A stretch of 64,000 nucleotides of DNA from Nakamurella flava. GTDB taxonomy: Bacteria; Actinomycetota; Actinomycetes; Mycobacteriales; Nakamurellaceae. Of this stretch, positions 1 through 64,000 are shown piece after piece (positions within the stretch are counted from its first letter, which is position 1; each line of letters starts with the position of its first letter). Below the pieces are notes generated by a model. It saw only the letters and a list, made by a program, of their open reading frames with translations, was not told the DNA's origin and did not search any database. The stretch lies in contig NZ_SZZH01000001.1 of the NCBI RefSeq assembly GCF_005298075.1, forward strand, positions 992,001 to 1,056,000, read 5' to 3'. Position numbers and translations under genes: made by a program.

Positions 1-1
1 G

Positions 2-610
2 CTGCAGCCGTGGACCCTGGCGGCCGACGGCACCCTCGACCCGGCGGGAGCCGGCGCCGCTCAGGGTGCGGGCGTGGCCGGGCGCGACTATCTCTGCCTG
101 GGAACGGGTCTGGGCCGGCCGAAGCATGCCCACCCGCTGTCCCTGCCTGCGCTGCTGACCTGGGACAGTTCCCCGCTGGCCGGTGATCTCGACGTCGTCG
201 GTGACATCGAGGCCGAGCTGGTGGCCAGCACGACGGCGCCGGACACCGCCTGGATCCTCACGCTGCAGGACGTCGCGCCGGATGGCACCGTGGTCGACGT
301 GACCGCCGGCTACCTACGGGCCAGCCTGCGCACCGTCGACGGGCAGGCCAGTCGACCCGGTGCGCCGGTGCTGCCGTGCCGCGAGTTCGCGCCGGTACCG
401 ACGGGTGAGCCGGTGACCTACCGGATCCCGCTGGTACCGAACGCGCGCCGGTTCGCCGCCGGCCACGTCCTCCGCGCGGTGCTCACCAGCGACGACCAGG
501 ACCCGTCGACCCCGGCCATCATGGAGTTCCGGCACGCTCCGGTCGGGACAACTTCCCGCAACACCGTCTTCGGGTCGTCCCGGCTGCTGCTTCCGGTGCT
601 GCCGGCGTGA
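2..610 (+). CDS. CocE/NonD-type hydrolase, C-terminal part (gene begins before the window)
   Basis: The frame is open from base 2 to a TGA at 608-610, giving 202 visible residues with no start in the window. The visible part matches the non-catalytic beta-sandwich domain at the end of X-Pro dipeptidyl-peptidase/CocE serine hydrolases: 'PLAGDLDVVGD', a 'DVAPDG' turn, 'GYLRASLR' and a late 'AGHVLRAVLTSDD'. The alpha/beta-hydrolase domain with the Ser-Asp-His triad must lie upstream, so the substrate cannot be judged. The stop overlaps the next start in a GTGA junction, so the two genes are probably co-translated. Confidence 0.8.
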   Translation: MQPWTLAADGTLDPAGAGAAQGAGVAGRDYLCLGTGLGRPKHAHPLSLPALLTWDSSPLAGDLDVVGDIEAELVASTTAPDTAWILTLQDVAPDGTVVDVTAGYLRASLRTVDGQASRPGAPVLPCREFAPVPTGEPVTYRIPLVPNARRFAAGHVLRAVLTSDDQDPSTPAIMEFRHAPVGTTSRNTVFGSSRLLLPVLPA

Positions 611-1338
611 GCCCCGGCGCCGTCCGGTGGTCCCGCGCCTGGCACGCGGTCATCCTGGTCGACGTCCTCATCGCGCTCGGTCTGCAGCTGTGGTTGGTGT
701 TCACCGGCGGTCCCGATCCGAACACCGGCGACACCGCCGCCTCGGTCGGGATCGGCACCCGGCTGATCCAGACGATCAGCTTCTTCACCATCCAGAGCAA
801 CCTGCTGGTGCTGGCCGTGGCGATCGGCCTGGTGCTCGACCCGGCCCGGGACGGCCGCTTCTGGCGGGTCCTGCGGCTGGACGCCCTGCTCGGGATCGTC
901 ATCACCGGGCTGGTCTTCGACACCATCCTCATCCACTACGTGCACCCGTCCGGCTGGCAGCTGGTCGCCACGATCGGACTGCACTACCTGGCGCCCTGGC
1001 TGACCCTGCTCGGCTGGCTGCTGCTCGGGCCGCGCCCCCGGTTCGACCGGGCGACCCTGGTCTGGTCGCTGCTGTGGCCGGCCGCCTGGATCGCCTACAC
1101 CTTCATCCGCGGGGCCGTCGTCGACTGGTACCCGTACCCCTTCCTGGACGTGCAGGAGATCGGTCTCGGGGCGGCGATCCGCAACACCGGCATCGTGCTG
1201 GTCGTCGCCGGCGTGGTGCTGGCGATCCTGCTGCTCATCGACCGGCGGTGGCCGACCGGTCAGTCCCGGTGGCGGGCCCACCAGCGCAGCGTGGACAGCA
1301 CGACCAGCGCGGTCGACCCGAGGACGACGAACAGGTAG
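607..1338 (+). CDS. Pr6Pr-family integral membrane protein
   Basis: This 243-residue protein has about six hydrophobic spans, starting with 'HAVILVDVLIALGLQLWLV' and ending near residue 215. The 'FFTIQSNLLVLAVAI' segment and the 'DWYPYPFLDV' loop before the last span are marks of the Pr6Pr family, whose biochemical role is unknown. It starts at GTG 607, overlapping the upstream hydrolase stop by four bases. The hydrophilic tail after about residue 217 overlaps the end of the convergent gene on the other strand by 79 bp, so the tail may be poorly conserved. Confidence 0.75.
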   Translation: MSPGAVRWSRAWHAVILVDVLIALGLQLWLVFTGGPDPNTGDTAASVGIGTRLIQTISFFTIQSNLLVLAVAIGLVLDPARDGRFWRVLRLDALLGIVITGLVFDTILIHYVHPSGWQLVATIGLHYLAPWLTLLGWLLLGPRPRFDRATLVWSLLWPAAWIAYTFIRGAVVDWYPYPFLDVQEIGLGAAIRNTGIVLVVAGVVLAILLLIDRRWPTGQSRWRAHQRSVDSTTSAVDPRTTNR

Positions 1339-1553
1339 CAGAAGGCCAGCAGCACGCCGGTGCCCAGGTTCGCGGTCGGCGGGCGCTCCGGGTAGAGCCA
1401 CACCGGCAGCCAGATCGAGACCGCTCCCAGCGCCCCGACCACGACGAAGGCGGCCGCCGTGAGCAGCCACCGACGATCCTGCGACCACTGCCGGAACCCT
1501 GACGTCACCGGCCCACTGTGCCCGAGAAGCGCGCAACCGTGTCCGACCCGCAC
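1260..1553 (-). CDS. small two-TM membrane protein, unknown
   Basis: About 97 residues with two clear membrane spans ('LLTAAAFVVVGALGAVSIWL' and 'GVLLAFCYLFVVLGSTALVV') joined by a short loop containing 'YPERPPTANLGTG'. No family is recognised. The start is uncertain: GTG 1553 gives the full length, while GTG 1508 gives a shorter N-terminus just before the first span and looks more natural. It converges on and overlaps the Pr6Pr gene. The regular spacing of hydrophobic spans makes a real gene more likely than a shadow. Confidence 0.55.
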   Translation of the reverse strand: MRVGHGCALLGHSGPVTSGFRQWSQDRRWLLTAAAFVVVGALGAVSIWLPVWLYPERPPTANLGTGVLLAFCYLFVVLGSTALVVLSTLRWWARHRD

Positions 1554-1588
1554 TCTCGGAACCGCCCCGACGGGATCGGTCCACTTCG

Positions 1589-1617
1589 CCCCGCTGGAAC
1601 CCCACCCCGGAGCGGGG
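1589..1617 (-). terminator. weak hairpin downstream of the broken AspT-like gene
   Basis: CCCCGCT (1589-1595) and AGCGGGG (1611-1617) form a perfect 7-bp GC stem around a 15-base loop, just past the stop at 1623 of the leftward pseudogene. There is no T-tract, which is common for actinobacterial terminators, but the long loop makes the assignment weak. Confidence 0.3.
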
Positions 1618-1622
1618 GAACG

Positions 1623-2237
1623 TCAGGGCTCCTGGTCGAGCGCGCCGAGCAGGTCCTTCAACCCCAGCCCACCCAGGCGCAGCGCCTCGAACTCGAGCGT
1701 GGTCCCGGTCGAGGTGTCGGTAGGCGACTGGGACGAGATCGCTCCATTCCTTCAGGATCATCGCGTCCTGCGGGAGCCCGACGATCGAGCCTTGACCCAC
1801 CCCGACGACCGCGGACTGGGTCAGCCCGCCCCCGGCGACCCCGGCCGCCAACCCCGGATTCAGGCCGAGGATCGCGGCGACCGCGAGGACGACGGCGAAG
1901 CCCACCACCGAGAGCACGGCCGCGAACACGGCCTGCGGTGCGCCGGACCCCTTGAGTCCGGCGACGAACTGTGGGCCCAACCGGATACCCAACGCGAACA
2001 GGAACAACAGGAAGAACAGCGACCGGGCCGGACCGTCGACGTGAGGGTGCGCACGCTGCTATCCGCGCCTTCCACGGCGACGACCGCGCCGAGCGCCACC
2101 CCCACCATCAGGGTCCCGGTGACAGTGCCCAGCGTCAGCGACCGGAACCGGGCCCGGCCGAGCCCCGCACCGAGGCCGACCGCGAGCGGGACGGCGATCT
2201 CCGGATGGGCGATGAGCGACCGGGCCAGCCACTCCAC
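1623..2237 (-). pseudogene. truncated, frameshifted AspT/YidE-type antiporter
   Basis: From GTG 2237 the first frame reads as the start of an aspartate:alanine exchanger-type (Asp-Al_Ex) membrane domain: 'AHPEIAVPLAVGLGAGLG' and 'GTLMVGVALG'. Near 2035-2045 the homology jumps to another frame with 'FFLLFLFALGIRLGPQF' and 'GLNPGLAAGVAGGGLTQSAV', ending at 'DLVPVAY' near 1722. A third frame then runs to a TGA at 1623-1625. Full-length family members are about 550 residues, with two such domains around TrkA-C domains; only about 200 residues remain here. Two shifts plus the truncation point to a decayed gene rather than a sequencing slip. Confidence 0.75.
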
Positions 2238-2405
2238 CTACCGATCCGTCCGATCGGCGGCGGGCGCAGTCATGCGATCACCGTACGGTCCGGAATCTCC
2301 CTCCCGTACCGCTCTCGTCCCGAGGGTCCAGTGCGCGAAGCACCGTTCGTGTCGATCTGTCCGGTCCGGGAACCTTCATCCTCGACGTGAGAGTGAGGTG
2401 TCGAA

Positions 2406-2633
2406 ATGAGCACGGCCACGATCGTCACCATCTACCTGAGCTTGACGGTCATCATCGTGCTGCTGGTGATCATGCTCGTGCACTGGCGCCGGTTCCGGTA
2501 CGAGACGGACCGACTCAAGGCGTGGCAGGCCGTCTACGGGCGCACCGGCGGAAAGGTGGCGATCGCGGTCGGCATCGTCGCGCTGGCCGTGCTGGTCGGG
2601 GCGTTCGCGGCCGCGACGGCCGGCCCGCCCTGA
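2406..2633 (+). CDS. small two-TM membrane protein
   Basis: 75 residues with an N-terminal span ('IVTIYLSLTVIIVLLVIMLV'), a basic cytoplasmic stretch with 'WRRFRYETDRLKAWQ', and a second span ('VAIAVGIVALAVLVGAFAAA'). GAGGTG sits six bases before ATG 2406. No family is recognised. Its TGA shares one base with the ATG of the methyltransferase gene (TGATG at 2631-2635), so the two are probably translated together. Confidence 0.65.
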   Translation: MSTATIVTIYLSLTVIIVLLVIMLVHWRRFRYETDRLKAWQAVYGRTGGKVAIAVGIVALAVLVGAFAAATAGPP

Positions 2634-3334
2634 TGTTCGCCGAACGGCTGGCACCGTCCGGCACCCTGGACGGGGTGACGTCCTCCCCCTTCGCCGCCGG
2701 TGACTTCCCGGCCGGCTTCTTCAGCCGCGAGGACCCGTCGCCGGACGCCGATTTCTACGACCCGCCGCGACTGGTCACCCACATCGACGACGGCGCGATC
2801 GCCGCGGTCGGCGACCTCTACGCCGAACTCGGCCTGGACGGCGACGCCCACGGGCCGCGCCGGGTGCTGGACCTCATGTCGTCCTGGGTGTCGCATCTGC
2901 GGTCCGCCCCGGCCGAGCTGGTGGTGCTCGGCATGAACGCGGCCGAGCTCGACGCCAACCCCGTGGCCACCGAACGGGTCGTGCAGGATCTCAACTCCGA
3001 TCCCACGCTGCCGCTGCCCGACGCCTCCGTCGACGGGGTGCTGTGCTGCGTGTCGATCGATTACCTCGTCCGACCGGTGGAGGTGCTGGCCGAGGTCGCG
3101 CGGGTGTTGCGCCCCGGCGGCCCGGTGGCGATCACGTTCTCGAACCGCTGCTTCCCGACCAAGGCGATCCGCGGCTGGCTCCTCACCGACGACGCCCAGC
3201 ACTGCGCCATCGTGGCCGAGTACCTGCGGCTGGCCGGCGGCTTCACCGAGCCCGAGGCCTCGCTCCGCACGCCGTCGGGCCGCTACCACGGCGATCCGTT
3301 GTACGCGGTGGTGGCCCGACGCGAGGCTGACTGA
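2633..3334 (+). CDS. class I SAM-dependent methyltransferase
   Basis: 233 residues from ATG 2633. The Rossmann-type core is recognisable: 'RRVLDLMSSWVSHL' holds motif I, 'VVLGMNAAEL' the acidic-loop strand, 'LPLPDASVDGVLCCVSIDYL' motif IV and 'EVLAEVARVLRPGGPVAITF' motif VI. The first glycine-rich loop is replaced by a 'LMSSW' version seen in a widespread group of small bacterial methyltransferases of unknown substrate. The start is set by the TGATG overlap with the upstream membrane-protein gene. About 190 bp without a gene follow, containing several short CTGACGC repeats but no clear hairpin. Confidence 0.75.
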   Translation: MFAERLAPSGTLDGVTSSPFAAGDFPAGFFSREDPSPDADFYDPPRLVTHIDDGAIAAVGDLYAELGLDGDAHGPRRVLDLMSSWVSHLRSAPAELVVLGMNAAELDANPVATERVVQDLNSDPTLPLPDASVDGVLCCVSIDYLVRPVEVLAEVARVLRPGGPVAITFSNRCFPTKAIRGWLLTDDAQHCAIVAEYLRLAGGFTEPEASLRTPSGRYHGDPLYAVVARREAD

Positions 3335-3521
3335 CGCGGGCGCCTGACGCCGACCATTTCCGCTGACGCTGGTCGACCGCGCTCGAGCTGCTCAACCGCG
3401 CCGACGCTGTTCAGCGGCACTGACGCTGAGGTTTGACCGGTGGGGCGCTCCACGACGCCGGTTCGGCATTGATGGTCAGCGCCGGCCACCGTCCAACCCC
3501 GCCCCGGACAGCACGCACCAC

Positions 3522-4733
3522 TCAGCCCCGTCGCGGCTCCCCGCGGCGCGGCAGCCAGTAGCCGAGCCACCCGGCGCCGAGCAGGCCGACCACGCCCATG
3601 GCGCCGATGCCGACGCCGACGGTGGCCACCGCGGTGACCCCGGCGATGACGAACGGGCCGACCCCGCCGCCGGTGTCCGCGAACACCCGCCAGACCCCGA
3701 GGAACACGGCGCGCCGGTCGGGTGGGGCGAGGTCGGCGCCCAGGGTCATGACGATGCCCGCACTCAGCCCGTTCCCGATGCCCAGGACCAGGCCGACGAT
3801 GATCATCGAGGCCACACCGGTGGTGAACGGCAGGGCCAGCAACGCGACCCCGAGCACCAGCATCGACGGCACCCCGACCCAGGTGCGGCCGCGGCGGTCC
3901 ATGATCGACCCGGCCGGGTAGAAGAGCAGCATGTCGATGGCGCCGGAGATCCCGAAGATCACCGAGATGGTCGCCGGGGACAGTCCGAGCTGCTGCCCCC
4001 ACAGCGGCAGCGCCACCTGACGGGCCGCCCGCACCGCGCTGACGATGAGCACACCGACGCCGAGAGTGGCCAGCACCGGACGGTTGTCGCGGACGGTGCC
4101 GACCAGCGACGGCCGCTGAGTGATCGCACCTGCGGCCACCGGCTCACTGAGGTCCCGGGCGCACAGCAGCACCCCGACAGCCAGCACCGCCGCGACGATG
4201 TGCACCCAGTACGCACCGTCGGTACCGAAGAGCGCGATGGCGCCGCCGCCGATGAAAGGCCCGACGAAGAGCCCGATCCGGAACACCCCACCGAGGGTCG
4301 ACATCGCCCGGGCCCGCAGCCGGAACGGCACCACCGCCGTCAGGTAGGCCTGCCGGGCCAGCAGCCAGACCGCGGTGCCGACGCCGGTGAGGAAGATGGC
4401 GACCGTGAACAGTCCCAGGCTCGGCGCCACGATGCAGCCGAACAACGCTAGGATCGTCAGGCCGGCGGCGGCGACCATGGTGCGGCGTTCCCCGAAGCGG
4501 TGCACGATCGCCCCGGCCGGCACGTCGGCCACGATCTGCCCGAGCCCGGCCGAGGCCACCACCAGCGCGGCGGCAGCCGGACTGGCACCGAGTTGCGCGG
4601 CCGACACCACCACCACCGGGGCGATGGCGCCCTGCCCGACGGCGAACACGGCCGGCGGGATGAAGGCCCCCGGGGCCAGCGACCACAGCGACAGGTCCGG
4701 GTCGGGGCCCTGCGGATCGGGATGCGCCGACAC
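3522..4733 (-). CDS. MFS transporter
   Basis: 403 residues with about twelve hydrophobic spans. The loop between spans 2 and 3 has the MFS signature 'GAIVHRFGERRTMV', and a matching 'GSIMDRRGRTWVG' occurs at the start of the second half. The start is a GTG at 4731-4733, directly after the TAG of the upstream alpha/beta-hydrolase gene with no spacer, which argues for one transcript. The substrate cannot be read from the sequence; drug or small-metabolite efflux is the usual role of this set of MFS proteins. Confidence 0.8.
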   Translation of the reverse strand: MSAHPDPQGPDPDLSLWSLAPGAFIPPAVFAVGQGAIAPVVVVSAAQLGASPAAAALVVASAGLGQIVADVPAGAIVHRFGERRTMVAAAGLTILALFGCIVAPSLGLFTVAIFLTGVGTAVWLLARQAYLTAVVPFRLRARAMSTLGGVFRIGLFVGPFIGGGAIALFGTDGAYWVHIVAAVLAVGVLLCARDLSEPVAAGAITQRPSLVGTVRDNRPVLATLGVGVLIVSAVRAARQVALPLWGQQLGLSPATISVIFGISGAIDMLLFYPAGSIMDRRGRTWVGVPSMLVLGVALLALPFTTGVASMIIVGLVLGIGNGLSAGIVMTLGADLAPPDRRAVFLGVWRVFADTGGGVGPFVIAGVTAVATVGVGIGAMGVVGLLGAGWLGYWLPRRGEPRRG

Positions 4734-5435
4734 CTACAGGTACTCGCACAGTCGCTCGGCCAGCTCGACCGGCCGGCTGAGCGCGACCAGGTGCCCGCCG
4801 GGCATCTCGTCGACCGTCACCCCGAGCGGCCCGAGTCGTTCGGCGACCACCCGGCGCTGGAACTCCAGCGGGAAGAACCGGTCGTCCCGGCCCTGCAGGA
4901 ACCGGGTGGGCACGTCCGGCCAGCGGTCCAGCGGGAACGGATCGGCGAACGGACGGTCGGACTGTGCCAACTCACCCCGGGCGAAGGCGGCCGCGGTGAC
5001 CGCCGCCGGGACGTCGTGGAAGAAGGCATTGCCGATCCAGTCGTCGGCCTCCGGGTCCCATCGCGCCGCCCGGGCGGCGGCGACGTAGGCCTGCCGGTGT
5101 CCGGTTGCCGACCACCACTGACCGCCGGTCTCCCCCGGCCGCGGGGTCATCGCGTTGAGCAGCACCAGCAGTCGCACCGGGAGCCGGTCGCAGAGCAACG
5201 GTGCGGTCAGCCCGCCCATCGATTGCCCGACCACCACCACATCCGACCGATCCACTTCGGAGCGGTCGACCGCGGCGACCGCAGCATCGACAGAGACGTC
5301 CAGACCGGCCTTCTCGTCATCGGCCGGCAGGTCGACCGGCACGACGCGGTGGCCCCGGGCGCGCAGCTCGGGGACCACCAGGTGCCAGTACCAGGCGTCT
5401 CCCCCGGCTCCGGGGATCAGGACGACGGTGCTCAC
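4734..5435 (-). CDS. alpha/beta hydrolase
   Basis: 233 residues of a compact alpha/beta-hydrolase fold. 'VVLIPGAGGDAWYW' near the N-terminus forms the oxyanion loop, 'VVVVGQSMGGLTAP' carries the nucleophile Ser in a G-x-S-x-G elbow near residue 73, 'LQGRDDRFFP' supplies the acid, and 'MPGGHLVALSRP' near the C-terminus the His. The triad looks complete, so it should be an active esterase or related hydrolase of unknown substrate. It is upstream of, and directly abuts, the MFS transporter gene. Confidence 0.8.
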   Translation of the reverse strand: MSTVVLIPGAGGDAWYWHLVVPELRARGHRVVPVDLPADDEKAGLDVSVDAAVAAVDRSEVDRSDVVVVGQSMGGLTAPLLCDRLPVRLLVLLNAMTPRPGETGGQWWSATGHRQAYVAAARAARWDPEADDWIGNAFFHDVPAAVTAAAFARGELAQSDRPFADPFPLDRWPDVPTRFLQGRDDRFFPLEFQRRVVAERLGPLGVTVDEMPGGHLVALSRPVELAERLCEYL

Positions 5436-5497
5436 CGACCCGACGCTAGCCGCTCGTTCGTGCGATGCCGACCGCCGGTGATCCGTACTCTTCGGAC

Positions 5498-5866
5498 ATG
5501 CATCGCATCTTCACCACCAGCGTCGCATCGGTGTATCCCCACTACGTGGCCAAGGCGGAACGCAAGGGCCGCACCCGGGCCGAGGTCGACGAGGTCATCG
5601 AGTGGCTGACCGGGTTCGACCATGTCACGCTGGACCGGCATCTCGACGACGGCACGACTTTCCAGGACTTCTTCGCCGCCGCCGAGCTGTATCCGGCCGC
5701 CGAGCTGATCACCGGCTCGGTGTGCGGGGTCAAGGTGCAGGAGGTCGAAGACCCGCTGATGCGCCGGATCCGCTACCTGGACAAGCTGGTCGACGAGCTG
5801 GCCAAGGGCCGGCCGATGAGCAAGGTGCTGCGCACCCCGGTCGCCGGGCCGGCCCCGACCGGCTGA
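5498..5866 (+). CDS. DUF2200 family protein
   Basis: 122 residues that match DUF2200 along their length: '[17 protein letters not shown]' at the start, '[20 protein letters not shown]', '[18 protein letters not shown]' and '[17 protein letters not shown]' at the end. Function is unknown; the family is small, soluble and widespread. ATG 5498 was preferred over an upstream in-frame start because family members begin with 'MHRIF'. Its stop directly abuts the stop of manA on the other strand. Confidence 0.85.
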
Positions 5867-7147
5867 TCAGGAAGCGACGGCCGAGACGGCGTCCTCCGCC
5901 GGGGCGGCCGCGACGGCGGTCTTCTTCGGGACGCCGAGCCCGTCGCGGGCCCGGAACACGGTGCCGGTCCCGCTGATCCACACGCGCCCAGGAGTGGCCG
6001 GGATGAACACCGACGAACCCGGCTTGAGGGTGAGGGTGCCGTCCCTGAGGTCGGAAACGGTGATCTCGCCCTCGGTGGCCAGCAGCACCTGCGGCCCCGA
6101 ATGTTCGATCATCTGCTCGTCGCCGGACTTCAGCGTCAGCCGGGACAGGGCGAATTCACTGGTGGGCGTGCGGAAGTCGACTTCCAGCGGGCCGACGCGC
6201 GACGGCTTGACCCGCTGCATCCCGCCGGGGGTGTAGTCCAGGGTGCGGGTGAGCTCGTCGATGTCGACGTGCTTGGGCGTCAGGCCGCCCCGCAGGACGT
6301 TGTCCGAGCAGGCCATGATCTCGACGCCGAGGCCGGAGAGGTAGGCGTGCATGTTGCCGGCGCCCAGGTAGATGGCCTCACCGGGCTGCAGGACGACCCG
6401 GTTGAGCAGCAGCACGACGATGACCCCGGCGTCCGTCGGGTATCGCTCGGCGATGTCGACCACGGTGCGGTATTCGGCGGCGAACTCGCCGTCCTGGCCC
6501 GCCGCGGTCCGGCAGGCACCGACGATCGCGTCCAGCGCAGCGGTCAGCTTTTCGGCGGGCATCGCCAGGATCGAAGGGACCAGTTCGGCCAGGCCGTCGG
6601 CCCCAGGCTGCTTCCGCAGAGTGTCGGCCAGCGCGGTCGCCGCGGGCACGTCGAGGGCGTTGAGCAGCCGGACCGTCTCGGCGGTGTCGCGGAAGCCGGC
6701 GAGCGCCACGAACTCGGTGAGCGCCACGATCATCTCGGGCTTGGGGAACGGATCCTTGTAGTTGCGGTGGCCGGCGTCGACCGGGATCCCGCGGGCCTCC
6801 TCGTCGGCGAACCCGGCGCGGGCCTGCTCGGCGGTCGGATGCACCTGCAGGGACAGCGGCGCGTCGGCGGCCAGCAGCTTGAGCAGGAAGGGCAGTACCT
6901 CTCCGAACTCGGCGGCGACGGCGCCACCGACCGCACGGCTCGGGTTCTGCTGGATGTAGTCGAGCAGCGATGTGGGCGCCGCGGACGGGTCGCCGACCCC
7001 GGTGTGCAGATGGGACGGATCGCCCGGGTGGGCGCCCACCCACATCTCGGCCTGCGGCTCGTCGGAGGCGGGCTCGCCCAGCAGGGTGGCGATGGCGGTC
7101 CGCGAACCCCACGGGTAGGGGCGGATCGCGTTCTGCATCAGGTACAT
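5867..7147 (-). CDS. manA: mannose-6-phosphate isomerase, class I
   Basis: 426 residues of a type I phosphomannose isomerase, interconverting mannose-6-phosphate and fructose-6-phosphate and so feeding GDP-mannose and glycan synthesis. 'NAIRPYPWGSRTAIA' opens the protein; the metal site includes 'SLQVHP' near residue 100 and 'YLGAGNMHAYLSG' near residue 270; 'GDEQMIEHSGPQVLL' lies in the C-terminal cupin. GGAGTG is close upstream of ATG 7147. The 270 bp between it and the siroheme synthase gene hold a possible TAGGCT -10 box on the minus strand but no other gene. Confidence 0.92.
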   Translation of the reverse strand: MYLMQNAIRPYPWGSRTAIATLLGEPASDEPQAEMWVGAHPGDPSHLHTGVGDPSAAPTSLLDYIQQNPSRAVGGAVAAEFGEVLPFLLKLLAADAPLSLQVHPTAEQARAGFADEEARGIPVDAGHRNYKDPFPKPEMIVALTEFVALAGFRDTAETVRLLNALDVPAATALADTLRKQPGADGLAELVPSILAMPAEKLTAALDAIVGACRTAAGQDGEFAAEYRTVVDIAERYPTDAGVIVVLLLNRVVLQPGEAIYLGAGNMHAYLSGLGVEIMACSDNVLRGGLTPKHVDIDELTRTLDYTPGGMQRVKPSRVGPLEVDFRTPTSEFALSRLTLKSGDEQMIEHSGPQVLLATEGEITVSDLRDGTLTLKPGSSVFIPATPGRVWISGTGTVFRARDGLGVPKKTAVAAAPAEDAVSAVAS

Positions 7148-7418
7148 GGGTCACTCCTGTTCTGTCTTCCCCGACCGGCGGACCGTCGACGGGCGGCGGA
7201 CCCGCGACGAAGCGGGACCGTCGACCACCGGGTCGGCCGTCGGCAACCGCCATCGACGGGTAATCGGCGATCCGACGGAGGGCGAACGGTGACGCTCCGT
7301 GCCGGTGGATCGACTGATGGCTGGCTGCCGCGGGTGGAGCCTAACGCGCGGGGCTCCATGATCAGCGGAGTGCACAGCGGGCCCGGCGTGATGTGAGGAG
7401 CGACTCGCAGGTCGTCGT
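7148..7418. other. intergenic region upstream of manA
   Basis: 271 bp separate the end of the siroheme synthase gene from manA; both are read leftwards. No convincing coding frame is present. A TAGGCT element in CGTTAGGCTCC on the minus strand near 7340 could be a -10 box, which would give manA a leader of roughly 190 bases. Several short GC stems occur, none decisive as terminator or riboswitch. Confidence 0.35.
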
Positions 7419-8633
7419 TCAGCCGCGGGCGAGGGCGGCGACGGCCCCGATGACCACCACGGCCGGGGAGGCCAGTCCCGCGGCCCTGACGTCCGCGGGC
7501 AGGGTGGACACCGTCCCGACGACGGTCTGCTGCTGCGGGGTCCAGCCGTTCGCGATCGCTGCGGCCGGGGTGTCGGGCGCCAGCCCCGCCCCGATCAGAC
7601 CGGCCGTGACCTCCGGCAGCAGGGCCATGCCCATGAGGACGACGAGGGTGGCGTCCGGGTCGACCAGCCGGGCCCAGTCGGTCCCGGCGCGGGCGTCGGT
7701 AACCACCGCGTCGTGCCCGGAGAGCACGGTCACCTGGCGGGACAGACCCCGGTGGGTGACCGGGATGCCGGCGGCGGCCGGAACGGAGATGGCGCTGGTG
7801 ACGCCCGGGACGACGGTGACGTCGACCCCGGCCTCCCGGCAGGCCAGGACCTCCTCGCCGCCGCGTCCGAACAGGAACGGGTCGCCGCCCTTGAGCCGGA
7901 CGACCCGGCGGCCGGCCTGGGCGTGCTCGACCAGCAGCCGGTTGATCTCCGGCTGGGGTACCGGGTGCCGGCCGGGGGTCTTGCCCACGTCGATCAGCAG
8001 CACCTCGGGCCGCAGTTCGGCCAGGACGCCCACCGGACCGAGACGGTCGTGCACGACGACCTCGGCGGCGGCCAGTTCCCGACGCCCCCGGACGGTCAGC
8101 AGGTCGGGGTCGCCCGGACCGCCGCCGACCAGGACGACCCGTCCGGGGCCGGGGCGGTGCCGGTGCAGCGGCAGGTCGCCGCGGTCCAGGGCCTGGGCGA
8201 GCGCGTCACGTAGGTGGGCGGCCCGCCGCGGGTCGGCCCCGGCGGTGGCACCGATGCTGATCTGCAGTCCGTCGCGGACGACGCTGGCGGTGCTGCGGGC
8301 GGTCCCGGCGGTGGCGTCGTCGGCCCGGACGCAGAACGTCCGGTCGGCGGTGGCCGCCGCCTCGACCGCCTCGTCGGTGTCCCGGTCACCGGTGGCCGCG
8401 AACACCAGCCAGGCGCCGTCCAGGTCGCCGGCCTGGTACTCGCGGGCCGTCCAGATGAGGGCGCCGGAGCCAGCCAGGTCGGTGATCTCCTCGCACGCCC
8501 ACGGGGCGACGACGGTGACGAGCGCGGCCGCGGCCAGCGCCGACCGCACCTTGCGGGCGGCCACCGGGCCGCCCCCGACGACCACGACCCGCCGTCCGGT
8601 CAGGGACAGCTGCAACGCGAGCGGCGTGGTCAT
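7419..8633 (-). CDS. cysG: siroheme synthase: precorrin-2 dehydrogenase fused to uroporphyrinogen-III methyltransferase
   Basis: 404 residues. The N-terminal domain (about 1-150) is a Met8-like NAD-binding dehydrogenase: 'GRRVVVVGGGPVAARK' and 'DTDEAVEAAATADRTFCVRADD'. The C-terminal domain (about 165-400) is a SUMT methylase with 'VLVGGGPGDPDLLTVRG', 'VVHDRLGP' and 'RVVRLKGGDPFLFGRGGEE'. Together they convert uroporphyrinogen III through precorrin-2 to sirohydrochlorin and siroheme, the cofactor of NirB encoded in the same operon. E. coli CysG is somewhat longer (about 457). The start is ATG 8633; it is the last gene of the nitrate operon, 71 bp after narK. Confidence 0.9.
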   Translation of the reverse strand: MTTPLALQLSLTGRRVVVVGGGPVAARKVRSALAAAALVTVVAPWACEEITDLAGSGALIWTAREYQAGDLDGAWLVFAATGDRDTDEAVEAAATADRTFCVRADDATAGTARSTASVVRDGLQISIGATAGADPRRAAHLRDALAQALDRGDLPLHRHRPGPGRVVLVGGGPGDPDLLTVRGRRELAAAEVVVHDRLGPVGVLAELRPEVLLIDVGKTPGRHPVPQPEINRLLVEHAQAGRRVVRLKGGDPFLFGRGGEEVLACREAGVDVTVVPGVTSAISVPAAAGIPVTHRGLSRQVTVLSGHDAVVTDARAGTDWARLVDPDATLVVLMGMALLPEVTAGLIGAGLAPDTPAAAIANGWTPQQQTVVGTVSTLPADVRAAGLASPAVVVIGAVAALARG

Positions 8634-8704
8634 CGGGGATCCTGTCTGCTGGGGGCTCCGGCCGGCGGCGAGGCGGATGGTGGCGCGGGTCTCAGGGTGC
8701 CAGG

Positions 8705-10105
8705 TCAGACACCCTCGAGGCGACGCGCGTGCGGCCGCAGGTACACGTACCAGGTGACGGCGAAGCAGACCGCGTAGAAGGCGATGAACGCGATGTACGC
8801 CGAGTCGGCCGACTTGGTGGCCAGGAACGACTGGCGGAAGGCCAGGTTGACCAGCACTCCACCGAACGCGCCGATGGCCCCGGCGATGCCGATGAGCGCC
8901 CCGGCGTACCGCTGGGCCTTGGCCATGGAGGCGGCCGGTTCGGCGCCACCCTGGGTGATCTCCAGGCCGGACTTGGCCTTGAAGATGGCCGGGATCATCT
9001 TGTACACCGAGCCGTTGCCGAGCCCGCTGAAGGTGAACAGCAGGATGAAGCCGACCAGGTAGAGCGGGAGCGAGTGCATGAGCGAGGCGGCAAGGACGAT
9101 GCCGGCGCCGATGGCCATGGCCACGAAGTTCACGAACGACACGCGGGCACCGCCGAGCTTGTCGGCGAGCATGCCGCCGACCGGGCGGATGAGCGAGCCG
9201 ATGAGCGGGCCGATGAAGGTCAGGTAGGCGGCCTTGATCGGGGTGGAGAAGATGTCGGCGAACTGGACCTGCAGCACCTGACCGAAGGCGAAGCTGAAAC
9301 CGATGAAGGATCCGAAGGTGCCGATGTAGAGCAGCGAGATGATCCACGTGTTGCGGTCCTTGGCGACATCGCGCATGGCCCGCTTGGCGTTCTTCATCTC
9401 GGCCAGGTTGTTCATCGTGAACCAGGCGCCGACGGCGGCCGCGATGATCAGCGGGATGTAGATGATGGGCAGCAGCCGCGGGTGGGTCGCGCCCACGGTG
9501 GCCAGGATGAGCAGGCCGATGAGCTGCACGACCGGCACACCGATGTTGCCACCACCGGCGTTGATGCCGAGCGCCCAGCCCTTGCGGTGGTTGGGGTAGA
9601 ACGCGTTGATGTTCGTCATCGACGAGGCGAAGTTGCCGCCACCGACGCCGGCCAGGCAGGCCACGAACAGCAGGGTGCCGTAGCTGACCCCGGGTTCGAG
9701 GACGACGATGATCGCGATCGTGGGAACCAGTAGCAGCAGGGCGCTGACCACGGTCCAGTTGCGGCCGCCGAAGGTCGCCACCGCGAACGTGTACGGCAGA
9801 CGCAGGATCGCGCCGAGCAGGGTGGGCAGCGCGGTGAGCAGGAACTTGCCGGCCGGGTCGATGCCGTAGTCCGGCCCGAGGAACAGGACCAGGACCGACC
9901 ACATCGACCAGACGGAGAAGCCGATGTGCTCGGAGATCACCGAGAACAGCAGGTTCTTCTTGGCGACGTACTTGCCGGTGGACTCCCAGAACTCCGGGTC
10001 CTCCGGGCGCCAGTCGGTGATCCAGTGCTTGCCCTGGTGCTTGACGGTGGTCGGGGCGGCGGTGTCGGTCGCCTGGGCGGACGTACCCGGGGTTGTGGTC
10101 ATCAA
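8705..10105 (-). CDS. narK: nitrate/nitrite transporter (MFS, NarK/NasA type)
   Basis: 466 residues with about twelve membrane spans. The family signatures are 'ACLAGVGGGNFASSMTNINAFYPNHRKGWALG' (quoted in part: GGGNFASSMTNINAFYP) in the first half and 'FSGLGNGSVYKMIPAIF' in the second, the two glycine-rich nitrate-signature regions. An Arg in each half that binds nitrate is plausible, but I did not map it. The N-terminal 60 residues ('HWITDWRPEDPEFWE') are typical of actinobacterial NarK. It lies between nirD and cysG in the nitrate-assimilation operon, so it should import nitrate rather than serve respiration. Confidence 0.9.
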   Translation of the reverse strand: MMTTTPGTSAQATDTAAPTTVKHQGKHWITDWRPEDPEFWESTGKYVAKKNLLFSVISEHIGFSVWSMWSVLVLFLGPDYGIDPAGKFLLTALPTLLGAILRLPYTFAVATFGGRNWTVVSALLLLVPTIAIIVVLEPGVSYGTLLFVACLAGVGGGNFASSMTNINAFYPNHRKGWALGINAGGGNIGVPVVQLIGLLILATVGATHPRLLPIIYIPLIIAAAVGAWFTMNNLAEMKNAKRAMRDVAKDRNTWIISLLYIGTFGSFIGFSFAFGQVLQVQFADIFSTPIKAAYLTFIGPLIGSLIRPVGGMLADKLGGARVSFVNFVAMAIGAGIVLAASLMHSLPLYLVGFILLFTFSGLGNGSVYKMIPAIFKAKSGLEITQGGAEPAASMAKAQRYAGALIGIAGAIGAFGGVLVNLAFRQSFLATKSADSAYIAFIAFYAVCFAVTWYVYLRPHARRLEGV

Positions 10106-10207
10106 GTCCTCGCTCGGGGCGGGTCGGTGCGCTGCCGGACGGCCGGGAACGCGGGAGAGGTGCGCAGCCCCGTCGATGCGCGAGAGGTCAAGCGGTGGTG
10201 CCAGAAC

Positions 10208-10537
10208 TCAGACGGTGACGACGACGTCTCCGGAGTCGGTGATCTCGACCGGGTAGGACCGCAGCGACGGCAGCCCGTTGCGCGAGCAGCCGGTGGCCAG
10301 CTCGAAGGCGTTCAGGTGCAGCGGGCAGACGACGACGGCGCCGTCGATCTGGCCGTCGGCCAGCGGTCCGCCCTTGTGCGGGCACACCGCGGAGACGGCG
10401 TGCACCTTGCCGGTGCGCAGGTGGAAGACGGCGACCTGCTGCCCGTCGACGGCGAACGCACGGCCCTCCCCCGCCGGGATCTGGCTCAACGGGCCCAGGT
10501 CGAACTGACGACCGGTGGCCGGCACGGTGGCGGTCAT
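10208..10537 (-). CDS. nirD: nitrite reductase small subunit, Rieske type
   Basis: 109 residues. The Rieske iron-sulfur ligands are present as 'CPHKGG' and, after 17 residues, 'CPLHLNAFELATG', so this NirD keeps a full [2Fe-2S] site, unlike many enterobacterial NirD proteins. It partners NirB in NAD(P)H-dependent reduction of nitrite to ammonium in the cytoplasm. The ATG overlaps the nirB stop in an ATGA junction (10534-10537), so the subunits are co-translated. An Ala/Gly-rich N-terminus ('MTATVPATG') precedes the domain. Confidence 0.92.
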   Translation of the reverse strand: MTATVPATGRQFDLGPLSQIPAGEGRAFAVDGQQVAVFHLRTGKVHAVSAVCPHKGGPLADGQIDGAVVVCPLHLNAFELATGCSRNGLPSLRSYPVEITDSGDVVVTV

Positions 10538-13125
10538 GCCCGCACCCCCACCTTCGGCAGGACCTCGAGCGGCAGAGAGGTGCGGAACTGGCCGGGGGTG
10601 GCCGGTGCGGCGCCTTCCTTCCACGGGTCCTTGTAGGCGTCGACGGCCTGTTGCATGCGGGCGTCGAGATCGGCGGCGATGCCCAGGGAGTCCTCGACGA
10701 TGACCTCGCGGAGGAAGTCGAGGCCGACCCGCGGCACGAACGCGTAGGTGCGCTCCAGCCACTTGGCGTTCTCCCGGTAGTACTGCATGAACCGGCCGGT
10801 GAGCAGGTTCGCGGTCTCCGGGTCGTCGACCGTGGCCAGCAGGTCGCCCTTGCGGATGTGGGCGCCGGCCGCGCCGCCGATGTAGATCTCCCAGCGGCCG
10901 CCCTCGATGGCGACGATGCCGACGTCCTTGACCAGCGACTCCGCACAGTTGCGCGGGCAACCGGACACCGCCAGCTTCATCTTGGCCGGCGACTCGAGGC
11001 CCTGGTAGCGGGACTCCAGGTCGATGCCGAGCTGGGTCGAGTCACCGGTGCCGAACCGGCAGAACTCCTGTCCCACACAGGTCTTCACCGTGCGGAAGCT
11101 CTTGCCGTAGGCGTAGCCGGACGGCATGTCCAGGTCGGCCCAGACCTTGGGCAGGTCCTCCTTGCGGATGCCGAGCAGGTCGATGCGCTGCCCGCCGGTG
11201 ACCTTGACCAGCTTGACGTCGTACTTGTCGGCGACGTCGGCGATGCGGCGCAGCTGGTCGGGGGTGGTGACCCCGCCCTTCATCTGCGGGACGACGGAGA
11301 ACGTGCCGTCCTTCTGGATGTTGGCGTGGACGCGGTCGTTGATGAACTTCGCGTCCTTCTCGTCGATGTAGTCGTCGGCCCACATCATCTTCAGCAGCGA
11401 GGCCAGACCCATCTTGGACTTGGCGTCCTCGGCGCCCTCCGGGGCCAGCGCCGCGAACACGCTGGAGACGCTGCGCAGCTGCTGATCCAGGATGGCCTTC
11501 ATCAGCTCGGGCTTGTCCATGGGGATACCCGGGACGTACCAGTTGGCCGACGGGTCCTCCTGCACGGCGCCGCCGGCGGCCCACTCGACGACCTGGCAGA
11601 CCATGTTCTTGCAGGAGCCGCAGCCCTTGCCGGCCCGGGTCTTCTCCATGACGCCGGCGACCGACTTGACGCCGCTTTCGACGCAGGCGACGAGGGCGCC
11701 CTTGGAGACGCCGTTGCAGTTGCAGACCTGGGCGTCGTCGGCGAGTTCGGCGATGCCGACCTCCTCGGCCGGGGTGCCCAGGTTGAACAGCATCTCCAGG
11801 CGTTCCTCGGGCAGCGGCAGCCCCTGGTCGAACGCCTGGATGAGGAACGCGACCTTGGAGGTGTCGCCGAGCATGGTGGCGCCGATGAGCTTCTCGTCGC
11901 GGATGATCAGCGACTTGTAGACGCCGCGCTTGGGCTCGGAGAAGACGATGACCTCGTCGGTGTCCCGCTCGGGACCCTGCACACCCATCGCGGCGACGTC
12001 GACGCCGGCCACCTTGAGCTTGGTCGCCGTCCGCGAGCCGTGGTAGGCCGCGGTCGGGTCGGTGCCGGTGAGGTGGTCGGCCAGCACCGCGGCCTGTTCC
12101 CAGAGCGGCTGGACCAGGCCGTAGACCTCGCCGCGGTGCTGCACGCACTCGCCGACCGCGTAGACGTCCGGGTCGTCGACGGTGCGCATCTGGTCGTCGA
12201 CCACGATGGCCCGCTCGACGGTGAACCCGCTGGTGACGGCGAGGTCGATGTTGGGACGGATGCCGGCGGCGACCACGACCATGTCGCACTCCAGGAGCGG
12301 GTGGTCGAGAAGGTAGACACCCTGGACCTTCTCGTCGCCCATGATCGCGGTAGTGCGGGCCTTGAGGTGCACCTCGATGCCGAGTTCCTCGACGCTCTTG
12401 CGCAGGATGTCGCCGCCGGCCGGGCCGATCTGGGCGTTCATCAGATGGGATCCGGCGTGCACGACGTCGACCTGGAGACCGTAGGCCTGCAGACCGCGGG
12501 CGGCTTCGAGACCGAGCAGCCCGCCGCCGATGACGACGGCGCGGCGGTGGTCGTCGTGTTCGGCGTACTCGACCATGCCACGGGTGTCGTCGATGGTGCG
12601 GAAGGCGAAGACGCCCGGCTTGAGCGAGCCGTCGTCCATCCGCAGGCCCTCGATGCTGGGCATGAACGAACGACTGCCGGTGGCGATGATGAGGACGTCG
12701 TAGGGCGACTCGTAGGTGGTGCCGTCGACGGTCGACTGCGCGTACACGATCTTGCTGAACCGGTCGACGCGGGTGGCCCGCACGCCGGCGTGCAGCGTGA
12801 TGTCGTTCTCCTCGTACCAGGCGATGCTGTTGAGGAAGATGTCGGCGTCGGTCTCCTCGCCGGACAGCACGTGCGACAGCATGATCCGGTTGTAGTTGCC
12901 GTAGGGCTCGTCGCCGAACATCGTGACGGTGAACTGCTCGGCCCCGCCGCGCTGCAGGATCTCCTCGACCGCGCGAGCGCCGGCCATCCCGTTGCCGATG
13001 ACGACCAGTCGGCGGCGGGTCTCGAAGTCCTCGTCGTCCAGGACGACATCGGGCACGGTGCCGGTCATCTCGTCGTCCGCCTGTCCGAGAAGCTCACTGT
13101 GGTGCGAGGTGTGGTCGATGGACAT
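10534..13125 (-). CDS. nirB: assimilatory nitrite reductase large subunit
   Basis: 863 residues. Domain order: an FAD/NAD(P)H-binding Pyr_redox module ('LVVIGNGMAGARAVEEI' near 40, 'AVVIGGGLLGLEAARGL' near 190), a BFD-like [2Fe-2S] domain ('VCNCNGVSK' and 'GKGCGSCKNMVCQ', about 440-490), and a siroheme/[4Fe-4S] reductase domain with ligands in 'CVGQEFCRFG' and 'CPRNCAES' near 690-740. All cofactor sites look intact. It carries out the six-electron reduction of nitrite to ammonium. ATG 13125 shares one base with the preceding stop (TGATG). NirD follows in an ATGA overlap. Confidence 0.95.
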   Translation of the reverse strand: MSIDHTSHHSELLGQADDEMTGTVPDVVLDDEDFETRRRLVVIGNGMAGARAVEEILQRGGAEQFTVTMFGDEPYGNYNRIMLSHVLSGEETDADIFLNSIAWYEENDITLHAGVRATRVDRFSKIVYAQSTVDGTTYESPYDVLIIATGSRSFMPSIEGLRMDDGSLKPGVFAFRTIDDTRGMVEYAEHDDHRRAVVIGGGLLGLEAARGLQAYGLQVDVVHAGSHLMNAQIGPAGGDILRKSVEELGIEVHLKARTTAIMGDEKVQGVYLLDHPLLECDMVVVAAGIRPNIDLAVTSGFTVERAIVVDDQMRTVDDPDVYAVGECVQHRGEVYGLVQPLWEQAAVLADHLTGTDPTAAYHGSRTATKLKVAGVDVAAMGVQGPERDTDEVIVFSEPKRGVYKSLIIRDEKLIGATMLGDTSKVAFLIQAFDQGLPLPEERLEMLFNLGTPAEEVGIAELADDAQVCNCNGVSKGALVACVESGVKSVAGVMEKTRAGKGCGSCKNMVCQVVEWAAGGAVQEDPSANWYVPGIPMDKPELMKAILDQQLRSVSSVFAALAPEGAEDAKSKMGLASLLKMMWADDYIDEKDAKFINDRVHANIQKDGTFSVVPQMKGGVTTPDQLRRIADVADKYDVKLVKVTGGQRIDLLGIRKEDLPKVWADLDMPSGYAYGKSFRTVKTCVGQEFCRFGTGDSTQLGIDLESRYQGLESPAKMKLAVSGCPRNCAESLVKDVGIVAIEGGRWEIYIGGAAGAHIRKGDLLATVDDPETANLLTGRFMQYYRENAKWLERTYAFVPRVGLDFLREVIVEDSLGIAADLDARMQQAVDAYKDPWKEGAAPATPGQFRTSLPLEVLPKVGVRA

Positions 13126-13472
13126 CAGACGACCACCAGTCCGATGTCCAGGATCACGGTGCCGGTCAGGCCGTCGGGGGCGGCCAGCTGCAGTTCGACG
13201 GTGGTGCCGCCCTCCAGGTCCTCGACGACCCGCAGCGGCACGTGCACGTCCGACTTGGCGCCGATCGGGAAGTACCGCATCGGCACCCCGTCGCGCAGCA
13301 TGACGAGGGTGATCAGCTCGTCGGTGGTGTTGCCGCCGCGGAAGTACAGGGCCTGGGCGACCGAACCGTCCGGTACGAGGTAGCTGAGCGAGGCATCCAG
13401 CGGGACGGGCTGGTCGATGCCCTTGCCGGTGAATCCGAAGACGCCTTGCAGGAACTTGTTCCGGGTGTGCAT
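13125..13472 (-). CDS. small protein at the 3' end of nasA, possible independent start inside the nasA frame
   Basis: The last 115 residues of the nasA frame look like a separate small globular protein: it starts 'MHTRNKFLQGVFGFTGKG', contains 'LYFRGGNTTDELITLVML' and 'RYFPIGAKSDVHVPLRVV', and ends 'GTVILDIGLVVV'. An AAAGGA Shine-Dalgarno sits about seven bases before ATG 13472, so it can be made alone. It is preceded by about 50 residues of Pro/Arg/Ser-rich linker. I do not recognise the family. Its place between nasA and nirB suggests a nitrate-reduction role. Whether it is free, fused to NasA or both is open. Confidence 0.55.
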   Translation of the reverse strand: MHTRNKFLQGVFGFTGKGIDQPVPLDASLSYLVPDGSVAQALYFRGGNTTDELITLVMLRDGVPMRYFPIGAKSDVHVPLRVVEDLEGGTTVELQLAAPDGLTGTVILDIGLVVV

Positions 13473-15758
13473 CGCGTTGTCCTTTGTCCTGGAAAATGCG
13501 GCGGGGCGGGACGGTGGAGCGGATCCGGCGACGCTGCGGGATCGGGATCGGGGGGCCTGGGCGGCCCGGTCGGGTCCGAAGGCGGACCGCTGGGGAGCGG
13601 GCTGGGCCGGGACGCGGGCGAGCAGGTGGGTGTCGTCGGGGTCGCCGACCCGGACGACGTCGACGGCGCACACCTTGAACTCGGGCATCTTCGACAGCGG
13701 GTCCAGGGCCGGGTCGGTGAGCACGTTGGCGTTGCTCGCCCCGCCCCAGTGGAACGGGGTGAACACGGTGTCGGCCCGGATCGCGGTGGTGACGTCGGCC
13801 CGGAACACGGCCGCCCCGCGCCGGGTGCGCAGCTCGACCATGTCGGCGTTCTCGATGCTCAGCCGGCGGGCCAGGTCCGGGTGCAGCTGCACCGTGGGGT
13901 CGGGGACCATCGTGCCGCCGAGCCGCCGGGTCTGGGTGCCGCTCTGGTACTGGGTGAGCAGTCGACCGGTGGTCAGTGTGTACGGGTAGCTGCGGTCCGG
14001 GCTCTCCACCGGCTTGCGGTGGTGCACCGGGAAGAACCGGGCCCGCCCGTCGGCGGTGGCGAACCGGTCGGCGAACAGTCGCGGCGTCCCCGGGTGGTCG
14101 GCGGTCGGGCACGGCCAGAACACGCCCTGTTCGGCCTCGATGCGCTCGTAGGTGATGCCGGCGTAGTCGGCCAGTCCCCCGGCGCTGGCCCGGCGCAACT
14201 CGTCGAACACCTGCGCCGGCTCGTCGGAGAAGAACCGGCCCCGGCCGAGCGCATCGGCCAGCCGGCGCATGACCTGCAGGTCGGTGAGCACGCTCTTCGG
14301 CGGCACGACGGCGCGGCGGCGGCGGATGACCCGGCCCTCGACGTTGGTCATCGTCCCCTCCTCCTCGGCCCACTGGGCGGTCGGCAGGACGACGTCGGCG
14401 AGCTGGGCGGTCTCGGACAGGAAGATGTCCGAGACGACCAGGGTGTCCAGCGCCTGCAGGCGGCGGCGGACCCGGTTCGCGTCGGGGGCCGAGACGATGA
14501 CGTTGGACGCGAAGACCAGCAGGGTGCGGACGCCGCCGTCGGTGCCCAGGCGGTCGAGCATCTCGAAGGCCGACTTGCCGGGGGCGGGCAGTTCGTCGGG
14601 GTGGATCCCCCACACGCCGGCGACGTGGGCGCGGGCCGCCGGGTCGTCCAGGCGGCGGTAGCCGGGCAGCTGATCGGCCTTCTGACCGTGTTCGCGGCCG
14701 CCCTGGCCGTTGCCCTGGCCGGTGATGGTGCCGTAGCCGGAGGCCCACTTGCCGGGCAGCCCCAGGGCGAGCGCCAGGTTGATCCAGGCGTGCGTGGTGT
14801 CGGTGCCCTTGCTGTGCTGTTCGGCGCCGCGGGCGGTGAGGATCATCGCCGACGGGGCCGCGGCCAGCGTGCGGACGGTCTGCTCCAGATCGGCGACCGC
14901 GACACCGGTGATGCGTTCGACCCGATCCGGCCAGTAGGCGGCGACGGCGGCCTTCACGGCGGCGAAGTTGGTGGTGCGGGCGGCGATGTAGTCGATGTCG
15001 ACGAGGTTCTCGCGGATCGCGATGTGCAGCAGGCCGTTGGCCAGGGCCAGGTCGGTGCCGGGCCGGAGCGCGAGGTGCAGGCCGGCGCCGGCGGCGGTGT
15101 TGGTGAGCCGGGGATCGACCACGATGTGCCGCGCCCCCTTGGCCCGGCCCTCGTCGAAGTACTGCATGGCCGGCGGCATGGTGTCGGCCGGGTTGCCCCC
15201 GACCAGCAGCACGGCCGCCGCCTCGGCGATGTCGGCCAGCGGGAACGGCAGGCCCCGGTCGATCCCGAACGCCCGGTTCCCGGCGGTGGCGGCCGACGAC
15301 ATGCAGAACCGGCCGTTGTAGTCGATCATCGCCGTCCGCAGCGCCACCCGGGCGAACTTGCCGAGCGCGTAGGCCTTCTCGTTGGTCAGCCCGCCGCCGC
15401 CGAAGATGCCGACCGCGTCCGGGCCGTGGGTCTGCTGGCTGTGGGTGACGGCGGCGACGATGCGGGCCAGCGCCTCGGCCCACGACGCCGGCCGGAGCGG
15501 GCTGGTGCGGTCGCCGTCCACCGTCCGCACCAGCGGGGTCAGCAACCGTTCCTTGTGGTCCAGCAGTTCGGCGGCGGTGAAGCCCTTGGCGCACAGGCCG
15601 CCCCGGTTGGTCGGGAAGTCCAGAGGTTCCAGGACGATGGGTCGAATGCCGCCGGCGGGCTTGCGGGTCAGGGAGATGCCGCACTGCAGCGAGCAGTACG
15701 GGCAGTGGGTCTCCGTGGCCCCGGCAGGGGTGGAAGACGCGGCGGCGGTCGCGATCAC
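13125..15758 (-). CDS. nasA: assimilatory nitrate reductase, molybdopterin catalytic subunit
   Basis: 877 residues if the whole frame is used; the reductase proper is about the first 710. The N-terminal [4Fe-4S] ligands are 'CPYCSLQCG' and 'GGLCAKG'; the molybdopterin domains follow ('EKAYALGKFARVALRT', 'VLLVGGNPADTMPPA', 'WAEEEGTMTNVEGRVI', 'TPFHWGGASNANVLTDP'). It reduces nitrate to nitrite in the cytoplasm for NirBD. GTG 15758 was chosen over an upstream in-frame GTG at 15830 because a likely promoter/operator palindrome lies at 15810-15826. There is no stop before the 115-residue C-terminal segment, an unusual read-through fusion. The gene heads the nasA-nirBD-narK-cysG operon. Confidence 0.88.
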   Translation of the reverse strand: MIATAAASSTPAGATETHCPYCSLQCGISLTRKPAGGIRPIVLEPLDFPTNRGGLCAKGFTAAELLDHKERLLTPLVRTVDGDRTSPLRPASWAEALARIVAAVTHSQQTHGPDAVGIFGGGGLTNEKAYALGKFARVALRTAMIDYNGRFCMSSAATAGNRAFGIDRGLPFPLADIAEAAAVLLVGGNPADTMPPAMQYFDEGRAKGARHIVVDPRLTNTAAGAGLHLALRPGTDLALANGLLHIAIRENLVDIDYIAARTTNFAAVKAAVAAYWPDRVERITGVAVADLEQTVRTLAAAPSAMILTARGAEQHSKGTDTTHAWINLALALGLPGKWASGYGTITGQGNGQGGREHGQKADQLPGYRRLDDPAARAHVAGVWGIHPDELPAPGKSAFEMLDRLGTDGGVRTLLVFASNVIVSAPDANRVRRRLQALDTLVVSDIFLSETAQLADVVLPTAQWAEEEGTMTNVEGRVIRRRRAVVPPKSVLTDLQVMRRLADALGRGRFFSDEPAQVFDELRRASAGGLADYAGITYERIEAEQGVFWPCPTADHPGTPRLFADRFATADGRARFFPVHHRKPVESPDRSYPYTLTTGRLLTQYQSGTQTRRLGGTMVPDPTVQLHPDLARRLSIENADMVELRTRRGAAVFRADVTTAIRADTVFTPFHWGGASNANVLTDPALDPLSKMPEFKVCAVDVVRVGDPDDTHLLARVPAQPAPQRSAFGPDRAAQAPRSRSRSVAGSAPPSRPAAFSRTKDNAMHTRNKFLQGVFGFTGKGIDQPVPLDASLSYLVPDGSVAQALYFRGGNTTDELITLVMLRDGVPMRYFPIGAKSDVHVPLRVVEDLEGGTTVELQLAAPDGLTGTVILDIGLVVV

Positions 15759-15809
15759 GGTTTCCAGAGTCGTTCGGCGATGTTTCGTTCGCAGCCGAGC
15801 GGCGTTACG

Positions 15810-15826
15810 GAACAATTTTCTTGTTC
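15810..15826 (-). promoter_or_regulatory. perfect inverted repeat in the nasA promoter region
   Basis: GAACAA-TTTTC-TTGTTC (plus strand) is a perfect 6-bp-arm inverted repeat and one of the few AT-rich spots in the region. It lies 52 bp before the chosen nasA start, and the AAAATT it contains on the minus strand could be the -10 box, so a bound regulator would block or direct transcription of the operon. GlnR is the usual controller of such operons, but I could not fit a clean GlnR box (GTnAC-N6-GAAAC) here. Confidence 0.45.
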
Positions 15827-15917
15827 TCACAGCCGCAGGTCAGGCCTGTGGGGGTGGTTCGGCCGGCGTGACCTCGGCGGGACGGACCGGCCCCGGACGG
15901 GTGGTTCCGCCGGGGTG

Positions 15918-15946
15918 TGGAACTTCGGGCCCCATCCGGTCGACAC
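15918..15946 (+). promoter_or_regulatory. putative ECF-sigma promoter of the zf-HC2 gene
   Basis: TGGAAC (15918-15923), a 17-base spacer and CGACAC (15941-15946) form a typical ECF -35/-10 pair. The expected transcription start, about seven bases past the -10, falls at or next to GTG 15954, so the mRNA would be leaderless. The same arrangement with the same spacer (GGGAAC-N17-CGACTA) lies before the copper operon at 20153-20181. Confidence 0.55.
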
Positions 15947-15953
15947 TCTCGGG

Positions 15954-16781
15954 GTGACCGGGACACCACCAGCGTGCCAGCAGTGTCGGGAGTCGCTGTC
16001 CGCGGGGTGGGACGGTGAGCCCGCGGAGCTGTCCGACGCCCAACTGGACGAGCACCTCAGCGGGTGTGCGGCCTGCCGTGACTGGCAGGAGCGCACGTCG
16101 ACCGTCAGCCGGCTTCTCAAGGTGCGGTCCGTGGACGACGTGCCCGATCTGTCCGGCGCCATCGGGGCCGCGGCGGCGGCGACCGGGCTCGTCCGGTCGG
16201 TTCCCGCGACGGGTGCGGGGTCCCGTCGCGGACCGGCCTGGTGGTGGTCGACCGACACCTGGCGGGTCGCCCTCGCGGTCATCGCCGTCGCGCAACTGCT
16301 GCTCGGGACGGCGCAGCTCTTCGGGATCTCGCTGTTCGGGATGGCCGGCCACGCCGACCACATGGCGATGGCCGGCCCGCCGGACGATCACCTGTTCAAC
16401 GAGAGCTCGGCCTGGAACATCGCGATCGGCGCCGGGTTCGTGGCCGCGACGGTCATGCCCCGGCGGGCGGCCGGCTTGCTACCGATGCTGCTGGTCTTCC
16501 TCGGCGTCCTGACCGCCGTGTCGGTCTCGGACCTGGCGCGGGGGGAGGTCACCACGGCTCGGGTGGTCTCCCACCTGCTCGTGGTGATCGGGGTCCTTGT
16601 GCTGTGGCGGGTCGACCGTTCCTACCGGCGGTCGCCGCTACCCGGTCACCGGCAGGCCGGCTGGGACGCCGTCCTGCACCGGGGTGCGGACGCCGGGGAG
16701 GGGGCCGACGGGGTGGCCGGCACGGAGGAGACGGGACGGCGGGGCCGCTGGCTGCGCCCGGCCGGTCGCCGCGCGGCCTGA
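15954..16781 (+). CDS. zf-HC2 (anti-sigma-like) membrane protein with His/Met-rich external loop
   Basis: 275 residues from GTG 15954. The N-terminus holds a zinc-binding anti-sigma signature: 'CQQC' near 9-12 and 'HLSGCAAC' (H-x3-C-x2-C) near 37. Four membrane spans follow: 'WRVALAVIAVAQLLLG', 'WNIAIGAGFVAATVM', 'LLPMLLVFLGVLTAV' and 'VSHLLVVIGVLVLW'. With a cytoplasmic N-terminus, the loop after the first span faces outward, and it is packed with metal-binding residues: 'FGMAGHADHMAMAG' then 'DDHLFNE'. I infer a copper-responsive transmembrane anti-sigma factor. The nearest ECF gene is 2.6 kb away, on the other strand. An Arg-rich cytoplasmic tail ends the protein. Confidence 0.7.
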   Translation: MTGTPPACQQCRESLSAGWDGEPAELSDAQLDEHLSGCAACRDWQERTSTVSRLLKVRSVDDVPDLSGAIGAAAAATGLVRSVPATGAGSRRGPAWWWSTDTWRVALAVIAVAQLLLGTAQLFGISLFGMAGHADHMAMAGPPDDHLFNESSAWNIAIGAGFVAATVMPRRAAGLLPMLLVFLGVLTAVSVSDLARGEVTTARVVSHLLVVIGVLVLWRVDRSYRRSPLPGHRQAGWDAVLHRGADAGEGADGVAGTEETGRRGRWLRPAGRRAA

Positions 16782-16822
16782 AACGCACCGGTCCACCCGC
16801 GGTCCGGGGCCGGCCGACGCGG

Positions 16823-18403
16823 TCAGCGCCGCCCGGCCAGCCACCGGCGGACGGGCGGTTCGACGTTCCAGCGCACGGCCCCGAGCAGGTCCTTGCCCCG
16901 TTCCAGCGGCGTGTTGTCACCCCGCCGGGCCAGTTCGACCGTCGCGAGGTCGAGGTCGTCGCCCTGGTGGTGCAGCACGGTGTCGAAGTCACGCCGCACC
17001 GGGGCGTGCAGGTCGAACCCGTTGCGGCGGTGCAGCGTCGGGAACAGGGGTTTGAACAACCGGGCCCGGTCGTGCAGGCCGGAGGAGTAGGACATGCCGG
17101 ACTTCGGGCGGGTGCGGATGTGGTCGGGCAGGATGTCGGCGAACGCCTCCCGGACCAGCCACTTCTCCTGCGGCCCACCGATCTTCATGGCGAGCGGGAT
17201 GCGCCGGGCCAGGGTCACCATCTCCCGGTCCAGGAACGGCACCCGGGCCTCGACGCCCTGACTCATGGCCGCCCGGTCGACCCGGTGCAGTTCGGTGCGA
17301 CCGAGGTTGGCGAGCTTGTGGACGAACAGGCGCTCCCCCTGGGCGGCGTCGATGTCGTGGTACATCCGGTACCCGCCGAACAGCTCGTCCGATCCGTCAC
17401 CGGTGAGGACGACCTTGATGCCGAGGTCGTGGAAACGCCGGAACAACGGGATCGAGACGGCGGCGTTGATGATGTCGCCGTACTCGGTGAGTTCCCCCAC
17501 CCGGACGGCCTGCGCCATCTGCCGCCAGCCGAGGTCCGCGGGCCGCAGGTCGACCACCTCGTGGCGGACCCCGAGTTCGGCGGTGAGGCGACGGGCGTGT
17601 TCGAGGTCCTTGCTCCCGGGGGCGCCGATGGTGACGGCGACGCAGTCCGGGTGCATGCGGTGCACGTGGTGCAGCACGACGGAGCTGTCCAACCCGCCGG
17701 AGAGCACGACGCCGACGGTCAGGTCGGTCCGCAGCCGGATGGCGATGGACTCCGACAGTGTCCGCCGCACCAGGTCCACCGCCTCCCGGGGGTCGGTCAC
17801 CTGTTCCTCGACGGGCACCGTCGACCGGATGTCGTAGTGCGGCAGCAGGTGTGGTCCGGAGCCTCGCCGGGCCCAGCCGTGATGGCCGGGCGGCACCTCG
17901 GTGATGGCCGCACCGACACCGACCAGGGCCTTGATCTCGGAGGCGACGTGCAGACGGCCGTGCCGCCAGGAGAAGTAGAGGGGTTTGACCCCGAGTGGGT
18001 CACGCACCAGGTAGGTGTCGTCGGTGTGGAGATCGACGACGGCGAAGGCGAACTCGCCCCGGAGCCGGTCGACCGCGGCCTCGCCCCATTCGAGGAAGGC
18101 CGTCATGACGACCTCGGTGTCGGATTCGGTGCCGAAGGTGTGCCCGGCGGCGGCCAGTTCCGCCCGCAGCTCGTCGTGGTTGAAGACCTCGCCGTTGTAG
18201 CAGAGCAGCCATCGGCCGTCCGGCGACTGCCACGGTTGGACGGCGTGCTCCCGGTCGACGATGCGCAGGCGCTGCGTCCCGGCCTGCACCGTCGGGGTGT
18301 GTCGACGCTCGTCGAGCTCGCCCCGGCCGGCGATGGCGGCCATCATCGGGTCGAGATCGGACGGCTGACCGCCAGGACCGATGACCAGTGCGATACCGCA
18401 CAT
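16823..18403 (-). CDS. asnB: asparagine synthetase (glutamine-hydrolysing) family protein
   Basis: 526 residues. Cys2 ('MCGIALVIG') is the glutaminase nucleophile once Met is removed; the class II glutaminase domain runs to about 200 ('LLCYNGEVFNHDELR', 'SDTEVVMTAF'). The synthetase domain carries the ATP-pyrophosphatase loop 'VVLSGGLDSSVV' near 240 and 'VLTGDGSDELFGGYRMY' near 345. It uses glutamine and ATP to amidate aspartate or a similar carboxylate. Related actinobacterial LtsA/AsnB amidates peptidoglycan diaminopimelate; the metallopeptidase-like gene just upstream (one base away) makes a cell-wall role possible, but this is inference. Confidence 0.88.
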   Translation of the reverse strand: MCGIALVIGPGGQPSDLDPMMAAIAGRGELDERRHTPTVQAGTQRLRIVDREHAVQPWQSPDGRWLLCYNGEVFNHDELRAELAAAGHTFGTESDTEVVMTAFLEWGEAAVDRLRGEFAFAVVDLHTDDTYLVRDPLGVKPLYFSWRHGRLHVASEIKALVGVGAAITEVPPGHHGWARRGSGPHLLPHYDIRSTVPVEEQVTDPREAVDLVRRTLSESIAIRLRTDLTVGVVLSGGLDSSVVLHHVHRMHPDCVAVTIGAPGSKDLEHARRLTAELGVRHEVVDLRPADLGWRQMAQAVRVGELTEYGDIINAAVSIPLFRRFHDLGIKVVLTGDGSDELFGGYRMYHDIDAAQGERLFVHKLANLGRTELHRVDRAAMSQGVEARVPFLDREMVTLARRIPLAMKIGGPQEKWLVREAFADILPDHIRTRPKSGMSYSSGLHDRARLFKPLFPTLHRRNGFDLHAPVRRDFDTVLHHQGDDLDLATVELARRGDNTPLERGKDLLGAVRWNVEPPVRRWLAGRR

Positions 18404-18404
18404 G

Positions 18405-19260
18405 TCAGTTCACCCCGCCCTCGGCGTCGAAGCGGGCGCGCAGGCGCGGTATCTCCGCCGGTGCCAGACAGGTGTGCCACACCCGCCCGGAACGGATCAC
18501 GTTGAGCTCCCCGGCGTTCTGGCGGCGCTGCAGGATGTCGTTCAGGGCAGCTGCGATCGCTTCGTCGTCACCCCGTCGGGCGGGGTGACGCACCGTGATG
18601 TCGGCGGCGTAACCGGTGCAGTGCGAACTGGGATCCAGGGCCGAGTAACCCAGACTGCGGAGATGGTCCTGGTGGGACTGGCTGCGGACCGCGCTGTTCA
18701 GCCACAGGGCCCCCCGCGCATCCCCGTGCTCCTGGGTGAGCTGCTGGGCGAGCTCGTTCAACAGGCTGACGATCTCGGGCCGGGCGCGGCAGTACCGCAG
18801 GCCGGCGCCCGGTGCGGCGCCGGGGCGAAGACGGCGTTCGACGGCGCGGGCGACCCGGACAGGCAGCCCGGTCGCCTGCCGGCGGTACCGGAAGGCGATC
18901 CGCCCGCGGGCGCGGAGCGGATCGAGGTCGACGAGCGCCGGCGAACGGGCCACGTCGGGGGAGGTGGGGAACGGGGGCTCGGTCCCCCCACCACAGCACG
19001 TCGATCTGGTGCAGGAGGTGGACCCGGAGCAGGTCGCCGACGGAGTCGCGGCGGGTGCCGTCCTGGACGGTCAGGGTGCCGGCGATGGCGTCCACGACAT
19101 GTCCGGCCCCGAGCGGATGTCGATCCAGCACCGCCAGCAGCACCGGATCCGTCGCGACCTCGGCCAGGGCGCCGTCCACCCCGTCCCGGGCGGGGGAGGC
19201 GGCCAGACCCTCGGCGGCGAGGGTGACATGCGAACGATATGCCGCTAGATCGACAGACAC
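18405..19260 (-). pseudogene. frameshifted gene with a C-terminal LAS/M15-like metallopeptidase domain
   Basis: The N-terminal part (GTG 19260, 'VDLAAYRSHVTLAAEGLAA' to 'HQIDVLWWG') and the C-terminal part ('DVARSPALVDLDPLRARGR' to the stop at 18405) are in different frames but fit as one protein. Dropping one base from the six-C run at 18984-18989 joins them smoothly (WWGTEPPFPTSPDVARSP). The C-terminal part has an LAS-type zinc motif, 'SSHCTGYAADI' (H-x3-G-x-A-x-D-like), and a late 'VWH', as in D-Ala-D-Ala carboxypeptidase-fold proteins. It may be a sequencing slip or a real mutation. asnB starts one base after its stop. Confidence 0.65.
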
Positions 19261-19429
19261 GTCCGGGAGCCTGGCACACAGAGTGACGGAACTTCACGAC
19301 CGGGCGATGCGAGTCGGGTGACAATTTCGGCTCTCACCTCGGCACGTCACGCACCGGCGTCCCTATGGTCACCTTTCGATGGAGAGAGCGGAATGACGCC
19401 CGGATCGTGCGCCGGACGCCGCCGCACGG

Positions 19430-20020
19430 TCAGCGAGCAGCCGCGGAGGGACCTTCCTGTCCCCCGCCCGCGGCGAGCATCGTCGCCAGTTCCTCCCGAG
19501 CCCGGGCCACCCGGGAACGGACGGTGCCCACCGGGCAGCCGATCACGTCGGCGGCCTCGGCGTAGCCCAGACCGACCAGCTGGGTGAGCACCAGGGCTTC
19601 CCGCCGCTCGACCGGTAGCCGGTCGAGCAGGTCCGTGACCTCGGTGGCTGCGCCGGAACTGCGGCTGCTCGGCCGCCACCGGGCCGCGGCCCGCTCGGCG
19701 GGCACCGTCCAGTCGTCGAGGTCGGCGGTCCGCGGACGGGACGCCTGCCGGCGCAGGTGGTCGACGACGGTGCGGCGGGCGATCACCAGCAGCCAGGTCC
19801 GCAACCCGGATCGACCCTCGAACCCACCCAGCGCCCGGAGCGCCCGCAGATAGGTCTCCTGTGTCAGATCGTCGGCCTCGCCCCGCCCGGCCAGCGAGGC
19901 GATGAACCGCCAGACGTCGGCCTGGGTGCAACGGATCAGCTGGTCGACGGCCGTCGGATCGCCGGCGACCGCGGCGGGCACCCACCGTTCCGCCTGCGCC
20001 CATGAACCGTCCGTCGACAC
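19430..20020 (-). CDS. sigC: ECF sigma factor, SigC-like
   Basis: 196 residues. Region 2 reads 'CTQADVWRFIASLAG', 'ADDLTQETYLRAL' and 'GLRTWLLVIARRTVVDHLRR'; region 4 reads 'LPVERREALVLTQLVGLGYAEAADVIGCPVGTVRSRVARARE'-like, with the HTH at 'GYAEAADVIGCPVGTVRSR'. The match to mycobacterial SigC is close, including 'SRPRTADLDDW'. It should direct RNA polymerase to GGAAC/CGAC-type promoters. No anti-sigma gene follows it; the zf-HC2 gene at 15954 is the best candidate. It is divergent from the copper-chaperone operon. GTG 20020 appears leaderless. Confidence 0.85.
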   Translation of the reverse strand: MSTDGSWAQAERWVPAAVAGDPTAVDQLIRCTQADVWRFIASLAGRGEADDLTQETYLRALRALGGFEGRSGLRTWLLVIARRTVVDHLRRQASRPRTADLDDWTVPAERAAARWRPSSRSSGAATEVTDLLDRLPVERREALVLTQLVGLGYAEAADVIGCPVGTVRSRVARAREELATMLAAGGGQEGPSAAAR

Positions 20021-20026
20021 CCGCCC

Positions 20027-20032
20027 ACGCTA
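20027..20032 (-). promoter_or_regulatory. -10 box of the sigC-like gene (leaderless mRNA)
   Basis: TAGCGT on the minus strand ends six bases before GTG 20020. The predicted transcription start falls on or next to the start codon, which supports this GTG and suggests a leaderless mRNA. The element is a housekeeping-type -10 box, so the sigma gene itself may not be autoregulated. Confidence 0.5.
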
Positions 20033-20152
20033 GCAAGCCGGCCTGCGATGACCGTCCTTCCGCGGCCCGATCGCGAATGCGGTTCCGACGACTGGGACAC
20101 ACAACCGGACCACGCGGGGCACCAGGAACCCAGCGAAGACCGGGGATGCCGC

Positions 20153-20181
20153 GGGAACCCACCGGGCCGGTGGAACGACTA
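20153..20181 (+). promoter_or_regulatory. putative ECF-sigma promoter of the copper operon
   Basis: GGGAAC (20153-20158), a 17-base spacer and CGACTA (20176-20181) form a textbook ECF promoter between the divergent sigC-like gene and the PCu(A)C gene. The predicted start near 20188 gives a leader of about 75 bases ending in GGAGA six bases before GTG 20264. Recognition by the adjacent SigC-like factor is the simplest reading. Confidence 0.6.
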
Positions 20182-20263
20182 CCTGCCTGTCGATCGCGAA
20201 TTCCACCGACGTGGGCACCGGTCGATCACTGCACAGCACCGCACCCCTGATCGGAGAACACCT

Positions 20264-20938
20264 GTGAGCCCGACTCTGTCCCACCCGGTGATCCGGGCCT
20301 GCCAGCTCGCGGTGGCAACCGCTGCTGCGGCCGTGCTGCTCAGCGCGTGTGGTGCATCGCAGCCGGCCGCCGGCGGGTCCGCCACGTCGACCGCCGCAGC
20401 CGCATCGACGGCCGCGTCCTCGGCCGCGTCGTCGGCGGCCGCGGGTGAGTTGTCGATCACCGATGCCTGGGTGAAGGCGACCGACGGTGCGGAGGACCCG
20501 TCGATGACGGCGGCGTTCGGCGTCATCAGGAACACCACCGACAAGCCGTTGACCATCGTGTCGGCCACCAACTCGGCGTCCGTGCACACCGAGCTGCACG
20601 AGATGGCGATGGACAACGGCGCCATGGTGATGCGGCCCGTCGCCGGCGGCATCCCGGTCCCCGCCGAGGGGACCACCACGTTGGAACCCGGCGGCCTGCA
20701 CGTGATGATCATGGACGTGACGCAGCCGATCAAGGCCGGGGACGACGTCACCGTGACGCTCACCGCGGACGACGGTTCCACGCTCCAATTCACCGCGCTG
20801 GCCAAGGATTTCGCCGGAGCGAACGAGTCCTACAGCCCGTCGACCGGCGCGATGGCCGGGATGTCGGGCATGGACATGCCGAGCTCCTCGGGCATGTCCA
20901 TGCCGGCCGGGTCGGCCAGCCCGTCCGCCGGTGGCTGA
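20264..20938 (+). CDS. PCu(A)C-type periplasmic copper chaperone, lipoprotein
   Basis: 224 residues. A signal peptide ends in the lipobox 'LLSACG' near residue 27, followed by an Ala/Ser-rich tether. The PCu(A)C domain (about 65-185) has its copper ligands in 'ELHEMAMDNGAMVM' and 'GGLHVMIMD', the H-x-M...H-x-M arrangement of the family. A Met-rich tail ('GMSGMDMPSSSGMSMPAG') adds possible Cu(I) sites. Such proteins hold copper outside the membrane and can deliver it to cytochrome oxidase CuA. GTG 20264 is fixed by a GGAGA Shine-Dalgarno. It overlaps the DyP gene by eight bases. Confidence 0.9.
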   Translation: MSPTLSHPVIRACQLAVATAAAAVLLSACGASQPAAGGSATSTAAAASTAASSAASSAAAGELSITDAWVKATDGAEDPSMTAAFGVIRNTTDKPLTIVSATNSASVHTELHEMAMDNGAMVMRPVAGGIPVPAEGTTTLEPGGLHVMIMDVTQPIKAGDDVTVTLTADDGSTLQFTALAKDFAGANESYSPSTGAMAGMSGMDMPSSSGMSMPAGSASPSAGG

Positions 20939-22169
20939 CGCCGGGCGGCCACGACCCGGGCGGGGTGGGATCTCCCGGCGACGGGCCCTGTTCGGTGGCG
21001 CCGCGCTGGTCGGCGGGACCGCCGCGGCCACGGTGTGGCCGGCCACCGGGGCCGCAGCCGAGGACGCCGATGCCCGGTCCGGCGACGACGCCACGGTGGG
21101 CAGCGACACGGTGCCGTTCGAGGGTGTGCACCAGGCCGGGGTGGTCACGGCGGCGCAGGCGTTCTCGACGTTCGCCGCCTACGACCTGACGGTCACCGAG
21201 CCCCGGCGGGTCGTCGGCCTGCTGCGCATCCTGACCGACGACATCCGCCGGATGACGGCCGGTCGCGCGGCCCTGGCCGACACCGCCCCCGAGCTGGCCG
21301 CGACCCCGGCCCGGCTGACCGTCACCCTGGGGTTCGGGCCCGGCCTGTTCACCACCACCGGCCTCACCGACCGACAGCCCACCGGGTTGACGGAGCTGCC
21401 GGCGTTCCCCGCCATCGACCGCCTCGACCCGGCCTGGTCCGGTGGGGACCTGCTGATCAAGATCAGCGCTGACGACCCGATGATCGTCGCGCACGCACAC
21501 CGCATGCTGCACAAGGACACTCGCCCGTTCACGCGGCTGCGCTGGACCCAACGCGGTTTCCTCAACGCCCGCGGCGCGATCGCTGCCGGCGCGACCGGCC
21601 GCAATCTGATGGGCCAGCTCGATGGCACGGTCAACCCCAGCACGGACGCCGAACTCGATTCCCGGGTGTGGGCCGGCGCGGACGCCGGCTGGTTCGCCGG
21701 CGGCACCACGCTGGTGCTGCGGCGCATCCGGATGGACCTCGACAGGTGGGACGAGCTGGACCCCGCGGCCATGGATGCGACCATCGGGCGCCGGCAGCGC
21801 GACGGGTCGCCGCTGTCCGGTACCCGGGAGTACGACGAGCCCGACTTCACCGTTCCGGACGCCACCGGGCTGCCGGCCATCGCCGATTTCGCCCACATCA
21901 AGGTGGCCCGTGGCGATGGTCCGGCCCGGCAGATCCTGCGTCGCCCCTACAACTACGACGACACCCCCACCGCCGACGGCGGGTCGGACTCGGGTCAGAT
22001 CTTCTGCAGCTACCAGGCCGACATCGCCGCCCAATTCGTGCCCATCCAGCAACGGCTGGCCGAACGGGACCTGTTCAACCAGTGGACCACCCCGATCGGG
22101 TCCGCGGTGTTCGCGATCCCCCCCGGGTCCCCCGCCGACGGATACCTCGGCCAGGGACTTTTCGCGTGA
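20931..22169 (+). CDS. Dyp-type peroxidase, Tat-exported (EfeB-like)
   Basis: 412 residues from GTG 20931, overlapping the upstream gene by eight bases. A twin-arginine signal ('SRRRALFGGAALVGG') exports the folded haem protein. The DyP fold is shown by the distal 'GQLDGTVNP' (G-x2-D-G) near 225 and by 'FAHIKVA' with the proximal haem His near 322; 'ILRRPYNYDD' and 'GQIFCSYQADI' follow, as in EfeB. It would be a secreted haem peroxidase, in related systems linked to iron or haem handling. Translation is coupled to copC through a GTGA overlap. Confidence 0.9.
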   Translation: MADAGRPRPGRGGISRRRALFGGAALVGGTAAATVWPATGAAAEDADARSGDDATVGSDTVPFEGVHQAGVVTAAQAFSTFAAYDLTVTEPRRVVGLLRILTDDIRRMTAGRAALADTAPELAATPARLTVTLGFGPGLFTTTGLTDRQPTGLTELPAFPAIDRLDPAWSGGDLLIKISADDPMIVAHAHRMLHKDTRPFTRLRWTQRGFLNARGAIAAGATGRNLMGQLDGTVNPSTDAELDSRVWAGADAGWFAGGTTLVLRRIRMDLDRWDELDPAAMDATIGRRQRDGSPLSGTREYDEPDFTVPDATGLPAIADFAHIKVARGDGPARQILRRPYNYDDTPTADGGSDSGQIFCSYQADIAAQFVPIQQRLAERDLFNQWTTPIGSAVFAIPPGSPADGYLGQGLFA

Positions 22170-22786
22170 CCGGCCCCCGGGCGATGCCGCGGACCCTCGC
22201 CGCGGTGGTGTCGGTCGTCGCGGCCGTGGTCCTGCTGCTGGCCGGCGCGCTACCGGCCGCCGCGCACAACACCCTGACCGGCAGCGACCCGGCCGCCGGC
22301 GGGGTGGTGGCCGCGCTACCCGGCACCTTCACCCTGACCTTCAACGACCAGGTCAAGGACCAGTTCGTCACCGTCGTCTTGACTCCGGACGGGGCGGGCC
22401 CGATCACCCTGTCCCCCACGGTCGACGGAGCCACCGTCACCGCGACCCTGCCGGCCACCGCCACCCCCGCGGCAGAGCCGGGCGGCGACCGCGCCTACCG
22501 GCTCGGCTACCGGGTCATCTCCGCCGATGACCACCCCATCAGCGGGTCGATCGACTTCACCGTCGGAACCACGGCGACGGTCTTCGGACCGGGCACCCCG
22601 GTCACCGCCGCCGCCGCCGGACCGACCGCCGCCGACGCGGTCGCCGACGACGGCACCGCAACCAGCTGGTGGATGGTGGCCGCCGCTGTGGTCGTCGCGG
22701 CGGGCGTCGCCGGGCTCGTCATCACCCGACGTCGCTCCCACCGCGACGACGCGGACACGGCACCGGCCGGGGCCCCGCCCCGGTAG
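22166..22786 (+). CDS. copC: CopC-domain copper-binding protein
   Basis: 206 residues from GTG 22166 (GTGA overlap with the DyP stop); ATG 22184 is an alternative. A signal peptide should be cut after 'LPAAA', leaving His as the first residue of 'HNTLTGSDPAAGG', the usual N-terminal Cu(II) ligand. The CopC beta-sandwich includes 'LTFNDQVKDQF', 'YRLGYRVISADDHPISG' (with the second His ligand) and 'GSIDFTVG'. A C-terminal membrane anchor ('WWMVAAAVVVAAGVAGLVI') and a basic tail follow. There is no fused or adjacent CopD, so import through CopD is not indicated here. Confidence 0.9.
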   Translation: MTGPRAMPRTLAAVVSVVAAVVLLLAGALPAAAHNTLTGSDPAAGGVVAALPGTFTLTFNDQVKDQFVTVVLTPDGAGPITLSPTVDGATVTATLPATATPAAEPGGDRAYRLGYRVISADDHPISGSIDFTVGTTATVFGPGTPVTAAAAGPTAADAVADDGTATSWWMVAAAVVVAAGVAGLVITRRRSHRDDADTAPAGAPPR

Positions 22787-22896
22787 TCCCCCGACCACCA
22801 CACCCTCCCCTCGACCGCCGTCCCGGACGCCACCCGTCCGGTCACCGCGGCCCGCTGTGCGCTGCGTCGCGCCCCCACCGAAGGAACCCGGACCCG

Positions 22897-24396
22897 ATGA
22901 GCACCTCCGAACAGGCCCCCGCGGCCGACACGCCACCCACCGGCACGGCACCCGAGGCGACGCCGGATCACCGCCCGACGCCCGCACCGACCCGCCGGGG
23001 CTGGTGGACCCAGCTGCGCCCTCTGGCGCTGCGCCTGCACTTCTACGCCGGCGTGCTGATCGGACCCTTCATCCTGGTTGCCGCGGTGACCGGGCTGCTC
23101 TACACGATCACGCCGCAGCTGGAGAATCTGGTCTACAGGGACGAGCTCACCGTCCCGGTCGGCACCACCCAGGTTCCGCTCAGCGAACAGGTCACCGCCG
23201 CCCGCGCCGCACACCCCGACGGAGACATCCTCTCCGTCACCCCGCCGGTCGCCGACGACAGCAGCACCCGGGTCGTGTTCAGCGACGCCACGGTCCCGGC
23301 CGACTACGCCATGACCGTGTTCGTCGATCCCTACACCGGTCAGACCCTGGGCCAGGTTCAGTCGTTCGGCCAGTGGCTCGGGGTGCGGGCCTGGCTGGAC
23401 GAGCTGCACCGCACCCTGCACCTGGGTGCCGTGGGCCGGTTCTACAGCGAGATCGCCGCGAGCTGGCTGTGGGTGGTGGTCCTGGGCGGTCTGGCACTGT
23501 GGATCGGTCGTCGTCGCAGCCGCCGCCGGACCCTGCTCGTCCCGGATGGCACCCTGACCGGACGGGCAAAGACCCGGTCCTGGCACGCCGTCACCGGCAC
23601 CTGGGTGGCCATCGGACTGCTCGCCCTGGCCGCCAGCGGTCTGACCTGGTCGAAGTACGCCGGCGAGCGCATCGGCGATGTCCGCTCTGCGCTGGACTGG
23701 CGGACCCCGTCGGTCAGCACCGATCTGGCCGCCGGCATCGGCGCCGACCCCGCCGGCAACCCCGACGGGCACGACCACCACGGCGGCATGACCATGGCCA
23801 CCGGTGACACCGTCTTTCTCGCCGGTGCGGGCGGGGTCGGAATCGACGGCGTCTACGCGGCGGCCACCGCGCAGGGCCTGCAAGCGCCACTGGACATCAC
23901 CCCACCGGCCGACACGAACGCGGCCTGGACGGTCAGCGAGAACAAGAGGTCCGCACCGACCCGCTACGACGCCATCTCGGTCGACCCGATGACCGGGCAG
24001 GTCGTGGACCGGGTCGACTTCGCCGACTGGCCGTTCATGGCGAAGATGACCGACTGGGTCATCGGCGCCCACATGGGCATCCTGTTCGGCATCGTCAATC
24101 AACTGCTGCTGGCCGCCCTGGCCGTCGGGCTACTCACCGTGATGATCCTGGGCTACCGCATGTGGTGGCAGCGCCGCCCCACCGGCGCCGCCGTCGGCCG
24201 CGCCTATCCCCGTGGGGCGCTGCGGCGGTTGAGTCCGGGGGCGCTGCTGCTGGTCGGCGGGGTCACCGCGGTGAGCACCTGGTTCGTGCCGCTGCTGGGC
24301 ATCAGCCTGGCCGTGTTCCTGGCGGTCGACGTGGTGCTCGGAGCCCGTCAGCGGGCCAGCACGACCGCACCGGTGAACGCCGGCCGTGAACGCTGA
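22897..24396 (+). CDS. PepSY-associated membrane protein with His/Met cluster
   Basis: 499 residues from ATG 22897, with AAGGA about 11 bases upstream. Four main membrane spans flank extracytoplasmic PepSY-like regions: 'HFYAGVLIGPFILVAAVTGL', 'WLWVVVLGGLALWIG', 'VAIGLLALAASGLTW' and 'LLLAALAVGLLTVMILGY', plus a C-terminal hydrophobic pair. 'RLHFYAGV' and 'WLDELHRTLHLG' are family signatures, with conserved His as in PepSY-TM iron/haem reductases. An external stretch near 292 ('GHDHHGGMTM') looks like a copper site. It follows copC by 110 bp and is probably the last gene of the copper operon, perhaps moving electrons to or reducing the metal. Confidence 0.85.
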   Translation: MSTSEQAPAADTPPTGTAPEATPDHRPTPAPTRRGWWTQLRPLALRLHFYAGVLIGPFILVAAVTGLLYTITPQLENLVYRDELTVPVGTTQVPLSEQVTAARAAHPDGDILSVTPPVADDSSTRVVFSDATVPADYAMTVFVDPYTGQTLGQVQSFGQWLGVRAWLDELHRTLHLGAVGRFYSEIAASWLWVVVLGGLALWIGRRRSRRRTLLVPDGTLTGRAKTRSWHAVTGTWVAIGLLALAASGLTWSKYAGERIGDVRSALDWRTPSVSTDLAAGIGADPAGNPDGHDHHGGMTMATGDTVFLAGAGGVGIDGVYAAATAQGLQAPLDITPPADTNAAWTVSENKRSAPTRYDAISVDPMTGQVVDRVDFADWPFMAKMTDWVIGAHMGILFGIVNQLLLAALAVGLLTVMILGYRMWWQRRPTGAAVGRAYPRGALRRLSPGALLLVGGVTAVSTWFVPLLGISLAVFLAVDVVLGARQRASTTAPVNAGRER

Positions 24397-24403
24397 CCAC
24401 CGG

Positions 24404-24769
24404 TCAGCGCGGCCGCGGACCGGCCCAGTGCCAGCCGCCGTCTCGCCGCTCCAGGGGAACGACGTCGACCACGGCCGCGACCGGTAGCGGGCCGTAGATG
24501 TGCGGGAACAGCTCGTTCACCCCGGGGCCGGGGCTCTCGGCGATGACCTCGACGTCCAGGCGCGCCGGGTCGATGACCAGGAGCAGTAGCGGGTCCTCGA
24601 GGTCGGCGTAGAACCGGTCGAGCACCCCCTGTACCTGGCTGGCGTAGCTCGCGTGCAGGAAACCTTCGTCCTCCAGGGAGCGACCTCGGGTCGACACCCG
24701 GTACTCGCCAACGGTTGTCGCCTCGGCCCAATCCGTGGCGGTGGCACAGTGGTACAGGTGGTGCGGCAT
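24404..24769 (-). CDS. DUF952 family protein
   Basis: 121 residues matching DUF952: 'LYHCATATDWAEA' at the start, 'DEGFLHASYASQVQGVLDRFY' and 'NELFPHIYGPLPVAAVV' near the end. The family is small, soluble and often found near other metabolic genes; its activity is unproven. A strong GGAGG five bases before ATG 24769 fixes the start. It converges on the PepSY gene, leaving a seven-base gap. Confidence 0.88.
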   Translation of the reverse strand: MPHHLYHCATATDWAEATTVGEYRVSTRGRSLEDEGFLHASYASQVQGVLDRFYADLEDPLLLLVIDPARLDVEVIAESPGPGVNELFPHIYGPLPVAAVVDVVPLERRDGGWHWAGPRPR

Positions 24770-25112
24770 GTCGCCTCCTCGTCGCGGCTGTCCACCGTAG
24801 CGGAAGACGGATGCGGCGCCCTCCCGCGGGGCCGGATGGCCGATGGGGTGAATGGCCGGTGTTTCACCCGCTGGGGCCGGGGCAGCGTCGATCGCGATGC
24901 ATGATCGACGGGGGCAGGTCGGTATTCCTGTGTACCGAACCCTGCGGATACCTCGGGTCGCCCTCTCGGGTCCTCTCGCTCGGAAGTCGATCCGATGGCG
25001 TGACGGCGTGGGCGTGCGCCGGGTCCGTCGATGCTGATGCGCCGGCATGCGGGTGGCCTAGCGTCCGCGCGAGAGGTCCGGCGCACGCCGGGCCGCCATC
25101 GGGGGGACGACC
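24770..25112. other. 343-bp divergent intergenic region
   Basis: No gene is seen. It holds an 8-bp-arm inverted repeat CGTCGATC...GATCGACG at 24886-24910 with a nine-base loop, and a looser GGTGAA...TTCACC pair at 24847-24868. A TAGCGT box at 25059-25064 is the likely -10 for the large secreted protein, giving it a leader of about 42 bases. The inverted repeat could be an operator or a transcript hairpin. Confidence 0.4.
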
Positions 25113-28088
25113 ATGAACGACGACCGACGCTATCGGCGTCACGGCACTGTTCGATCACCAGGACGCCGGATCGCTGCGCTGGCCGCCGCCGCCGCGCTGG
25201 CCGCCGGCGTGACCGTCGCCCTGCCGGGTGCCGCTGCCGCCGCGCCGGCGGCACTGGTGGGCCTGTCCACCAAGGTCTTCGGTCTCGCGACGGACACCAC
25301 TGCGGCCGGGTCGCCGCTGGCCTACGACGTGGCGACCACCGTCGGCGGGGAAACGCCCACCGGGCGCATCACCACGACGCTCACGACCCCCACCGGGGTC
25401 CGTCTGCTCGGCGCGGCCGGGACCGGGTGGGCCTGCAGCGCCGCCCGCCTGCAGGCGGTGTCCTGCGTCAGCAACCAGGTTCCGGACGCGGGCGCCGTCC
25501 TCGGCGACCTCACCATCACCGCCGTGACCACCACCCCCGTCGCCTCCACGGCCATCGCCGGCGCGACCATCCAGGCCACCGACGGCACGCAGACCGTCAC
25601 TGCCCCGACCGCGACCACCGCTGCCACTCCCAGCGCCCCGACCGTGACCTCGGTGGAACCCGCCATCGGACCGCGCGCCGGTCACACCCCGCTCACCATC
25701 ACCGGCACCGGACTGGCGACGGCCACCGCCGTCCAGATCGGCACCACCAGCCAACTCGCGGCCGGCACCGGGACCACCCTCGTCAAGTGCGACACCATCG
25801 CCGCCCCTCAGTGCTTCACCGAGAAGGACGGCGTGCTGTCGATCTCGTCGATGCCCGTGGGCGGCGGTGACGTCGCCATCCGCGTCCTGGCCCGCAACGC
25901 CTTCGGCGCCGGGAGCTACCGTTACGCCGACATCCCCGACGCCCCGGTCGTCACCGCCACACCGACCACCGAGGGGGTCGACCTCACCTGGACCACCCCC
26001 GCCGCCGGCACCACCTCCCTCACCGGCTACACCGTCACCGCCACCCGGGACGGGGCGGCGGTCGGTGCCTTGACAAGGACGCTCCCACCGGGAACGACCA
26101 CCACCCAGTTCACCGGGCTGGCGGTCGGTTCCGTCTACCAGTTCGCCGTCCGCGCGGACTCGGCCAACGGAAGCAGCCAACCCGGCACCAGCGCGACAGC
26201 GGCGCCGTTCACCGTGCCGACCGAGCCGTTCGCGGTCAACGCCCAGCCCGGAGAAACGCTGGGTGACGGCGTGGTCGAGCTCAGCTGGTTCGCTCCCACC
26301 GACGACGGTTCGAGCCCGGTGACCGGCTACCGGATCACGCCGATCCGGGACGGCGTGGAGCAGGCTCCGGTCGACAGGGACGCCTATGACACCCGACAGC
26401 TCGTGACCGGGCTCGACGTGGGCCACACCTACGAGTTCTCGGTGGCGGCGCTCAACGCCGCCGGGTCGAGCTCGCGGTCGGCCCCCTCCCCCGCCCTCGA
26501 CATCCCCGCCGCGTCGACCAGCTCGGGCGCCGTCCCCGACCTGCTGGCCCTGACCCCGCCGGCCGGGCAAACCAGCAGCACCTACTCATGGCAGCCACGC
26601 GTCGTCGGGGGGCGCGCCCCCTACACCTGGACCCTTGCCGGCGGAGCGCTCCCGGGCGGTCTGACGTTGGCGGCCGATCGAGGAACGATCCGTGGCACCC
26701 CCGCCGTCGCCGGTACGTTCGCTGCCACCATCCAGGTTCAGGACGCCGACGGCGGCACCAGCCGGATGTCGGTGACGATCCCCGTCCGGGACAGTGTTCT
26801 GACCACGTTGCGACCCGTGTCCCACATGACCTTCGGTACCGCCACCACGCTCACCGCGGACGTCACGAGTGTCGACGGTGGCGCCATCACCACCGGCTTC
26901 GTGCGGTTCTACGGGGCCGATGATTCCGGCACGGTCGTCGTGCTCGGCAACGCGCCGGTGACGAACGGTACAGCCACCATCACCGCGATCCTGCCGAACT
27001 TCGGCTTGTGGACCCTCCGCACCGGCTACCTCGATCCCGGCTCCACGGCGGCTTCGGAGACCGGAGCCATCAACGTGAATGTTGCCCCCGTCATCGGGTC
27101 CGTGGCTTTCACCGGATTCCGCGCGTCCGGGCCCAACGGCTCGACCGACCAGTACGTGGAGCTCACCAACCTCAGCGGTGTGCCGGTCCCGCTGGGTGAA
27201 CTCACGGTGTATGCCGCGCCCGGCAGCATGATTCCCCTTCCCGACACCACCCTCCTGCCCGGTCGTTCCTTCCTCCTCGCTGGTCCCGGCTACACCCCGA
27301 CGACGAACTCGACACCCGATCTCGTCTTTGCTGACGGCCTCGGCACGGGGGACCTGGTGCTCGTCAACCTGTACAGCCAGACGTACATCGATTCGGTCGG
27401 TCCGGATGGCTTCGGGCTGATGCGTCCAGGCCCCCTCCCCGACCTCGGCCAACCCACCCGCGACTACGCCTGGGTCCGCCCGCAACAGAACGGCTTCTAC
27501 CGCAACACCGGCGACAACACCGTCGACTTCGCGCTCCTGTCGGCCGACGGCAATCCCGTCTCCGGGGTGACCGCGATGGCCGGCTCGGCCTCCCCGCAAA
27601 GCTCGACCAGCCCGTGGTTCCACGCCGGGGACCTGGAGTCCACGCTGCTGAACCCGTTGGCCTCCGAGTCGGTCACGCCGAACCGGACCATCACCACACA
27701 GGGCGGGCAGCCGGGCGGCACCATCGTCAGCCGGCGGGTCATCACCAACCGCACGGCCCAGACGATGGACAAGGTGCAGCTGCGGCTCATCGACCTCAGC
27801 CAGGCCAACGGTCTGCCCGGGTTGACCCTGCCCAACGGGGCCACGACCGCGGCTCTGCGCGGTATCGCCCCGCCGACCCCGACGGCCAACTTCACGATCA
27901 ACGGCCAGCCGGTCACCGCCCAGCAGCTGACCCCGTCCGGCAGCGGGCTCAACGCCGTCTACCCGGTGCCGCTGCCGCAGGATGGTCTGGCCCCCGGTCA
28001 GTCGGTCGCGGTCACCCTGACCTTCCAGGCCGACACCGGCGGGCAGTTCCGCTTCCGGTACCTGGCCGAAGGCCAACCCGCCAGCTGA
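25113..28088 (+). CDS. large secreted multi-domain protein (TIG, FN3, Ig-like, lamin-tail-like)
   Basis: 991 residues with an N-terminal signal peptide ('RRIAALAAAAALAAG', cut near 45). In order: a domain of unknown fold (about 50-165), an IPT/TIG-like domain ('PTVTSVEPAIGPRAGHTPL', about 170-265), two fibronectin type III repeats (270-365 and 370-465), an Ig-like He_PIG repeat ('GGRAPYTWTLAGGALPGGL', 475-565), a Big_3-like Ig domain, a lamin-tail-like domain ('QYVELTNLSGVPVPLGEL', 660-760) and a C-terminal module (from about 860). There is no sortase motif or anchor. The last 500 residues are related to the protein at 47800-50388. It is probably a surface or extracellular adhesive/scaffold protein. 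Confidence 0.75.
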   Translation: MNDDRRYRRHGTVRSPGRRIAALAAAAALAAGVTVALPGAAAAAPAALVGLSTKVFGLATDTTAAGSPLAYDVATTVGGETPTGRITTTLTTPTGVRLLGAAGTGWACSAARLQAVSCVSNQVPDAGAVLGDLTITAVTTTPVASTAIAGATIQATDGTQTVTAPTATTAATPSAPTVTSVEPAIGPRAGHTPLTITGTGLATATAVQIGTTSQLAAGTGTTLVKCDTIAAPQCFTEKDGVLSISSMPVGGGDVAIRVLARNAFGAGSYRYADIPDAPVVTATPTTEGVDLTWTTPAAGTTSLTGYTVTATRDGAAVGALTRTLPPGTTTTQFTGLAVGSVYQFAVRADSANGSSQPGTSATAAPFTVPTEPFAVNAQPGETLGDGVVELSWFAPTDDGSSPVTGYRITPIRDGVEQAPVDRDAYDTRQLVTGLDVGHTYEFSVAALNAAGSSSRSAPSPALDIPAASTSSGAVPDLLALTPPAGQTSSTYSWQPRVVGGRAPYTWTLAGGALPGGLTLAADRGTIRGTPAVAGTFAATIQVQDADGGTSRMSVTIPVRDSVLTTLRPVSHMTFGTATTLTADVTSVDGGAITTGFVRFYGADDSGTVVVLGNAPVTNGTATITAILPNFGLWTLRTGYLDPGSTAASETGAINVNVAPVIGSVAFTGFRASGPNGSTDQYVELTNLSGVPVPLGELTVYAAPGSMIPLPDTTLLPGRSFLLAGPGYTPTTNSTPDLVFADGLGTGDLVLVNLYSQTYIDSVGPDGFGLMRPGPLPDLGQPTRDYAWVRPQQNGFYRNTGDNTVDFALLSADGNPVSGVTAMAGSASPQSSTSPWFHAGDLESTLLNPLASESVTPNRTITTQGGQPGGTIVSRRVITNRTAQTMDKVQLRLIDLSQANGLPGLTLPNGATTAALRGIAPPTPTANFTINGQPVTAQQLTPSGSGLNAVYPVPLPQDGLAPGQSVAVTLTFQADTGGQFRFRYLAEGQPAS

Positions 28089-28105
28089 GCGGCGCCGGAC
28101 AGACC

Positions 28106-28143
28106 GACGGCCCGGTGGCGGAGCACTCCGCCACCGGGCCGTC
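28106..28143. terminator. bidirectional terminator between the secreted protein gene and rnj
   Basis: Two perfect 18-bp arms (28106-28123 and 28126-28143), beginning GACGGCCC and ending GGGCCGTC, are separated by two bases. The hairpin lies just after the stop of the rightward secreted-protein gene and 25 bp past the stop of the leftward rnj gene, so it can serve both. No T-tract is present. Confidence 0.8.
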
Positions 28144-28167
28144 GGCCGTCGTCACGCCATCAAGCCG

Positions 28168-29928
28168 TCACACGGCCAGCACCGTCGGCACGATCATCGG
28201 CCGACGCCGGTAGGTGTCGCCCACCCAGCGGCCCACGACCCGGCGGACGGCCTGCGCCACGCGGTGGGTGTCGGTGATGCCGTCGGCCTCGGTCTGCGCA
28301 AGTTCCGCCTCGACCAGCGGCACCACGGCGTCCAACGCCTTCGGGTCGTCGGAGAACCCGCGGCCGGAGATCGTCGGCGAGGCCACCGCACGGCCGGTGT
28401 GCGAATCGATGACCACGGTGATCGCGATGAACCCGTCCTCACCGAGGATGAGGCGGTCCGACAGGGTCGAATCGCCGACATCGCCGACCGCGTTGCCGTC
28501 CACATAGACCATGCCGACCTCGATGTGGCCGACCACCCGCGCCTTGCCGTCGACCAGGTCGACGACCGTGCCGTTCGGCGCCTGCACCACCCGCTCCGGC
28601 GGGACACCGGTCGCCATGGCGAGTTTCGCCTGCGCCCGCAGGTGCCGCCATTCGCCGTGCACCGGGATCACGTTGCGGGGCCGCACCGCGTTGTAGAGGA
28701 ACAGCAGCTCACCGGCGGACGCGTGCCCGGAGACGTGGACCTTGGCCAGACCCTGGTGGACGACGGTCACCCCGATCCGTGACAGCTCGTTGATGACGGT
28801 GAAGACGCTGGTCTCGTTCCCCGGAATCATCGACGAGGCCAGGATGACAGTGTCGCCCTCCTGCAGGTTCACCTGCCGGTGCTCCCCCCGGGACATCCGC
28901 GACAGCGCCGACAGCGGCTCACCCTGCGACCCGGTCGAGATGAGCAGCACCTTGTTCGGCGGCAGATCCAGCACCTTGTCCAGCGAACGGACCAGCCCGT
29001 CGGGAACCGTCAGCAGCCCCAGCTCCTGAGCGATCTGCATGTTGCGGACCATCGACCGGCCGACGAACGCGACCTTGCGGCCGTGGGCCTGGGCCGAGTC
29101 CAGCATCTGCTGCACGCGGTGCACATGGGAGGCGAACGAGGCGACGATGACCCGCTGATTGGCCTTGGCGATGTAGGAGTCCATCACCGGGCCGATCTCC
29201 CGCTCGGGGGCCACGAACCCGGGCACCTCGGCGTTGGTGGAGTCGACGCAGAACAGGTCGACCCCCTCGGCGCCCAGCTGACCGAAACCGGCCAGGTCGG
29301 TCAGCCGACCGTCCAGCGGCAGCTGGTCGAGCTTGATGTCGCCGGTGTGCAGCACGGTGCCCGCGGGGGTGCGGATGCCGACGGCCAGCGCGTCGGGGAT
29401 CGAATGGTTGACCGCGTAGAACTGCAGGTCCCACGACCCGACGCGGCGCCGCTCACCCTCGGCGACGACCTCCAGCTTCGGCGTCAACCGGTGTTCCTTG
29501 GACTTCGCCGCGATGAGGGCCAGCGAGAAGCGGGCCCCGATGATCGGGATGTCCGACCGGAGCCGCAGCAGCCACGGCAGAGCCCCGATGTGGTCCTCGT
29601 GCCCGTGGGTGATGACGACGGCGTCGATGTCGTCCAGCCGGTCCTCGATGAGGCGCAGATCGGGCAGGATCAGATCCACGCCGGGCTGTAGATCCTCGGG
29701 GAACAGCACCCCGCAGTCGACGACGAGCAGTCGTCCCTCGTACTCGTAGACGGTCATGTTGCGGCCGATCTCGGTGATACCGCCGAGCGCGACCACCCGC
29801 AGCGCCCCGCGACGCAGCGGCGGCGGGGGCTCCAGAGCCGGAGGCCGTGCCGGTGGGGCGGACCGCCCGCCGCCCTGGCCGCCACCGCGGCCGTTGTTCT
29901 GCTGCCCCCCGCGTCCGCCCTGGCTCAC
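28168..29928 (-). CDS. rnj: ribonuclease J
   Basis: 586 residues. After a Gly/Asn/Gln-rich N-terminal tail ('GGQQNNGRGGGQGGG') comes a metallo-beta-lactamase domain with 'VITHGHEDHIGALPWLL' (H-x-H-x-D-H) and 'VLHTGDIKLDQ', a beta-CASP insert ('FVGRSMVRNM', 'LLISTGSQGEPLSALSRM') and the late 'VHVSGHAS'. It is a 5'-to-3' exo- and endoribonuclease for mRNA decay and rRNA maturation. GTG 29928 overlaps the dapA stop in a GTGA junction; the dapA-rnj pairing is conserved in many actinobacteria. Confidence 0.95.
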   Translation of the reverse strand: MSQGGRGGQQNNGRGGGQGGGRSAPPARPPALEPPPPLRRGALRVVALGGITEIGRNMTVYEYEGRLLVVDCGVLFPEDLQPGVDLILPDLRLIEDRLDDIDAVVITHGHEDHIGALPWLLRLRSDIPIIGARFSLALIAAKSKEHRLTPKLEVVAEGERRRVGSWDLQFYAVNHSIPDALAVGIRTPAGTVLHTGDIKLDQLPLDGRLTDLAGFGQLGAEGVDLFCVDSTNAEVPGFVAPEREIGPVMDSYIAKANQRVIVASFASHVHRVQQMLDSAQAHGRKVAFVGRSMVRNMQIAQELGLLTVPDGLVRSLDKVLDLPPNKVLLISTGSQGEPLSALSRMSRGEHRQVNLQEGDTVILASSMIPGNETSVFTVINELSRIGVTVVHQGLAKVHVSGHASAGELLFLYNAVRPRNVIPVHGEWRHLRAQAKLAMATGVPPERVVQAPNGTVVDLVDGKARVVGHIEVGMVYVDGNAVGDVGDSTLSDRLILGEDGFIAITVVIDSHTGRAVASPTISGRGFSDDPKALDAVVPLVEAELAQTEADGITDTHRVAQAVRRVVGRWVGDTYRRRPMIVPTVLAV

Positions 29929-30848
29929 CGCAACGGTCCGATCTCGTCGAGGTCCCGGGCGATCTGCTCGGTCTGGGTCGACGTCGCCGGGATCTGCGGC
30001 AGCCGCGGATCGCCGACACCGAAGCCCTGCAGGCGCAGCGCGGCCTTGGCGAAGACCAGACCGGACCCGCCGCCGGTGCGGGACATCGCCCGGTGGACCG
30101 GCAGGAGCGCCTCGTGGATGGAGCGGGCGGTCACATAGTCGCCGCCGGCGGCGGCGTCGACCATGGCCCGCACGTGCGGACCGACGATGTGGGACACGAT
30201 GCTCACCACGCCGACCGCGCCGACACTCATCCAGGGCAGAGTGAGTGGGTCGTCGCCGCTGTAATAGGCCAGGTCGGACTGTGCGATGACCTGGGAACCG
30301 AGGTACAGGTCGCCCTTGGCGTCCTTGACCGCGGTGATCCGCGGGTGCTCGGCCAGCCGCAGCAGGGTGTCCGGGTTGATCGGCACGACCGAGCGGGGCG
30401 GGATGTCGTACAGCATCACGGGCAGGTCGGTGGCGTCCGCGACGGCCGCGAAGTGGGCCAGCAGACCCTCCTGCTGGGGGCGCGAGTAGTAGGGCGTGAC
30501 CACCAGGGTGCCGTGCGCGCCGGCCTTCTCGGCCGCCTTCGCGGCGGCGATCGAGTGCGCGGTGTCGAAGGTGCCGACGCCGGCGACGACGGTGATGCGG
30601 TCACCCACGGCCTCGACGACGGCGCGGACGATGGCTTCCTTCTCGGCGTCGGTGGTGGTCGGCGACTCGCCGGTGGTGCCGTTGACCACGAGCCCGTCGT
30701 GACCGTTGTCGGCCAGCCGGACGGCCAGCGCGGCCGCGGCGTCCAGGTCGAGCGCCCCGGTCGCGGTGAAGGGGGTGACCATGGCCGCCAGGACGGTGCC
30801 GAACGGCCGCCCGGGTCGGCCGGCAGGTCCGGCGGTGAGGGTCGTCAT
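29925..30848 (-). CDS. dapA: 4-hydroxy-tetrahydrodipicolinate synthase
   Basis: 307 residues. It condenses pyruvate with aspartate semialdehyde in the lysine/diaminopimelate pathway. 'VVNGTTGESPTT' near 58 binds substrate, 'VTPYYSRPQQEG' near 130 carries the relay Tyr, and 'ITAVKDAKGD' near 185 carries the Schiff-base Lys. ATG 30848 is followed by a short Gly/Pro-rich extension before the barrel begins at 'GTVLAAMVTPF'. It is coupled to rnj downstream. dapB, the next enzyme, is 20 kb to the right on the same strand. Confidence 0.95.
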   Translation of the reverse strand: MTTLTAGPAGRPGRPFGTVLAAMVTPFTATGALDLDAAAALAVRLADNGHDGLVVNGTTGESPTTTDAEKEAIVRAVVEAVGDRITVVAGVGTFDTAHSIAAAKAAEKAGAHGTLVVTPYYSRPQQEGLLAHFAAVADATDLPVMLYDIPPRSVVPINPDTLLRLAEHPRITAVKDAKGDLYLGSQVIAQSDLAYYSGDDPLTLPWMSVGAVGVVSIVSHIVGPHVRAMVDAAAGGDYVTARSIHEALLPVHRAMSRTGGGSGLVFAKAALRLQGFGVGDPRLPQIPATSTQTEQIARDLDEIGPLR

Positions 30849-30912
30849 GACATCGAAACCTACCGGTCGGCGGCCCTCCCGGGTGACAGCCAGGGCCGGG
30901 CGGCGGCTGTCG

Positions 30913-31551
30913 TCACATGGACCGGACCGCTGCGCGAAGACGGGTGACGGCATCGGCCGGACCGTCGAACGACAGCTGCACCTTCTCCCGGCCGGCCAGC
31001 CACAAGATGAACTCCCCCGGCTCCCCCACCACTTCGACCTGGGGATCGCCCGAACGCACCGTGGTCCGGGATCCGTCCGGCAGCACGGCGACCACACCCA
31101 CCGGGAGTCGACGGGCCAGCAGCTTGACGAATCCGGACCGCAGGGCGGCGCGCAACTGGTCCTCGGTGGCCGCATCCAGCACCCGGGGTTCCCAGTCGTC
31201 ACCACCGCGGCGGACGTCCTCGTGGTGGATGAAGAACTCCAGACCGTTCACGCGGGCGTCGACCGGGCCCCAGGAGAACGGGTGCCACATCGGCGGTCCG
31301 GATCGCAGCTCGGCGACGAGCGACGACCACGGACGGGCGGCGTACTCGGCGACCGCGCGATCGGTCAGCCCGTGCAGTGGCGGGACGAATTGACCGACGG
31401 ACGCCAGCGGGTTGCGTTCGCGGACCAGCAGGTGGTGCAGCAGGTCGCGGCTGTTCCATCCCTCGCACAGGGTGGGTGCGTCCGGGCCGACCCGCTGGAA
31501 CAGGGTGGCCAGGGCGGCGCGTTCGGTGCGGGCCAGGGTCGGATCGCTCAT
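30913..31551 (-). CDS. TIGR03085-type DinB/MDMPI-fold protein
   Basis: 212 residues. 'ALFQRVGPDAPTLCEGWNSRDLLHHLLVRERNP' contains the family's W-x-x-x-D-L-x-x-H metal-site region (quoted core: CEGWNSRDLLHHLL), followed by 'GLEFFIHHEDVRRG' with further His ligands and a C-terminal sterol-carrier-like part ending 'LRAAVRSM'. This actinobacterial family belongs to the mycothiol-dependent maleylpyruvate isomerase/DinB fold, so a thiol- or metal-dependent transferase is possible, but the substrate is unknown. ATG 31551 is preferred to an upstream TTG. It lies just upstream of dapA in the same direction. Confidence 0.8.
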   Translation of the reverse strand: MSDPTLARTERAALATLFQRVGPDAPTLCEGWNSRDLLHHLLVRERNPLASVGQFVPPLHGLTDRAVAEYAARPWSSLVAELRSGPPMWHPFSWGPVDARVNGLEFFIHHEDVRRGGDDWEPRVLDAATEDQLRAALRSGFVKLLARRLPVGVVAVLPDGSRTTVRSGDPQVEVVGEPGEFILWLAGREKVQLSFDGPADAVTRLRAAVRSM

Positions 31552-31623
31552 ATCCGGCAACGTACCCAGTGAACGGCCGCCCTACCCGACACCGAGGATT
31601 CCGATGTATCGAGCCCCGGTGGC

Positions 31624-32934
31624 TCAGCGGGTGATGCCCGTGTGGCCGATGGAGTAGCGGCCCGGCTGCGGCACCAGAGCCAGACCGTGCGGGCCGTTGC
31701 CGACCGGGATCTTCTGCAGCAGGCTGCCGTCCTTCGTGCTCAGGACGTACACGACGTTGTCGTACCGGCCGGAGAGCCACAACTGGCTGCCGTCGGCGCT
31801 GACGTTGCCCATGTCCGGGCTGCCGCCGCCGGGGATCCGCCACTTGGTGATCGGATCGCCGGTACGGGCGTCGAGCACGCTGATCGACCCCTCGTGCCGG
31901 TTGGTCACATACAGCTGGGTCGCGTCCCGGCTGAAGTACAGGCCGTGCGCGCCGTCGCCGGTGTCGATGTGCCGGGTGACGGTCTGCAGGTCGGCGTCCA
32001 GCACCCAGACCCCGTCGGAATCGCTGTCGGCGATGAAGAACTTCGACCCGTCCGGCGCGATGCGCAGGTCCTGCGGGCCCATGGTCGTGTTGCGCACCGG
32101 GAGGTCGATCATCCGGATGAGCTGGTGGGTCTGCATGTCGATGACGGCGAGCCGTCCGTCGAACTCGCAGCTGAAGACCGCGATCTTCCCGTCCGGGGTG
32201 AAGTCGCCGTGGTCGATGCCCTTGCAGTCCTCGTAACGGACCCGGTCGGTCTCCTGCCAGGTGGTCGGGTCGTACCACACCAGGGAGCGGTAGGCCTCGG
32301 CCACGGAGACCGCCGACTTCCCGTCCGGGGTGAAGTACATGTTGTAGGGGTCGAAGACGTCGATCGTCTCGCCCGGCTCGCCGGTGAGGGGGTCGATCCG
32401 CCGGACCACGTTGCCCAGGTCGTCGGTGGCGTACAGCGCCGTCATGTCCCAGCTCGGCACCACGTGCTGGACCTCGGTGCCGACCGAGAACTTGTTCACC
32501 ACCTGAAATGTCGTGGTGTCGATGACCCAGACCTCACCGGACTTGGTGTGCGGGACGTAGGCGTACGGCTTGGACCGCCGGGCGATGTCGCTGAGCATGT
32601 TCGCGCCGGCGTCGCCGTAGATGTTCGCCGGGTCGGTGACCGGCGGCATCCCGGGCAGGACATCGACGGCCCCGGACGACGGAGCCGCGCTCGCGGGGGC
32701 CGACGAAGATCCCGACGGCGCCGAGCTGGACGGCGCCGACGGCTCGTCCGGGCCGGACATGGTGCTGTGGTCCATCGACTCGTGCGGGTCGGCCGGTCGG
32801 GTGTCCGGGGCGATCACCGAACCGGCAGTGGCCTCGACCGTGGCCCCGGGGGCGCCGGCCGGGGTGGAGGAACACCCGGCCAGCAGCACGGCCGCCAGCA
32901 GCCCCACCGACATCCGCCGCACACCACGCTGCAC
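31624..32934 (-). CDS. YncE-type beta-propeller lipoprotein
   Basis: About 436 residues from GTG 32934. The signal peptide ends in the lipobox 'LLAGCSS'. A Ser/Ala/Pro-rich tether with a Met/His patch ('HESMDHSTMSG') leads to a seven-bladed propeller of YVTN/YncE-type repeats: 'GEVWVIDTTTFQVVNKF', 'YNMYFTPDGKSAVSVAEA', 'DHGDFTPDGKIAVFSCE', 'GVWVLDADLQTVTRHID' and 'GSISVLDARTGDPITKW'. It should sit on the outer face of the membrane; the ligand is unknown. An upstream in-frame ATG (33018) would add 28 residues before the signal and is less likely. Confidence 0.8.
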   Translation of the reverse strand: MQRGVRRMSVGLLAAVLLAGCSSTPAGAPGATVEATAGSVIAPDTRPADPHESMDHSTMSGPDEPSAPSSSAPSGSSSAPASAAPSSGAVDVLPGMPPVTDPANIYGDAGANMLSDIARRSKPYAYVPHTKSGEVWVIDTTTFQVVNKFSVGTEVQHVVPSWDMTALYATDDLGNVVRRIDPLTGEPGETIDVFDPYNMYFTPDGKSAVSVAEAYRSLVWYDPTTWQETDRVRYEDCKGIDHGDFTPDGKIAVFSCEFDGRLAVIDMQTHQLIRMIDLPVRNTTMGPQDLRIAPDGSKFFIADSDSDGVWVLDADLQTVTRHIDTGDGAHGLYFSRDATQLYVTNRHEGSISVLDARTGDPITKWRIPGGGSPDMGNVSADGSQLWLSGRYDNVVYVLSTKDGSLLQKIPVGNGPHGLALVPQPGRYSIGHTGITR

Positions 32935-33024
32935 CGCACACCCCTGTCGCCGTGGACCCGTCACCGGAACCGGGGACGGCACAGCAGTACACCGTAATCG
33001 ACTCGCAACTCTCCGCATACGCCA

Positions 33025-33056
33025 ACAGGCCGGGACGTGATCACGTCCCGGCCTGT
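33025..33056 (-). terminator. perfect 32-bp palindrome, terminator of the subtilase gene
   Basis: The two 16-base arms (33025-33040 and 33041-33056) are exact complements, with ACAGGCCGGGACG at the outside and TGATCA at the centre. It lies 31 bp past the stop of the subtilase gene and before the promoter region of the downstream lipoprotein gene. A hairpin terminator is the likely role; binding of a dimeric regulator is an alternative. Confidence 0.65.
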
Positions 33057-33086
33057 CGCCCCCGCCCGGAGGCGGCGTGCGGGCGG

Positions 33087-36000
33087 TCAGCCCGCCTTGG
33101 CCACCTCGACCAGGGTGCCGGTGAGATCCGGGTACTGGACCCAGCCCACGTAGGCCTTGCTGGGATCGGGCACGGTGGTGGTGGCGGTCACCGTGAACGC
33201 CTGACCGGCGGTCGCGTTCGGATTCGACGGCGACACGCTGATGCCCTTGCCGACCTCGTTGGTGACGATCGCCGACCGCAGGATGAACGGCGTGCTGCTC
33301 TGGCCGGGCGGATCGGTGTACCCGAGGACGGCGACCACGTAGTCACCGGCCGGCGGGTTGGCCAGCTCGATCTTCTCGTTCGCGCTGCCGGACGCCGACG
33401 CCGCGACCTGCTGGAACTTGCCGTCGACCTTGCGGTACAGGTACAGGTCGATGTCGGCTCCGGCCGCGGCGACCACCGTCTGGAAACGGGCCAGATGGCT
33501 CCCGCTCGGGACGGTGAACGCGTACTGCTTGGACTGCGTCACCGAGACCTCGTCGGGCGTCTCGTTGACCGGGGCCAGACCGTAGGCGGTGATCGGGAAG
33601 GCGCCGGAGAACGCGGACGTCACCTGCCAGCTCGCCGACCCCGACCCGGTGATGTCGACCTTGTTGGACGTGCTGGCCACGGTCGTGCTGCGCAGCGCCA
33701 CCGGAGCGCGCACGGTCTTGCCCGCTCCCTGCCACGTCACCGAGCCCATGGCGTAGGTGCTCAGCGGCGCGGTGGTGCGGGTGAACGTCGCGGTGAAGCT
33801 CAGCGACTTGCCCGCCGTGTCGAAGTTCAGGATCGACGGGGTGATCTTCACCGTGTAGCCCGGGACCGACGCCGTCGCCCGGTACAGGCCCGGCGTGGTA
33901 GCGGTGACCGTGCGGGTCAGGGTCTGGCTGCCGGCGAGCTGGCCGACGGCGAAGGACGGGGCGTTGTAGTCGCTCGGGTCCTTGGCCGTGACGCCGGTGC
34001 CGAGGTTGGTGCCCAGGCCCTCCAGGTAGGCGAGCCAGTCGTTGTCCGACGAGTCGTAGACCAGGCCGGGCGAGAGCATCGAGGACGGGTTCGCGTTGCC
34101 CGCACCCTGGGCGAACACGTCGGTGTTCGCCGCCCCCGTCCGCGTCTTGGTGTCGGTCGCCGTCGTCATCAGGGCCGACTTGACCGCCATCGGCGACCAG
34201 GTCGGGTTCTTGGCCCGGATGATCGCGGCCAGACCCGCGACGTGGGGCGCGGCCATCGAGGTGCCCGAGTAGCGGGCGAACGACTTGCCGTCGTTGCTCG
34301 GCGGGGCGACCGCCGCCAGGATGTCGACGCCCGGGGCAGCGAGATCCGGCTTGAGCACGTCCTGGTTGGTGGCCAGAGCCGGTCCGCGGGACGAGAAGCC
34401 GATGATCTGCGGGTACGGGATGGTCGACGAGGAGCTGGGCACCAGGGTGGCGGTGGCTGCGCTGGTCAGCGCGTAGTCCTTGACCTTCTGACCGTCCGGG
34501 ATGTCGATCTCGATCGACGGCACCGAGTGGCTGTCGCCGATCGGACCGAGATCCTGCAGGTCGGTCAGCACCATGCCGACGCCACCGGCCCGCTTGACCT
34601 CGGCGGACTTCTCCAGCCGCGCGTTGCCGCCGCGGTCGCACTGGACGATCTTGCCGGCCACCTTCGCCGGGTCGAGTACGCCGGTGTAGCACCGGGCGGC
34701 CGCGTCGGTCGGCGTGCCGGAGACGGCCGAGTTCTGGGCCGCGACGAACGGCTTGGGCCCGACGGTCGCACCGACGGTGGTGCTGACGCCGGTGTAGGTG
34801 ACCCCGTTGCCGAGCTTGGCTTTGGCCTCGTATCGCTGGACGGTGCTGGCCGCGACCGTCGTCACCCAGGGCTGGGTGTTGTCCAGGGTGGACGCACCGG
34901 CACCGCTGTTGCCGGCCGAGGCGGAGACGAAGATGCCGGCCGAGGCGGCGGACAGGAACGCCAGGGCCACCGGGTCGGTGGCCGGGGACTCCGTGGGCGC
35001 ACCCACCGAGTAGTTGATGACGTCGACGCCGTCCGCGACGGCCTGGTCGATGGCCGCGACCAGGTCGGAGGTGAAACCGCCGGACAGGGTCGGGTCCTTG
35101 GCCTCCCACAGCGCCTTGTAGACGGCGATGGAGGCGCCGGGGGCGACACCGGAGATGCGACCGCTCTGGGCCCCGACGTAGACGTCGTTGTTTCCGGCCG
35201 CGGTGCCCGCCGTGTGCGAGCCGTGTCCGGCCCCGTCCCGGGGGGACTTGAAGTCCGCCAGCGGAGTCTTGGAGCCGAGGTAGGCGTCACCGAAGTACCG
35301 GGCGCTGATGATCTTGGTGTTGCACAGGCTGGCGCTGAACTGTTCGCCGGTCTGGCAGGTGCCGGTGAACGTGCCCCCGTTGACCTTCTTGGCGATGATG
35401 GTGTCGCCCTGTCGGTAGGCCTTGTACGGATTGTTCGCGTCCGGCGCCGTTCCCAGGGCATCGCCCTTGAACGAGGGGTTCTCCGGCCAGATGCCCGTGT
35501 CGATCACGCCGATGACGACGCCCTTGCCGGCCTGGTTCGGCCCGCCCAGCGTGCTCCACAGCCCGGTGGACCCGGACAACTTGAGGAAATCGGTCGACCG
35601 GTGGTCGTCGGTGGTCACCCGCAGGGTGTCCTTGGTGACGGAGACGACGGCCGGGTCCTTCTGGAGCGCGGCGACCTGCTCGCCGGTCAGATCGGCCGCG
35701 AAACCGTTGAACGCCGTGGTGTACGACTTCTCCGGCGCGGCCCCCACCGAGGCGGCCACCTCCTGGTGCTCGGTGTTGAGCACCGCGGAATAGCGCTGGG
35801 CGTTCTCGGCGGTGACGTCGACCTTGGCCCCGGGCTGGGGCTTGGTTGCCGGGATGTCCTGCTCGCCGCCGGTGTAGGTGGCCACGGGAGCCTTGGCCAA
35901 CGCCACCACGTAGCGGCCGGAGGTCACCGTGCCCGGCAACGCCGGCGTGGAGGACCCCGCCGTCGGTGCGGGAACGGACGGACCGTCCGGATCACCGGGA

Positions 36001-36113
36001 CTGGCCGGGGCCGCGCCGGCGGCCGTGGCCGACAACGTGAGCCCACAGACGGTCAGGACGGACAGGGCAACCGTGAAGGCCCCTCGTCTCGTCCTCCCTG
36101 CAACACGACGCAT
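33087..36113 (-). CDS. secreted subtilisin-like serine protease (S8, PA-domain type)
   Basis: 1008 residues from ATG 36113. A signal peptide ('GAFTVALSVLTVCGL') and an I9-type propeptide ('GRYVVALAKAP' to 'VSVTKDTLRVTTDD') precede the catalytic domain. The triad is Asp ('IGVIDTGIWP', near 205), His ('GHGSHTAGTAAG', near 297) and Ser ('SGTSMAAPHVAG', near 619), with the oxyanion Asn in 'ASAGNSG'. A PA domain (about 430-550) is inserted before the Ser. Fn3-like and PPC-like beta domains follow ('GDYVVAVLGYTDPPG'). It is an extracellular protease of the plant-cucumisin-like branch common in actinomycetes. Confidence 0.92.
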   Translation of the reverse strand: MRRVAGRTRRGAFTVALSVLTVCGLTLSATAAGAAPASPGDPDGPSVPAPTAGSSTPALPGTVTSGRYVVALAKAPVATYTGGEQDIPATKPQPGAKVDVTAENAQRYSAVLNTEHQEVAASVGAAPEKSYTTAFNGFAADLTGEQVAALQKDPAVVSVTKDTLRVTTDDHRSTDFLKLSGSTGLWSTLGGPNQAGKGVVIGVIDTGIWPENPSFKGDALGTAPDANNPYKAYRQGDTIIAKKVNGGTFTGTCQTGEQFSASLCNTKIISARYFGDAYLGSKTPLADFKSPRDGAGHGSHTAGTAAGNNDVYVGAQSGRISGVAPGASIAVYKALWEAKDPTLSGGFTSDLVAAIDQAVADGVDVINYSVGAPTESPATDPVALAFLSAASAGIFVSASAGNSGAGASTLDNTQPWVTTVAASTVQRYEAKAKLGNGVTYTGVSTTVGATVGPKPFVAAQNSAVSGTPTDAAARCYTGVLDPAKVAGKIVQCDRGGNARLEKSAEVKRAGGVGMVLTDLQDLGPIGDSHSVPSIEIDIPDGQKVKDYALTSAATATLVPSSSSTIPYPQIIGFSSRGPALATNQDVLKPDLAAPGVDILAAVAPPSNDGKSFARYSGTSMAAPHVAGLAAIIRAKNPTWSPMAVKSALMTTATDTKTRTGAANTDVFAQGAGNANPSSMLSPGLVYDSSDNDWLAYLEGLGTNLGTGVTAKDPSDYNAPSFAVGQLAGSQTLTRTVTATTPGLYRATASVPGYTVKITPSILNFDTAGKSLSFTATFTRTTAPLSTYAMGSVTWQGAGKTVRAPVALRSTTVASTSNKVDITGSGSASWQVTSAFSGAFPITAYGLAPVNETPDEVSVTQSKQYAFTVPSGSHLARFQTVVAAAGADIDLYLYRKVDGKFQQVAASASGSANEKIELANPPAGDYVVAVLGYTDPPGQSSTPFILRSAIVTNEVGKGISVSPSNPNATAGQAFTVTATTTVPDPSKAYVGWVQYPDLTGTLVEVAKAG

Positions 36114-36292
36114 CACAACCCCCAGCGGAGTAGGCAGCCGACCAACGATGCGGTGACAGCGACGTCGACGCATCGTCACGAACCGTAAGCCCACGGTGGG
36201 CGCGGTGACCACCCCGGGGGGTCATGATGCGAACGGCGATTCACCTTCGCCCCGGACGGACCGGTGCGGCCAGAGCCGAGGGAGAGCGTCAC

Positions 36293-36787
36293 ATGCGACA
36301 GATCCACCGGACGGGGCGTCCGCACGGGTGCCCGGCGACCATCCGGCGTTCCGGCGTCGGTCTCGCCCTGTACATGGTGCTCGCGTCCGCCGCCTGCGGC
36401 GCCGAGCCCGCGTCCCCCGCGCCGGGCCCGCAGACTGGGACCGGTCGATCGGACGCGAGCTCCGCACCGGCCGTCGACCCACCACTCACCAACCCCGGAG
36501 GGACCATGTCCGATCCGACGACCGACCCCGGCGTCCCCACCCCGATCACGACCGACCTGCCCGGTGTCGGCGCGGTGACCCTGACCGGCACGGTCACCGA
36601 GGGCGTGGAACGCGGCTGCGTCGTCCTGGCCGACGACGCCGGCACGGCCCTGGCCAGCCTGCTGGGCTTCGACACCGGCGCCCACCCGTTCGGCAGTGCC
36701 GTCACGGTGACGGGCCGATGGGCCCAGGACCGGGTCTCCATCTGTCAGCAGGGTCCACTGCTCGAGGTGCAGTCCGTGGGTGCCTGA
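36293..36787 (+). CDS. small secreted protein or lipoprotein, unknown
   Basis: 164 residues. ATG 36293 has GGGAGAG seven bases upstream. The N-terminus is a signal peptide ('GVGLALYMVLASAACG'), with Cys a possible but atypical lipidation site. A Pro/Thr-rich spacer leads to a compact C-terminal domain of about 70 residues ('VTLTGTVTEGVERGCVVLAD', then 'VTVTGRW', 'SICQQGPLLEVQSV'), which looks like an OB-type beta fold with a Cys pair. No family is named with confidence. It is divergent from the subtilase gene and convergent with thyX. Confidence 0.6.
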   Translation: MRQIHRTGRPHGCPATIRRSGVGLALYMVLASAACGAEPASPAPGPQTGTGRSDASSAPAVDPPLTNPGGTMSDPTTDPGVPTPITTDLPGVGAVTLTGTVTEGVERGCVVLADDAGTALASLLGFDTGAHPFGSAVTVTGRWAQDRVSICQQGPLLEVQSVGA

Positions 36788-36802
36788 CGGAACGTCGCCG
36801 GG

Positions 36803-37624
36803 TCAGGCGTCGCGGACGAGAGGTGAAGCGGCCAGGGCGGTCCCGTCCGGCAGCGCGCTGATGCGGAAGTCGGCGAAGGAGTGCGGGGCCAGCTGCTGCA
36901 GCTCCCGCAGGATGGTGACGGCCAACGTCCGGATGGCCACGTCGGCCGGATCGGTGGCCCGCATGCCGACGAAATGCCGCCAGCTGCGGTAGTTCCCGGT
37001 CACCACCAGGTCGGTGGCCGTGGCCAGCGGCAGGACCGAACGGGCGGCTTCCCGAGCCTGCTTACCCGACAACGGGTTTCGCACCCCGGGTCGACCTCCG
37101 GCCCCGGCCGGGTCGAGCACCTCCAGCAGGGCCGCGTAGGCGGCGGCCGCGTCGTCGACGGCCTGCTGGAACCGCGCGTGCAGGCCCGGATCGGCCGCCA
37201 CCGCAGCCGGTTCGACGATCTCCGGCCCGGCCTCGGCCTGGTGACGCGGGGACAGCTGTGAGACCGAGAAGTGGCGGTGCCGTACCACTTCCGCGGCCAC
37301 CGAGAGCGGAACCCCGGTCAGGTAGAAGGTCGCGGTGCTGTGCTCCAGCACGGCCAGGTGACCCACCTGCAGGATGTGGTCGAGATAGCCGGCGTTGTCG
37401 GCGGTCTCGGGAATCGGCCGCGACCACGACCGGTAGCAGGCCCGGCCGGCGAACTCGGCCAGCGCGTCCCCGTCCGCGGCGTCGGTCGTCCAGGTCCCCT
37501 CGAAGCCGGGCACGTCGACCGGCGGCGTGAAGACGGAGTGACCGACCAGGCGGACCCGGGGGCCGGGGGCGGTGACCCGCTCCCCCGCCCCTGCCGACCC
37601 GACAGCTTCCGACACCCCGGTCAT
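36803..37624 (-). CDS. thyX: flavin-dependent thymidylate synthase
   Basis: 273 residues. The diagnostic motif RHR-x2-S-x4-S-x-R is present as 'RHRHFSVSQLSPR' near residue 118. 'HSTATFYLTGVPLSVAAEV' precedes it, and 'GNYRSWRHFVGMR' holds the late substrate-binding part. It makes dTMP from dUMP with methylene-tetrahydrofolate and FADH2. In many actinobacteria thyX lies between dapB and dapA, as here, though both are several genes away. A 20-residue N-terminal extension is Gly/Pro-rich. It follows the ferritin gene by seven bases. Confidence 0.95.
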   Translation of the reverse strand: MTGVSEAVGSAGAGERVTAPGPRVRLVGHSVFTPPVDVPGFEGTWTTDAADGDALAEFAGRACYRSWSRPIPETADNAGYLDHILQVGHLAVLEHSTATFYLTGVPLSVAAEVVRHRHFSVSQLSPRHQAEAGPEIVEPAAVAADPGLHARFQQAVDDAAAAYAALLEVLDPAGAGGRPGVRNPLSGKQAREAARSVLPLATATDLVVTGNYRSWRHFVGMRATDPADVAIRTLAVTILRELQQLAPHSFADFRISALPDGTALAASPLVRDA

Positions 37625-37631
37625 CGATCGC

Positions 37632-38186
37632 TCACAGGGCGCCGCCGGCGGCTTCCGGGGCCGACGGGTCGGCGCCGGCGTCACCGACCTGCTCCTGGGC
37701 CAGGAACGTCTCGATCTGGAACCAGTCCGACCCGGCTCGCTTGGCCACCGTGACCAACGTGTTCATCGACGCCACCTCCTCGACCTGCTCGGCCAGGAAC
37801 CACAGCATGAACTGTTCGCCGAGGAAATCGTTCTCGGCTCGCGCGGTGGCGAAGAGGTTCTCGATCTGGGCGGTCACGCCCTTCTCCTGTTGCAGCGCCA
37901 GCTCGATCGGCTCCACGACGTCGGTGAAGTCCACCCGCACGTCAGGGACACCGGGGATGACGACGGTCAGGTCCCGGTCGAGCATCCACCGCACGATCAT
38001 CATGGCGTGGTTCCGCTCTTCGACGGCCTGACGGTAGAAGTGGGCCGCGAGGCGGGGAAGGTCGTGCGCATCGAACCAGACGGCGATGGCGATGTACTGC
38101 TGGCTGGCCGCGAACTCGTGCCCCACCTGCTCGGTGAGCAGGGCGGCGAAACGGCTGGGGGCAGCGGAGGTCTGTGGTGTCGTCAC
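37632..38186 (-). CDS. ftn: ferritin
   Basis: 184 residues of a four-helix bundle. Ferroxidase-type residues appear in 'LTEQVGHEFAASQQYIAIA' (helix A), 'VEERNHAMMIVRWML' (helix B, E-x2-H), 'ELALQQEK' and 'FLAEQVEEVASMN'. No haem-binding Met of bacterioferritin is evident, so it resembles actinobacterial ferritin (BfrB-type). It stores iron in the cytoplasm. GTG 38186 is chosen over TTG 38192 because the TAAAAT promoter box at 38195-38200 leaves no room for the earlier start. It is co-transcribed with thyX. Confidence 0.9.
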   Translation of the reverse strand: MTTPQTSAAPSRFAALLTEQVGHEFAASQQYIAIAVWFDAHDLPRLAAHFYRQAVEERNHAMMIVRWMLDRDLTVVIPGVPDVRVDFTDVVEPIELALQQEKGVTAQIENLFATARAENDFLGEQFMLWFLAEQVEEVASMNTLVTVAKRAGSDWFQIETFLAQEQVGDAGADPSAPEAAGGAL

Positions 38187-38194
38187 GGGCAACG

Positions 38195-38200
38195 ATTTTA
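38195..38200 (-). promoter_or_regulatory. -10 box of the ferritin gene
   Basis: TAAAAT on the minus strand is a near-ideal -10 element eight bases before GTG 38186, so the mRNA is leaderless or nearly so. On the plus strand the same spot reads TTAGGTT, one half of an IdeR/DtxR iron box; the second half is absent, so iron control is only a possibility. Confidence 0.55.
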
Positions 38201-38282
38201 GGTTCCTGTTTGGTCGCTGCCAGGGATGGGTATCTGCAGGAGTTAATCATCACCCGGAATCAGCTGCCGACTGGCGTGAGTG

Positions 38283-38336
38283 TGACGTCACTCTGACGTC
38301 ATTGCGTCCCTTGCATGGTGTCACTTGTGGTGTCAC
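38283..38336 (+). promoter_or_regulatory. repeat-rich operator region before the HicB-like gene
   Basis: Two copies of the palindrome TGACGTCA (38283-38290, 38294-38301) start 11 bp apart, one helical turn. They are followed by two copies of GGTGTCAC (38317-38324, 38329-38336) 12 bp apart, inside a CATGGTG...CACCATG inverted repeat. All end within 10 bp of the HicB-like start. Tandem sites spaced by a helical turn suit cooperative binding by a ribbon-helix-helix protein, such as the one encoded just downstream. Confidence 0.5.
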
Positions 38337-38345
38337 CATGGCGTC

Positions 38346-38966
38346 ATGGACCTCACTCCGTACGTGAACCAGCTCCGCAACGACCTGCTGACCGCGGCGT
38401 CGGTCGGATCGGACGAGACCCGACGGGCGGCCGCCCTGCTCGCCGGCGCCCTGGAACCGGCGGCCCGGCTGGCGATGATGAACGCCCTGTCCGATCTGGC
38501 CGCCGAGATCACCACCCAGCTCCGCGACACCAGCGTCGACCTCCGCCTCGACGGCGGCCAGGTCCGCCTGGCCGTCCAGCGGCACACCCCGGCCGACACC
38601 GGCCGGCCCGAGAACCCCGGCCGCTTCTCCTTCGACAAGCCCGCGACATCGGCTGCGCCGGACCAGCCGACGTCGCCCGGCGACGGGACGCCGACGCCCG
38701 AGGACCTGCGCCGTGCCGTGCAGGACGCCGGCGGTGAGCTCTCCCGCACCACGGTCCGCCTGTTCAACGAGCTCAAGACCCAGGCCGAACGGGCCGCGGC
38801 CGAGCAGGGCATGTCCCTGAACACCTATATCTCCCGCGCCGTCGCCGACTCCGTCCGCACCGCCGTCCCCCACAAGGGCGGCCACCACGGAGGACCCGAC
38901 GAGCCCGGCGGGGAATCCGACGGCCCGGGCGGCCGTCGCACCGTCACCGGTTTCGTACAGGCCTGA
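38346..38966 (+). CDS. HicB-like/ribbon-helix-helix protein paired with DUF4097
   Basis: 206 residues from ATG 38346. The N-terminal half ('MDLTPYVNQLRNDLLTAA', 'LAMMNALSDLAAEITTQL', 'SVDLRLDGGQVRLAVQ') is the helix-rich part of actinobacterial HicB-family antitoxin-like proteins. After a Pro/Thr linker, 'RLFNELKTQAERAAAEQGMSLNTYISRAV'-type sequence (core: GMSLNTYISRAVADS) is a ribbon-helix-helix DNA-binding segment. A Gly/His-rich tail follows. The pairing with a DUF4097 gene 13 bp downstream is recurrent in actinobacteria. No HicA toxin is present, so a transcriptional regulator is more likely than a toxin-antitoxin system. Confidence 0.75.
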   Translation: MDLTPYVNQLRNDLLTAASVGSDETRRAAALLAGALEPAARLAMMNALSDLAAEITTQLRDTSVDLRLDGGQVRLAVQRHTPADTGRPENPGRFSFDKPATSAAPDQPTSPGDGTPTPEDLRRAVQDAGGELSRTTVRLFNELKTQAERAAAEQGMSLNTYISRAVADSVRTAVPHKGGHHGGPDEPGGESDGPGGRRTVTGFVQA

Positions 38967-38979
38967 GAGGACGACCACC

Positions 38980-39987
38980 ATGCACCGCGAATTCCTCACC
39001 CCCGAGCCCGTCACCATCGAGATCCGCAACGCCGCCGGTGATGTCGACATCGAACTGGTCGACGCGCAGCAGGCCGGCGACCTCGGCGCCACGCACCGGA
39101 CCACCGTCGAGGTGCAGACCGGCAACGGCCAGCCCATGGGCTTCCTCGACGACGTCCTCAAAGCCGTCAACTCCGGCCGGATCGGCGACGAACTGCGCAA
39201 CGCGTTCGGCCGCCGGGACTCCGGCGACGGAGCGGCCGGCGGCCCGGCCGCCTGGTTCAGCTCCTTCGGAACGGGCGCGGACAACGGATCCGACCCCGAC
39301 CCGACCGACCGGGTGCGCATCGAGCACACCGAGCCGCGCGCGGACGGCCGACGGGCCATCGTCGTCGTCGACACCGACCCGGCCCGCAGCGGCTGGCGCT
39401 CCTCCTTCACCATCCGCGTTCGCGCGCCCCGGGGCTCCGGGGTGCGGGCGCAGACCCAGTCCGCCGACGTCACCGTCGTCGGAGTGGCCGACCGCCTCGA
39501 GATCCGCACCGCCTCCGGAGCGGTGTCCGTCGACCGGGTCACTGAGAAGGCCGTCGTGCAGACCGCGTCGGGATCGGTGACTCTCACCGAGACCGCGGAC
39601 GCCGACCTGCGCACCGCGTCCGGGCGCGTCGGCGTGCACCAGGTCGACGGTCGACTCGTCGTGCACTCGACCTCCGGTGACGTCCGGGTCGACCGGTCCA
39701 GCGGTGAGAGCAGCGTGCGCACCGTCTCCGGTGAACTGCGGCTGGCCGAGGTCGGCCCCGGGCGCCTGGAAGCCGTCTCCGTCTCCGGGCCGGTGGACGT
39801 CGCCCTCCGGCCCGGAACGTCGGCCGCGGTCGACCTGTCCTCCGTCGCCGGGACGACGGACAGCGACCTGCCGGTGACCGACCGGCTCGGCGACACCGGC
39901 GACACCGACCCGGCCACCCCGGACCTGGAGCTGCGGGTCAGCACGACGTCCGGCGACATCCACCTCCGCCGGGCCGTGACGGTCTGA
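38980..39987 (+). CDS. DUF4097 beta-helix protein
   Basis: 335 residues with no signal peptide. The start 'HREFLTPEPVTIEIRNAAG' and the repeated ladder 'LEIRTASGAVSVDRV', 'AVVQTASGSVTLTET', 'ADLRTASGRVGVHQV', 'LVVHSTSGDVRVDRS', 'SSVRTVSGELRLAEV' and 'LELRVSTTSGDIHLRR' show the DUF4097 right-handed beta-helix. A Gly/Asp-rich insert near 60-120 is variable. DUF4097 proteins are often under the control of a partner regulator or anti-sigma gene; here the HicB-like gene is 13 bp upstream. Molecular function is unknown. Confidence 0.88.
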   Translation: MHREFLTPEPVTIEIRNAAGDVDIELVDAQQAGDLGATHRTTVEVQTGNGQPMGFLDDVLKAVNSGRIGDELRNAFGRRDSGDGAAGGPAAWFSSFGTGADNGSDPDPTDRVRIEHTEPRADGRRAIVVVDTDPARSGWRSSFTIRVRAPRGSGVRAQTQSADVTVVGVADRLEIRTASGAVSVDRVTEKAVVQTASGSVTLTETADADLRTASGRVGVHQVDGRLVVHSTSGDVRVDRSSGESSVRTVSGELRLAEVGPGRLEAVSVSGPVDVALRPGTSAAVDLSSVAGTTDSDLPVTDRLGDTGDTDPATPDLELRVSTTSGDIHLRRAVTV

Positions 39988-39989
39988 CC

Positions 39990-40029
39990 CCGCGGTCGCC
40001 CCGGCCGGCAACGGGCGGGGCGACCGCGG
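39990..40029. terminator. bidirectional terminator hairpin
   Basis: CCGCGGTCGCCCCG (39990-40003) and CGGGGCGACCGCGG (40016-40029) form a perfect 14-bp stem around a 12-base loop. It lies between the stops of the convergent DUF4097 and DUF1905 genes and can terminate both. Confidence 0.8.
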
Positions 40030-40046
40030 CGACGGCGCAGTGCGGC

Positions 40047-40370
40047 TCAGCGCTCGACGAGTTCGATCCCGATACGGGCGGAGTCGCCGATGTCCAACCG
40101 CTCGGCGTCCCGCACCGCCCGCTTGAGCGGCAGCACGTACGGTCCGTCCGTGGCTTCCGGGAAGATCGACGTCCGCCAGTGGGAACGGCCGACCGTCACG
40201 GCGACCTTGACCGCCCCGAACCCGGCCCGTAGGCGCGGCACCGCCGCGATCTCGGCGGACATCTCGGCCGGCAGCCGCACGAACACCCACTCGTCCGAGC
40301 GAGCCGCCCAGCGCCACAGCTCCGCGGTGAACCAGTAACGGACTCCGTCCGTGCGAGCATCTGCGTCCAT
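40047..40370 (-). CDS. DUF1905 domain protein
   Basis: 107 residues matching DUF1905: 'YWFTAELWRWAARSDEWVFVRLP', 'GAVKVAVTVGRSHWRTSIFP' and 'YVLPLKRAVRDAERLDIGD'. The family folds as a small beta barrel and is sometimes fused to YdeI-type domains; its function is unknown. ATG 40370 overlaps the ATG of the divergent gene by two bases (CATGG at 40368-40372), so each promoter must lie inside the other gene, or one start is misplaced. Confidence 0.85.
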   Translation of the reverse strand: MDADARTDGVRYWFTAELWRWAARSDEWVFVRLPAEMSAEIAAVPRLRAGFGAVKVAVTVGRSHWRTSIFPEATDGPYVLPLKRAVRDAERLDIGDSARIGIELVER

Positions 40371-40908
40371 GGGGCCTTCCGTCACCTCCCGGTTGCTGGC
40401 CGAGACCGACCCGGCGACCACCGGCATCGTGCCCGACGGCTGGCACGACTTCTTCGTCGCCCAGGCCGGGGCCACCGCCGCGCTGGCCGGGCTGGTCTTC
40501 GTCGCCGTCTCCATCAACCTCGAACGGATCCTGTCGTTCCCCCGGCTGCCGCACCGGGCGGCCGTGACCGTCGCCCTGTTCGCCGGGATCCTGCTCCAGG
40601 CGCCGTTGGCGTTGATGGGCGACGTCACCCTTGTCGCCTTCGGTGCGCTGGTGCTCGGCATCGCCGGGGGCATCGAGGCGTTCGTGGTGATCAGCGGTCT
40701 TCGGATGGGCCGCGACCGGGCCAACGGCCGCAAGGAACTGCAACTGGCCGCCATGTACCAGCTCGCCCTGCTCCCCCAGCTGGTCGGCGGTGTCCTACTG
40801 GTCGCCGGCAGCGGCGCGGGACTGTACTGGGTGGCCGCCGGGTACGCCGTGTCGACGCTGGTCGCGCTGACCAACGCCTGGGTGCTGCTGGTCGAGATCC
40901 TGCGCTGA
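40369..40908 (+). CDS. multi-TM membrane protein, unknown
   Basis: 179 residues with about five membrane spans. 'HDFFVAQAGATAALAGLVFVAVSINLERIL' opens the hydrophobic core (key part: AGATAALAGLVFVAVSINL), followed by 'AAVTVALFAGILLQAPLAL', 'LGIAGGIEAFVVISGL', 'QLVGGVLLVAGSGAGLYWV' and 'LVALTNAWVLLVEIL'. The 'AGLVFVAVSINLE' motif occurs in a group of uncharacterised bacterial membrane proteins. An alternative GTG at 40351 would extend it by six residues. It is divergent from, and overlaps the start of, the DUF1905 gene. Confidence 0.7.
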   Translation: MGPSVTSRLLAETDPATTGIVPDGWHDFFVAQAGATAALAGLVFVAVSINLERILSFPRLPHRAAVTVALFAGILLQAPLALMGDVTLVAFGALVLGIAGGIEAFVVISGLRMGRDRANGRKELQLAAMYQLALLPQLVGGVLLVAGSGAGLYWVAAGYAVSTLVALTNAWVLLVEILR

Positions 40909-40913
40909 CCGGC

Positions 40914-41024
40914 CGGCCGACCTCAGCTCTCGAGACGCGACGCCAGTCCACCCCGACGGGGTCGGCGGTGACAGTGCACTACCGGTCCCGGCCGACCTCA
41001 GCTCTCGAGACGCAACGCCAGTCC
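40914..41024. repeat. 36-bp direct repeat duplicating the 3' end of the GGT-like gene
   Basis: The segment from CGGCCGACCTCAGCTCTCGA onward occurs at 40914-40949 and again at 40989-41024 with one mismatch (35/36); weaker similarity continues for about 20 bases. The right copy covers the end of the GGT-family gene, including its stop; the left copy is non-coding, between the two gene ends. It looks like a local duplication of the gene end. Confidence 0.85.
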
Positions 41025-42413
41025 TCCGCGGCGGGGGTCGGCCGCAGGACCCTGCCGGGTCACCACTGCGACCCCACCGAAGAACGGCCGCTGTTCGGGC
41101 CACTGCATCACCCGGTGGCCGGCGTCGATGAGACCCTGGACCACCTCGGGAGCCATTCCGGGCTCGGCGTGCACCAGGTCGTCGGTGATGGCCAACCGGG
41201 AGGCTGCGACCGCCTCGGCGGGGGCCCGGCCGTCGACCAGGATGCCGGTCAGCACCTGCAGCAGCGCCGGCCGGATGCGGCTGCCGCCCGCCGCGCCCCC
41301 GGCCAGGAGGAACGCCCCGTCGTCGTCCAGCACGATCGACGGCACCATCATCGACGGCATCCGCTCGCCGGGTCGCAGGTCGCCGCGGAGCAATTCCCCC
41401 TCGCCCAGCATCGAGTTCCCGTGCACGCCGGCCGACCAGATGCCCGAGCCCAGGCCGAGCGAGTGGGTGGCCGCGCAGGCGTTGCCGTCGGCGTCCACGG
41501 CGGCCAGGGTGGTCGTCTCGGCCCGACGGGCCGGGGCGCGCAGGGCGTCGACGAACAGCTGGGCCCGCTGCACCGGGTCGGCCGTGGCCAGGCCGACGTC
41601 ATAGGTGGCGGCGGTGTCGGCGAACCGGTCCAGATCGTTGCCGCGCACACAGAGGGTGGCACCGCCGAAACGGACCCGTTGCACCGGCAGGGTGCGGACC
41701 CGGTAGGCGGCCATGTCCTGCATGGACAGCGCCCCGCCGTCGGCCCGGACCGCCTCCACCAGGGCCTGACCCCGCGCACCGGTGACCAGCACGTCCGGAC
41801 CCTGCACGGCCAGATCGTCGAGCGTGTCCGCGAGGCCATCGTGATGCAGCAGCTCGCCCTCGCCGAGCATCCGCCGGCCTCCGGCGTCGTCGGGACGGGA
41901 GTAGACCGCGATCCCGGCGCCGAGCACCATGGCCGCGGCGATGTCGGGGAGCAGGCGTGCGTGGGCAGCGGTGAACGGCACGCCGTCGTGCGCGAGATCC
42001 CTTGCGGGGTTGACGATATCGGACCACGGCAGGCGTCCGGCCGTGGCGTGCAGGGCCTGGACGCCCTGCGGGGTGCCGGGAACGGCGACGCTCGGCCCAC
42101 CCACCGCGTACGGGACTTCGACCTCACCGAACGCGACCCGGATGGCCCGCGCCGGTCCGGGCACGGTGCCGTCCAGGCCGGGCACGGCGACGAAGAAGTC
42201 CAGGCACCGGACCTCCCCGGTGGCCGCGTCGTAGAGGGTGGCGAAACCGCCGCCGCCGAGCCCGGTGAAGATGGTCTCGGCGACACAACCGGCCAGGATC
42301 ATGGCGGCGACGGCGTCCGCTGCGCTGCCGCCCCGGGCGAGGATGTCGCGGCCGACGCTGGCGGTGGCCGGGTGGCCCGCGGCGACACAGGGGGACGGAG
42401 ACGGGGCCTTCAC
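40998..42413 (-). CDS. gamma-glutamyltransferase family protein
   Basis: 471 residues. 'GHPATASVGRDILARGGSAADAVAA' and 'IFTGLGGGGFATLYDAATG' at the N-terminus are GGT-family signatures. The nucleophilic Thr should be the one in 'CAATHSLGLGSGIWS' near 310, and 'LLAGGAAGGSRIRPALLQVL' near 405 is the conserved Gly-rich loop. It is shorter than usual GGT (about 550-600), has no signal peptide and has 'ATHSLGLGSG' in place of the usual 'TTHxSV', so it may use another gamma-glutamyl or amide substrate. The end of the gene is duplicated just downstream. Confidence 0.8.
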   Translation of the reverse strand: MKAPSPSPCVAAGHPATASVGRDILARGGSAADAVAAMILAGCVAETIFTGLGGGGFATLYDAATGEVRCLDFFVAVPGLDGTVPGPARAIRVAFGEVEVPYAVGGPSVAVPGTPQGVQALHATAGRLPWSDIVNPARDLAHDGVPFTAAHARLLPDIAAAMVLGAGIAVYSRPDDAGGRRMLGEGELLHHDGLADTLDDLAVQGPDVLVTGARGQALVEAVRADGGALSMQDMAAYRVRTLPVQRVRFGGATLCVRGNDLDRFADTAATYDVGLATADPVQRAQLFVDALRAPARRAETTTLAAVDADGNACAATHSLGLGSGIWSAGVHGNSMLGEGELLRGDLRPGERMPSMMVPSIVLDDDGAFLLAGGAAGGSRIRPALLQVLTGILVDGRAPAEAVAASRLAITDDLVHAEPGMAPEVVQGLIDAGHRVMQWPEQRPFFGGVAVVTRQGPAADPRRGGLALRLES

Positions 42414-42423
42414 CGGGGGGAGG

Positions 42424-43734
42424 TTACCGGGCCGGTCCGCCCAGCACGCCGCGCAGGTCCTGCGCCCAGGTGCCGGTCTCGGCGACCACGATCTCGCCCA
42501 GGCCGAGCCAGTCCGCGAGCGACCGCAGCACCCCGGCGGCCCGGACGGTCAGGTCCGGCCCCGTCGGCACCCCGGGCTCCCGCCACGCGGCCGGGACCAG
42601 CAGCCGCCCGGTGGCCCGATCGGCCTTCAGATCGAAACGCCCCACGATCCGGTCGCCGATCAACAACGGCAGGACGTAGTAGCCGTGCACGCGCTTGGCC
42701 GCCGGGGTGTAGATCTCGATGCGGTAGTGGAAGTCCAAGAGCCGCTCGTCGCGGGGCCGGAACCAGACCAGCGGGTCGAACGGCGAGACGAGGGCGGCGC
42801 CGTCGACCGCGCGGGGCAGCCGGGCGTCGCGGTGCCGATAGGCGGGCTCCCGCCAGCCGTCCACCGCGACCGGCTGGAGTTCGCCGGCCTCGACCAGTTC
42901 GGCCACCGCCCGCCGGGCCCCGGCGACCGGCAGCCGGAAATAGTCGGCCAGGTCGGTCGCGGTGGCGATGCCGAACGCGGTGGCCGCGTGGGCGACCAGT
43001 GCGCGGTGGGCGTCGGCCGGGTCGAGTGTCGGGGTGGCGATGATCTCCGGCGGGAGCACCCGCTCGGACAGGTCGTAGAGCCGCTCGAAGCCCCGCCGCC
43101 GGGCCACCGCGAAGACCCCGGTCCCGAACAGGAACTCGCAGGCCTGCTTGGTGGCCGACCACTCCCACCAGCCGGCCTGGCCCCGCCGCGGCTGGTGCGC
43201 CCGCTCCTGGAGTTCGGCCTCGATCTCCCCGGCCGACCGGGGACCGAGATCGCGCACGATGTCGACGATCTCCTCGATGACGCCCGGGTGCTGGGCGCGC
43301 AGGCGGCGCGCATGCCGTTCCCAGCGGGTGGCCAGCTGCTGCTGTTTCCACCGGAGCAGGGGCATCGTCTCCACCGGCACGAGCGACGCCTCGTGGGCCC
43401 ACGTCTCGACCAGGGCGCGGTGCCGCTCACCGCGGGATGTGGCCGGCCAGGCCACCCGGTCGAGCAGCGCGGTGTCGTACGACCCGAGCCGGCTGAACAC
43501 CGGCATCAGATGGGCCCGGGCGAGCACGTTGACCGAGTCGATCTGCAGCAGACCCAGCCGACGCACCAGCTTGACCAGGGCCGCTGCGGTCACCGACCCG
43601 CCGGTCGACGCCGGCGGGCGGTGCAGGCCCTGCGCGGCGATGGCGATGCGCCGAGCCTGGGCGATCGTCAACGACGGACCGGCCGGCGGCGGCACCGCGG
43701 ACTTCGGGGACGTCATGGGGATCGATGGTGTCAT
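42424..43734 (-). CDS. YcaQ/AlkX-type winged-helix DNA glycosylase
   Basis: 436 residues. 'LTIAQARRIAIAAQGL' begins the domain; 'RLGLLQIDSVNVLARAHLMP' (catalytic-site Q-x-D region near 63) and 'FSRLGSYD' follow. The middle is winged-helix ('GPRSAGEIEAELQE', 'WWEWSATKQACEFLF'). 'VSPFDPLVWFRPRDERLLDFHYRIEIY' (core: SPFDPLVWFRPRDERL) is the strongest signature. E. coli YcaQ unhooks interstrand DNA crosslinks; a similar DNA-repair role is likely. The N-terminal start at ATG 43734 may be a few residues too long (ATG 43716). Confidence 0.85.
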   Translation of the reverse strand: MTPSIPMTSPKSAVPPPAGPSLTIAQARRIAIAAQGLHRPPASTGGSVTAAALVKLVRRLGLLQIDSVNVLARAHLMPVFSRLGSYDTALLDRVAWPATSRGERHRALVETWAHEASLVPVETMPLLRWKQQQLATRWERHARRLRAQHPGVIEEIVDIVRDLGPRSAGEIEAELQERAHQPRRGQAGWWEWSATKQACEFLFGTGVFAVARRRGFERLYDLSERVLPPEIIATPTLDPADAHRALVAHAATAFGIATATDLADYFRLPVAGARRAVAELVEAGELQPVAVDGWREPAYRHRDARLPRAVDGAALVSPFDPLVWFRPRDERLLDFHYRIEIYTPAAKRVHGYYVLPLLIGDRIVGRFDLKADRATGRLLVPAAWREPGVPTGPDLTVRAAGVLRSLADWLGLGEIVVAETGTWAQDLRGVLGGPAR

Positions 43735-43776
43735 TCCACCCCGACAGTCAGCGGATTGACAACGCCGGGACGAAGA

Positions 43777-44274
43777 TCAGGACGTCGATGACGTCTCCTC
43801 GTCGTTGCGGTCTGCGAGGGGCGGCTCGTCGGGTGTGCCCAGTGACCGCACGACGGACCGCAGGGCATCGAGCATCCGGGTCTGGTCCCCGGCCGACAGC
43901 CCGCCCAGCATGCGGACCTCGACCGCCCGGACCGCTTCGCTCGCTTCGCGCAACGCCGCGTGCCCGCTCGCGGTCAGCTGCACCGGCAGCACCTTGCCGA
44001 CGGAGGGCTGGGCCGGGCGGGTCACCAGACCCTCCTTTTGAAGAGCCTGCAGCAGCACGTTCATCGACTGCCGCGTGACGAACGCCCCCCGCGCCAGAGC
44101 GCTGTTGGACAGGCCGGGCCGTTGGGCCAGCAACTCCAGGCAGGAGTAGCGGGTGACGGTCATGCCGAGCGGGCGCAGCACGTCTTCCATCGCGATCCGC
44201 AGCGCGGCCGAGGCCTGTTTGAGCAGATAGCCCACTGACACCTCGAGATCGATCACGCCGCCGTCTTGACTCAT
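43777..44274 (-). CDS. MarR-family transcriptional regulator
   Basis: 165 residues. The winged HTH spans 'MTVTRYSCLELLAQRPGLSN', 'SALARGAFVTRQSMNVLLQ' (recognition helix) and the wing 'VTRPAQPSVGKVLPVQLTASG', flanked by dimerisation helices. It is divergent from the VOC-protein gene. Two matching inverted repeats lie between the genes, and one covers its own start codon, so it probably represses both. No Cys or clear ligand pocket residue suggests the inducer. ATG 44274 is chosen because an earlier in-frame start would run through both operators. Confidence 0.88.
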   Translation of the reverse strand: MSQDGGVIDLEVSVGYLLKQASAALRIAMEDVLRPLGMTVTRYSCLELLAQRPGLSNSALARGAFVTRQSMNVLLQALQKEGLVTRPAQPSVGKVLPVQLTASGHAALREASEAVRAVEVRMLGGLSAGDQTRMLDALRSVVRSLGTPDEPPLADRNDEETSSTS

Positions 44275-44290
44275 GTCAGCATCCTGACAT
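44273..44290 (+). promoter_or_regulatory. MarR operator 1
   Basis: ATGTCAG-CATC-CTGACAT is a perfect inverted repeat with 7-bp arms. It overlaps the marR start codon (44272-44274), fitting autorepression. Confidence 0.75.
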
Positions 44291-44299
44291 AGCTTCTTC

Positions 44300-44317
44300 G
44301 TGTCAGATAACTGACAC
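44300..44317 (+). promoter_or_regulatory. MarR operator 2
   Basis: GTGTCAG-ATAA-CTGACAC is a perfect inverted repeat sharing TGTCAG-N4-CTGACA with operator 1. Its centre is 27 bp from that of operator 1, and it ends 21 bp before the VOC gene start. Confidence 0.78.
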
Positions 44318-44338
44318 ACACGAGCGAGGAGCCATCCC

Positions 44339-44707
44339 ATGACGGTCACCGGTCCCGACTTCATCTCCCTGCAGGTGCGCGATCTGGCGGCATCCCAGGC
44401 GTTCTACGAGCGCTACCTCGGCCTGACGCGCACCCCGGCCGGGCCGCCGCACGCCGTCGTCTTCGACACCCGGCCGGTGGCCTTCGCCGTGCGCGACCTC
44501 GCTCCGGGGACCGACCTGTCCGGCGTCGCCCAGCCCGGCGTCGGCATCGGCGTCTGGCTGCACGCCGAGCAGACGCAGTCCATCCACGACGCGCTGGCCG
44601 CCGACGGTCACCCCATCGTCACCGCCCCGTTCGACGGGCCCTTCGGCCGGACGTTCACCTTCGCCGACCCCGACGGCTACCAGATCACCCTGCACGACCG
44701 GGGCTGA
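44339..44707 (+). CDS. VOC-superfamily (glyoxalase/bleomycin-resistance fold) protein
   Basis: 122 residues with the paired beta-alpha-beta modules of the vicinal-oxygen-chelate fold: 'FISLQVRDLAASQAFYERYLGL' at the start (core: VRDLAASQAFYERYLGL) and 'GRTFTFADPDGYQITLHDR' at the end, with the usual late 'DPDGY-x-I-x-L' and a terminal acidic/His metal region. It may be a dioxygenase, lyase or antibiotic-binding protein. GAGGAG lies eight bases before ATG 44339. It is controlled, by inference, by the divergent MarR through two operators. Confidence 0.88.
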   Translation: MTVTGPDFISLQVRDLAASQAFYERYLGLTRTPAGPPHAVVFDTRPVAFAVRDLAPGTDLSGVAQPGVGIGVWLHAEQTQSIHDALAADGHPIVTAPFDGPFGRTFTFADPDGYQITLHDRG

Positions 44708-44825
44708 CCGCCATCCTCGGACGGGGGGCTGGGGCTGATGTGCCGTCGTCCCGTCCCCGCCGTCGGGGTCAAGTGTGCGAGGGTGCACCACGGCCGGTCG
44801 TGACCCGGCCGCGAGGGAGGTCCAG

Positions 44826-45797
44826 GTGGCGACGCCACTGGTGGTCAGTGCAGTCGTCCTGCGGGACGCGGCCGGACGGGTGTTGACCGTGCGCAAGACC
44901 GGGACCAGCCGGTTGATGTTGCCCGGCGGCAAGCTCGAACCGGGCGAAAGCCCGGCCGCGGCCGCCATCCGGGAGTCCCGGGAGGAGATCGGAGCCGAAC
45001 TCGACGAAGGACTGCTCCGCCCGCTCGGGGTCTTCGACGCCGCCGCGGCCAACGAACCCGGCCGGACCGTCACCGCGACCGTCTTCGAGCATCCGCTGGT
45101 CCCGATCGGAGCCCCGGCGGCGGAGATCGAGGAGGCCACCTGGGTCGAACTGGACGACCCGCGGCTGGCCCCGCTGCTGGCGGAGGCGATCTTCCCGGTG
45201 CTGCGCGGACGCGGCCCGTTCCGGCTGGCGATCTTCACCGGGTCGGCCGCCGGTGACTCCCCCGCCTTCGCCGACGCCGCCGCCAGACTGGCCCGGGCGC
45301 TGGGCGACGCCGATGTCGGCGTGGTCTACGGCGGCGGCCGGGTCGGCCTGATGGGGGTCGTCGCCGACACCACGCTCGCCGCGGGCGGCACGGTGGTCGG
45401 CGTCATCCCGCAGGGGCTGGTCGACCGGGAACTGGCCCACCGCGACCTCACCCGGCTGGAGGTGGTGCCCGACATGCACGCCCGCAAGCTGCGGATGGCT
45501 GAACTGGCCGATGGTTTCGTCGCGCTGCCCGGTGGTGCGGGCACCCTCGAGGAGCTGTTCGAGGTGTGGACGTGGCAGCAACTCGGCATCCACGGCAAGC
45601 CGGTCGCGCTGTACGACGTCGACGGGTACTGGCAGCCGCTGCTCCACGCCCTGGACACGATGACCGCCCGCGGGTTCCTCTCACAACGGTTCCGGGACGG
45701 GCTGATCGTCGTGGACAACCCGGCCGACCTCCTGGATGCCGTGCGGTCGTGGACGCCGCAACCGTCGAAATGGCAGGGCGATCCGGCGCGCGGTTGA
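44826..45797 (+). CDS. NUDIX hydrolase fused to LOG/TIGR00730-type phosphoribohydrolase
   Basis: 323 residues from GTG 44826, with GGGAGG upstream. Residues 1-130 are a NUDIX domain with an intact box (G-x5-E-x7-REUXEE-x-GU seen as 'GKLEPGESPAAAAIRESREE' plus IGA). Residues about 135-320 are a Rossmann-type LOG domain with 'VGVVYGGGRVGLMGVVAD' and the diagnostic 'ALPGGAGTLEELFEVWTW'. LOG proteins release bases from nucleoside 5'-monophosphates; NUDIX enzymes cut nucleoside diphosphate-X bonds. One polypeptide could therefore take a nucleotide diphosphate derivative to monophosphate and then to base plus ribose phosphate. No frameshift or stop separates the domains. Confidence 0.88.
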   Translation: MATPLVVSAVVLRDAAGRVLTVRKTGTSRLMLPGGKLEPGESPAAAAIRESREEIGAELDEGLLRPLGVFDAAAANEPGRTVTATVFEHPLVPIGAPAAEIEEATWVELDDPRLAPLLAEAIFPVLRGRGPFRLAIFTGSAAGDSPAFADAAARLARALGDADVGVVYGGGRVGLMGVVADTTLAAGGTVVGVIPQGLVDRELAHRDLTRLEVVPDMHARKLRMAELADGFVALPGGAGTLEELFEVWTWQQLGIHGKPVALYDVDGYWQPLLHALDTMTARGFLSQRFRDGLIVVDNPADLLDAVRSWTPQPSKWQGDPARG

Positions 45798-45968
45798 CCG
45801 GACCGGCGGGGTGGCTTCGATGTCCAGGCCTCGCGCGCCGCAGCATCCGCCGGGGTGATGCCGCAACATCCGGACGGCGAACCGTCTGGGCGGGTCGATA
45901 CCGGGCACTGTTCCTCCGTTCCGGCGGATGCACCGTGCCCCGCTCCCCATCCCAGTCAGGACCGTTCC

Positions 45969-47825
45969 TTGGAAGTGGTGCTCGCCGTCGTCGGTTTGGT
46001 GATCGGCGTGCTCGTCGTCACCGGTCTGGCGGACCGGTTCTCCCTGCCGGGGCCGATCCTGCTGCTGGTGACCGGCTTCGCGGTGTCGTTCGTCCCGGGG
46101 GTGCCGGGTTATGAGCTCACTCCCGACCTGGTGCTGTTCCTGCTGCTGCCGCCCCTGTTGTTCGCGGCGGCGCTGGAATCCTCGGCCGTGGCCATCCGCC
46201 AGCTGGTCCGGCCGATCGTGCAGCTCTCGGTCGGGCTGGTGCTGCTGACCGCATTCACCGTCGCCGTCGTGGTCACCGCGGTCGACCCCGGTGTCCCCTT
46301 CGCCGCCGCGCTCGCGCTGGGGGCGATCGTGGCCCCGCCGGACGCGGTCGCCGCGGTGGCCGTCGCCCGTCGGGTAGGGTTGCCGCGACGGCTGGTCACC
46401 GTGCTGGAGGGGGAATCGCTGTTCAACGACGCCACCTCACTGGTGACGTTGAAGGTGGCCATCGCCGCGATCGGCACGACGGCGGTCGGCTGGGGATCGG
46501 CCATCGGCGAATTCGCCTGGGCGGCGGTCGGCGGGGTGGCCCTGGGAGCGGGACTGGGCTGGCTGCTGTCGCTGATCCGTCGCCGGGTGCTGCACGCCGG
46601 GTTGGGTCCGGCCGGGACGTCGGCCCTGACGATCACGTCGTTGTCGCTGCTGTCCCCTTTCCTGGCCTATGCGCTCGGTGAGCTGGTGCACGCCTCGGGG
46701 ATCCTGGTCGTCGTGGTGTCCGGGCTGGTGCTCGGTTTCCGGTCCCCCAGCGAGGTCCCGGCGGCGGTTCGGCTCACCGAGAACGCGACCTGGGCCGCGC
46801 TGCGGTTCGTCCTCGAGGGCGCCGTCTTCGCGCTCATCGGTCTGCAACTGCGCGGCATCCTCGGCGCCCTGGGCGAGGGCGAGTCGTCCGACCAGTCGAC
46901 GTATCTGGTGATCGGGGCCGTGCTGCTCACCGTCATCGCGAGCCGGCCGATCTGGATCGCCCTGATCCACCTCGTCTCCCGACTCAGTTCCCGCCGCACC
47001 CCCATCACCTGGCCCGGGGTCGCCGCGGTGTCCTGGGCCGGGATGCGCGGGGTCGTCTCCCTCGCGGCCGCCCAGACCCTGCCGATGGACACCCCACACC
47101 GCGCCGTCCTGCTCGCGGCGACGGTCGCCGTGATCATCGGCACCCTGGTCCTGCAGGGCCTCAGCCTGCCGTGGGTGATCGGGCGGCTGGGGCTCTCGCG
47201 GGACTACAGCTCCGACGACGAACGGCAACGGGCCCAGGCGCACGCCCGGGCCAGCGCGGCCATGATGCAGCGCCTGGACGAGGTGTGCCGGGACGAGCAC
47301 CTGTCTCCGCACCAGATCGATGCGCTCCGCCAGTGGGCCGCGGCCCGCGATTGGCGGAGTGGGGACGGCAGCGATCAGGACGATATCGAACGGTCCCGCG
47401 AGTTCGGGCGGCGGGTCGGCGAGCACACCGACTGGCGTCGGGCGCTGCTGGCGGTGGAACGCGCCGAGATCGTCGCCATGCGCAACGAGGGCGAACTGTC
47501 CGAGCCCGTGCTGCAGACCATGCAGTACGACCTGGACCTGGAAGAGACGTTGCTGGAGCGGCGCACCGAGGCCATCGACGGACACCTGGCCGAGCTGCCG
47601 TCCGAGCAGGACCCGGACCCGGACGCCGGTGTCCGGTCGGCCACCACCGGACGGACGGGCGCTCCCGAACGGCCGGTGACGGCGGCCGCGGAGGGCCTGA
47701 CGGATTCCACGTCCGGATCGGTCCGCCAGAACCTTCCGGACGACGGCCCGTCCGACGCCGACCTGCAGGGCCGGACGCCGGACGAACCGTCGACCACGGT
47801 CAGGAGGTCATGGCCAGGTAGCTGA
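45969..47825 (+). CDS. Na+/H+ antiporter, CPA1 family
   Basis: About 618 residues. Twelve or so membrane spans cover residues 1-400. The ion-translocation motif is seen in 'GAIVAPPDAVAAVAVARRVG' near 120 and 'GESLFNDATSLVTLKVAI' (ND motif) near 148. 'AGMRGVVSLAAAQTLPM' is the usual late signature near 358. A cytoplasmic tail of about 200 residues is partly coiled ('MMQRLDEVCRDEHLSPHQID') and ends in a disordered stretch. The likely start is TTG 45969 (AGGA eight bases upstream), with GTG codons just after as alternatives. Its 3' end overlaps the convergent secreted-protein gene by 26 bp. Confidence 0.88.
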   Translation: MEVVLAVVGLVIGVLVVTGLADRFSLPGPILLLVTGFAVSFVPGVPGYELTPDLVLFLLLPPLLFAAALESSAVAIRQLVRPIVQLSVGLVLLTAFTVAVVVTAVDPGVPFAAALALGAIVAPPDAVAAVAVARRVGLPRRLVTVLEGESLFNDATSLVTLKVAIAAIGTTAVGWGSAIGEFAWAAVGGVALGAGLGWLLSLIRRRVLHAGLGPAGTSALTITSLSLLSPFLAYALGELVHASGILVVVVSGLVLGFRSPSEVPAAVRLTENATWAALRFVLEGAVFALIGLQLRGILGALGEGESSDQSTYLVIGAVLLTVIASRPIWIALIHLVSRLSSRRTPITWPGVAAVSWAGMRGVVSLAAAQTLPMDTPHRAVLLAATVAVIIGTLVLQGLSLPWVIGRLGLSRDYSSDDERQRAQAHARASAAMMQRLDEVCRDEHLSPHQIDALRQWAAARDWRSGDGSDQDDIERSREFGRRVGEHTDWRRALLAVERAEIVAMRNEGELSEPVLQTMQYDLDLEETLLERRTEAIDGHLAELPSEQDPDPDAGVRSATTGRTGAPERPVTAAAEGLTDSTSGSVRQNLPDDGPSDADLQGRTPDEPSTTVRRSWPGS

Positions 47826-50388
47826 ACCAGAACTTGCCCGGCCGGTCCACCGCGAATGTCAGCTGGACGGCCACCGTCGCGCCGGGCGCCAGCCCCTCCT
47901 CCGGCAGCGGCACCGTCAGCATCGACCCCAACCCCGCCCCGGTTCCCGAGGCGACCGACAGCCGCTGCACCGTCACCGGCTGACCGTTGACGACGATCTG
48001 CTGGGTCGGCGAGGACGGGTTGACCGGCCGCAGCCACGCCGTCTGACCGGTCACGCCGGACGGTACGGGAGCGTTCGGCTGGCTGAGCGTGTTGATCTGC
48101 AACGCCATCCGGTTCACCTGCCGCCCGGTGTTGTTCGTGATCACGCGGTTCACCACCAGCCGGGTGGCTCCCGACTGCTGCACGACGACGCGGTTCGGTT
48201 CCGCCGCAGCGCTCTTGGACGGGTCGAGCAATCCCGACGGCGCCGTCCGCGCACTCAGCAGCAGCGGGTTCGCGGTACCCACCGGCTGGGCGTTCCCGGC
48301 CACTGCCGGCAGCCCACCCACGGTGCCCCCGTCGGCCGAGACCAGCTGGAAGTCGCCGGCGTTCTGGCCGGTGTTCACCGGGCCGGCGAACGTGACGTTC
48401 CGGACCCACGCCGAAGCGGTCGGCACGTCGGCCGACATGTACGCCGGCAATGCCGTGCCCGAATGCGGGCCGGCGGCGGTCCCCACGGCGTCAAGAGTGG
48501 TGGCCGGGGTCTGGTTGTAGCCGTCGGCTGCCGTCAGGCTGACCCCTGGCCCGGACGCGAGGTTCACCGTCTGGTCGGCGACGGCCGCGTAGGCGCCTCC
48601 CTGACCAGCCACGACGAAACGTCGGCCCGGCTCGACCGAACCGGCCAATGCGGCGGTGGTGCCGCCCAGGGACAGCCGGACGGTGGAGACCGGGATGGCG
48701 GTCGACGTCGTGTTGGTGAACTCGACGAACCAGTCGGCGTTCTCCGCCGCGGACGGGTGGAACTTCGTGACGGTCAGCTGACCCGGGGTGGCCCGGGACT
48801 GGATGACTTGGGTGTACCTGTCGGACGCTGAGTACCGATCTGTCGACGACGGTAAATAGACCGCAGACAACTGGAACCCACCGAAACCGGGGAGAGTCCC
48901 CGTCCACGTCGCCGATCCGGACGACGACAGCGTGGAAGTGCCCAGGTCCGTTCGGGGAGTGCCATCGGTCGGATATGCGTACCAATGGATCTGGCCCGCA
49001 GCGCTGACCGGGTCGATCGTCGCGGTCAGGGTGACGGGCTGGCCGAAGGGTAGCTCGGTGCCCGCCGACGACTGCAGAGCCAGCGACGTGGGGATGCGCT
49101 CGACCAGCAGCTGATAGACCGCGTCCACCGACACTCCGGCCGAATCCGTCACCCGCAGGGCCACGTTCGGAACCTGCGAGGCGTTGGCCGTCGTCGGTCG
49201 GCCCGAGATGATGCCGGTCGACGCGTTCAGCGACAGGCCGGCCGGCAGCGTCCCCGACGCCACACTCCACGAATAGGGCGACTGACCGCCGGTGACCCCC
49301 AGCGTGACGGCGTAGTCGACGTCGACCCGGGCACGCGGCAGACTCGACGTCGTGATCGCGAGCGGGTTCCAGCGGGTGAGATCACTGTGCTGGTAGGTGC
49401 TACCGGCCAGAACGGTACCGTTCGACAGCACACCGAGACTGGTCGGGCCGGACGCGGGCGCCGCCATCGCCAGCGAGCCAGTCACCGTCAGGGACGCGGG
49501 CACACCCGGGACCACCGCGATCTTGTCCGGTGAGTACTGCGCGACGTAGAGCGTTCCCCCCGCGGACATCGCCAGGGCGGACGCCTTGACGGTGTTCGCC
49601 ATCGGAATACTGCGCTCGTTGTCGAGGGTCGAGTCGTAGACCTTGACTCCGCTGCTCACGACATTGTTCGGGTCGTACCAGTACGCGACGTAGACCGTCC
49701 CGTCGGGACCGGCCAGGATGTCCCGTGGACCGGAACCGGTGGCGATGGTTTTGGTCACCGACGTACTCCCCGGGGCGATCATGGAGATGGTGTCCGGGCT
49801 GAAGTTGGACGTGTAGACGGTGTTGTCCGGTCCCACGGCGATGGCATTGGGGTTGGCGTCGGTGGGCAGTGGGATCGTCCGGGTGACGCTCCTGGCGTTC
49901 GGTGCGATGACCGACACCGTGGACTTGCCCTTGTTGACCACGTAGGCCGTGCCGTCGCTACCGAAGGCGATGTCGTAGGGCACGGCGTCGATAGGAAGCA
50001 CGATCCGCTTGGTCCGCGTCAGAGTCGTCGTGTCGTAGACCGAGACGGTGCCGGCGTCGCCATTGGTCACCCACAGTTTGCCGTCGGGAGCGAATCCGAT
50101 TCCCTGGGCTCCGGCGCCGACAGACACGATGCGCCCGAGCGTGGAGCCGTTCCCGGTGACCTCCTGGGCGAGCGAGCCGGAGGTGAACCAGGCAGTGTCA
50201 CCGCTCGTGGCGATCGCTTTCGGGGCATTCGGCAGGGTGATCGAGCTGCCGACCTGATCGGCGGCGAACGCGGCGGGGGCGGCCACCACCGTCACGGCGA
50301 GCGCAGTGACGACGGCGGTCAGGGCGGCGGCCGCCCGCCGCCAGGGGGTGGGCCGGACGCGCCGGCGGGTCGACGACAGGATCAGCAC
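47800..50388 (-). CDS. large secreted beta-propeller protein with Ig-like and lamin-tail-like C-terminus
   Basis: 862 residues from GTG 50388 (GGGAGAG six bases upstream). The signal peptide ('AALTAVVTALAVTVVAAPAAFA') is cut near 43. A YVTN/NHL-type propeller fills about 45-345 ('GIGFAPDGKLWVTNGDAGTV', 'YDIAFGSDGTAYVVNKG', 'AIAVGPDNTVYTSNFSP'). It is followed by a He_PIG-type Ig repeat ('GGQSPYSWSVASGTLPAGL', near 355), a Big_3-like domain (430-530), a lamin-tail-like domain ('DWFVEFTNTTSTAIPV', near 545) and a C-terminal module ('RVITNNTGRQVNRM' to 'GKFWFSYLAMTS'). The C-terminal half is related to the protein at 25113-28088. No cell-wall anchor motif is seen. Confidence 0.78.
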   Translation of the reverse strand: MLILSSTRRRVRPTPWRRAAAALTAVVTALAVTVVAAPAAFAADQVGSSITLPNAPKAIATSGDTAWFTSGSLAQEVTGNGSTLGRIVSVGAGAQGIGFAPDGKLWVTNGDAGTVSVYDTTTLTRTKRIVLPIDAVPYDIAFGSDGTAYVVNKGKSTVSVIAPNARSVTRTIPLPTDANPNAIAVGPDNTVYTSNFSPDTISMIAPGSTSVTKTIATGSGPRDILAGPDGTVYVAYWYDPNNVVSSGVKVYDSTLDNERSIPMANTVKASALAMSAGGTLYVAQYSPDKIAVVPGVPASLTVTGSLAMAAPASGPTSLGVLSNGTVLAGSTYQHSDLTRWNPLAITTSSLPRARVDVDYAVTLGVTGGQSPYSWSVASGTLPAGLSLNASTGIISGRPTTANASQVPNVALRVTDSAGVSVDAVYQLLVERIPTSLALQSSAGTELPFGQPVTLTATIDPVSAAGQIHWYAYPTDGTPRTDLGTSTLSSSGSATWTGTLPGFGGFQLSAVYLPSSTDRYSASDRYTQVIQSRATPGQLTVTKFHPSAAENADWFVEFTNTTSTAIPVSTVRLSLGGTTAALAGSVEPGRRFVVAGQGGAYAAVADQTVNLASGPGVSLTAADGYNQTPATTLDAVGTAAGPHSGTALPAYMSADVPTASAWVRNVTFAGPVNTGQNAGDFQLVSADGGTVGGLPAVAGNAQPVGTANPLLLSARTAPSGLLDPSKSAAAEPNRVVVQQSGATRLVVNRVITNNTGRQVNRMALQINTLSQPNAPVPSGVTGQTAWLRPVNPSSPTQQIVVNGQPVTVQRLSVASGTGAGLGSMLTVPLPEEGLAPGATVAVQLTFAVDRPGKFWFSYLAMTS

Positions 50389-50615
50389 AGGGTTCTCTCC
50401 CAGGATTCGCAGGTGGCGACTACTGAGAGTAGTTGCATACTTACGTTCCGGTATATCCTCCGCCGGCCTGATCGTCCGGACCCTTTCGCGAGCGCCGGAA
50501 GGCCGAACCCGACCCTGGGTGAGGAATCCACGCACCGACGGACCGTCGTTCCGTCGAACCCGGGTGAAAGTGCTTTTTCGCGACGATCAGCGACCGGAAG
50601 TGTGCTGTGTCCCGA
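50389..50615. other. AT-richer promoter region of the secreted propeller gene
   Basis: 227 bp between two leftward genes. Around 50420-50455 lies an unusually AT-rich patch (minus strand GGATATACC...GTAAGTATGC) with a CTACT-GAG-AGTAG inverted repeat at 50420-50432, about 35 bp before GTG 50388. This is the likely promoter/operator of the secreted gene. Nothing else coding is seen. Confidence 0.4.
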
Positions 50616-50984
50616 TCAGGGTCGGCCCGGCATGTCCATGTCCACCAGATCCGGGTAGAAGGCCACCAACCCGGCGATGGCCGCGACGGCCGGGTACGGA
50701 TCGCGGTAGGTCCACACGGCGTTGGCGTGCACCTGCCCGTCCGGGAGGACCAGGTCGTAGTAGCTGGCGTCACCCTTGTACGGGCAGTGGGTGGTGTGCT
50801 CGGAGACGCGCAGCCGCGCCGGGTCGACGTCGGCCACCGGGATGTACGGCACGGCCGGGTAGTTCGACTCCTGCAGAACGACGGCACCGTCCGTGTCGGC
50901 GACGGGCACGTCCCCCGCAGTGACGACGACCCGGCCGCCGGCCGGGTGCAGGGTGATGGGGTGATCTGGTCCGGGGGTGAGCAT
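50616..50984 (-). CDS. DUF427 family protein
   Basis: 122 residues matching DUF427: 'VVLQESNYPAVPYIPVADVD', 'RVSEHTTHCPYKGDASYYDL' and 'AVWTYRDPYPAVAAIAGLVAFYPD'. The family has a small beta-barrel fold and conserved His/Cys/Lys around 'THCPYKGDA'; its role is unknown. ATG 50984 is the only reasonable start. Confidence 0.9.
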   Translation of the reverse strand: MLTPGPDHPITLHPAGGRVVVTAGDVPVADTDGAVVLQESNYPAVPYIPVADVDPARLRVSEHTTHCPYKGDASYYDLVLPDGQVHANAVWTYRDPYPAVAAIAGLVAFYPDLVDMDMPGRP

Positions 50985-51021
50985 GAGACCACGGTAGGCC
51001 GGTGACCGCCCGGGACGACAG

Positions 51022-51467
51022 TCAGCCGGTGGCCAGCTCGATGGCCTTGCGCATGGAGGACCGGGCCCGCTTGCGGTCCCCGGACAGGTCGTAGGCCTGG
51101 GCCAGCCGGTACCAGCCGCGCCAGTCCCCCGGCGCCGACTCGACCTTGATCTTCACGGTCTCGAAATACGCATCCGCCGCGTCCCGCTCGACCCGGCCGG
51201 ACGGCCGCTTGGGCAGCTCCGGCGCCGCCGGCCACTCCGCGCCGTCACCCTCGGCGAGCCGGCGACCGAGCTGCTGGGTCTGCCAGCCGAACCGCAACTC
51301 CCAGGCGACCAGCACCACGCCGATGAGCGGCAGCAGCAGCACGCCGATGCCCAGCGCGACCCCCGCGGCCGACCCGGACCCGATGAGGGTGAAGGCCCGG
51401 TCCGCCAGCAGCACGAAGTAGAAAACGAGGACGGCGACCAGCACCGCCACGATGACGCGGACCCGCA

Positions 51468-51468
<1 letters not shown>
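51022..51468 (-). CDS. membrane protein with two TM spans and a TPR-like tail
   Basis: 148 residues. Two spans ('VIVAVLVAVLVFYFVLLADRA' trimmed: VAVLVAVLVFYFVLL; and 'GIGVLLLPLIGVVLVAWE') are followed by a soluble part with one tetratricopeptide-like repeat ('WRGWYRLAQAYDLSGDRKRARSSMRKAI'; key residues W-Y-L-A-Y-G-A). The gene is found next to dapB in many actinobacteria, but its function is unknown. ATG 51468 shares one base with the dapB TGA (TGATG); a GTG three bases earlier is also possible. Confidence 0.75.
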
Positions 51469-52250
<782 letters not shown>

Positions 52251-52315
52251 TCAGATGTATGCCGGGCCCAGTGTGCGGGCGCCGTCAGGATGCGGTGGGA
52301 CCGGGTCCGGACCGG

Positions 52316-53740
52316 TCAGCCGACCAGGCGGGTTACCTCGGGGGGCAGGTCCCGCGCTGCGGCGAACGGGCCGACGACGGCGGCCGATCGCGGACCCGAC
52401 AGCAACCGGCCGGCCACGGCCCGCACCTGGTCGGCCGTGACCGCCGAGATCTCCGCCAGCTCGTCGTCGACCGACCGATAATCGCTGCGCACCAACAGGT
52501 TCTTGCCGATGCGACTCATCCGCGATTCGGTGTCCTCCAGGGCCAGGATCAGCGAGCCGGTCAACTGACCCTGCACGCGGCGCAGCTCGGTGTCGCTGAC
52601 GCCGTGCTCCGCGACCTGCTCCAGCTCGGCCCCTATCAGGGTCGCCACGTCCCCCAGGTGCTCGGGCTGACACCCTGCGTAGACCGAGAACGACCCGACG
52701 TCGGCATAGGTGGACGTCCCCGCGTAGACCGAGTACGCCAGGCCCCGTTCTTCTCGGATCGATCGGAACAGTCGGGAACTCATCCCGCCGCCGAGCGCAC
52801 CGGTCAGCACCGCCAGGGCCGCGCGGTCGTCGGCCCCCCGCGGGCCCGACCGCACCCCGACGGACAGGTGGACCTGCTCGATGTCACGTTCGAGCATGGC
52901 CAGCCGCGGGCCCGCTCCCGCTCCCGCTGACCGGCGGCGCACCGGCGAACCCGCACGGGGCGGGGCGGGGCGGATCAGATCGGCGCGGCCGTCGGCGATC
53001 GAGCGGTCCCGGGGAAGACCGGCCGCCGGGAACCGGCCGAGTGCGGCGCGGGCCCACCGGACGACGTCACCGTGCTCGACTCCACCGGCCACGGCCAGGA
53101 CCATTTTGTCCGGCGTGTAGCGACGGCGGTAATACCCCGCGACCTGGGCGCGGGACATGGCGGCGATCGTCTCGTTGGTGCCGATCACCGGGTCCGCCAC
53201 CGGATGCCCGGCGAACACGACGGCGGCGAACGCGTCGGCCAGGGTGTCCTCGGGATCGTCGTCGCGCATGGCGATCTCTTCGAGGATGACGCTGCGCTCG
53301 GTGTCGACGTCGACGGTCGCGATGACCGCGTCGAGCACCACCTCACTGACCAGCGACACCGCCATCTCGGCCTGCTGGGCCAGGACGCGGGCGTAGTAGC
53401 AGGTGTACTCGTGGGCGGTGAACGCGTTGAACTCACCGCCCACCGCGTCGAAGGCGTCGGCGATCTCGTACCCGGTGTGCGCGTGGGTGCCCTTGAACAG
53501 CAGGTGCTCCAGATAGTGCGAGGCACCGGCCAGCCGGGCGGTCTCGTCGACCGACCCGACGCCGACCCACACCCCCACCGACGCACTGCGGGCGCCGGGC
53601 ACCGACTCGGTGACCACCCGCAGGCCGTTCGGCAGTTCGCTGACGGTCACCGCAGAGCCGTCGACCCCCCGTTCCAGCACGCGGGCACGCCGTGCCCCGC
53701 CGGCGGACCGGCGGGTGGAACGAGGGGTCGTCGTCACCAT
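52316..53740 (-). CDS. M16 (pitrilysin/MPP-type) zinc peptidase
   Basis: 474 residues. The inverted zinc motif H-x2-E-H is present in 'ASHYLEHLLFKGT' near 80, with the third ligand Glu about 75 residues later in the 'ERSVILEEIAM' region. 'GGEFNAFTAHEYTCYYARVL' is typical of mitochondrial-processing-peptidase-like proteins. The C-terminal half is the catalytically inactive M16 domain ('GGGMSSRLFRSIREERGLAY'). It follows pnp by 20 bp in the conserved pnp-M16-dapB order. Substrate is unknown. Confidence 0.92.
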   Translation of the reverse strand: MVTTTPRSTRRSAGGARRARVLERGVDGSAVTVSELPNGLRVVTESVPGARSASVGVWVGVGSVDETARLAGASHYLEHLLFKGTHAHTGYEIADAFDAVGGEFNAFTAHEYTCYYARVLAQQAEMAVSLVSEVVLDAVIATVDVDTERSVILEEIAMRDDDPEDTLADAFAAVVFAGHPVADPVIGTNETIAAMSRAQVAGYYRRRYTPDKMVLAVAGGVEHGDVVRWARAALGRFPAAGLPRDRSIADGRADLIRPAPPRAGSPVRRRSAGAGAGPRLAMLERDIEQVHLSVGVRSGPRGADDRAALAVLTGALGGGMSSRLFRSIREERGLAYSVYAGTSTYADVGSFSVYAGCQPEHLGDVATLIGAELEQVAEHGVSDTELRRVQGQLTGSLILALEDTESRMSRIGKNLLVRSDYRSVDDELAEISAVTADQVRAVAGRLLSGPRSAAVVGPFAAARDLPPEVTRLVG

Positions 53741-53760
53741 GACCTCAGAACGCGATCAGC

Positions 53761-55992
53761 TCAGGCGTCGGCCGCAGCGGTATCGGCGGCGCCGTTGCCG
53801 GCGGCCGCATCGTCGGCCTGGACCGGGACGAGGCTGATCTTGCCGCGGGCGTCGATCTCGACGATCTCGACCTGCAGCTTGCTGCCGACGTTGACGACGT
53901 CCTCGACCTTGGCGATCCGCTTGCCGCCACCGAGCTTGCTGATGTGCACCAGGCCGTCACGGCCGGGCAGCAGGGAGACGAACGCGCCGAACGCGGTGGT
54001 CTTGACCACGGTGCCCAGGAAGCGCTCGCCGACCTTCGGCAGCTGCGGGTTGGCGATGGCGTTGACCTTGTCGATCGCCGCCTGCACCGACGCACCGTCG
54101 GAACCGGAGACGAAGATCGTCCCGTCGTCCTCGATGGCGATGTCGGCACCGGTCTCCTCGGTGATCGAGTTGATCATCTTGCCCTTCGGCCCGATGACCT
54201 CGCCGATCTTGTCGACCGGGACCTTGATGGTGGTGATCCGCGGAGCGAACTCGCTCATCGGGTCCGGGGCGTCGATGGCCTCGTTCATCACCTCGAGGAT
54301 GGCGAACCGGGCGTCCCGCGCCTGGACCAGCGCACCCCGCAGAACCTCGGAGGGGATGCCGTCGAGCTTGGTGTCCAGCTGCAGAGCGGTGACGAACTGC
54401 TTGGTGCCGGCGACCTTGAAGTCCATGTCGCCGAACGCGTCCTCGGCGCCCAGGATGTCAGTCAGCGCGACGTACTGGACGGCGTCGCCGTCGGTGCCCG
54501 TGGAGCCGGAGATCAGGCCCATGGCGATACCCGCGACCGGGGCCTTCAGCGGCACACCGGCGTTGAGCAGCGACAGGGTCGAGGCGCAGACCGACCCCAT
54601 GGAGGTCGAGCCGTTGGAGCCGAGGGCCTCGGACACCTGGCGGATCGCGTAGGGGAACTCCTCGCGGTTCGGCAGCACGGGCAGCAGGGCCCGCTCGGCG
54701 AGAGCGCCGTGGCCGATCTCGCGCCGCTTCGGCGAACCGACCCGGCCGGTCTCACCGGTGGAGTACGGCGGGAAGTTGTAGTTGTGCATGTAGCGCTTGC
54801 GGTTGTCCGGGGACAGCGTGTCCAGCTGCTGCTCCATGCGGAGCATGTTCAGCGTGGTGACGCCCAGGATCTGGGTCTCGCCCCGCTCGAACAGCGCCGA
54901 CCCGTGCACGCGCGGCAGGTAGCCGACCTCGGCACCCAGGGTGCGGATGTCGGTCAGGCCGCGGCCGTCGATGCGGACCTTGTCGGCCAGCACGCGCTGG
55001 CGGACCAGCTTCTTGGTGACCGAACGGAACGCGTTGCCGATCTCCGAGCCGCGCCCGGCGAACTGCTCGCCCAGCTGCTCGTAGACGGCGGCCTTGATCT
55101 CGTCCAGCTTGGACTCGCGCTCGGTCTTGCCGGCGATGGTCAGCGCCTCGGCGAGGCCGGCGGCCTTCGCGGCACTCTCGACAGCGTCGAACGCGTCGGC
55201 CTCGTACGGCGGGAACAGCGGGAACTCGGCGACCGGCTTGGCCGCGCGGGTGGCCAGCTCGGACTGGGCCTCGCACAGGGTGCGCAGGAACGGCTTGGCC
55301 GCCTCCAGCCCCTCGGCCACGATCTCCTCGGTCGGCGCGGTGCCGCCGCCGGCGACGAGCTCGAACGTCTTCTCGGTGGCCTCGGCCTCGACCATCATGA
55401 TCGCGACGTCGTCACCGGCGATGCGGCCGGCCACGACCATGTCGAACGACGCGCGCTCGAGTTCGGAGTGCCGGGGGAAGGCCACCCACTGGTTGTCGAT
55501 CAGCGCGACACGCACGCCGGCGACCGGGCCGGAGAACGGCAGCCCGGAGATCTGGGTGGACGCCGACGCGGCGTTGATCGCCAGCACGTCGTACAGGTCG
55601 TCCGGGTTCAGGGCCATGACGGTGATGACGACCTGGACCTCGTTGCGGAGCCCGTTGGTGAAGGTCGGGCGCAGCGGCCGGTCGATGAGCCGGCAGGTCA
55701 GGATGGCGTCCTCGGACGGACGACCCTCCCGACGGAAGAACGAACCGGGGATGCGCCCGGCGGCGTACATCCGCTCCTCGACGTCGATCGTGAGGGGGAA
55801 GAAGTCGAACTGCTCCTTCGGGTGCTTGCCGACGGAGGTGGCCGACAACAGCATCGTGTCGTCGTCCAGGTAGGCCGCGACGGACCCGGCGGCCTGCTGG
55901 GCCAGCCGACCGGTCTCGAAGCGGATGGTGCGGGTGCCGAACGCGCCGTTGTCCAGGACAGCGGTCGTGCTCGTGGCGGTGGGATCGGACAT
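53761..55992 (-). CDS. pnp: polyribonucleotide nucleotidyltransferase (PNPase)
   Basis: 743 residues. Two RNase PH domains (first from '[16 protein letters not shown]'; second with '[32 protein letters not shown]'-type sequence, core: [18 protein letters not shown]) are joined by an all-alpha domain. A KH domain ('[15 protein letters not shown]', near 610) and an S1 domain ('[18 protein letters not shown]', near 675) follow. It degrades RNA 3'-to-5' with phosphate. ATG 55992 has GAGGAG upstream. An acidic, Ala-rich tail ends the protein. Confidence 0.95.
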
Positions 55993-56379
55993 GGATCTCC
56001 TCTTGTGATGCTCGTTCGGTGCGCGCCGGTCGTCCTCGTGACGACGGCGCGGAGCAGCCCGGACACCGGGGCGAAGCGGGCCGCGGCGACCGGAATCAGG
56101 TTCTCGGGGGGCGTGGCCGGCCATCGATCGAAGCCGCCGGAACTGCCGACCCGTCCGGTGGACGGGGGGGTGTTCCGGGGGCCACTACCGAGGACCGGCC
56201 CGGGCTGCCGATTCCGGGTGGTCGCGAGGCGCGGGGCGCCGGTGCTGGACTGCAGGTGGTGCGGATGGTGCTGACTGCGCGGGACCGGTGGTGTCCCGCC
56301 CCCGTGATGGTCCCTGGTCCGGGGGCGGTTGGCTGACGAGGTTGCCTCGGCGAGTCGTGACCCGCCGGCGGCGCACGAA
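55993..56379. other. intergenic region between rpsO and pnp
   Basis: About 390 bp between the rpsO terminator and pnp. No gene or obvious ORF with family features is seen. The region is very GC-rich with several G-runs and should hold the pnp promoter and leader. In other bacteria the pnp leader carries an autoregulatory RNase-processed stem, but I could not identify a comparable long stem here. Confidence 0.4.
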
Positions 56380-56407
56380 GGGCCGGACCCCCGGAGGGAT
56401 CCGGCCC
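56380..56407 (-). terminator. hairpin after rpsO
   Basis: GGGCCGGA (56380-56387) and TCCGGCCC (56400-56407) pair perfectly, and the stem extends inward through a T-G wobble and CCC/GGG to a short TCCG loop. It starts seven bases past the rpsO stop. It may terminate rpsO transcription or, as in the rpsO-pnp transcripts of other bacteria, mark a processing site. Confidence 0.65.
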
Positions 56408-56413
56408 CAGGTA

Positions 56414-56683
56414 CTAGCGGCGCAGGCCGAGCCGCTCGATCAACGCACGGTAGCGGTTGATGTCGACGGTCTGCAGGTAGCGCAGCAGGCGACGACGCTT
56501 GCCGACGAGGCCGAGCAGGCCACGGCGGGTGTGGTGGTCGTGCTTGTGCTGCTTGAGGTGCTCGGTGAGGTCCGAGATCCTCTTGCTGAGCATGGCGATC
56601 TGCGCCTCGGCCGAACCGGTGTCGGTCTCGTGCAGGCCGTACTCGCTCAGGATTTCTTTCTTCTGCTCAGTGGTCAGCGCCAC
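56414..56683 (-). CDS. rpsO: 30S ribosomal protein S15
   Basis: 89 residues, the full S15 length. '[30 protein letters not shown]' (core: [14 protein letters not shown]), '[29 protein letters not shown]' (core: [14 protein letters not shown]) and '[21 protein letters not shown]' (core: [16 protein letters not shown]) are diagnostic. It binds 16S rRNA early in 30S assembly. GTG 56683 is the start. It sits between ribF and pnp in the conserved order, with a DUF4436 gene inserted. Confidence 0.97.
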
Positions 56684-56829
56684 AGGTGTTGCTCCTCGAT
56701 GTGTCTGTCACGTGCACGTCCCGCTCCGCGCGAATTGCCGGGGGGAAGACGGTCACGGCCGCCACGGACTGCAGCCGGACCCAACGACGTAGCTTACCAG
56801 CGACACCCCGTGACCGGGACGGCGCGGGT

Positions 56830-57783
56830 CTAGCGGCCCCGGGGGTGCCGCAGGAAGGCCAGCACCGTGACGCCGATCCCGACGATCAGCGCGACCAGCA
56901 CCCACAGCACGACGAGCACGTCGACCCAGGACCCCGCCGGCGGGTTCCCGGGGAAGAAGTTCCGTAGGGGCACGGTCGCGAACAACATGGCCGCCGCGTA
57001 GCTGAGGAAACCGGCCTCGAAGAGCCGTTCCTCCCGGTAGAGCGGAATGGCGACGGCCAGCAGCAGCACCGGCATCAGCACCATCACGAGCACGAGGACG
57101 CCGGCGAACAGCTTGATGGCCAGCGCCCGGGCGAAATGCAGGTGCACTCCGTCGGCCGCGGCGGCGGGGCTCAGCACGTCGCGGCTGATCGTCCCACCCT
57201 CCCCGCTCCACCCCTGGACGACGCCGTCGACCACCACCGCCATCACCGGGTACTCCGTCGCGCCACCGGCTGCGGCCGTGGCCTGCGCGGCGACGATCAC
57301 GTCGGTGTCGTAGGCATCGAACGGCCAGTTCTCGATGTCCCCGGTGAGGGGCACCGTGACGGTGCGGCTGTCCGGCAGGCGGCCGGCCGAGAAGGTCAGC
57401 GACGCACCCCCGGCCGGCAGCACCTCGATCTCCAGATCCCGCCCCAGGACGCCCTTGTCGTTCAGCAGGGCGGTGTCGACCACATCGACCTCGACCTGCA
57501 GGGTCATCCGGGGCGTCGCCGCGTCCACGGCCAGCGGGGTGAGGGTGACCACCACGTCCGCGCCCTGGACCCGGGGGGAGCTGTAGTTGGCGTCGATCGC
57601 CCGGCTGTCGGCGGCGTAGGCGACCGAGACGAGCACGTAGGCCACGACGGCGACCGCCGCCCCGACCCCCCACCACACCCGCCAGCGGCGGGCCAACGGC
57701 AACCGGCGCAAAGGGTCGGGGGCCGCTGGTGCGTCGACTGGGGGGCCGTCCGTGGCGGTCGCAACGGGCTGCTGGTCGGTCAC
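56830..57783 (-). CDS. DUF4436 family membrane protein
   Basis: 317 residues. An N-terminal span ('WWGVGAAVAVVAYVLVSVAYA') leads to an extracytoplasmic beta domain ('DVVVTLTPLAVDAATPRMTL', 'GDIENWPFDAYDTDVIV'), then three spans near the C-terminus ('LFAGVLVLVMVLMPVLLLAV', 'GFLSYAAAMLFATVPL', 'VLVVLWVLVALIVGIGVTVL'). 'WPFDAYDTD' and 'LRNFFPGNPPAGSWVD' are the family signatures, known from mycobacterial and other actinobacterial proteins of unknown role. It is inserted between ribF and rpsO. Confidence 0.85.
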   Translation of the reverse strand: MTDQQPVATATDGPPVDAPAAPDPLRRLPLARRWRVWWGVGAAVAVVAYVLVSVAYAADSRAIDANYSSPRVQGADVVVTLTPLAVDAATPRMTLQVEVDVVDTALLNDKGVLGRDLEIEVLPAGGASLTFSAGRLPDSRTVTVPLTGDIENWPFDAYDTDVIVAAQATAAAGGATEYPVMAVVVDGVVQGWSGEGGTISRDVLSPAAAADGVHLHFARALAIKLFAGVLVLVMVLMPVLLLAVAIPLYREERLFEAGFLSYAAAMLFATVPLRNFFPGNPPAGSWVDVLVVLWVLVALIVGIGVTVLAFLRHPRGR

Positions 57784-57860
57784 GCTCCGTATTCTGGTCG
57801 ACCGGGTCCGTCCCTGGTGCGGAATGCCCCGATCCGATGAACGGCGGGCACCGGCCGACG

Positions 57861-58808
57861 TCAGGACTCGGCGGCGAGAATGGCCCGGCTGCGGGCCACG
57901 TCCTTGTCGATCTGGGCGATGAGCGCCTCGACCGAGTCGTACCGTTCGTTGCCGCGCAGGCGCTCGACGAACTCGAAACCCACCCGGCGGCCGTAGAAGT
58001 TGCCGCCCTCGTCCATCACGAACGCCTCCACCGTGCGCACCTTCCCCGAGAACGTCGGGTTGGTGCCGATGGAAATGGCCGCCGGCGACCGCCGGGTGCC
58101 CAGGACGAACCAGCCGGCGTAGATGCCGTCGGCCGGGATGGCCGCGTACGGCTCGGCGTCCAGGTTGGCCGTCGGGTAGCCGAGTTCACTGCCCCCACGC
58201 CCCTCGCCGTGGACGACGAACCCCTCCACCCGGTGCGGCCGGCCGAGTGCGGCCGTCGCCGCCCGCATGTCCCCCGCCGCGACGCACGACCGCACGTAGG
58301 TCGAGGAGATGGCCACGTCCGGCGCCGTCCCCGATCCCGGCACGATGCCGACACCGTGCGCGCTGAACCCGAAACGCGGCCCCAGCTGCCGCAGCAGCTC
58401 CACCGAGCCGCTGCCCCGGTGCCCGAAGCGGAAGTTCTCCCCCACCACCACGGCGTCGGCGTGCAACCGGTCGACGATGACGTCGTGCACGAACTCCTCG
58501 GCCGAGATCTGCGAGACGGCCGGCGTGAACGGCAGGACCAGGAACGCGTCGACGCCGAGCTCGGCGACCAGATCGGCCCGGCGGCGCAGGGTGGTGAGCA
58601 TCGCCGGGTGACTCCCGGGCCGGACGACCTCGGCCGGGTGCGGGTCGAAGGTCATCAGCACGGTCGGCACGTCCCGTTCCCGGGCCAGCTCGATGGCCTC
58701 CCGGATCAGCGCCTGATGACCGCGGTGCACCCCGTCGAAGACGCCGATCGTCAGCACGCAGCGACCCCAACCGGGGGGTATCTCGTCCAGGCCGCGCCAG
58801 CGTTCCAC
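57861..58808 (-). CDS. ribF: bifunctional riboflavin kinase/FAD synthetase
   Basis: 315 residues from GTG 58808, with GGAG seven bases upstream. The N-terminal FAD synthetase domain has 'VLTIGVFDGVHRGHQALI' (nucleotidyltransferase H-x-G-H) and 'VVVGENFRFGHRGSG'; the C-terminal flavokinase domain has 'VVHGEGRGGSELGYPTANL' (PTAN motif) and 'EAFVMDEGGNFYGRRV'. It makes FMN then FAD, needed by ThyX and NirB among others. Longer in-frame starts exist but lack a Shine-Dalgarno. Confidence 0.94.
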   Translation of the reverse strand: MERWRGLDEIPPGWGRCVLTIGVFDGVHRGHQALIREAIELARERDVPTVLMTFDPHPAEVVRPGSHPAMLTTLRRRADLVAELGVDAFLVLPFTPAVSQISAEEFVHDVIVDRLHADAVVVGENFRFGHRGSGSVELLRQLGPRFGFSAHGVGIVPGSGTAPDVAISSTYVRSCVAAGDMRAATAALGRPHRVEGFVVHGEGRGGSELGYPTANLDAEPYAAIPADGIYAGWFVLGTRRSPAAISIGTNPTFSGKVRTVEAFVMDEGGNFYGRRVGFEFVERLRGNERYDSVEALIAQIDKDVARSRAILAAES

Positions 58809-58921
58809 TGCACACTCCGGGGTCGTCGGGATCCGCCGGTGCGGATCGCTCCGCGCCCAGACTGCCACGTCCGGGGTGATGGTCCGCCCCGCACCCGGGG
58901 CCGGGCCCCGACCGGCCGGGT

Positions 58922-59911
58922 TCAGGCGCCGGCCGCCCAGCCGAGGACCGGGCGGGTCCGCCCGGTGCGGTCGGTGAGCAGGGCGATGAGCTCACCGGCG
59001 GGTCCGAGCCCGGCGTAGACCTCGGCGCGGTCGCCCGAGGTCGCCGAGCGGGCCGGGATCGAACGACCGTGCCGGACGTGCTCGCACTCCCCGGCGTCCA
59101 GGGACCGCACCGGGAAGGCGGCGCGGACGGCGTCGACGGCGGGCACGATGCGGTCGGCGACCGCGGCTGCGAACTCCTCCGTGACGGGGGCGTGCCGGTC
59201 CGGGCCGCCGAAGACGTCGATCCCGTCGTCCACGGTGAACGGGCCGACGGCCGTGCGGCGCAGCGCCGTCAGATGCCCGCCGACCCCCAGCCCGGCTCCG
59301 AGATCGCGGGCCAGGGCCCGGATGTAGGTACCGCTGGAGCAGTCGACGGCGACCTCCAGGTCGATCACCGCCACCTCGTCGACCCTCGTCCGGCGCGGCG
59401 CGGCCAGCAGCTCGAACCGACTGACCGTCACCGGGCGGGCGGCCAGCTGCACGGCCTGGCCGGCCCGGGCCAGCTCGTAGGCCCGCCGTCCGTTGACCTT
59501 GATCGCCGAGACGGCGGTCGGCACCTGCTGGATGTCACCGGTCAGCGCGGCGATGCCGTCCGTGATGGCGGAGTCCGACACCGCGGTCACCGCCTCCGGC
59601 GACGCGGTGGCCGTGACCGTTCCTTCGGCGTCGTCGGTGTCGGTCGCCACGCCGAGCCGGATGGTGGCGGTGTAGGTCTTCGTCGTCAGGGCGAGGTGTC
59701 CCAGCAGTTTGGTCGATCGGTCGACGGCGACCACCAGCAGCCCGGTGGCCATCGGGTCCAGGGTGCCGGCGTGCCCGATGCGGCGGGTCTGCAGCACCCG
59801 CCGCAGGCGGCCCACCACGTCGTGGGATGTGCACCCGGCCGGCTTGTCGACCAGCAGCAGGCCACCCCCGTCCGGGCGGTGGGGCGGCGGCGGTCGGTCG
59901 GCGGTGGTCAC
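58922..59911 (-). CDS. truB: tRNA pseudouridine(55) synthase
   Basis: 329 residues. 'GLLLVDKPAGCTSHDVVGRL' and 'RIGHAGTLDPMATGLLVV' (catalytic Asp in 'GTLDP') are diagnostic; 'QVPTAVSAIKVNGRRAYELAR' and 'CSSGTYIRALARDLG' follow. It converts U55 of the tRNA T-loop to pseudouridine. GTG 59911 overlaps the stop of the upstream MFS gene in a GTGA junction, which is unusual because truB normally follows RNA-related genes. Confidence 0.95.
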   Translation of the reverse strand: MTTADRPPPPHRPDGGGLLLVDKPAGCTSHDVVGRLRRVLQTRRIGHAGTLDPMATGLLVVAVDRSTKLLGHLALTTKTYTATIRLGVATDTDDAEGTVTATASPEAVTAVSDSAITDGIAALTGDIQQVPTAVSAIKVNGRRAYELARAGQAVQLAARPVTVSRFELLAAPRRTRVDEVAVIDLEVAVDCSSGTYIRALARDLGAGLGVGGHLTALRRTAVGPFTVDDGIDVFGGPDRHAPVTEEFAAAVADRIVPAVDAVRAAFPVRSLDAGECEHVRHGRSIPARSATSGDRAEVYAGLGPAGELIALLTDRTGRTRPVLGWAAGA

Positions 59912-61455
59912 GAATGGTCCGTTCCGCCCGGGGTCCCGGGCTCGGTGGAGGGGTTCGCGCCGGTGGGGCCCGAACCGGCCAGCCGGCGGACCGCGTGCTG
60001 CCGGTCCCGTTCGGCCGCGATCAGCTCCGGGTCCAGGGCGTGCACCCGGTCCCAGCGGTGCGGGGTGATCGGGACGGGGATGTCCTCGCCGCGAGCCATG
60101 GCGACGAGCAGGCCGGCCCGGGTCCGTCGGAGCCAGACGAGCATACGGAAGAGGCCGAAGGCGGTGACGAGGGCGACGGCGGCGAACGCCCAGCGATAGG
60201 CGTGCGCGGAATGGGTTCCGGCCCCGGGCTCGACCACGTCGAGGATCTGCCCGATGGCGAGCACCATGATCACCGCGCCGGTGAACCCGCCGACGTTGAC
60301 CATGCCGGTGGCGGTGGAGATCCGGTGCGCCGGGTTGTAGTCCCGGGCGACCAGGAAGCCGACCCCCGAGATCGGGCCGCCGACGCCGAAGATCACGATG
60401 ACGACAACGACCACGGCGACCGGTGGGGTGCCACCCGGCCAGGCGATGAGAGTGACCCAGCCCAGCAGGCACACGGCGGCAATCGACGCGGCCAGGCCGC
60501 CGCGGATCTGCGGACGACGGGCCAGCAGCGGTCCCTGGCCGAGGCTGGCGCAGACCCCGACCAACACGTAGATCAGCAGCATCGAGGACGCCACCCCGGG
60601 CGTGTAGCCCAGGGCCTGGGTCAGGTACGGAAAGCCCCACAGTGCGGCGAACGCGGTCGGGCCGGCCATCGTGCACAGGTGGGTCCACAGGGCCATGCGC
60701 TCGGCCGGCAACCGCCAGGTGGCGACGACATCGGACCGGACCTGCCGGGCCGACGGTCGGGGCCGGGGCGCCCCGGTCGGGCGGTAGGGCGCGGGACCCG
60801 CGGGCCGGAGCAGCAGGACCGAGAACCCGAGGGTGACCGCACCGGCCGCCGCGAACGTCGCCGTCCAACCCAGGTGCTCCAGCAGGAACGTCAGCGGAAC
60901 GGTGGAGACCAGGTTGCCGAGCATGCCGATGAGACCGGTCAGCGCGGCCATCACCGGATAGCGGCGGGGCGGGAACCATCCGGTGGCCAACCGGAGGACC
61001 GACACGTAGGTCATGGCGTCGCCGCAGCCGAGCAGGCCGCGGGCCACCAGAGCGGTCGGATAGTTGTGGGCCAGTGACAGCAGGACCTGCGCGGAACCCA
61101 TGATCAGCGCCGCGGTGAGCAGCATGCGTCGCGGCCCGTACCGGTCGATCAGCACACCGGACGGGACCTGCATCGCGGCGTACACCCCGAGCTGCAGCAT
61201 GACGAAGGTGCCCAGGGCGGCCGCGCTGAGGTCCAGCCGGGTGGTGGCCAGCGGACCGGCCACTCCCAGCGACATGCGGTGGAAGACGGCCAGCAGGTAG
61301 ACCCCGGCCCCGACGGCCCAGACGGCCCATGGGTTGCGACGCAGCAGGTCGAGCCGGCGCCGCCTGGACCCGGTGGGCACCGGCGGGGTGCCGGCGGCCG
61401 CGGCGGTGACGTCCAGCGCGGTCGGACGCTCGGGACGAGCGGGGGTGGCGGTCAT
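59908..61455 (-). CDS. MFS transporter
   Basis: 515 residues with about twelve spans between 45 and 445 and a cytoplasmic tail of about 60 residues. 'GVLIDRYGPRRMLL' is the loop 2-3 signature, and 'RGLLGCGDAMTYVSVLRLATGWF' resembles the anion/organic-acid branch of the MFS. It overlaps both neighbours: the upstream GntR stop (ATGA at 61452-61455) and the downstream truB start (GTGA). With a FadR-type regulator beside it, it may import an organic acid that is also the regulator's ligand. Confidence 0.85.
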   Translation of the reverse strand: MTATPARPERPTALDVTAAAAGTPPVPTGSRRRRLDLLRRNPWAVWAVGAGVYLLAVFHRMSLGVAGPLATTRLDLSAAALGTFVMLQLGVYAAMQVPSGVLIDRYGPRRMLLTAALIMGSAQVLLSLAHNYPTALVARGLLGCGDAMTYVSVLRLATGWFPPRRYPVMAALTGLIGMLGNLVSTVPLTFLLEHLGWTATFAAAGAVTLGFSVLLLRPAGPAPYRPTGAPRPRPSARQVRSDVVATWRLPAERMALWTHLCTMAGPTAFAALWGFPYLTQALGYTPGVASSMLLIYVLVGVCASLGQGPLLARRPQIRGGLAASIAAVCLLGWVTLIAWPGGTPPVAVVVVVIVIFGVGGPISGVGFLVARDYNPAHRISTATGMVNVGGFTGAVIMVLAIGQILDVVEPGAGTHSAHAYRWAFAAVALVTAFGLFRMLVWLRRTRAGLLVAMARGEDIPVPITPHRWDRVHALDPELIAAERDRQHAVRRLAGSGPTGANPSTEPGTPGGTDHS

Positions 61456-62156
61456 GCCGACCGCCGATCCGCGCACCGCAGCAGCCGATCGGCGCGATCC
61501 AGGTGGGCCACGGTCAGCTGGTCGACCAGCGCGGCATCCCCGTCGGCCAGGGCGCGGGCGATGGCGGTGTGCTCGTCGACGGTGACCCGCATGCGGTCCT
61601 GATCGATCAGCCCGGGCTCGGACAGCCGGATGGTGGCGGCCCCCATCCGCAGCTGCCGGTCCCGCAACGTGGCATAGAGCCGATCGAGGATCGCGTTGCC
61701 GGCGGCCGCGACGATGGTGGCGTGGAAGTCGCGGTCGGCGGCGACGTATCCGGCGAGGTCGCCGGCATCGGCCGCGGCCACCAGCCGCTGGAGATGGACC
61801 TGCAACCGCCCGGCCAACGCCGGTCCCTGTCCGGCGGCCAGGGCGGCCGTGGCCCCGTGGCGTTCGACGAGCCGGCGGGTGTCCAGCACGTCGCTCCACT
61901 CCCCGGCGGTCACCGGGAGGACCAGCGCGCCCCGCTTGGGGATCAGCCGCACCATGCCCTGGGCTTCGAGCCGCAGCAGGGCCTCGCGAACCGGGGTGCG
62001 GGACACCCCGGTCGCCTCGGCCAGGGACCCCTCGCTGACGATCTCGTGGTCGGCCAGGCGCCCGTCGAGGATCGCAGCGCGCGCGTAGTCGTACACCCGG
62101 TCGGCCGCCGAGGGTGCGGCGGCGGATCCGGCAGCGGGAATCTCGTCGGTATTCAT
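61452..62156 (-). CDS. GntR-family regulator, FadR/FCD type
   Basis: 234 residues. The winged HTH has 'GRLADHEIVSEGSLAEATGV' and 'SRTPVREALLRLEAQGMVRL', the classic GntR pattern. The FCD domain (about 90-230) is all-helical, with metal/ligand residues in 'AADRDFHATIVAAAGN' (D-x3-H) and 'VDEHTAIARALADGD' (E-H). It probably controls the coupled MFS gene, and itself, in response to a small carboxylate. ATG 62156 is followed by an Ala-rich leader. A partial palindrome lies just upstream. Confidence 0.9.
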   Translation of the reverse strand: MNTDEIPAAGSAAAPSAADRVYDYARAAILDGRLADHEIVSEGSLAEATGVSRTPVREALLRLEAQGMVRLIPKRGALVLPVTAGEWSDVLDTRRLVERHGATAALAAGQGPALAGRLQVHLQRLVAAADAGDLAGYVAADRDFHATIVAAAGNAILDRLYATLRDRQLRMGAATIRLSEPGLIDQDRMRVTVDEHTAIARALADGDAALVDQLTVAHLDRADRLLRCADRRSA

Positions 62157-62158
62157 GC

Positions 62159-62173
62159 GGTATCTATGATGCC
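62159..62173 (-). promoter_or_regulatory. possible GntR operator
   Basis: GGTATC-TAT-GATGCC is an imperfect inverted repeat (five of six positions pair) three bases before the gntR start, the right place for autoregulation. It is AT-rich compared with its surroundings. The fit to known FadR-type operators is loose. Confidence 0.35.
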
Positions 62174-62300
62174 GTTCGCATCGGCCGTCCGCCAACCGTT
62201 CGCCACATTCGACAGTGTCGATCCGCTCACCTCCGCGCCCGAAGACCCGGCCCGGCCGGGGCGCCTTCCGCCGTGTCCCGCCGCAGGGGCAGGACACGCT

Positions 62301-63428
62301 TCAGTCGGAGGACCCGAGGGCGGCCACACGGGCGGCCCAGTCACGCCCGTCGAGTTCACGTCGGAGCCCGGCGATCGCCGACTCGGGTGCCCCCCGGTGG
62401 GTAAAACCGGCAGCGCGGACATGCCCGCCACCGCCGAGCGCGGTGGCCACCTCGGCCACGTCGACCGGGGGTCGGGACCGCAGGGAGACCTGCCAGGTGT
62501 CCGCGTCGACCTGCTTGAGGACGGCGGCCACCCCGGCTTCCTGGGTGGTGCGGACGATGTCGATGACGGAGTCCAGCTCCTCCGAGCGCAGACCCGACGA
62601 CGTGTCCTCGTCGATGACCGTCCACACCAGGCCGTGGCCCTGGGCGACGTCCGGTTCGAGCACGGCGCCCCCGAGGACCTGCGAGAGCATGTCGAGCCAG
62701 CCGAACGGGTGGGTGTCGCTGATCGGCCGCATCAATTCGTCCGGCGCGACCCCCACGTCGATCAGCCGCGCCGCCAACCGGTGCGCATCGGCCCCGGCGA
62801 ACCGGAAGTTCGCCGTGTCGGTGGCCAGACCGGCGTAGATGTTCTCGGCGATGTCGCCGTCGATGGGGATGCCCATGCGCTGCAGCATGCGGGCCACCAC
62901 CACGACGGTGGCCTCGGCCGACGCGTCGATGAGGTGGTTCTCGCCGAAGTGGGTGTTCGAGGGATGGTGGTCGACGACCAGGCTGTGCCGGGCCCCCTCC
63001 AGCACGGCGACCAGCGATCCGAGCCGGCTGGCCGAGTTGACGTCCAGGCTGACGGCGAGATCGGGCCGGGCCGGCACCTGGTCGGGCGGCACGATGAGGT
63101 GCTGTCCGGGGAGCGATCGCAGCGACTCGGGCACCTCGACGGGATCGGCGAACGTCACCATCACGTGCACGCCGCGCCGCTCCAGGCCGAGGCCCAGGGC
63201 GAGCGCGCTGCCCAGCGCGTCGGCGTCCGGGCTGATGTGGGCGATGAGCACGACCGTGCGGGCTCGCAGCACGAGTCCGCACGCCCGGTCGAGCGCTGAG
63301 ATGTCGGCCGATGCGACCGGCCGCGGGGTGACGTCGGCGGGAACGCCGGCTCGCGGGGTAGACGCCGCGGCCGACCCGCGGCGGGCACGCGCCTGCCAGA
63401 GGTCGGTGACCGCTCGAGCCTCGCTCAC
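62301..63428 (-). CDS. DHH-family phosphoesterase (NrnA-like)
   Basis: 375 residues from GTG 63428, with GGGAGG close upstream. The DHH domain has 'LIAHISPDADALGSALALG' (D-A-D), 'SLVVDHHPSNTHFG' (the DHH triplet) and 'YAGLATDTANFRF'; the DHHA1 domain ends with 'ALGGGGHVRAAGFTHRGAP'. Such proteins degrade nano-RNA, pAp or cyclic dinucleotides (c-di-AMP/pGpG). It lies directly downstream of rbfA, as in many actinobacteria (Rv2837c-like). Confidence 0.92.
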   Translation of the reverse strand: MSEARAVTDLWQARARRGSAAASTPRAGVPADVTPRPVASADISALDRACGLVLRARTVVLIAHISPDADALGSALALGLGLERRGVHVMVTFADPVEVPESLRSLPGQHLIVPPDQVPARPDLAVSLDVNSASRLGSLVAVLEGARHSLVVDHHPSNTHFGENHLIDASAEATVVVVARMLQRMGIPIDGDIAENIYAGLATDTANFRFAGADAHRLAARLIDVGVAPDELMRPISDTHPFGWLDMLSQVLGGAVLEPDVAQGHGLVWTVIDEDTSSGLRSEELDSVIDIVRTTQEAGVAAVLKQVDADTWQVSLRSRPPVDVAEVATALGGGGHVRAAGFTHRGAPESAIAGLRRELDGRDWAARVAALGSSD

Positions 63429-63543
63429 AGCGCCTCCCGGGCGGCCACGACGACTGGGACGGACCGCCCGCTGGTGCACGGCGGGCGGAGAACGGTGCCC
63501 GCCGTCCGGTCTGGCCCGGCGGTCGGCACCAGAAGCGATCGTG

Positions 63544-64000
63544 TCATCGTTCGGCGGCCGCGTCGAGTCTTGGAGATGCGCCGTCATCGACACCGTCGCG
63601 TTCGGTCTGCTCGTCGTCATCGGCCTCGGCCACGCGGGGAGCCTTGTACGGGTCCGCCTCGCCGGCGTAGGTCGCGCCGGCGGCCCGTTCGGCCACCTCG
63701 GCATCCGCACGACGGGCCGCGGCGAGCAGCTCGTCGATGTGGTGCGCGGTGTCCGGCACCGTGTCGATCGCGAACGACAGGGTCGGGGTGAACTTGATGC
63801 CGGTCTGCGCCCCGACGGCGGAGCGCAGCACACCGGTCGCGCTGGCCAGCGCGGTGGCCGTCCCGGCCACCTCGTCGGCGTCCCCGTAGACCGTGTAGTA
63901 GACGGTGGCGTCCCGTAGATCGGGGGTGACGGTCACCGCGGTGATCGTCACCATGGCCAGCCTCGGATCCTTGACCTGGTGCTGCAGCTCGGTGGCCACG
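63544..64000 (-). CDS. rbfA: 30S ribosome-binding factor, partial (5' end beyond the window)
   Basis: About 150 residues are visible, lacking the N-terminus. 'LQHQVKDPRLAMVTITAVTV' and 'PDLRDATVYYTVYGD' are the RbfA KH-like core, and 'IKFTPTLSFAIDTVPDTAHHIDELL' (core: PTLSFAIDTVPDTAHHID) is the conserved end. An acidic, disordered tail of about 40 residues follows. It helps mature the 16S rRNA 5' end during cold growth and assembly. In this order, infB and nusA are expected just outside the window. Confidence 0.93.
   Translation of the reverse strand, partial: VATELQHQVKDPRLAMVTITAVTVTPDLRDATVYYTVYGDADEVAGTATALASATGVLRSAVGAQTGIKFTPTLSFAIDTVPDTAHHIDELLAAARRADAEVAERAAGATYAGEADPYKAPRVAEADDDEQTERDGVDDGASPRLDAAAER

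Follow-up and report, generated by a model that had tools for sequence, protein, structure and literature searches.

In the soil bacterium Nakamurella flava, the gene for the nitrate reductase NasA reads in frame into a small C-terminal protein, here called X, which has a Shine-Dalgarno sequence and a start codon of its own and which directly precedes nirB. Comparison with relatives suggests that X is probably made both joined to NasA and free. The reading that we favour, at a probability of roughly 45%, is that both products are made and that the fused X would tether NasA to NirBD, whose NADH module would then serve both reductions. The features concerned, within the window (the whole stretch of 64,000 nucleotides that was analysed), are as follows.

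7419 to 8600, reverse strand: CysG-like sirohaem synthesis protein (NAD_binding_7 and TP_methylase, Pfam)
8705 to 10105, reverse strand: narK-like nitrate/nitrite transporter of the MFS type (Pfam)
10208 to 10537, reverse strand: nirD, Rieske-type small subunit, its start overlapping the nirB stop (Pfam)
10534 to 13125, reverse strand: nirB, 863 amino acids, with FAD/NAD(P)H module, BFD-like [2Fe-2S] and sirohaem/4Fe-4S module (Pfam); X-type NirB clade by tree
13123 to 13127, reverse strand: TGATG, the X stop overlapping the nirB start, a layout suited to translational coupling and shared by most X loci
13125 to 13472, reverse strand: X domain, 115 amino acids plus stop, internal ATG at 13472-13470; predicted all-beta jelly roll
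13480 to 13485, reverse strand: internal Shine-Dalgarno AAAGGA, 7 nt before the internal ATG
13473 to 13625, reverse strand: linker of 51 residues rich in Pro, Arg, Ser and Ala, predicted disordered (pLDDT about 30 in the fusion model), with a coding signature in relatives
13665 to 15716, reverse strand: NasA catalytic part (Molybdop_Fe4S4, Molybdopterin and Molydop_binding, Pfam)
13125 to 15830, reverse strand: complete nasA-X fusion reading frame, 901 amino acids, the start taken as the first GTG past the upstream stop

The first-pass annotation had described nasA as open into a C-terminal segment of 115 residues, preceded by a Pro/Arg/Ser linker of about 50 residues and by an AAAGGA Shine-Dalgarno before ATG 13472, and had called the small protein unrecognised. 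Each of these readings stands: the frame of 13125-15830 runs uninterrupted from NasA through the 51 linker residues into X, the Shine-Dalgarno lies at 13485-13480 with a spacing of 7 nt, and no Pfam or NCBIfam family covers X (no Pfam match at a meaningful level among 62 members, and no NCBIfam match for the window X). A PDB sequence search likewise gave no significant match. The true start of nasA possibly lies slightly downstream of the GTG used here. All three domains expected of NasA (Fe4S4, molybdopterin and dinucleotide-binding) are found by Pfam, and the best NCBIfam match is the NasC-type assimilatory nitrate reductase NF047855, at 806.7 bits against a curated cut-off of 1100. The window enzyme is of the NasA type by its domains and operon, and it falls outside the narrow NF047855 equivalog. 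On the NasA tree, the window locus is placed among named Nakamurella loci. Upstream of nasA, on the same strand, lies a gene for an asparagine synthase-like protein (GATase and Asn_synthase; 16823-18403, reverse strand). Very long antisense or off-frame open frames occur opposite nasA and nirB (for example 13242-16781, forward strand) and are a by-product of GC-rich codon use; a query made from an off-frame translation of the nasA strand still matches relatives at 50-60% identity, which is a warning on frames in GC-rich DNA.

The linker that joins the two parts is of variable length in the fused genes (11 to 105 residues) and is always in frame. Not one in-frame stop occurs in 1840 linker codons, while the other two frames contain 11 and 3. 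Furthermore, in the disordered part of the linker, differences between nine disjoint close pairs of Geodermatophilaceae are distributed over the first, second and third codon positions as 24, 23 and 55 (p = 6e-5). The linkers appear, from these patterns, to evolve as coding sequence, with the long product evidently translated and under selection. In Pseudofrankia and its kin (L084, L104, L145 and L147-L149), two clusters of the X-nirB type occur in one genome; their NasA-X linkers measure about 50 to over 100 residues, and the internal start is kept in all of them.

The constant partner of X is nirB. X lies directly before nirB in every close-relative locus of over 5 kb, and X-nirB pairs are also present without a nasA of this type nearby in Arthrobacter, Frankia, some Mycobacteriaceae and a Pseudonocardiales MAG. 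It seems, therefore, that the basic function of X is independent of NasA, and the earlier proposal of an accessory subunit for nitrate reduction does not describe its primary role. Among 399 genomes of the order, X was found in 92 and X-type NirB, counted as at least 64% identical to the window NirB, in 97; both occur together in 91, X alone in one and NirB alone in six. The next NirB group is at 43% identity or less, save for one partial match at 53%, and in a tree of the NADH modules those of X-type NirB group together as a separate clade (SH-aLRT 99). The sole X-only genome (G477) does carry an X-type NirB, split between frames; this nirB (L189:2943-4535) shows an apparent frameshift between its reductase and sirohaem modules, which may be real or an assembly error. 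As to the six genomes with X-type NirB and no X, all of them Mycobacteriaceae, an in-frame X remnant of 27 residues precedes nirB in three of the loci read: MSITPRFLQGAFPVAGEVVIDRGRVVA in L184 and L188 (genomes G729 and G749) and MTSTRRYLRSVDRYTGGAVTDLGQVVL in L186 (G630). The middle of the domain has been deleted in frame, with the start, the stop and the overlap with the nirB start retained. Hence, loss of the X domain need not entail loss of the start and the coupling. The N-terminal extension of NirB was also considered for a role in NirB binding and was dropped, as it is variable in length and sequence and absent from several loci.

This close tie to nirB is the basis of the main rival to the reading with two products and docking, namely that the internal start chiefly loads ribosomes on nirB. 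Ribosomes entering at X would restart at TGATG and uncouple the level of NirB from that of NasA; free X would be in part incidental, and the extension of NasA by X would be tolerated or of slight use. The overlap of the X stop with the nirB ATG in most loci, the window included, speaks for such an arrangement, and the remnants in Mycobacteriaceae favour some role of this kind. However, X is strongly conserved, at 58-78% identity between families, which is unexpected of a mere leader, and the linker is in frame and under coding selection, so the fusion has been kept too. We consider this explanation somewhat unlikely as the main account, while both can be true.

The internal start itself draws its weight from comparison. 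The Shine-Dalgarno of the window is unremarkable when taken alone: its duplex energy is -5.5 kcal/mol, and 9 of the 40 in-frame starts of this reading frame reach -5 or better, so it was rejected, as being within chance, as a proof in its own right. It becomes significant because it is conserved across 55 distinct fused genes, which are drawn from several families of actinobacteria. X residue 1 is encoded by a start codon in all 55 (33 GTG, 21 ATG and 1 TTG), compared with 4.2% of in-frame codons generally, and a Shine-Dalgarno at -5 or better precedes it in all 55, compared with 21.7% of 1833 other in-frame starts; the members are related, and these nominal counts overstate their independence. 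Despite this kinship, several separate fused lineages agree on the internal start. On the NasA tree, the codon of X residue 1 has changed at least six times, exclusively between start codons, and the residue preceding it at least 17 times, with 13 different amino acids represented. Where X residue 1 is valine, it is encoded by GTG every time, and GTG makes up 36% of valine codons in the same gene bodies. Similarly, arginine is encoded by AGG or AGA in 52 of 112 cases in the last six linker codons as against 65 of 2973 in the gene bodies, and the anti-SD energy has a strong minimum within the linker at about -15.

A synonymous-codon null, in which the amino acids are held fixed, was rejected for the Shine-Dalgarno in the Geodermatophilaceae tested (p up to 0.04) and in one further MAG. 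In Nakamurella it was not rejected (p 0.18-0.9), because the residues RKD or KG entail AAGGA or AAGGG and so account for the motif there; this null was accordingly set aside as a proof, by itself, of the Nakamurella Shine-Dalgarno. The free-standing X gene of Arthrobacter (L045 and L050) has AAAGGA at a spacing identical to that of the window. On the comparative evidence, the internal start is likely to be functional. Since this start is combined with stop-free, coding linkers, X is probably produced in both forms, fused to NasA and free.

These same observations bear on the possibility that the fusion alone is made, with the Shine-Dalgarno and start codon being relics of separate genes or marking a translational pause between domains. 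Such an account can draw on the Nakamurella motif being explained by the encoded residues, and on Shine-Dalgarno-like internal sites being common in these GC-rich genes. It does not readily explain why both elements stand at a fixed spacing in all 55 genes despite freely changing neighbours, long-fused families included, and a start codon would be superfluous for a pause. We regard it as improbable.

Structure prediction narrows what X may be. AlphaFold predicts an all-beta protein with a mean pLDDT of 95.7, and in a model of the whole fusion X folds separately from NasA, the linker being disordered. The predicted X may resemble in overall fold the C1q/TNF-like and related trimeric jelly rolls (Caprin-2 C1q, BclA, BxpB/ExsFA, Bc2L-C and Ena), with VIA-align Z scores of 8.5-10.1 and an rmsd of 2.2-3.4 over 93-111 residues; these Z scores are barely above the usual background, and several unrelated jelly-roll families are tied. 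X has no Pfam match and is only 6-16% identical to these proteins. Many jelly rolls of the C1q/TNF type and similar are trimers.

The redox enzyme maturation chaperones of the NarJ/TorD kind have an all-helical fold. The suggestion of the first-pass annotation that the small protein might be a chaperone for nitrate reduction is thus unlikely for a protein of that kind, given the all-beta fold predicted for X. In a broader form, X might assist the maturation or stability of NasA or NirB, acting in folding or cofactor insertion with no tether; it is small, conserved, encoded in the operon and, if made free, in excess, and no NarJ-like gene was noticed within the operon. Apart from its predicted fold, however, a permanent fusion to NasA would be odd for a chaperone, and the NasA of relatives works without X. 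We judge such a role to be quite unlikely.

The distribution of the two states informs on the origin of the fusion. X is fused to NasA in all nine Nakamurella genomes that carry it, and for this reason the fusion is no sequencing slip. In Geodermatophilaceae (a family assigned from named neighbours on the NasA tree), a continuous frame of 856 amino acids or more is present in 64 of 65 genomes, and NasA is in frame with X in every locus read that has NasA in view and an intact frame. The remaining genome (G593) was rejected as an unfused case, as its frame ends at a contig end. Fusions are also found in Propionibacteriaceae/Friedmanniella, Kineosporia, Cellulomonas, Herbidospora, Nonomuraea, Winogradskya and Pseudofrankia. 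The first-pass annotation had left it to a comparison with relatives whether the small protein has a gene of its own; in many of them it does, including most Actinoplanes, Micromonospora, Mycobacterium and Arthrobacter. The fused state has changed at least seven times on the NasA tree, three of these changes being forced by well-supported branches. The earlier alternatives had been a lost nasA stop giving a fusion, or the production of both long and short forms: the dual forms are likely on the comparative evidence, and a recent stop loss is contradicted by these state changes and by a fusion that is fixed in Nakamurella and Geodermatophilaceae.

A neutral fusion, a functionless stop loss between adjacent genes, is very improbable: one base is indeed able to switch the state in some Actinoplanes relatives (nasA and X share one frame with a single TAG between them in Nucisporomicrobium L037, and Winogradskya L041 has GAG), but fusion is near-universal in the two groups just described, and linkers of widely varying length stay in frame with a third-position excess.

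Distant relatives of X, at about 40% identity, stand alone in another actinobacterial family (f32; L136, L137 and other loci); in L137, peroxiredoxin-like and CbiX/SirB-like genes lie within 4 kb of X, with no nirB near. A free X of 117 amino acids on a plasmid of Ca. Mycobacterium methanotrophicum (L002:7980-8333, NZ_CP097321.1, WP_219070157.1) is annotated as 'molybdopterin oxidoreductase', a naming error that was probably carried over from fused relatives.

The evidence for a shared electron donor comes from a comparison of loci with and without X. A separate FAD/BFD NADH reductase follows nasA in 22 of 22 loci without X, and no NasA reductase was found within 3 kb in any of 58 loci with X. 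In the genome of the window itself, the only protein that resembles the NasA reductase is NirB, which is 51% identical to it across the corresponding module. It thus appears that X and an NADH reductase dedicated to NasA exclude each other, and it is this pattern that leads to the proposal that NasA may borrow the NADH module of NirB. The X-less relatives (L162-L183) have a homologous NasA, at 52-63% identity, in nitrate assimilation operons as in the window; unlike the window, they have a separate reductase, no X, and a NirB from another clade. One of them is itself a Nakamurella species (L162, genome G014), with a NasA at 54% identity, a separate reductase and a NirB that is not of the X type; both arrangements therefore occur within one genus.

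In the mechanism that we propose, the nasA-X gene would yield two products: initiation at the nasA start would give the fusion, and initiation at the internal start codon with its Shine-Dalgarno would give free X. X would be a small beta-jelly-roll partner of one NirB clade, translationally coupled to nirB, and the fused X, on its flexible linker, would dock NasA on NirBD. The NADH/FAD/BFD module of NirB would supply NasA in addition to its own sirohaem site, with electrons passing from NirB to NasA, probably via the Rieske protein NirD. Nitrite from NasA would be freed beside the enzyme that consumes it and handed on locally. The shared NirB module would replace the dedicated NADH reductase of X-less relatives. 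Through free X and the coupled restart, X and NirB would be produced in larger amounts than NasA. The sequences themselves support that the two parts are fused, that the internal start is conserved, that the linker is under coding selection, that X is linked to NirB and that X and the dedicated reductase exclude each other; we infer the existence of both proteins, the binding of X to NirBD and the flow of electrons from NirB to NasA. A point against the shared module is that a ferredoxin from elsewhere in the genome could feed NasA.

Put more broadly, and more tentatively still, X may be an adaptor that makes one NirBD clade a bifunctional nitrate-to-ammonium complex, in which NasA is docked via the fused X and shares the NADH module of NirB in place of a reductase of its own, with the retained internal ribosome-binding site determining how much NasA is docked relative to free X and NirB. 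If this is true, both steps of nitrate assimilation can draw on a single NADH module through an adaptor family that is absent from the libraries used, which would explain the many actinobacterial NasA enzymes that have no reductase partner. Comparison would then also offer a clear example of fused genes in which the old internal start is retained, with fused and free forms coexisting. Neither the X family and its association with a single NirB clade, nor its exclusion of a NasA reductase, nor the fusion that retains an internal start appears to have been described: a literature search turned up nothing on X, on a NasA fusion or on such a dual start, which is weak evidence, as most subscription journals lie outside that search.

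The nearest functional parallel is NasB-NasG-NasC of Paracoccus denitrificans, which, according to the available text of the reports, is an NADH-dependent nitrate/nitrite reductase (PMC5424462, PMC6618116). As far as that text goes, the two systems have in common a nitrate reductase that lacks an NADH module of its own, an FAD/BFD NirB-like protein and a Rieske NirD-like protein, all in one operon. Indeed, Pfam identifies in the window operon a NirB with NADH/FAD and BFD modules and a Rieske protein, and neither the neighbourhood of the 58 X loci (3 kb) nor, NirB aside, the window genome offers a dedicated NADH reductase. Unlike in Nakamurella, no X protein or fusion is described for NasB-NasG-NasC in the available text, and the electron route in Nakamurella is the one proposed above.

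Internal in-frame starts that give a long and a short product are known from CcmM, ClpA and CheA, and in the case of CcmM the short form is anchored by the long form (PMC11005335). The nasA-X gene differs from these in that its parts are separate genes in relatives, in that the internal start looks to be the one with which the downstream gene originally began, and in that its short product is here a prediction from sequence. Like CcmM, ClpA and CheA, nasA-X contains within its longer frame a start codon and a Shine-Dalgarno that are both conserved, and its putative short form corresponds to the C-terminal part of the long one.

Follow-up and report, generated by a model that had tools for sequence, protein, structure and literature searches.

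The present analysis of a 64,000-nucleotide stretch of DNA from Nakamurella flava (hereafter called the window) identified a gene, located at 44826–45797 on the forward strand, that encodes a 323-residue protein combining a NUDIX domain and a LOG domain in a single reading frame. This fusion is real, rare and patchily distributed, and it is apparently uncharacterized. Our preferred reading, to which we give a probability of roughly 0.55, is that the protein is a two-step nucleotide-degrading enzyme, its NUDIX half and then its LOG half acting on one nucleotide. Three of the alternatives weighed below (house-cleaning of the nucleotide pool, cytokinin activation, and the use of other nucleoside diphosphate derivatives) mainly represent other substrates for the same two-step scheme, and their odds overlap with it. 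In our view, bacterial LOG proteins were named after a plant hormone step while the role of most of them is unclear, and a fused partner acting just before LOG would be a direct handle on its real substrate. Whatever the NUDIX half converts to a monophosphate would be what the LOG half is for, and the fusion could in this way reveal the role of bacterial LOG enzymes.

Gene and domains of the fusion

Translation of 44826–45797 gives 323 residues and a single stop codon, at the end. The frame is open upstream to 44739 and includes alternative GTG starts (for example at 44775); although the frame could begin earlier, the GTG at 44826 was taken as the start because a likely ribosome-binding site, GAGGGAGG (44813–44820, forward strand, read from the sequence), ends 5 bases before it. 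The preliminary description had reported an intact NUDIX box and an intact LOG motif within one uninterrupted frame preceded by a ribosome-binding site, and this was borne out by translation, Pfam and NCBIfam searches and motif mapping. An artefact of frame or assembly, or a chance arrangement, can be ruled out since the fused architecture is kept in other organisms at 52–63% identity.

The N-terminal half belongs to the NUDIX family, residues 6–119 (44841–45182) matching PF00293 (Pfam, E 2e-16, 60.6 bits for a cut-off of 21.1). Its Nudix box, GKLEPGESPAAAAIRESREEIG (residues 35–56, 44928–44993), is complete with respect to the pattern G-x5-E-x7-RE-x2-EE-x-G, all the Arg and Glu residues of which are there. 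A Ser follows RE, at a position that the textbook pattern assigns to a bulky aliphatic residue. The box is also intact in all eight other fused proteins checked. The substrate specificity of this NUDIX domain is not readable from its sequence.

A junction of 14 residues (120–133, 45183–45224), delimited by the Pfam and NCBIfam domain limits and by a helix (116–128) and a strand (133–137) of the structural model, contains a short linker preceded by the C-terminal end of the last NUDIX helix. It is followed by the LOG domain (residues 134–308, 45225–45749), a member of the type I LOGs according to TIGR00730 (NCBIfam, E 5.4e-53, 179.4 bits for a cut-off of 96.35); PF03641 (Lysine_decarbox, which corresponds to the LOG family) matches residues 176–305 (Pfam, E 1.4e-42). 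A lysine decarboxylase activity, as in the old Pfam name, is rejected for the family in the available text of two papers (PMC4979012, PMC5379747). The PGGxGTxxE motif is found as PGGAGTLEE (residues 235–243, 45528–45554) and is preceded by MHARK (residues 217–221, 45474–45488). In the type Ia LOG of Corynebacterium glutamicum, the available text of PMC4979012 assigns catalysis to Arg99 and Glu122 and the pocket to Met96, His97, Lys100, Glu125 and Trp129, and it reports a phosphoribohydrolase activity on AMP. The two catalytic residues correspond to Arg220 and Glu243 of the fusion, where Met217, His218 and Lys221 line the base/prenyl pocket; the type Ia prenyl-pocket set is complete with Glu246 and Trp250. 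Overall, 13 of 13 checked residues of the C. glutamicum enzyme are identical (Ser140, Met217, His218, Arg220, Lys221, Gly237, Ala238, Gly239, Thr240, Glu242, Glu243, Glu246 and Trp250).

An AlphaFold model of the monomer has a mean pLDDT of 92.2 and a pTM of 0.77; its input alignment retained 32 of 34 rows initially collected. Both domains are confidently modelled; because of the pTM, their relative orientation is less sure. Among the best 50 rows of each fold search, no solved chain matches both domains well; mycobacterial MutT1 chains were aligned over some 285–291 columns, but with an rmsd near 14.

The enzymes nearest in fold to the NUDIX half are of the MutT type (for example 3hhj, 3grn and 3r03), which speaks for the main rival of our reading, namely house-cleaning: the NUDIX half would remove damaged or deaminated (d)NTPs and the LOG half would destroy the resulting monophosphate, thereby blocking its rephosphorylation. 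However, fold does not give specificity and the similarity to MutT is weak, the score with the TIGR00586 model (28.4 bits) lying under the curated cut-off of 97.9. A gene encoding a predicted AlkZ-like DNA glycosylase (PF06224, E 3.8e-68) is located nearby on the reverse strand (42424–43734) and is adjoined by a MarR-type regulator gene (43777–44364). The proximity of this predicted glycosylase gene would also suit house-cleaning but may be due to chance. Conserved neighbors were sought as a clue to the substrate by comparing 12 stretches, and they are common only to close relatives (L059/L061, L063/L064 and L074/L076); this sharing of neighbors by close relatives only counts against house-cleaning, which we consider a tentative possibility.

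Two Ap6A-hydrolase chains are also found among the fold matches (Z 16.0). They point to another type of substrate, since the NUDIX half could act on a different nucleoside diphosphate-X compound (ADP-ribose, an NAD-like molecule or a dinucleoside polyphosphate) and supply AMP to the LOG half, so that the fusion would work in AMP/NAD turnover. The hydrolysis of AMP by the C. glutamicum LOG (available text of PMC4979012) agrees with this proposal. Nevertheless, the corresponding NCBIfam score is far under the cut-off of 403 bits, and the available text of PMC5379747 indicates that AMP hydrolysis by type II LOGs needed a long incubation, with levels similar to those of the C. glutamicum type I enzyme. 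We regard AMP/NAD turnover as unlikely.

Fused, linked and separate copies in other bacteria

The distribution of the fusion was examined by scanning one genome per species, 80 of 93 relatives being kept. Within the genus of the window's strain, the fusion is present in one genome out of 17; one other genome has a LOG match, one other a NUDIX match, and 14 are devoid of any match at E 1e-25. Among 394 genomes of the class, 148 match at E 1e-30; among the matches listed, nearly all are due to the LOG part and only the window's own covers both domains fully. Likewise, 52 of 296 genomes of the phylum match at E 1e-50 and, among the matches listed, only that of the window spans both domains. These counts in genus, class and phylum show that the fusion is rare and patchy.

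A total of 138 loci were fetched by matching the window protein, and linkage was defined by a NUDIX part with at least 40% identity and a LOG part with at least 45% identity. Close NUDIX and close LOG sequences occur together in 16 of these loci, seven of which (the window and L059–L064) have them in one stop-free frame. The six other fused copies are actinobacterial (two Arthrobacter, two Propionibacteriaceae assemblies, one Propionicimonas assembly and Plantactinospora mayteni) and keep the order NUDIX then LOG; taken together with the Cutibacterium plasmid copies described next, they display 52–63% identity with the window protein.

Furthermore, 179 records of a plasmid collection match the fusion, including five Cutibacterium records in which a single place holds 80% or more of the query (52–53% identity). 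The two that were read in frame have one frame and both motifs; the plasmid copies are annotated as "TIGR00730 family Rossman fold protein" or "hypothetical protein". This carriage fits horizontal spread, although both plasmids fetched (L144 and L145) are typed non-mobilizable. None of the 23 matching phage records covers 80% of the query. On both fetched plasmids (about 1–7000), a TadG-like pilus gene and a small CopG/ribbon-helix-helix gene are found upstream of the fusion gene. The PLSDB gene table labels a 210-base hypothetical gene of the Cutibacterium modestum plasmid (L144, 12194–12403) as the tetracycline efflux pump tet(59); this label may be wrong, as the gene looks too short for an efflux pump.

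Unfused pairs were found as well. In Cryobacterium flavum, C. luteum and C. algoritolerans, a separate NUDIX gene ends in TAATG, whose ATG can start the LOG gene (overlap of one base). In four genomes of one genus (g53), LOG precedes NUDIX, the matched parts being 42–96 bases apart, and in one further genome an unfused NUDIX gene lies ahead of LOG. A plasmid of Klebsiella pneumoniae carries a pair in the order LOG-NUDIX with an overlap of 8 bases; this pair was sought in E. coli genomes, where no match was obtained. The search for separate adjoining NUDIX and LOG genes in relatives, proposed with the preliminary description, was thus positive, but for a minority of loci (five of the 28 new LOG loci from the class-genome search). 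A Nudix box is present in seven of these 28 loci (98,071 bases), whereas the 17 LOG-only loci (162,758 bases) include one; four of the seven come from one genus and two others belong to a different Nudix subfamily, and the LOG-only loci are a biased control, chosen as lacking a close NUDIX. In two genomes of another genus (L033 and L035, g85), the 3.6 kb locus with LOG also contains a Nudix gene of a different kind. One LOG with 70% identity to that of the window (L069, 5001–5567) is on a contig labelled Sporosarcina beigongshangi (Bacillota), which indicates either transfer or contamination.

Each domain also exists alone in many loci, an observation consistent with the reading that the two domains have unrelated substrates or that the NUDIX domain serves just for regulation or binding. 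All 17 LOG-only loci are devoid of NUDIX at E 1e-5, the absence by which this set was defined, and 53 of the 54 loci found through NUDIX (L085–L138, some of them cut short by contig ends) are devoid of LOG at E 1e-5. The exception is a second copy of C. flavum (L087, 5001–5924), broken and split over several frames. In Arthrobacter sp. NIO-1057 (L065, 5001–5726), a stop codon lies within the NUDIX part while the LOG frame is open; LOG may therefore not need NUDIX, and this broken NUDIX again suits unrelated functions. By contrast, the intact Nudix box of the eight other fused proteins and the linkage in both gene orders argue against unrelated substrates, a reading that appears improbable. The LOG of C. 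algoritolerans (L076, 5390–5980) has the sequence PGGTGMLGE, which departs from PGGxGTxxE, and judging from this motif it may be inactive or altered.

When 73 NUDIX domains were placed on a quick tree, the eight fused ones grouped with one linked neighbor (L050, on a long branch) with a support of 95, and a tree in which the fused domains alone are held as a clade is not rejected (p-AU 0.74). In the LOG tree (62 domains), the fused copies are interspersed with stand-alone LOGs and many forks are unresolved; seven changes were counted compared to a mean of 7.7 for shuffled labels (129 of 500 shuffles being as low), so that the fused rows are not clustered beyond shuffled labels. LOG pieces with less than 45% identity or shorter than about 140 residues and NUDIX pieces with less than 38% or shorter than about 95 residues were dropped from the trees, and L023 and L087 were also excluded from the p-AU tests. 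Gene order and the quick tree hinted at separate origins for the linked NUDIX domains, but a single clade was compatible with these tests (p-AU 0.346 for fused and Cryobacterium, 0.376 for fused and LOG-first, and 0.235 for all). As even the last value leaves a common origin of all linked NUDIX domains standing, the tests do not demonstrate that the linkage arose repeatedly and independently. Both trees could be accounted for by a single fusion event and later losses of NUDIX, one of which is visible in Arthrobacter sp. NIO-1057; exchange of LOG domains is another possibility.

A bolder reading would be that NUDIX-LOG is a mobile, self-contained and channelled cassette, plasmid-borne, sporadic among actinobacteria and assembled more than once. 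It would act on a single specific nucleoside di- or triphosphate, either modified or a signal, and convert it directly to a free base and ribose 5-phosphate, for detoxification or defence and not for cytokinin signalling. This reading is a long shot, given that the two fetched Cutibacterium plasmids are non-mobilizable and that a single origin of the linkage is not rejected.

Proposed reaction and candidate substrates

In the two-step reading that we prefer, the NUDIX half, with Mg2+ or another divalent metal, would split a phosphoanhydride bond of a purine nucleoside di- or triphosphate, probably base-modified, to give the 5′-monophosphate. The LOG half, acting as a dimer, would then cleave the N-glycosidic bond of this monophosphate, releasing the free base and ribose 5-phosphate, as suggested by a close relative with tested activity. 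According to the available text of a 2021 review (PMC7913349), rice LOG uses cytokinin monophosphates but not di- or triphosphates; a NUDIX partner would therefore supply the monophosphate that LOG can use, which is the simplest reason for the linkage. Furthermore, the recurrence of this linkage (fusions, overlapping neighbors and pairs in reversed order) supports two steps on one pathway. It should also be emphasized that several points count against the two-step reading: LOG is often devoid of a NUDIX neighbor and most loci found through NUDIX are devoid of LOG, the NUDIX part of Arthrobacter sp. NIO-1057 is interrupted by a stop, the fusion is rare, the C. algoritolerans motif deviates, the fused LOGs do not cluster, a common origin of all linked NUDIX domains is compatible with the tests and the pTM is 0.77.

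In cytokinin activation, the NUDIX half would convert a prenylated nucleoside di- or triphosphate to isopentenyladenosine monophosphate, from which the LOG half would release isopentenyladenine. The fusion conserves the prenyl-pocket residues of the C. glutamicum LOG, and the available text of PMC7913349 proposes such a role, the hydrolysis of cytokinin nucleotides, for Nudix proteins linked to LOG. MiaA is present in all 12 genomes tested, and prenylated adenosine is therefore expected in their tRNA. Phosphorolytic RNA decay would yield this adenosine as a diphosphate. Prenylated nucleotides from tRNA decay, including diphosphates, are thus a possible source of substrate. However, the score with NF058542, the NCBIfam equivalog of cytokinin riboside 5′-monophosphate phosphoribohydrolases, is 132.2 bits for a cut-off of 300. 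Moreover, a search for adenylate isopentenyltransferase (PF01745) gave no match in the window's genome, where only the tRNA enzyme MiaA was found, nor in six others of the 12; in the remaining five, every match is confined to the first 103 of the 233 positions of the family and overlaps with that genome's own MiaA match. Although PF01745 may not cover every adenylate isopentenyltransferase, such an enzyme would be expected for de novo synthesis of cytokinin di- or triphosphates, and its lack of a match in the window's genome weakens this version. Overall, cytokinin activation has a low probability.

The preliminary description had proposed sequential activities, with a cytokinin-like di- or triphosphate as one of the candidate substrates. 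Sequential action on one nucleotide still appears the best reading of the fusions, overlapping genes and reversed-order pairs, whereas the cytokinin di- or triphosphate version has lost ground with the PF01745 result. Salvage or detoxification of a modified nucleotide, which was also proposed there, is a candidate role. As substrate of the two-step enzyme, we favor an adenine nucleotide that is modified or damaged and that stems from RNA turnover or from the nucleotide pool, over a signalling cytokinin triphosphate.

Comparison with known systems

No biochemical study of a NUDIX-LOG fusion was found in the open-licence literature searched; the available text of PMC8234997 and PMC5379747 does not mention nudix, and that of PMC5389931 mentions neither lysine decarboxylase nor cytokinin.

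Among enzymes of known structure, the C. glutamicum type Ia LOG Cg2612 (PDB 5ITS and 5ZBL) strongly resembles the LOG half (5its_A, Z 31.2, 60% identity over 183 residues in VIA-align), but its solved chain covers the LOG part of the fusion alone (residues 130–312). The MutT-type Nudix hydrolases (PDB 3HHJ, 3R03 and 3GRN) have the same fold as the NUDIX half (Z 16.8–17.2); they differ in that they align with this part alone and with a low identity (24–28%), the fusion being below the cut-off of the MutT model. The PpnN/YgdH nucleosidases of E. coli and its relatives share the LOG-like core (Z about 18 over 177 residues) but with only 19% identity and with longer chains. These nucleosidases act on nucleoside monophosphates and carry accessory domains other than NUDIX.

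According to the available text of PMC7913349, which cites Samanovic et al. 2015 (Mol Cell), LOGs share operons with Nudix hydrolases or are fused to them, and the general form of both the LOG-Nudix fusion and the sequential idea is therefore already in print. As far as can be judged from the description in this review alone, these operons and fusions have the same domain pair as the fusion reported here, and the logic proposed for them is the same. The same review describes IPT-LOG fusions in Rhodococcus fascians, Claviceps purpurea and Fusarium, in which LOG is likewise fused to an enzyme presumed to make its substrate. However, the partner prenylates a nucleotide in these IPT-LOG proteins, whereas in the window fusion it would trim phosphates.
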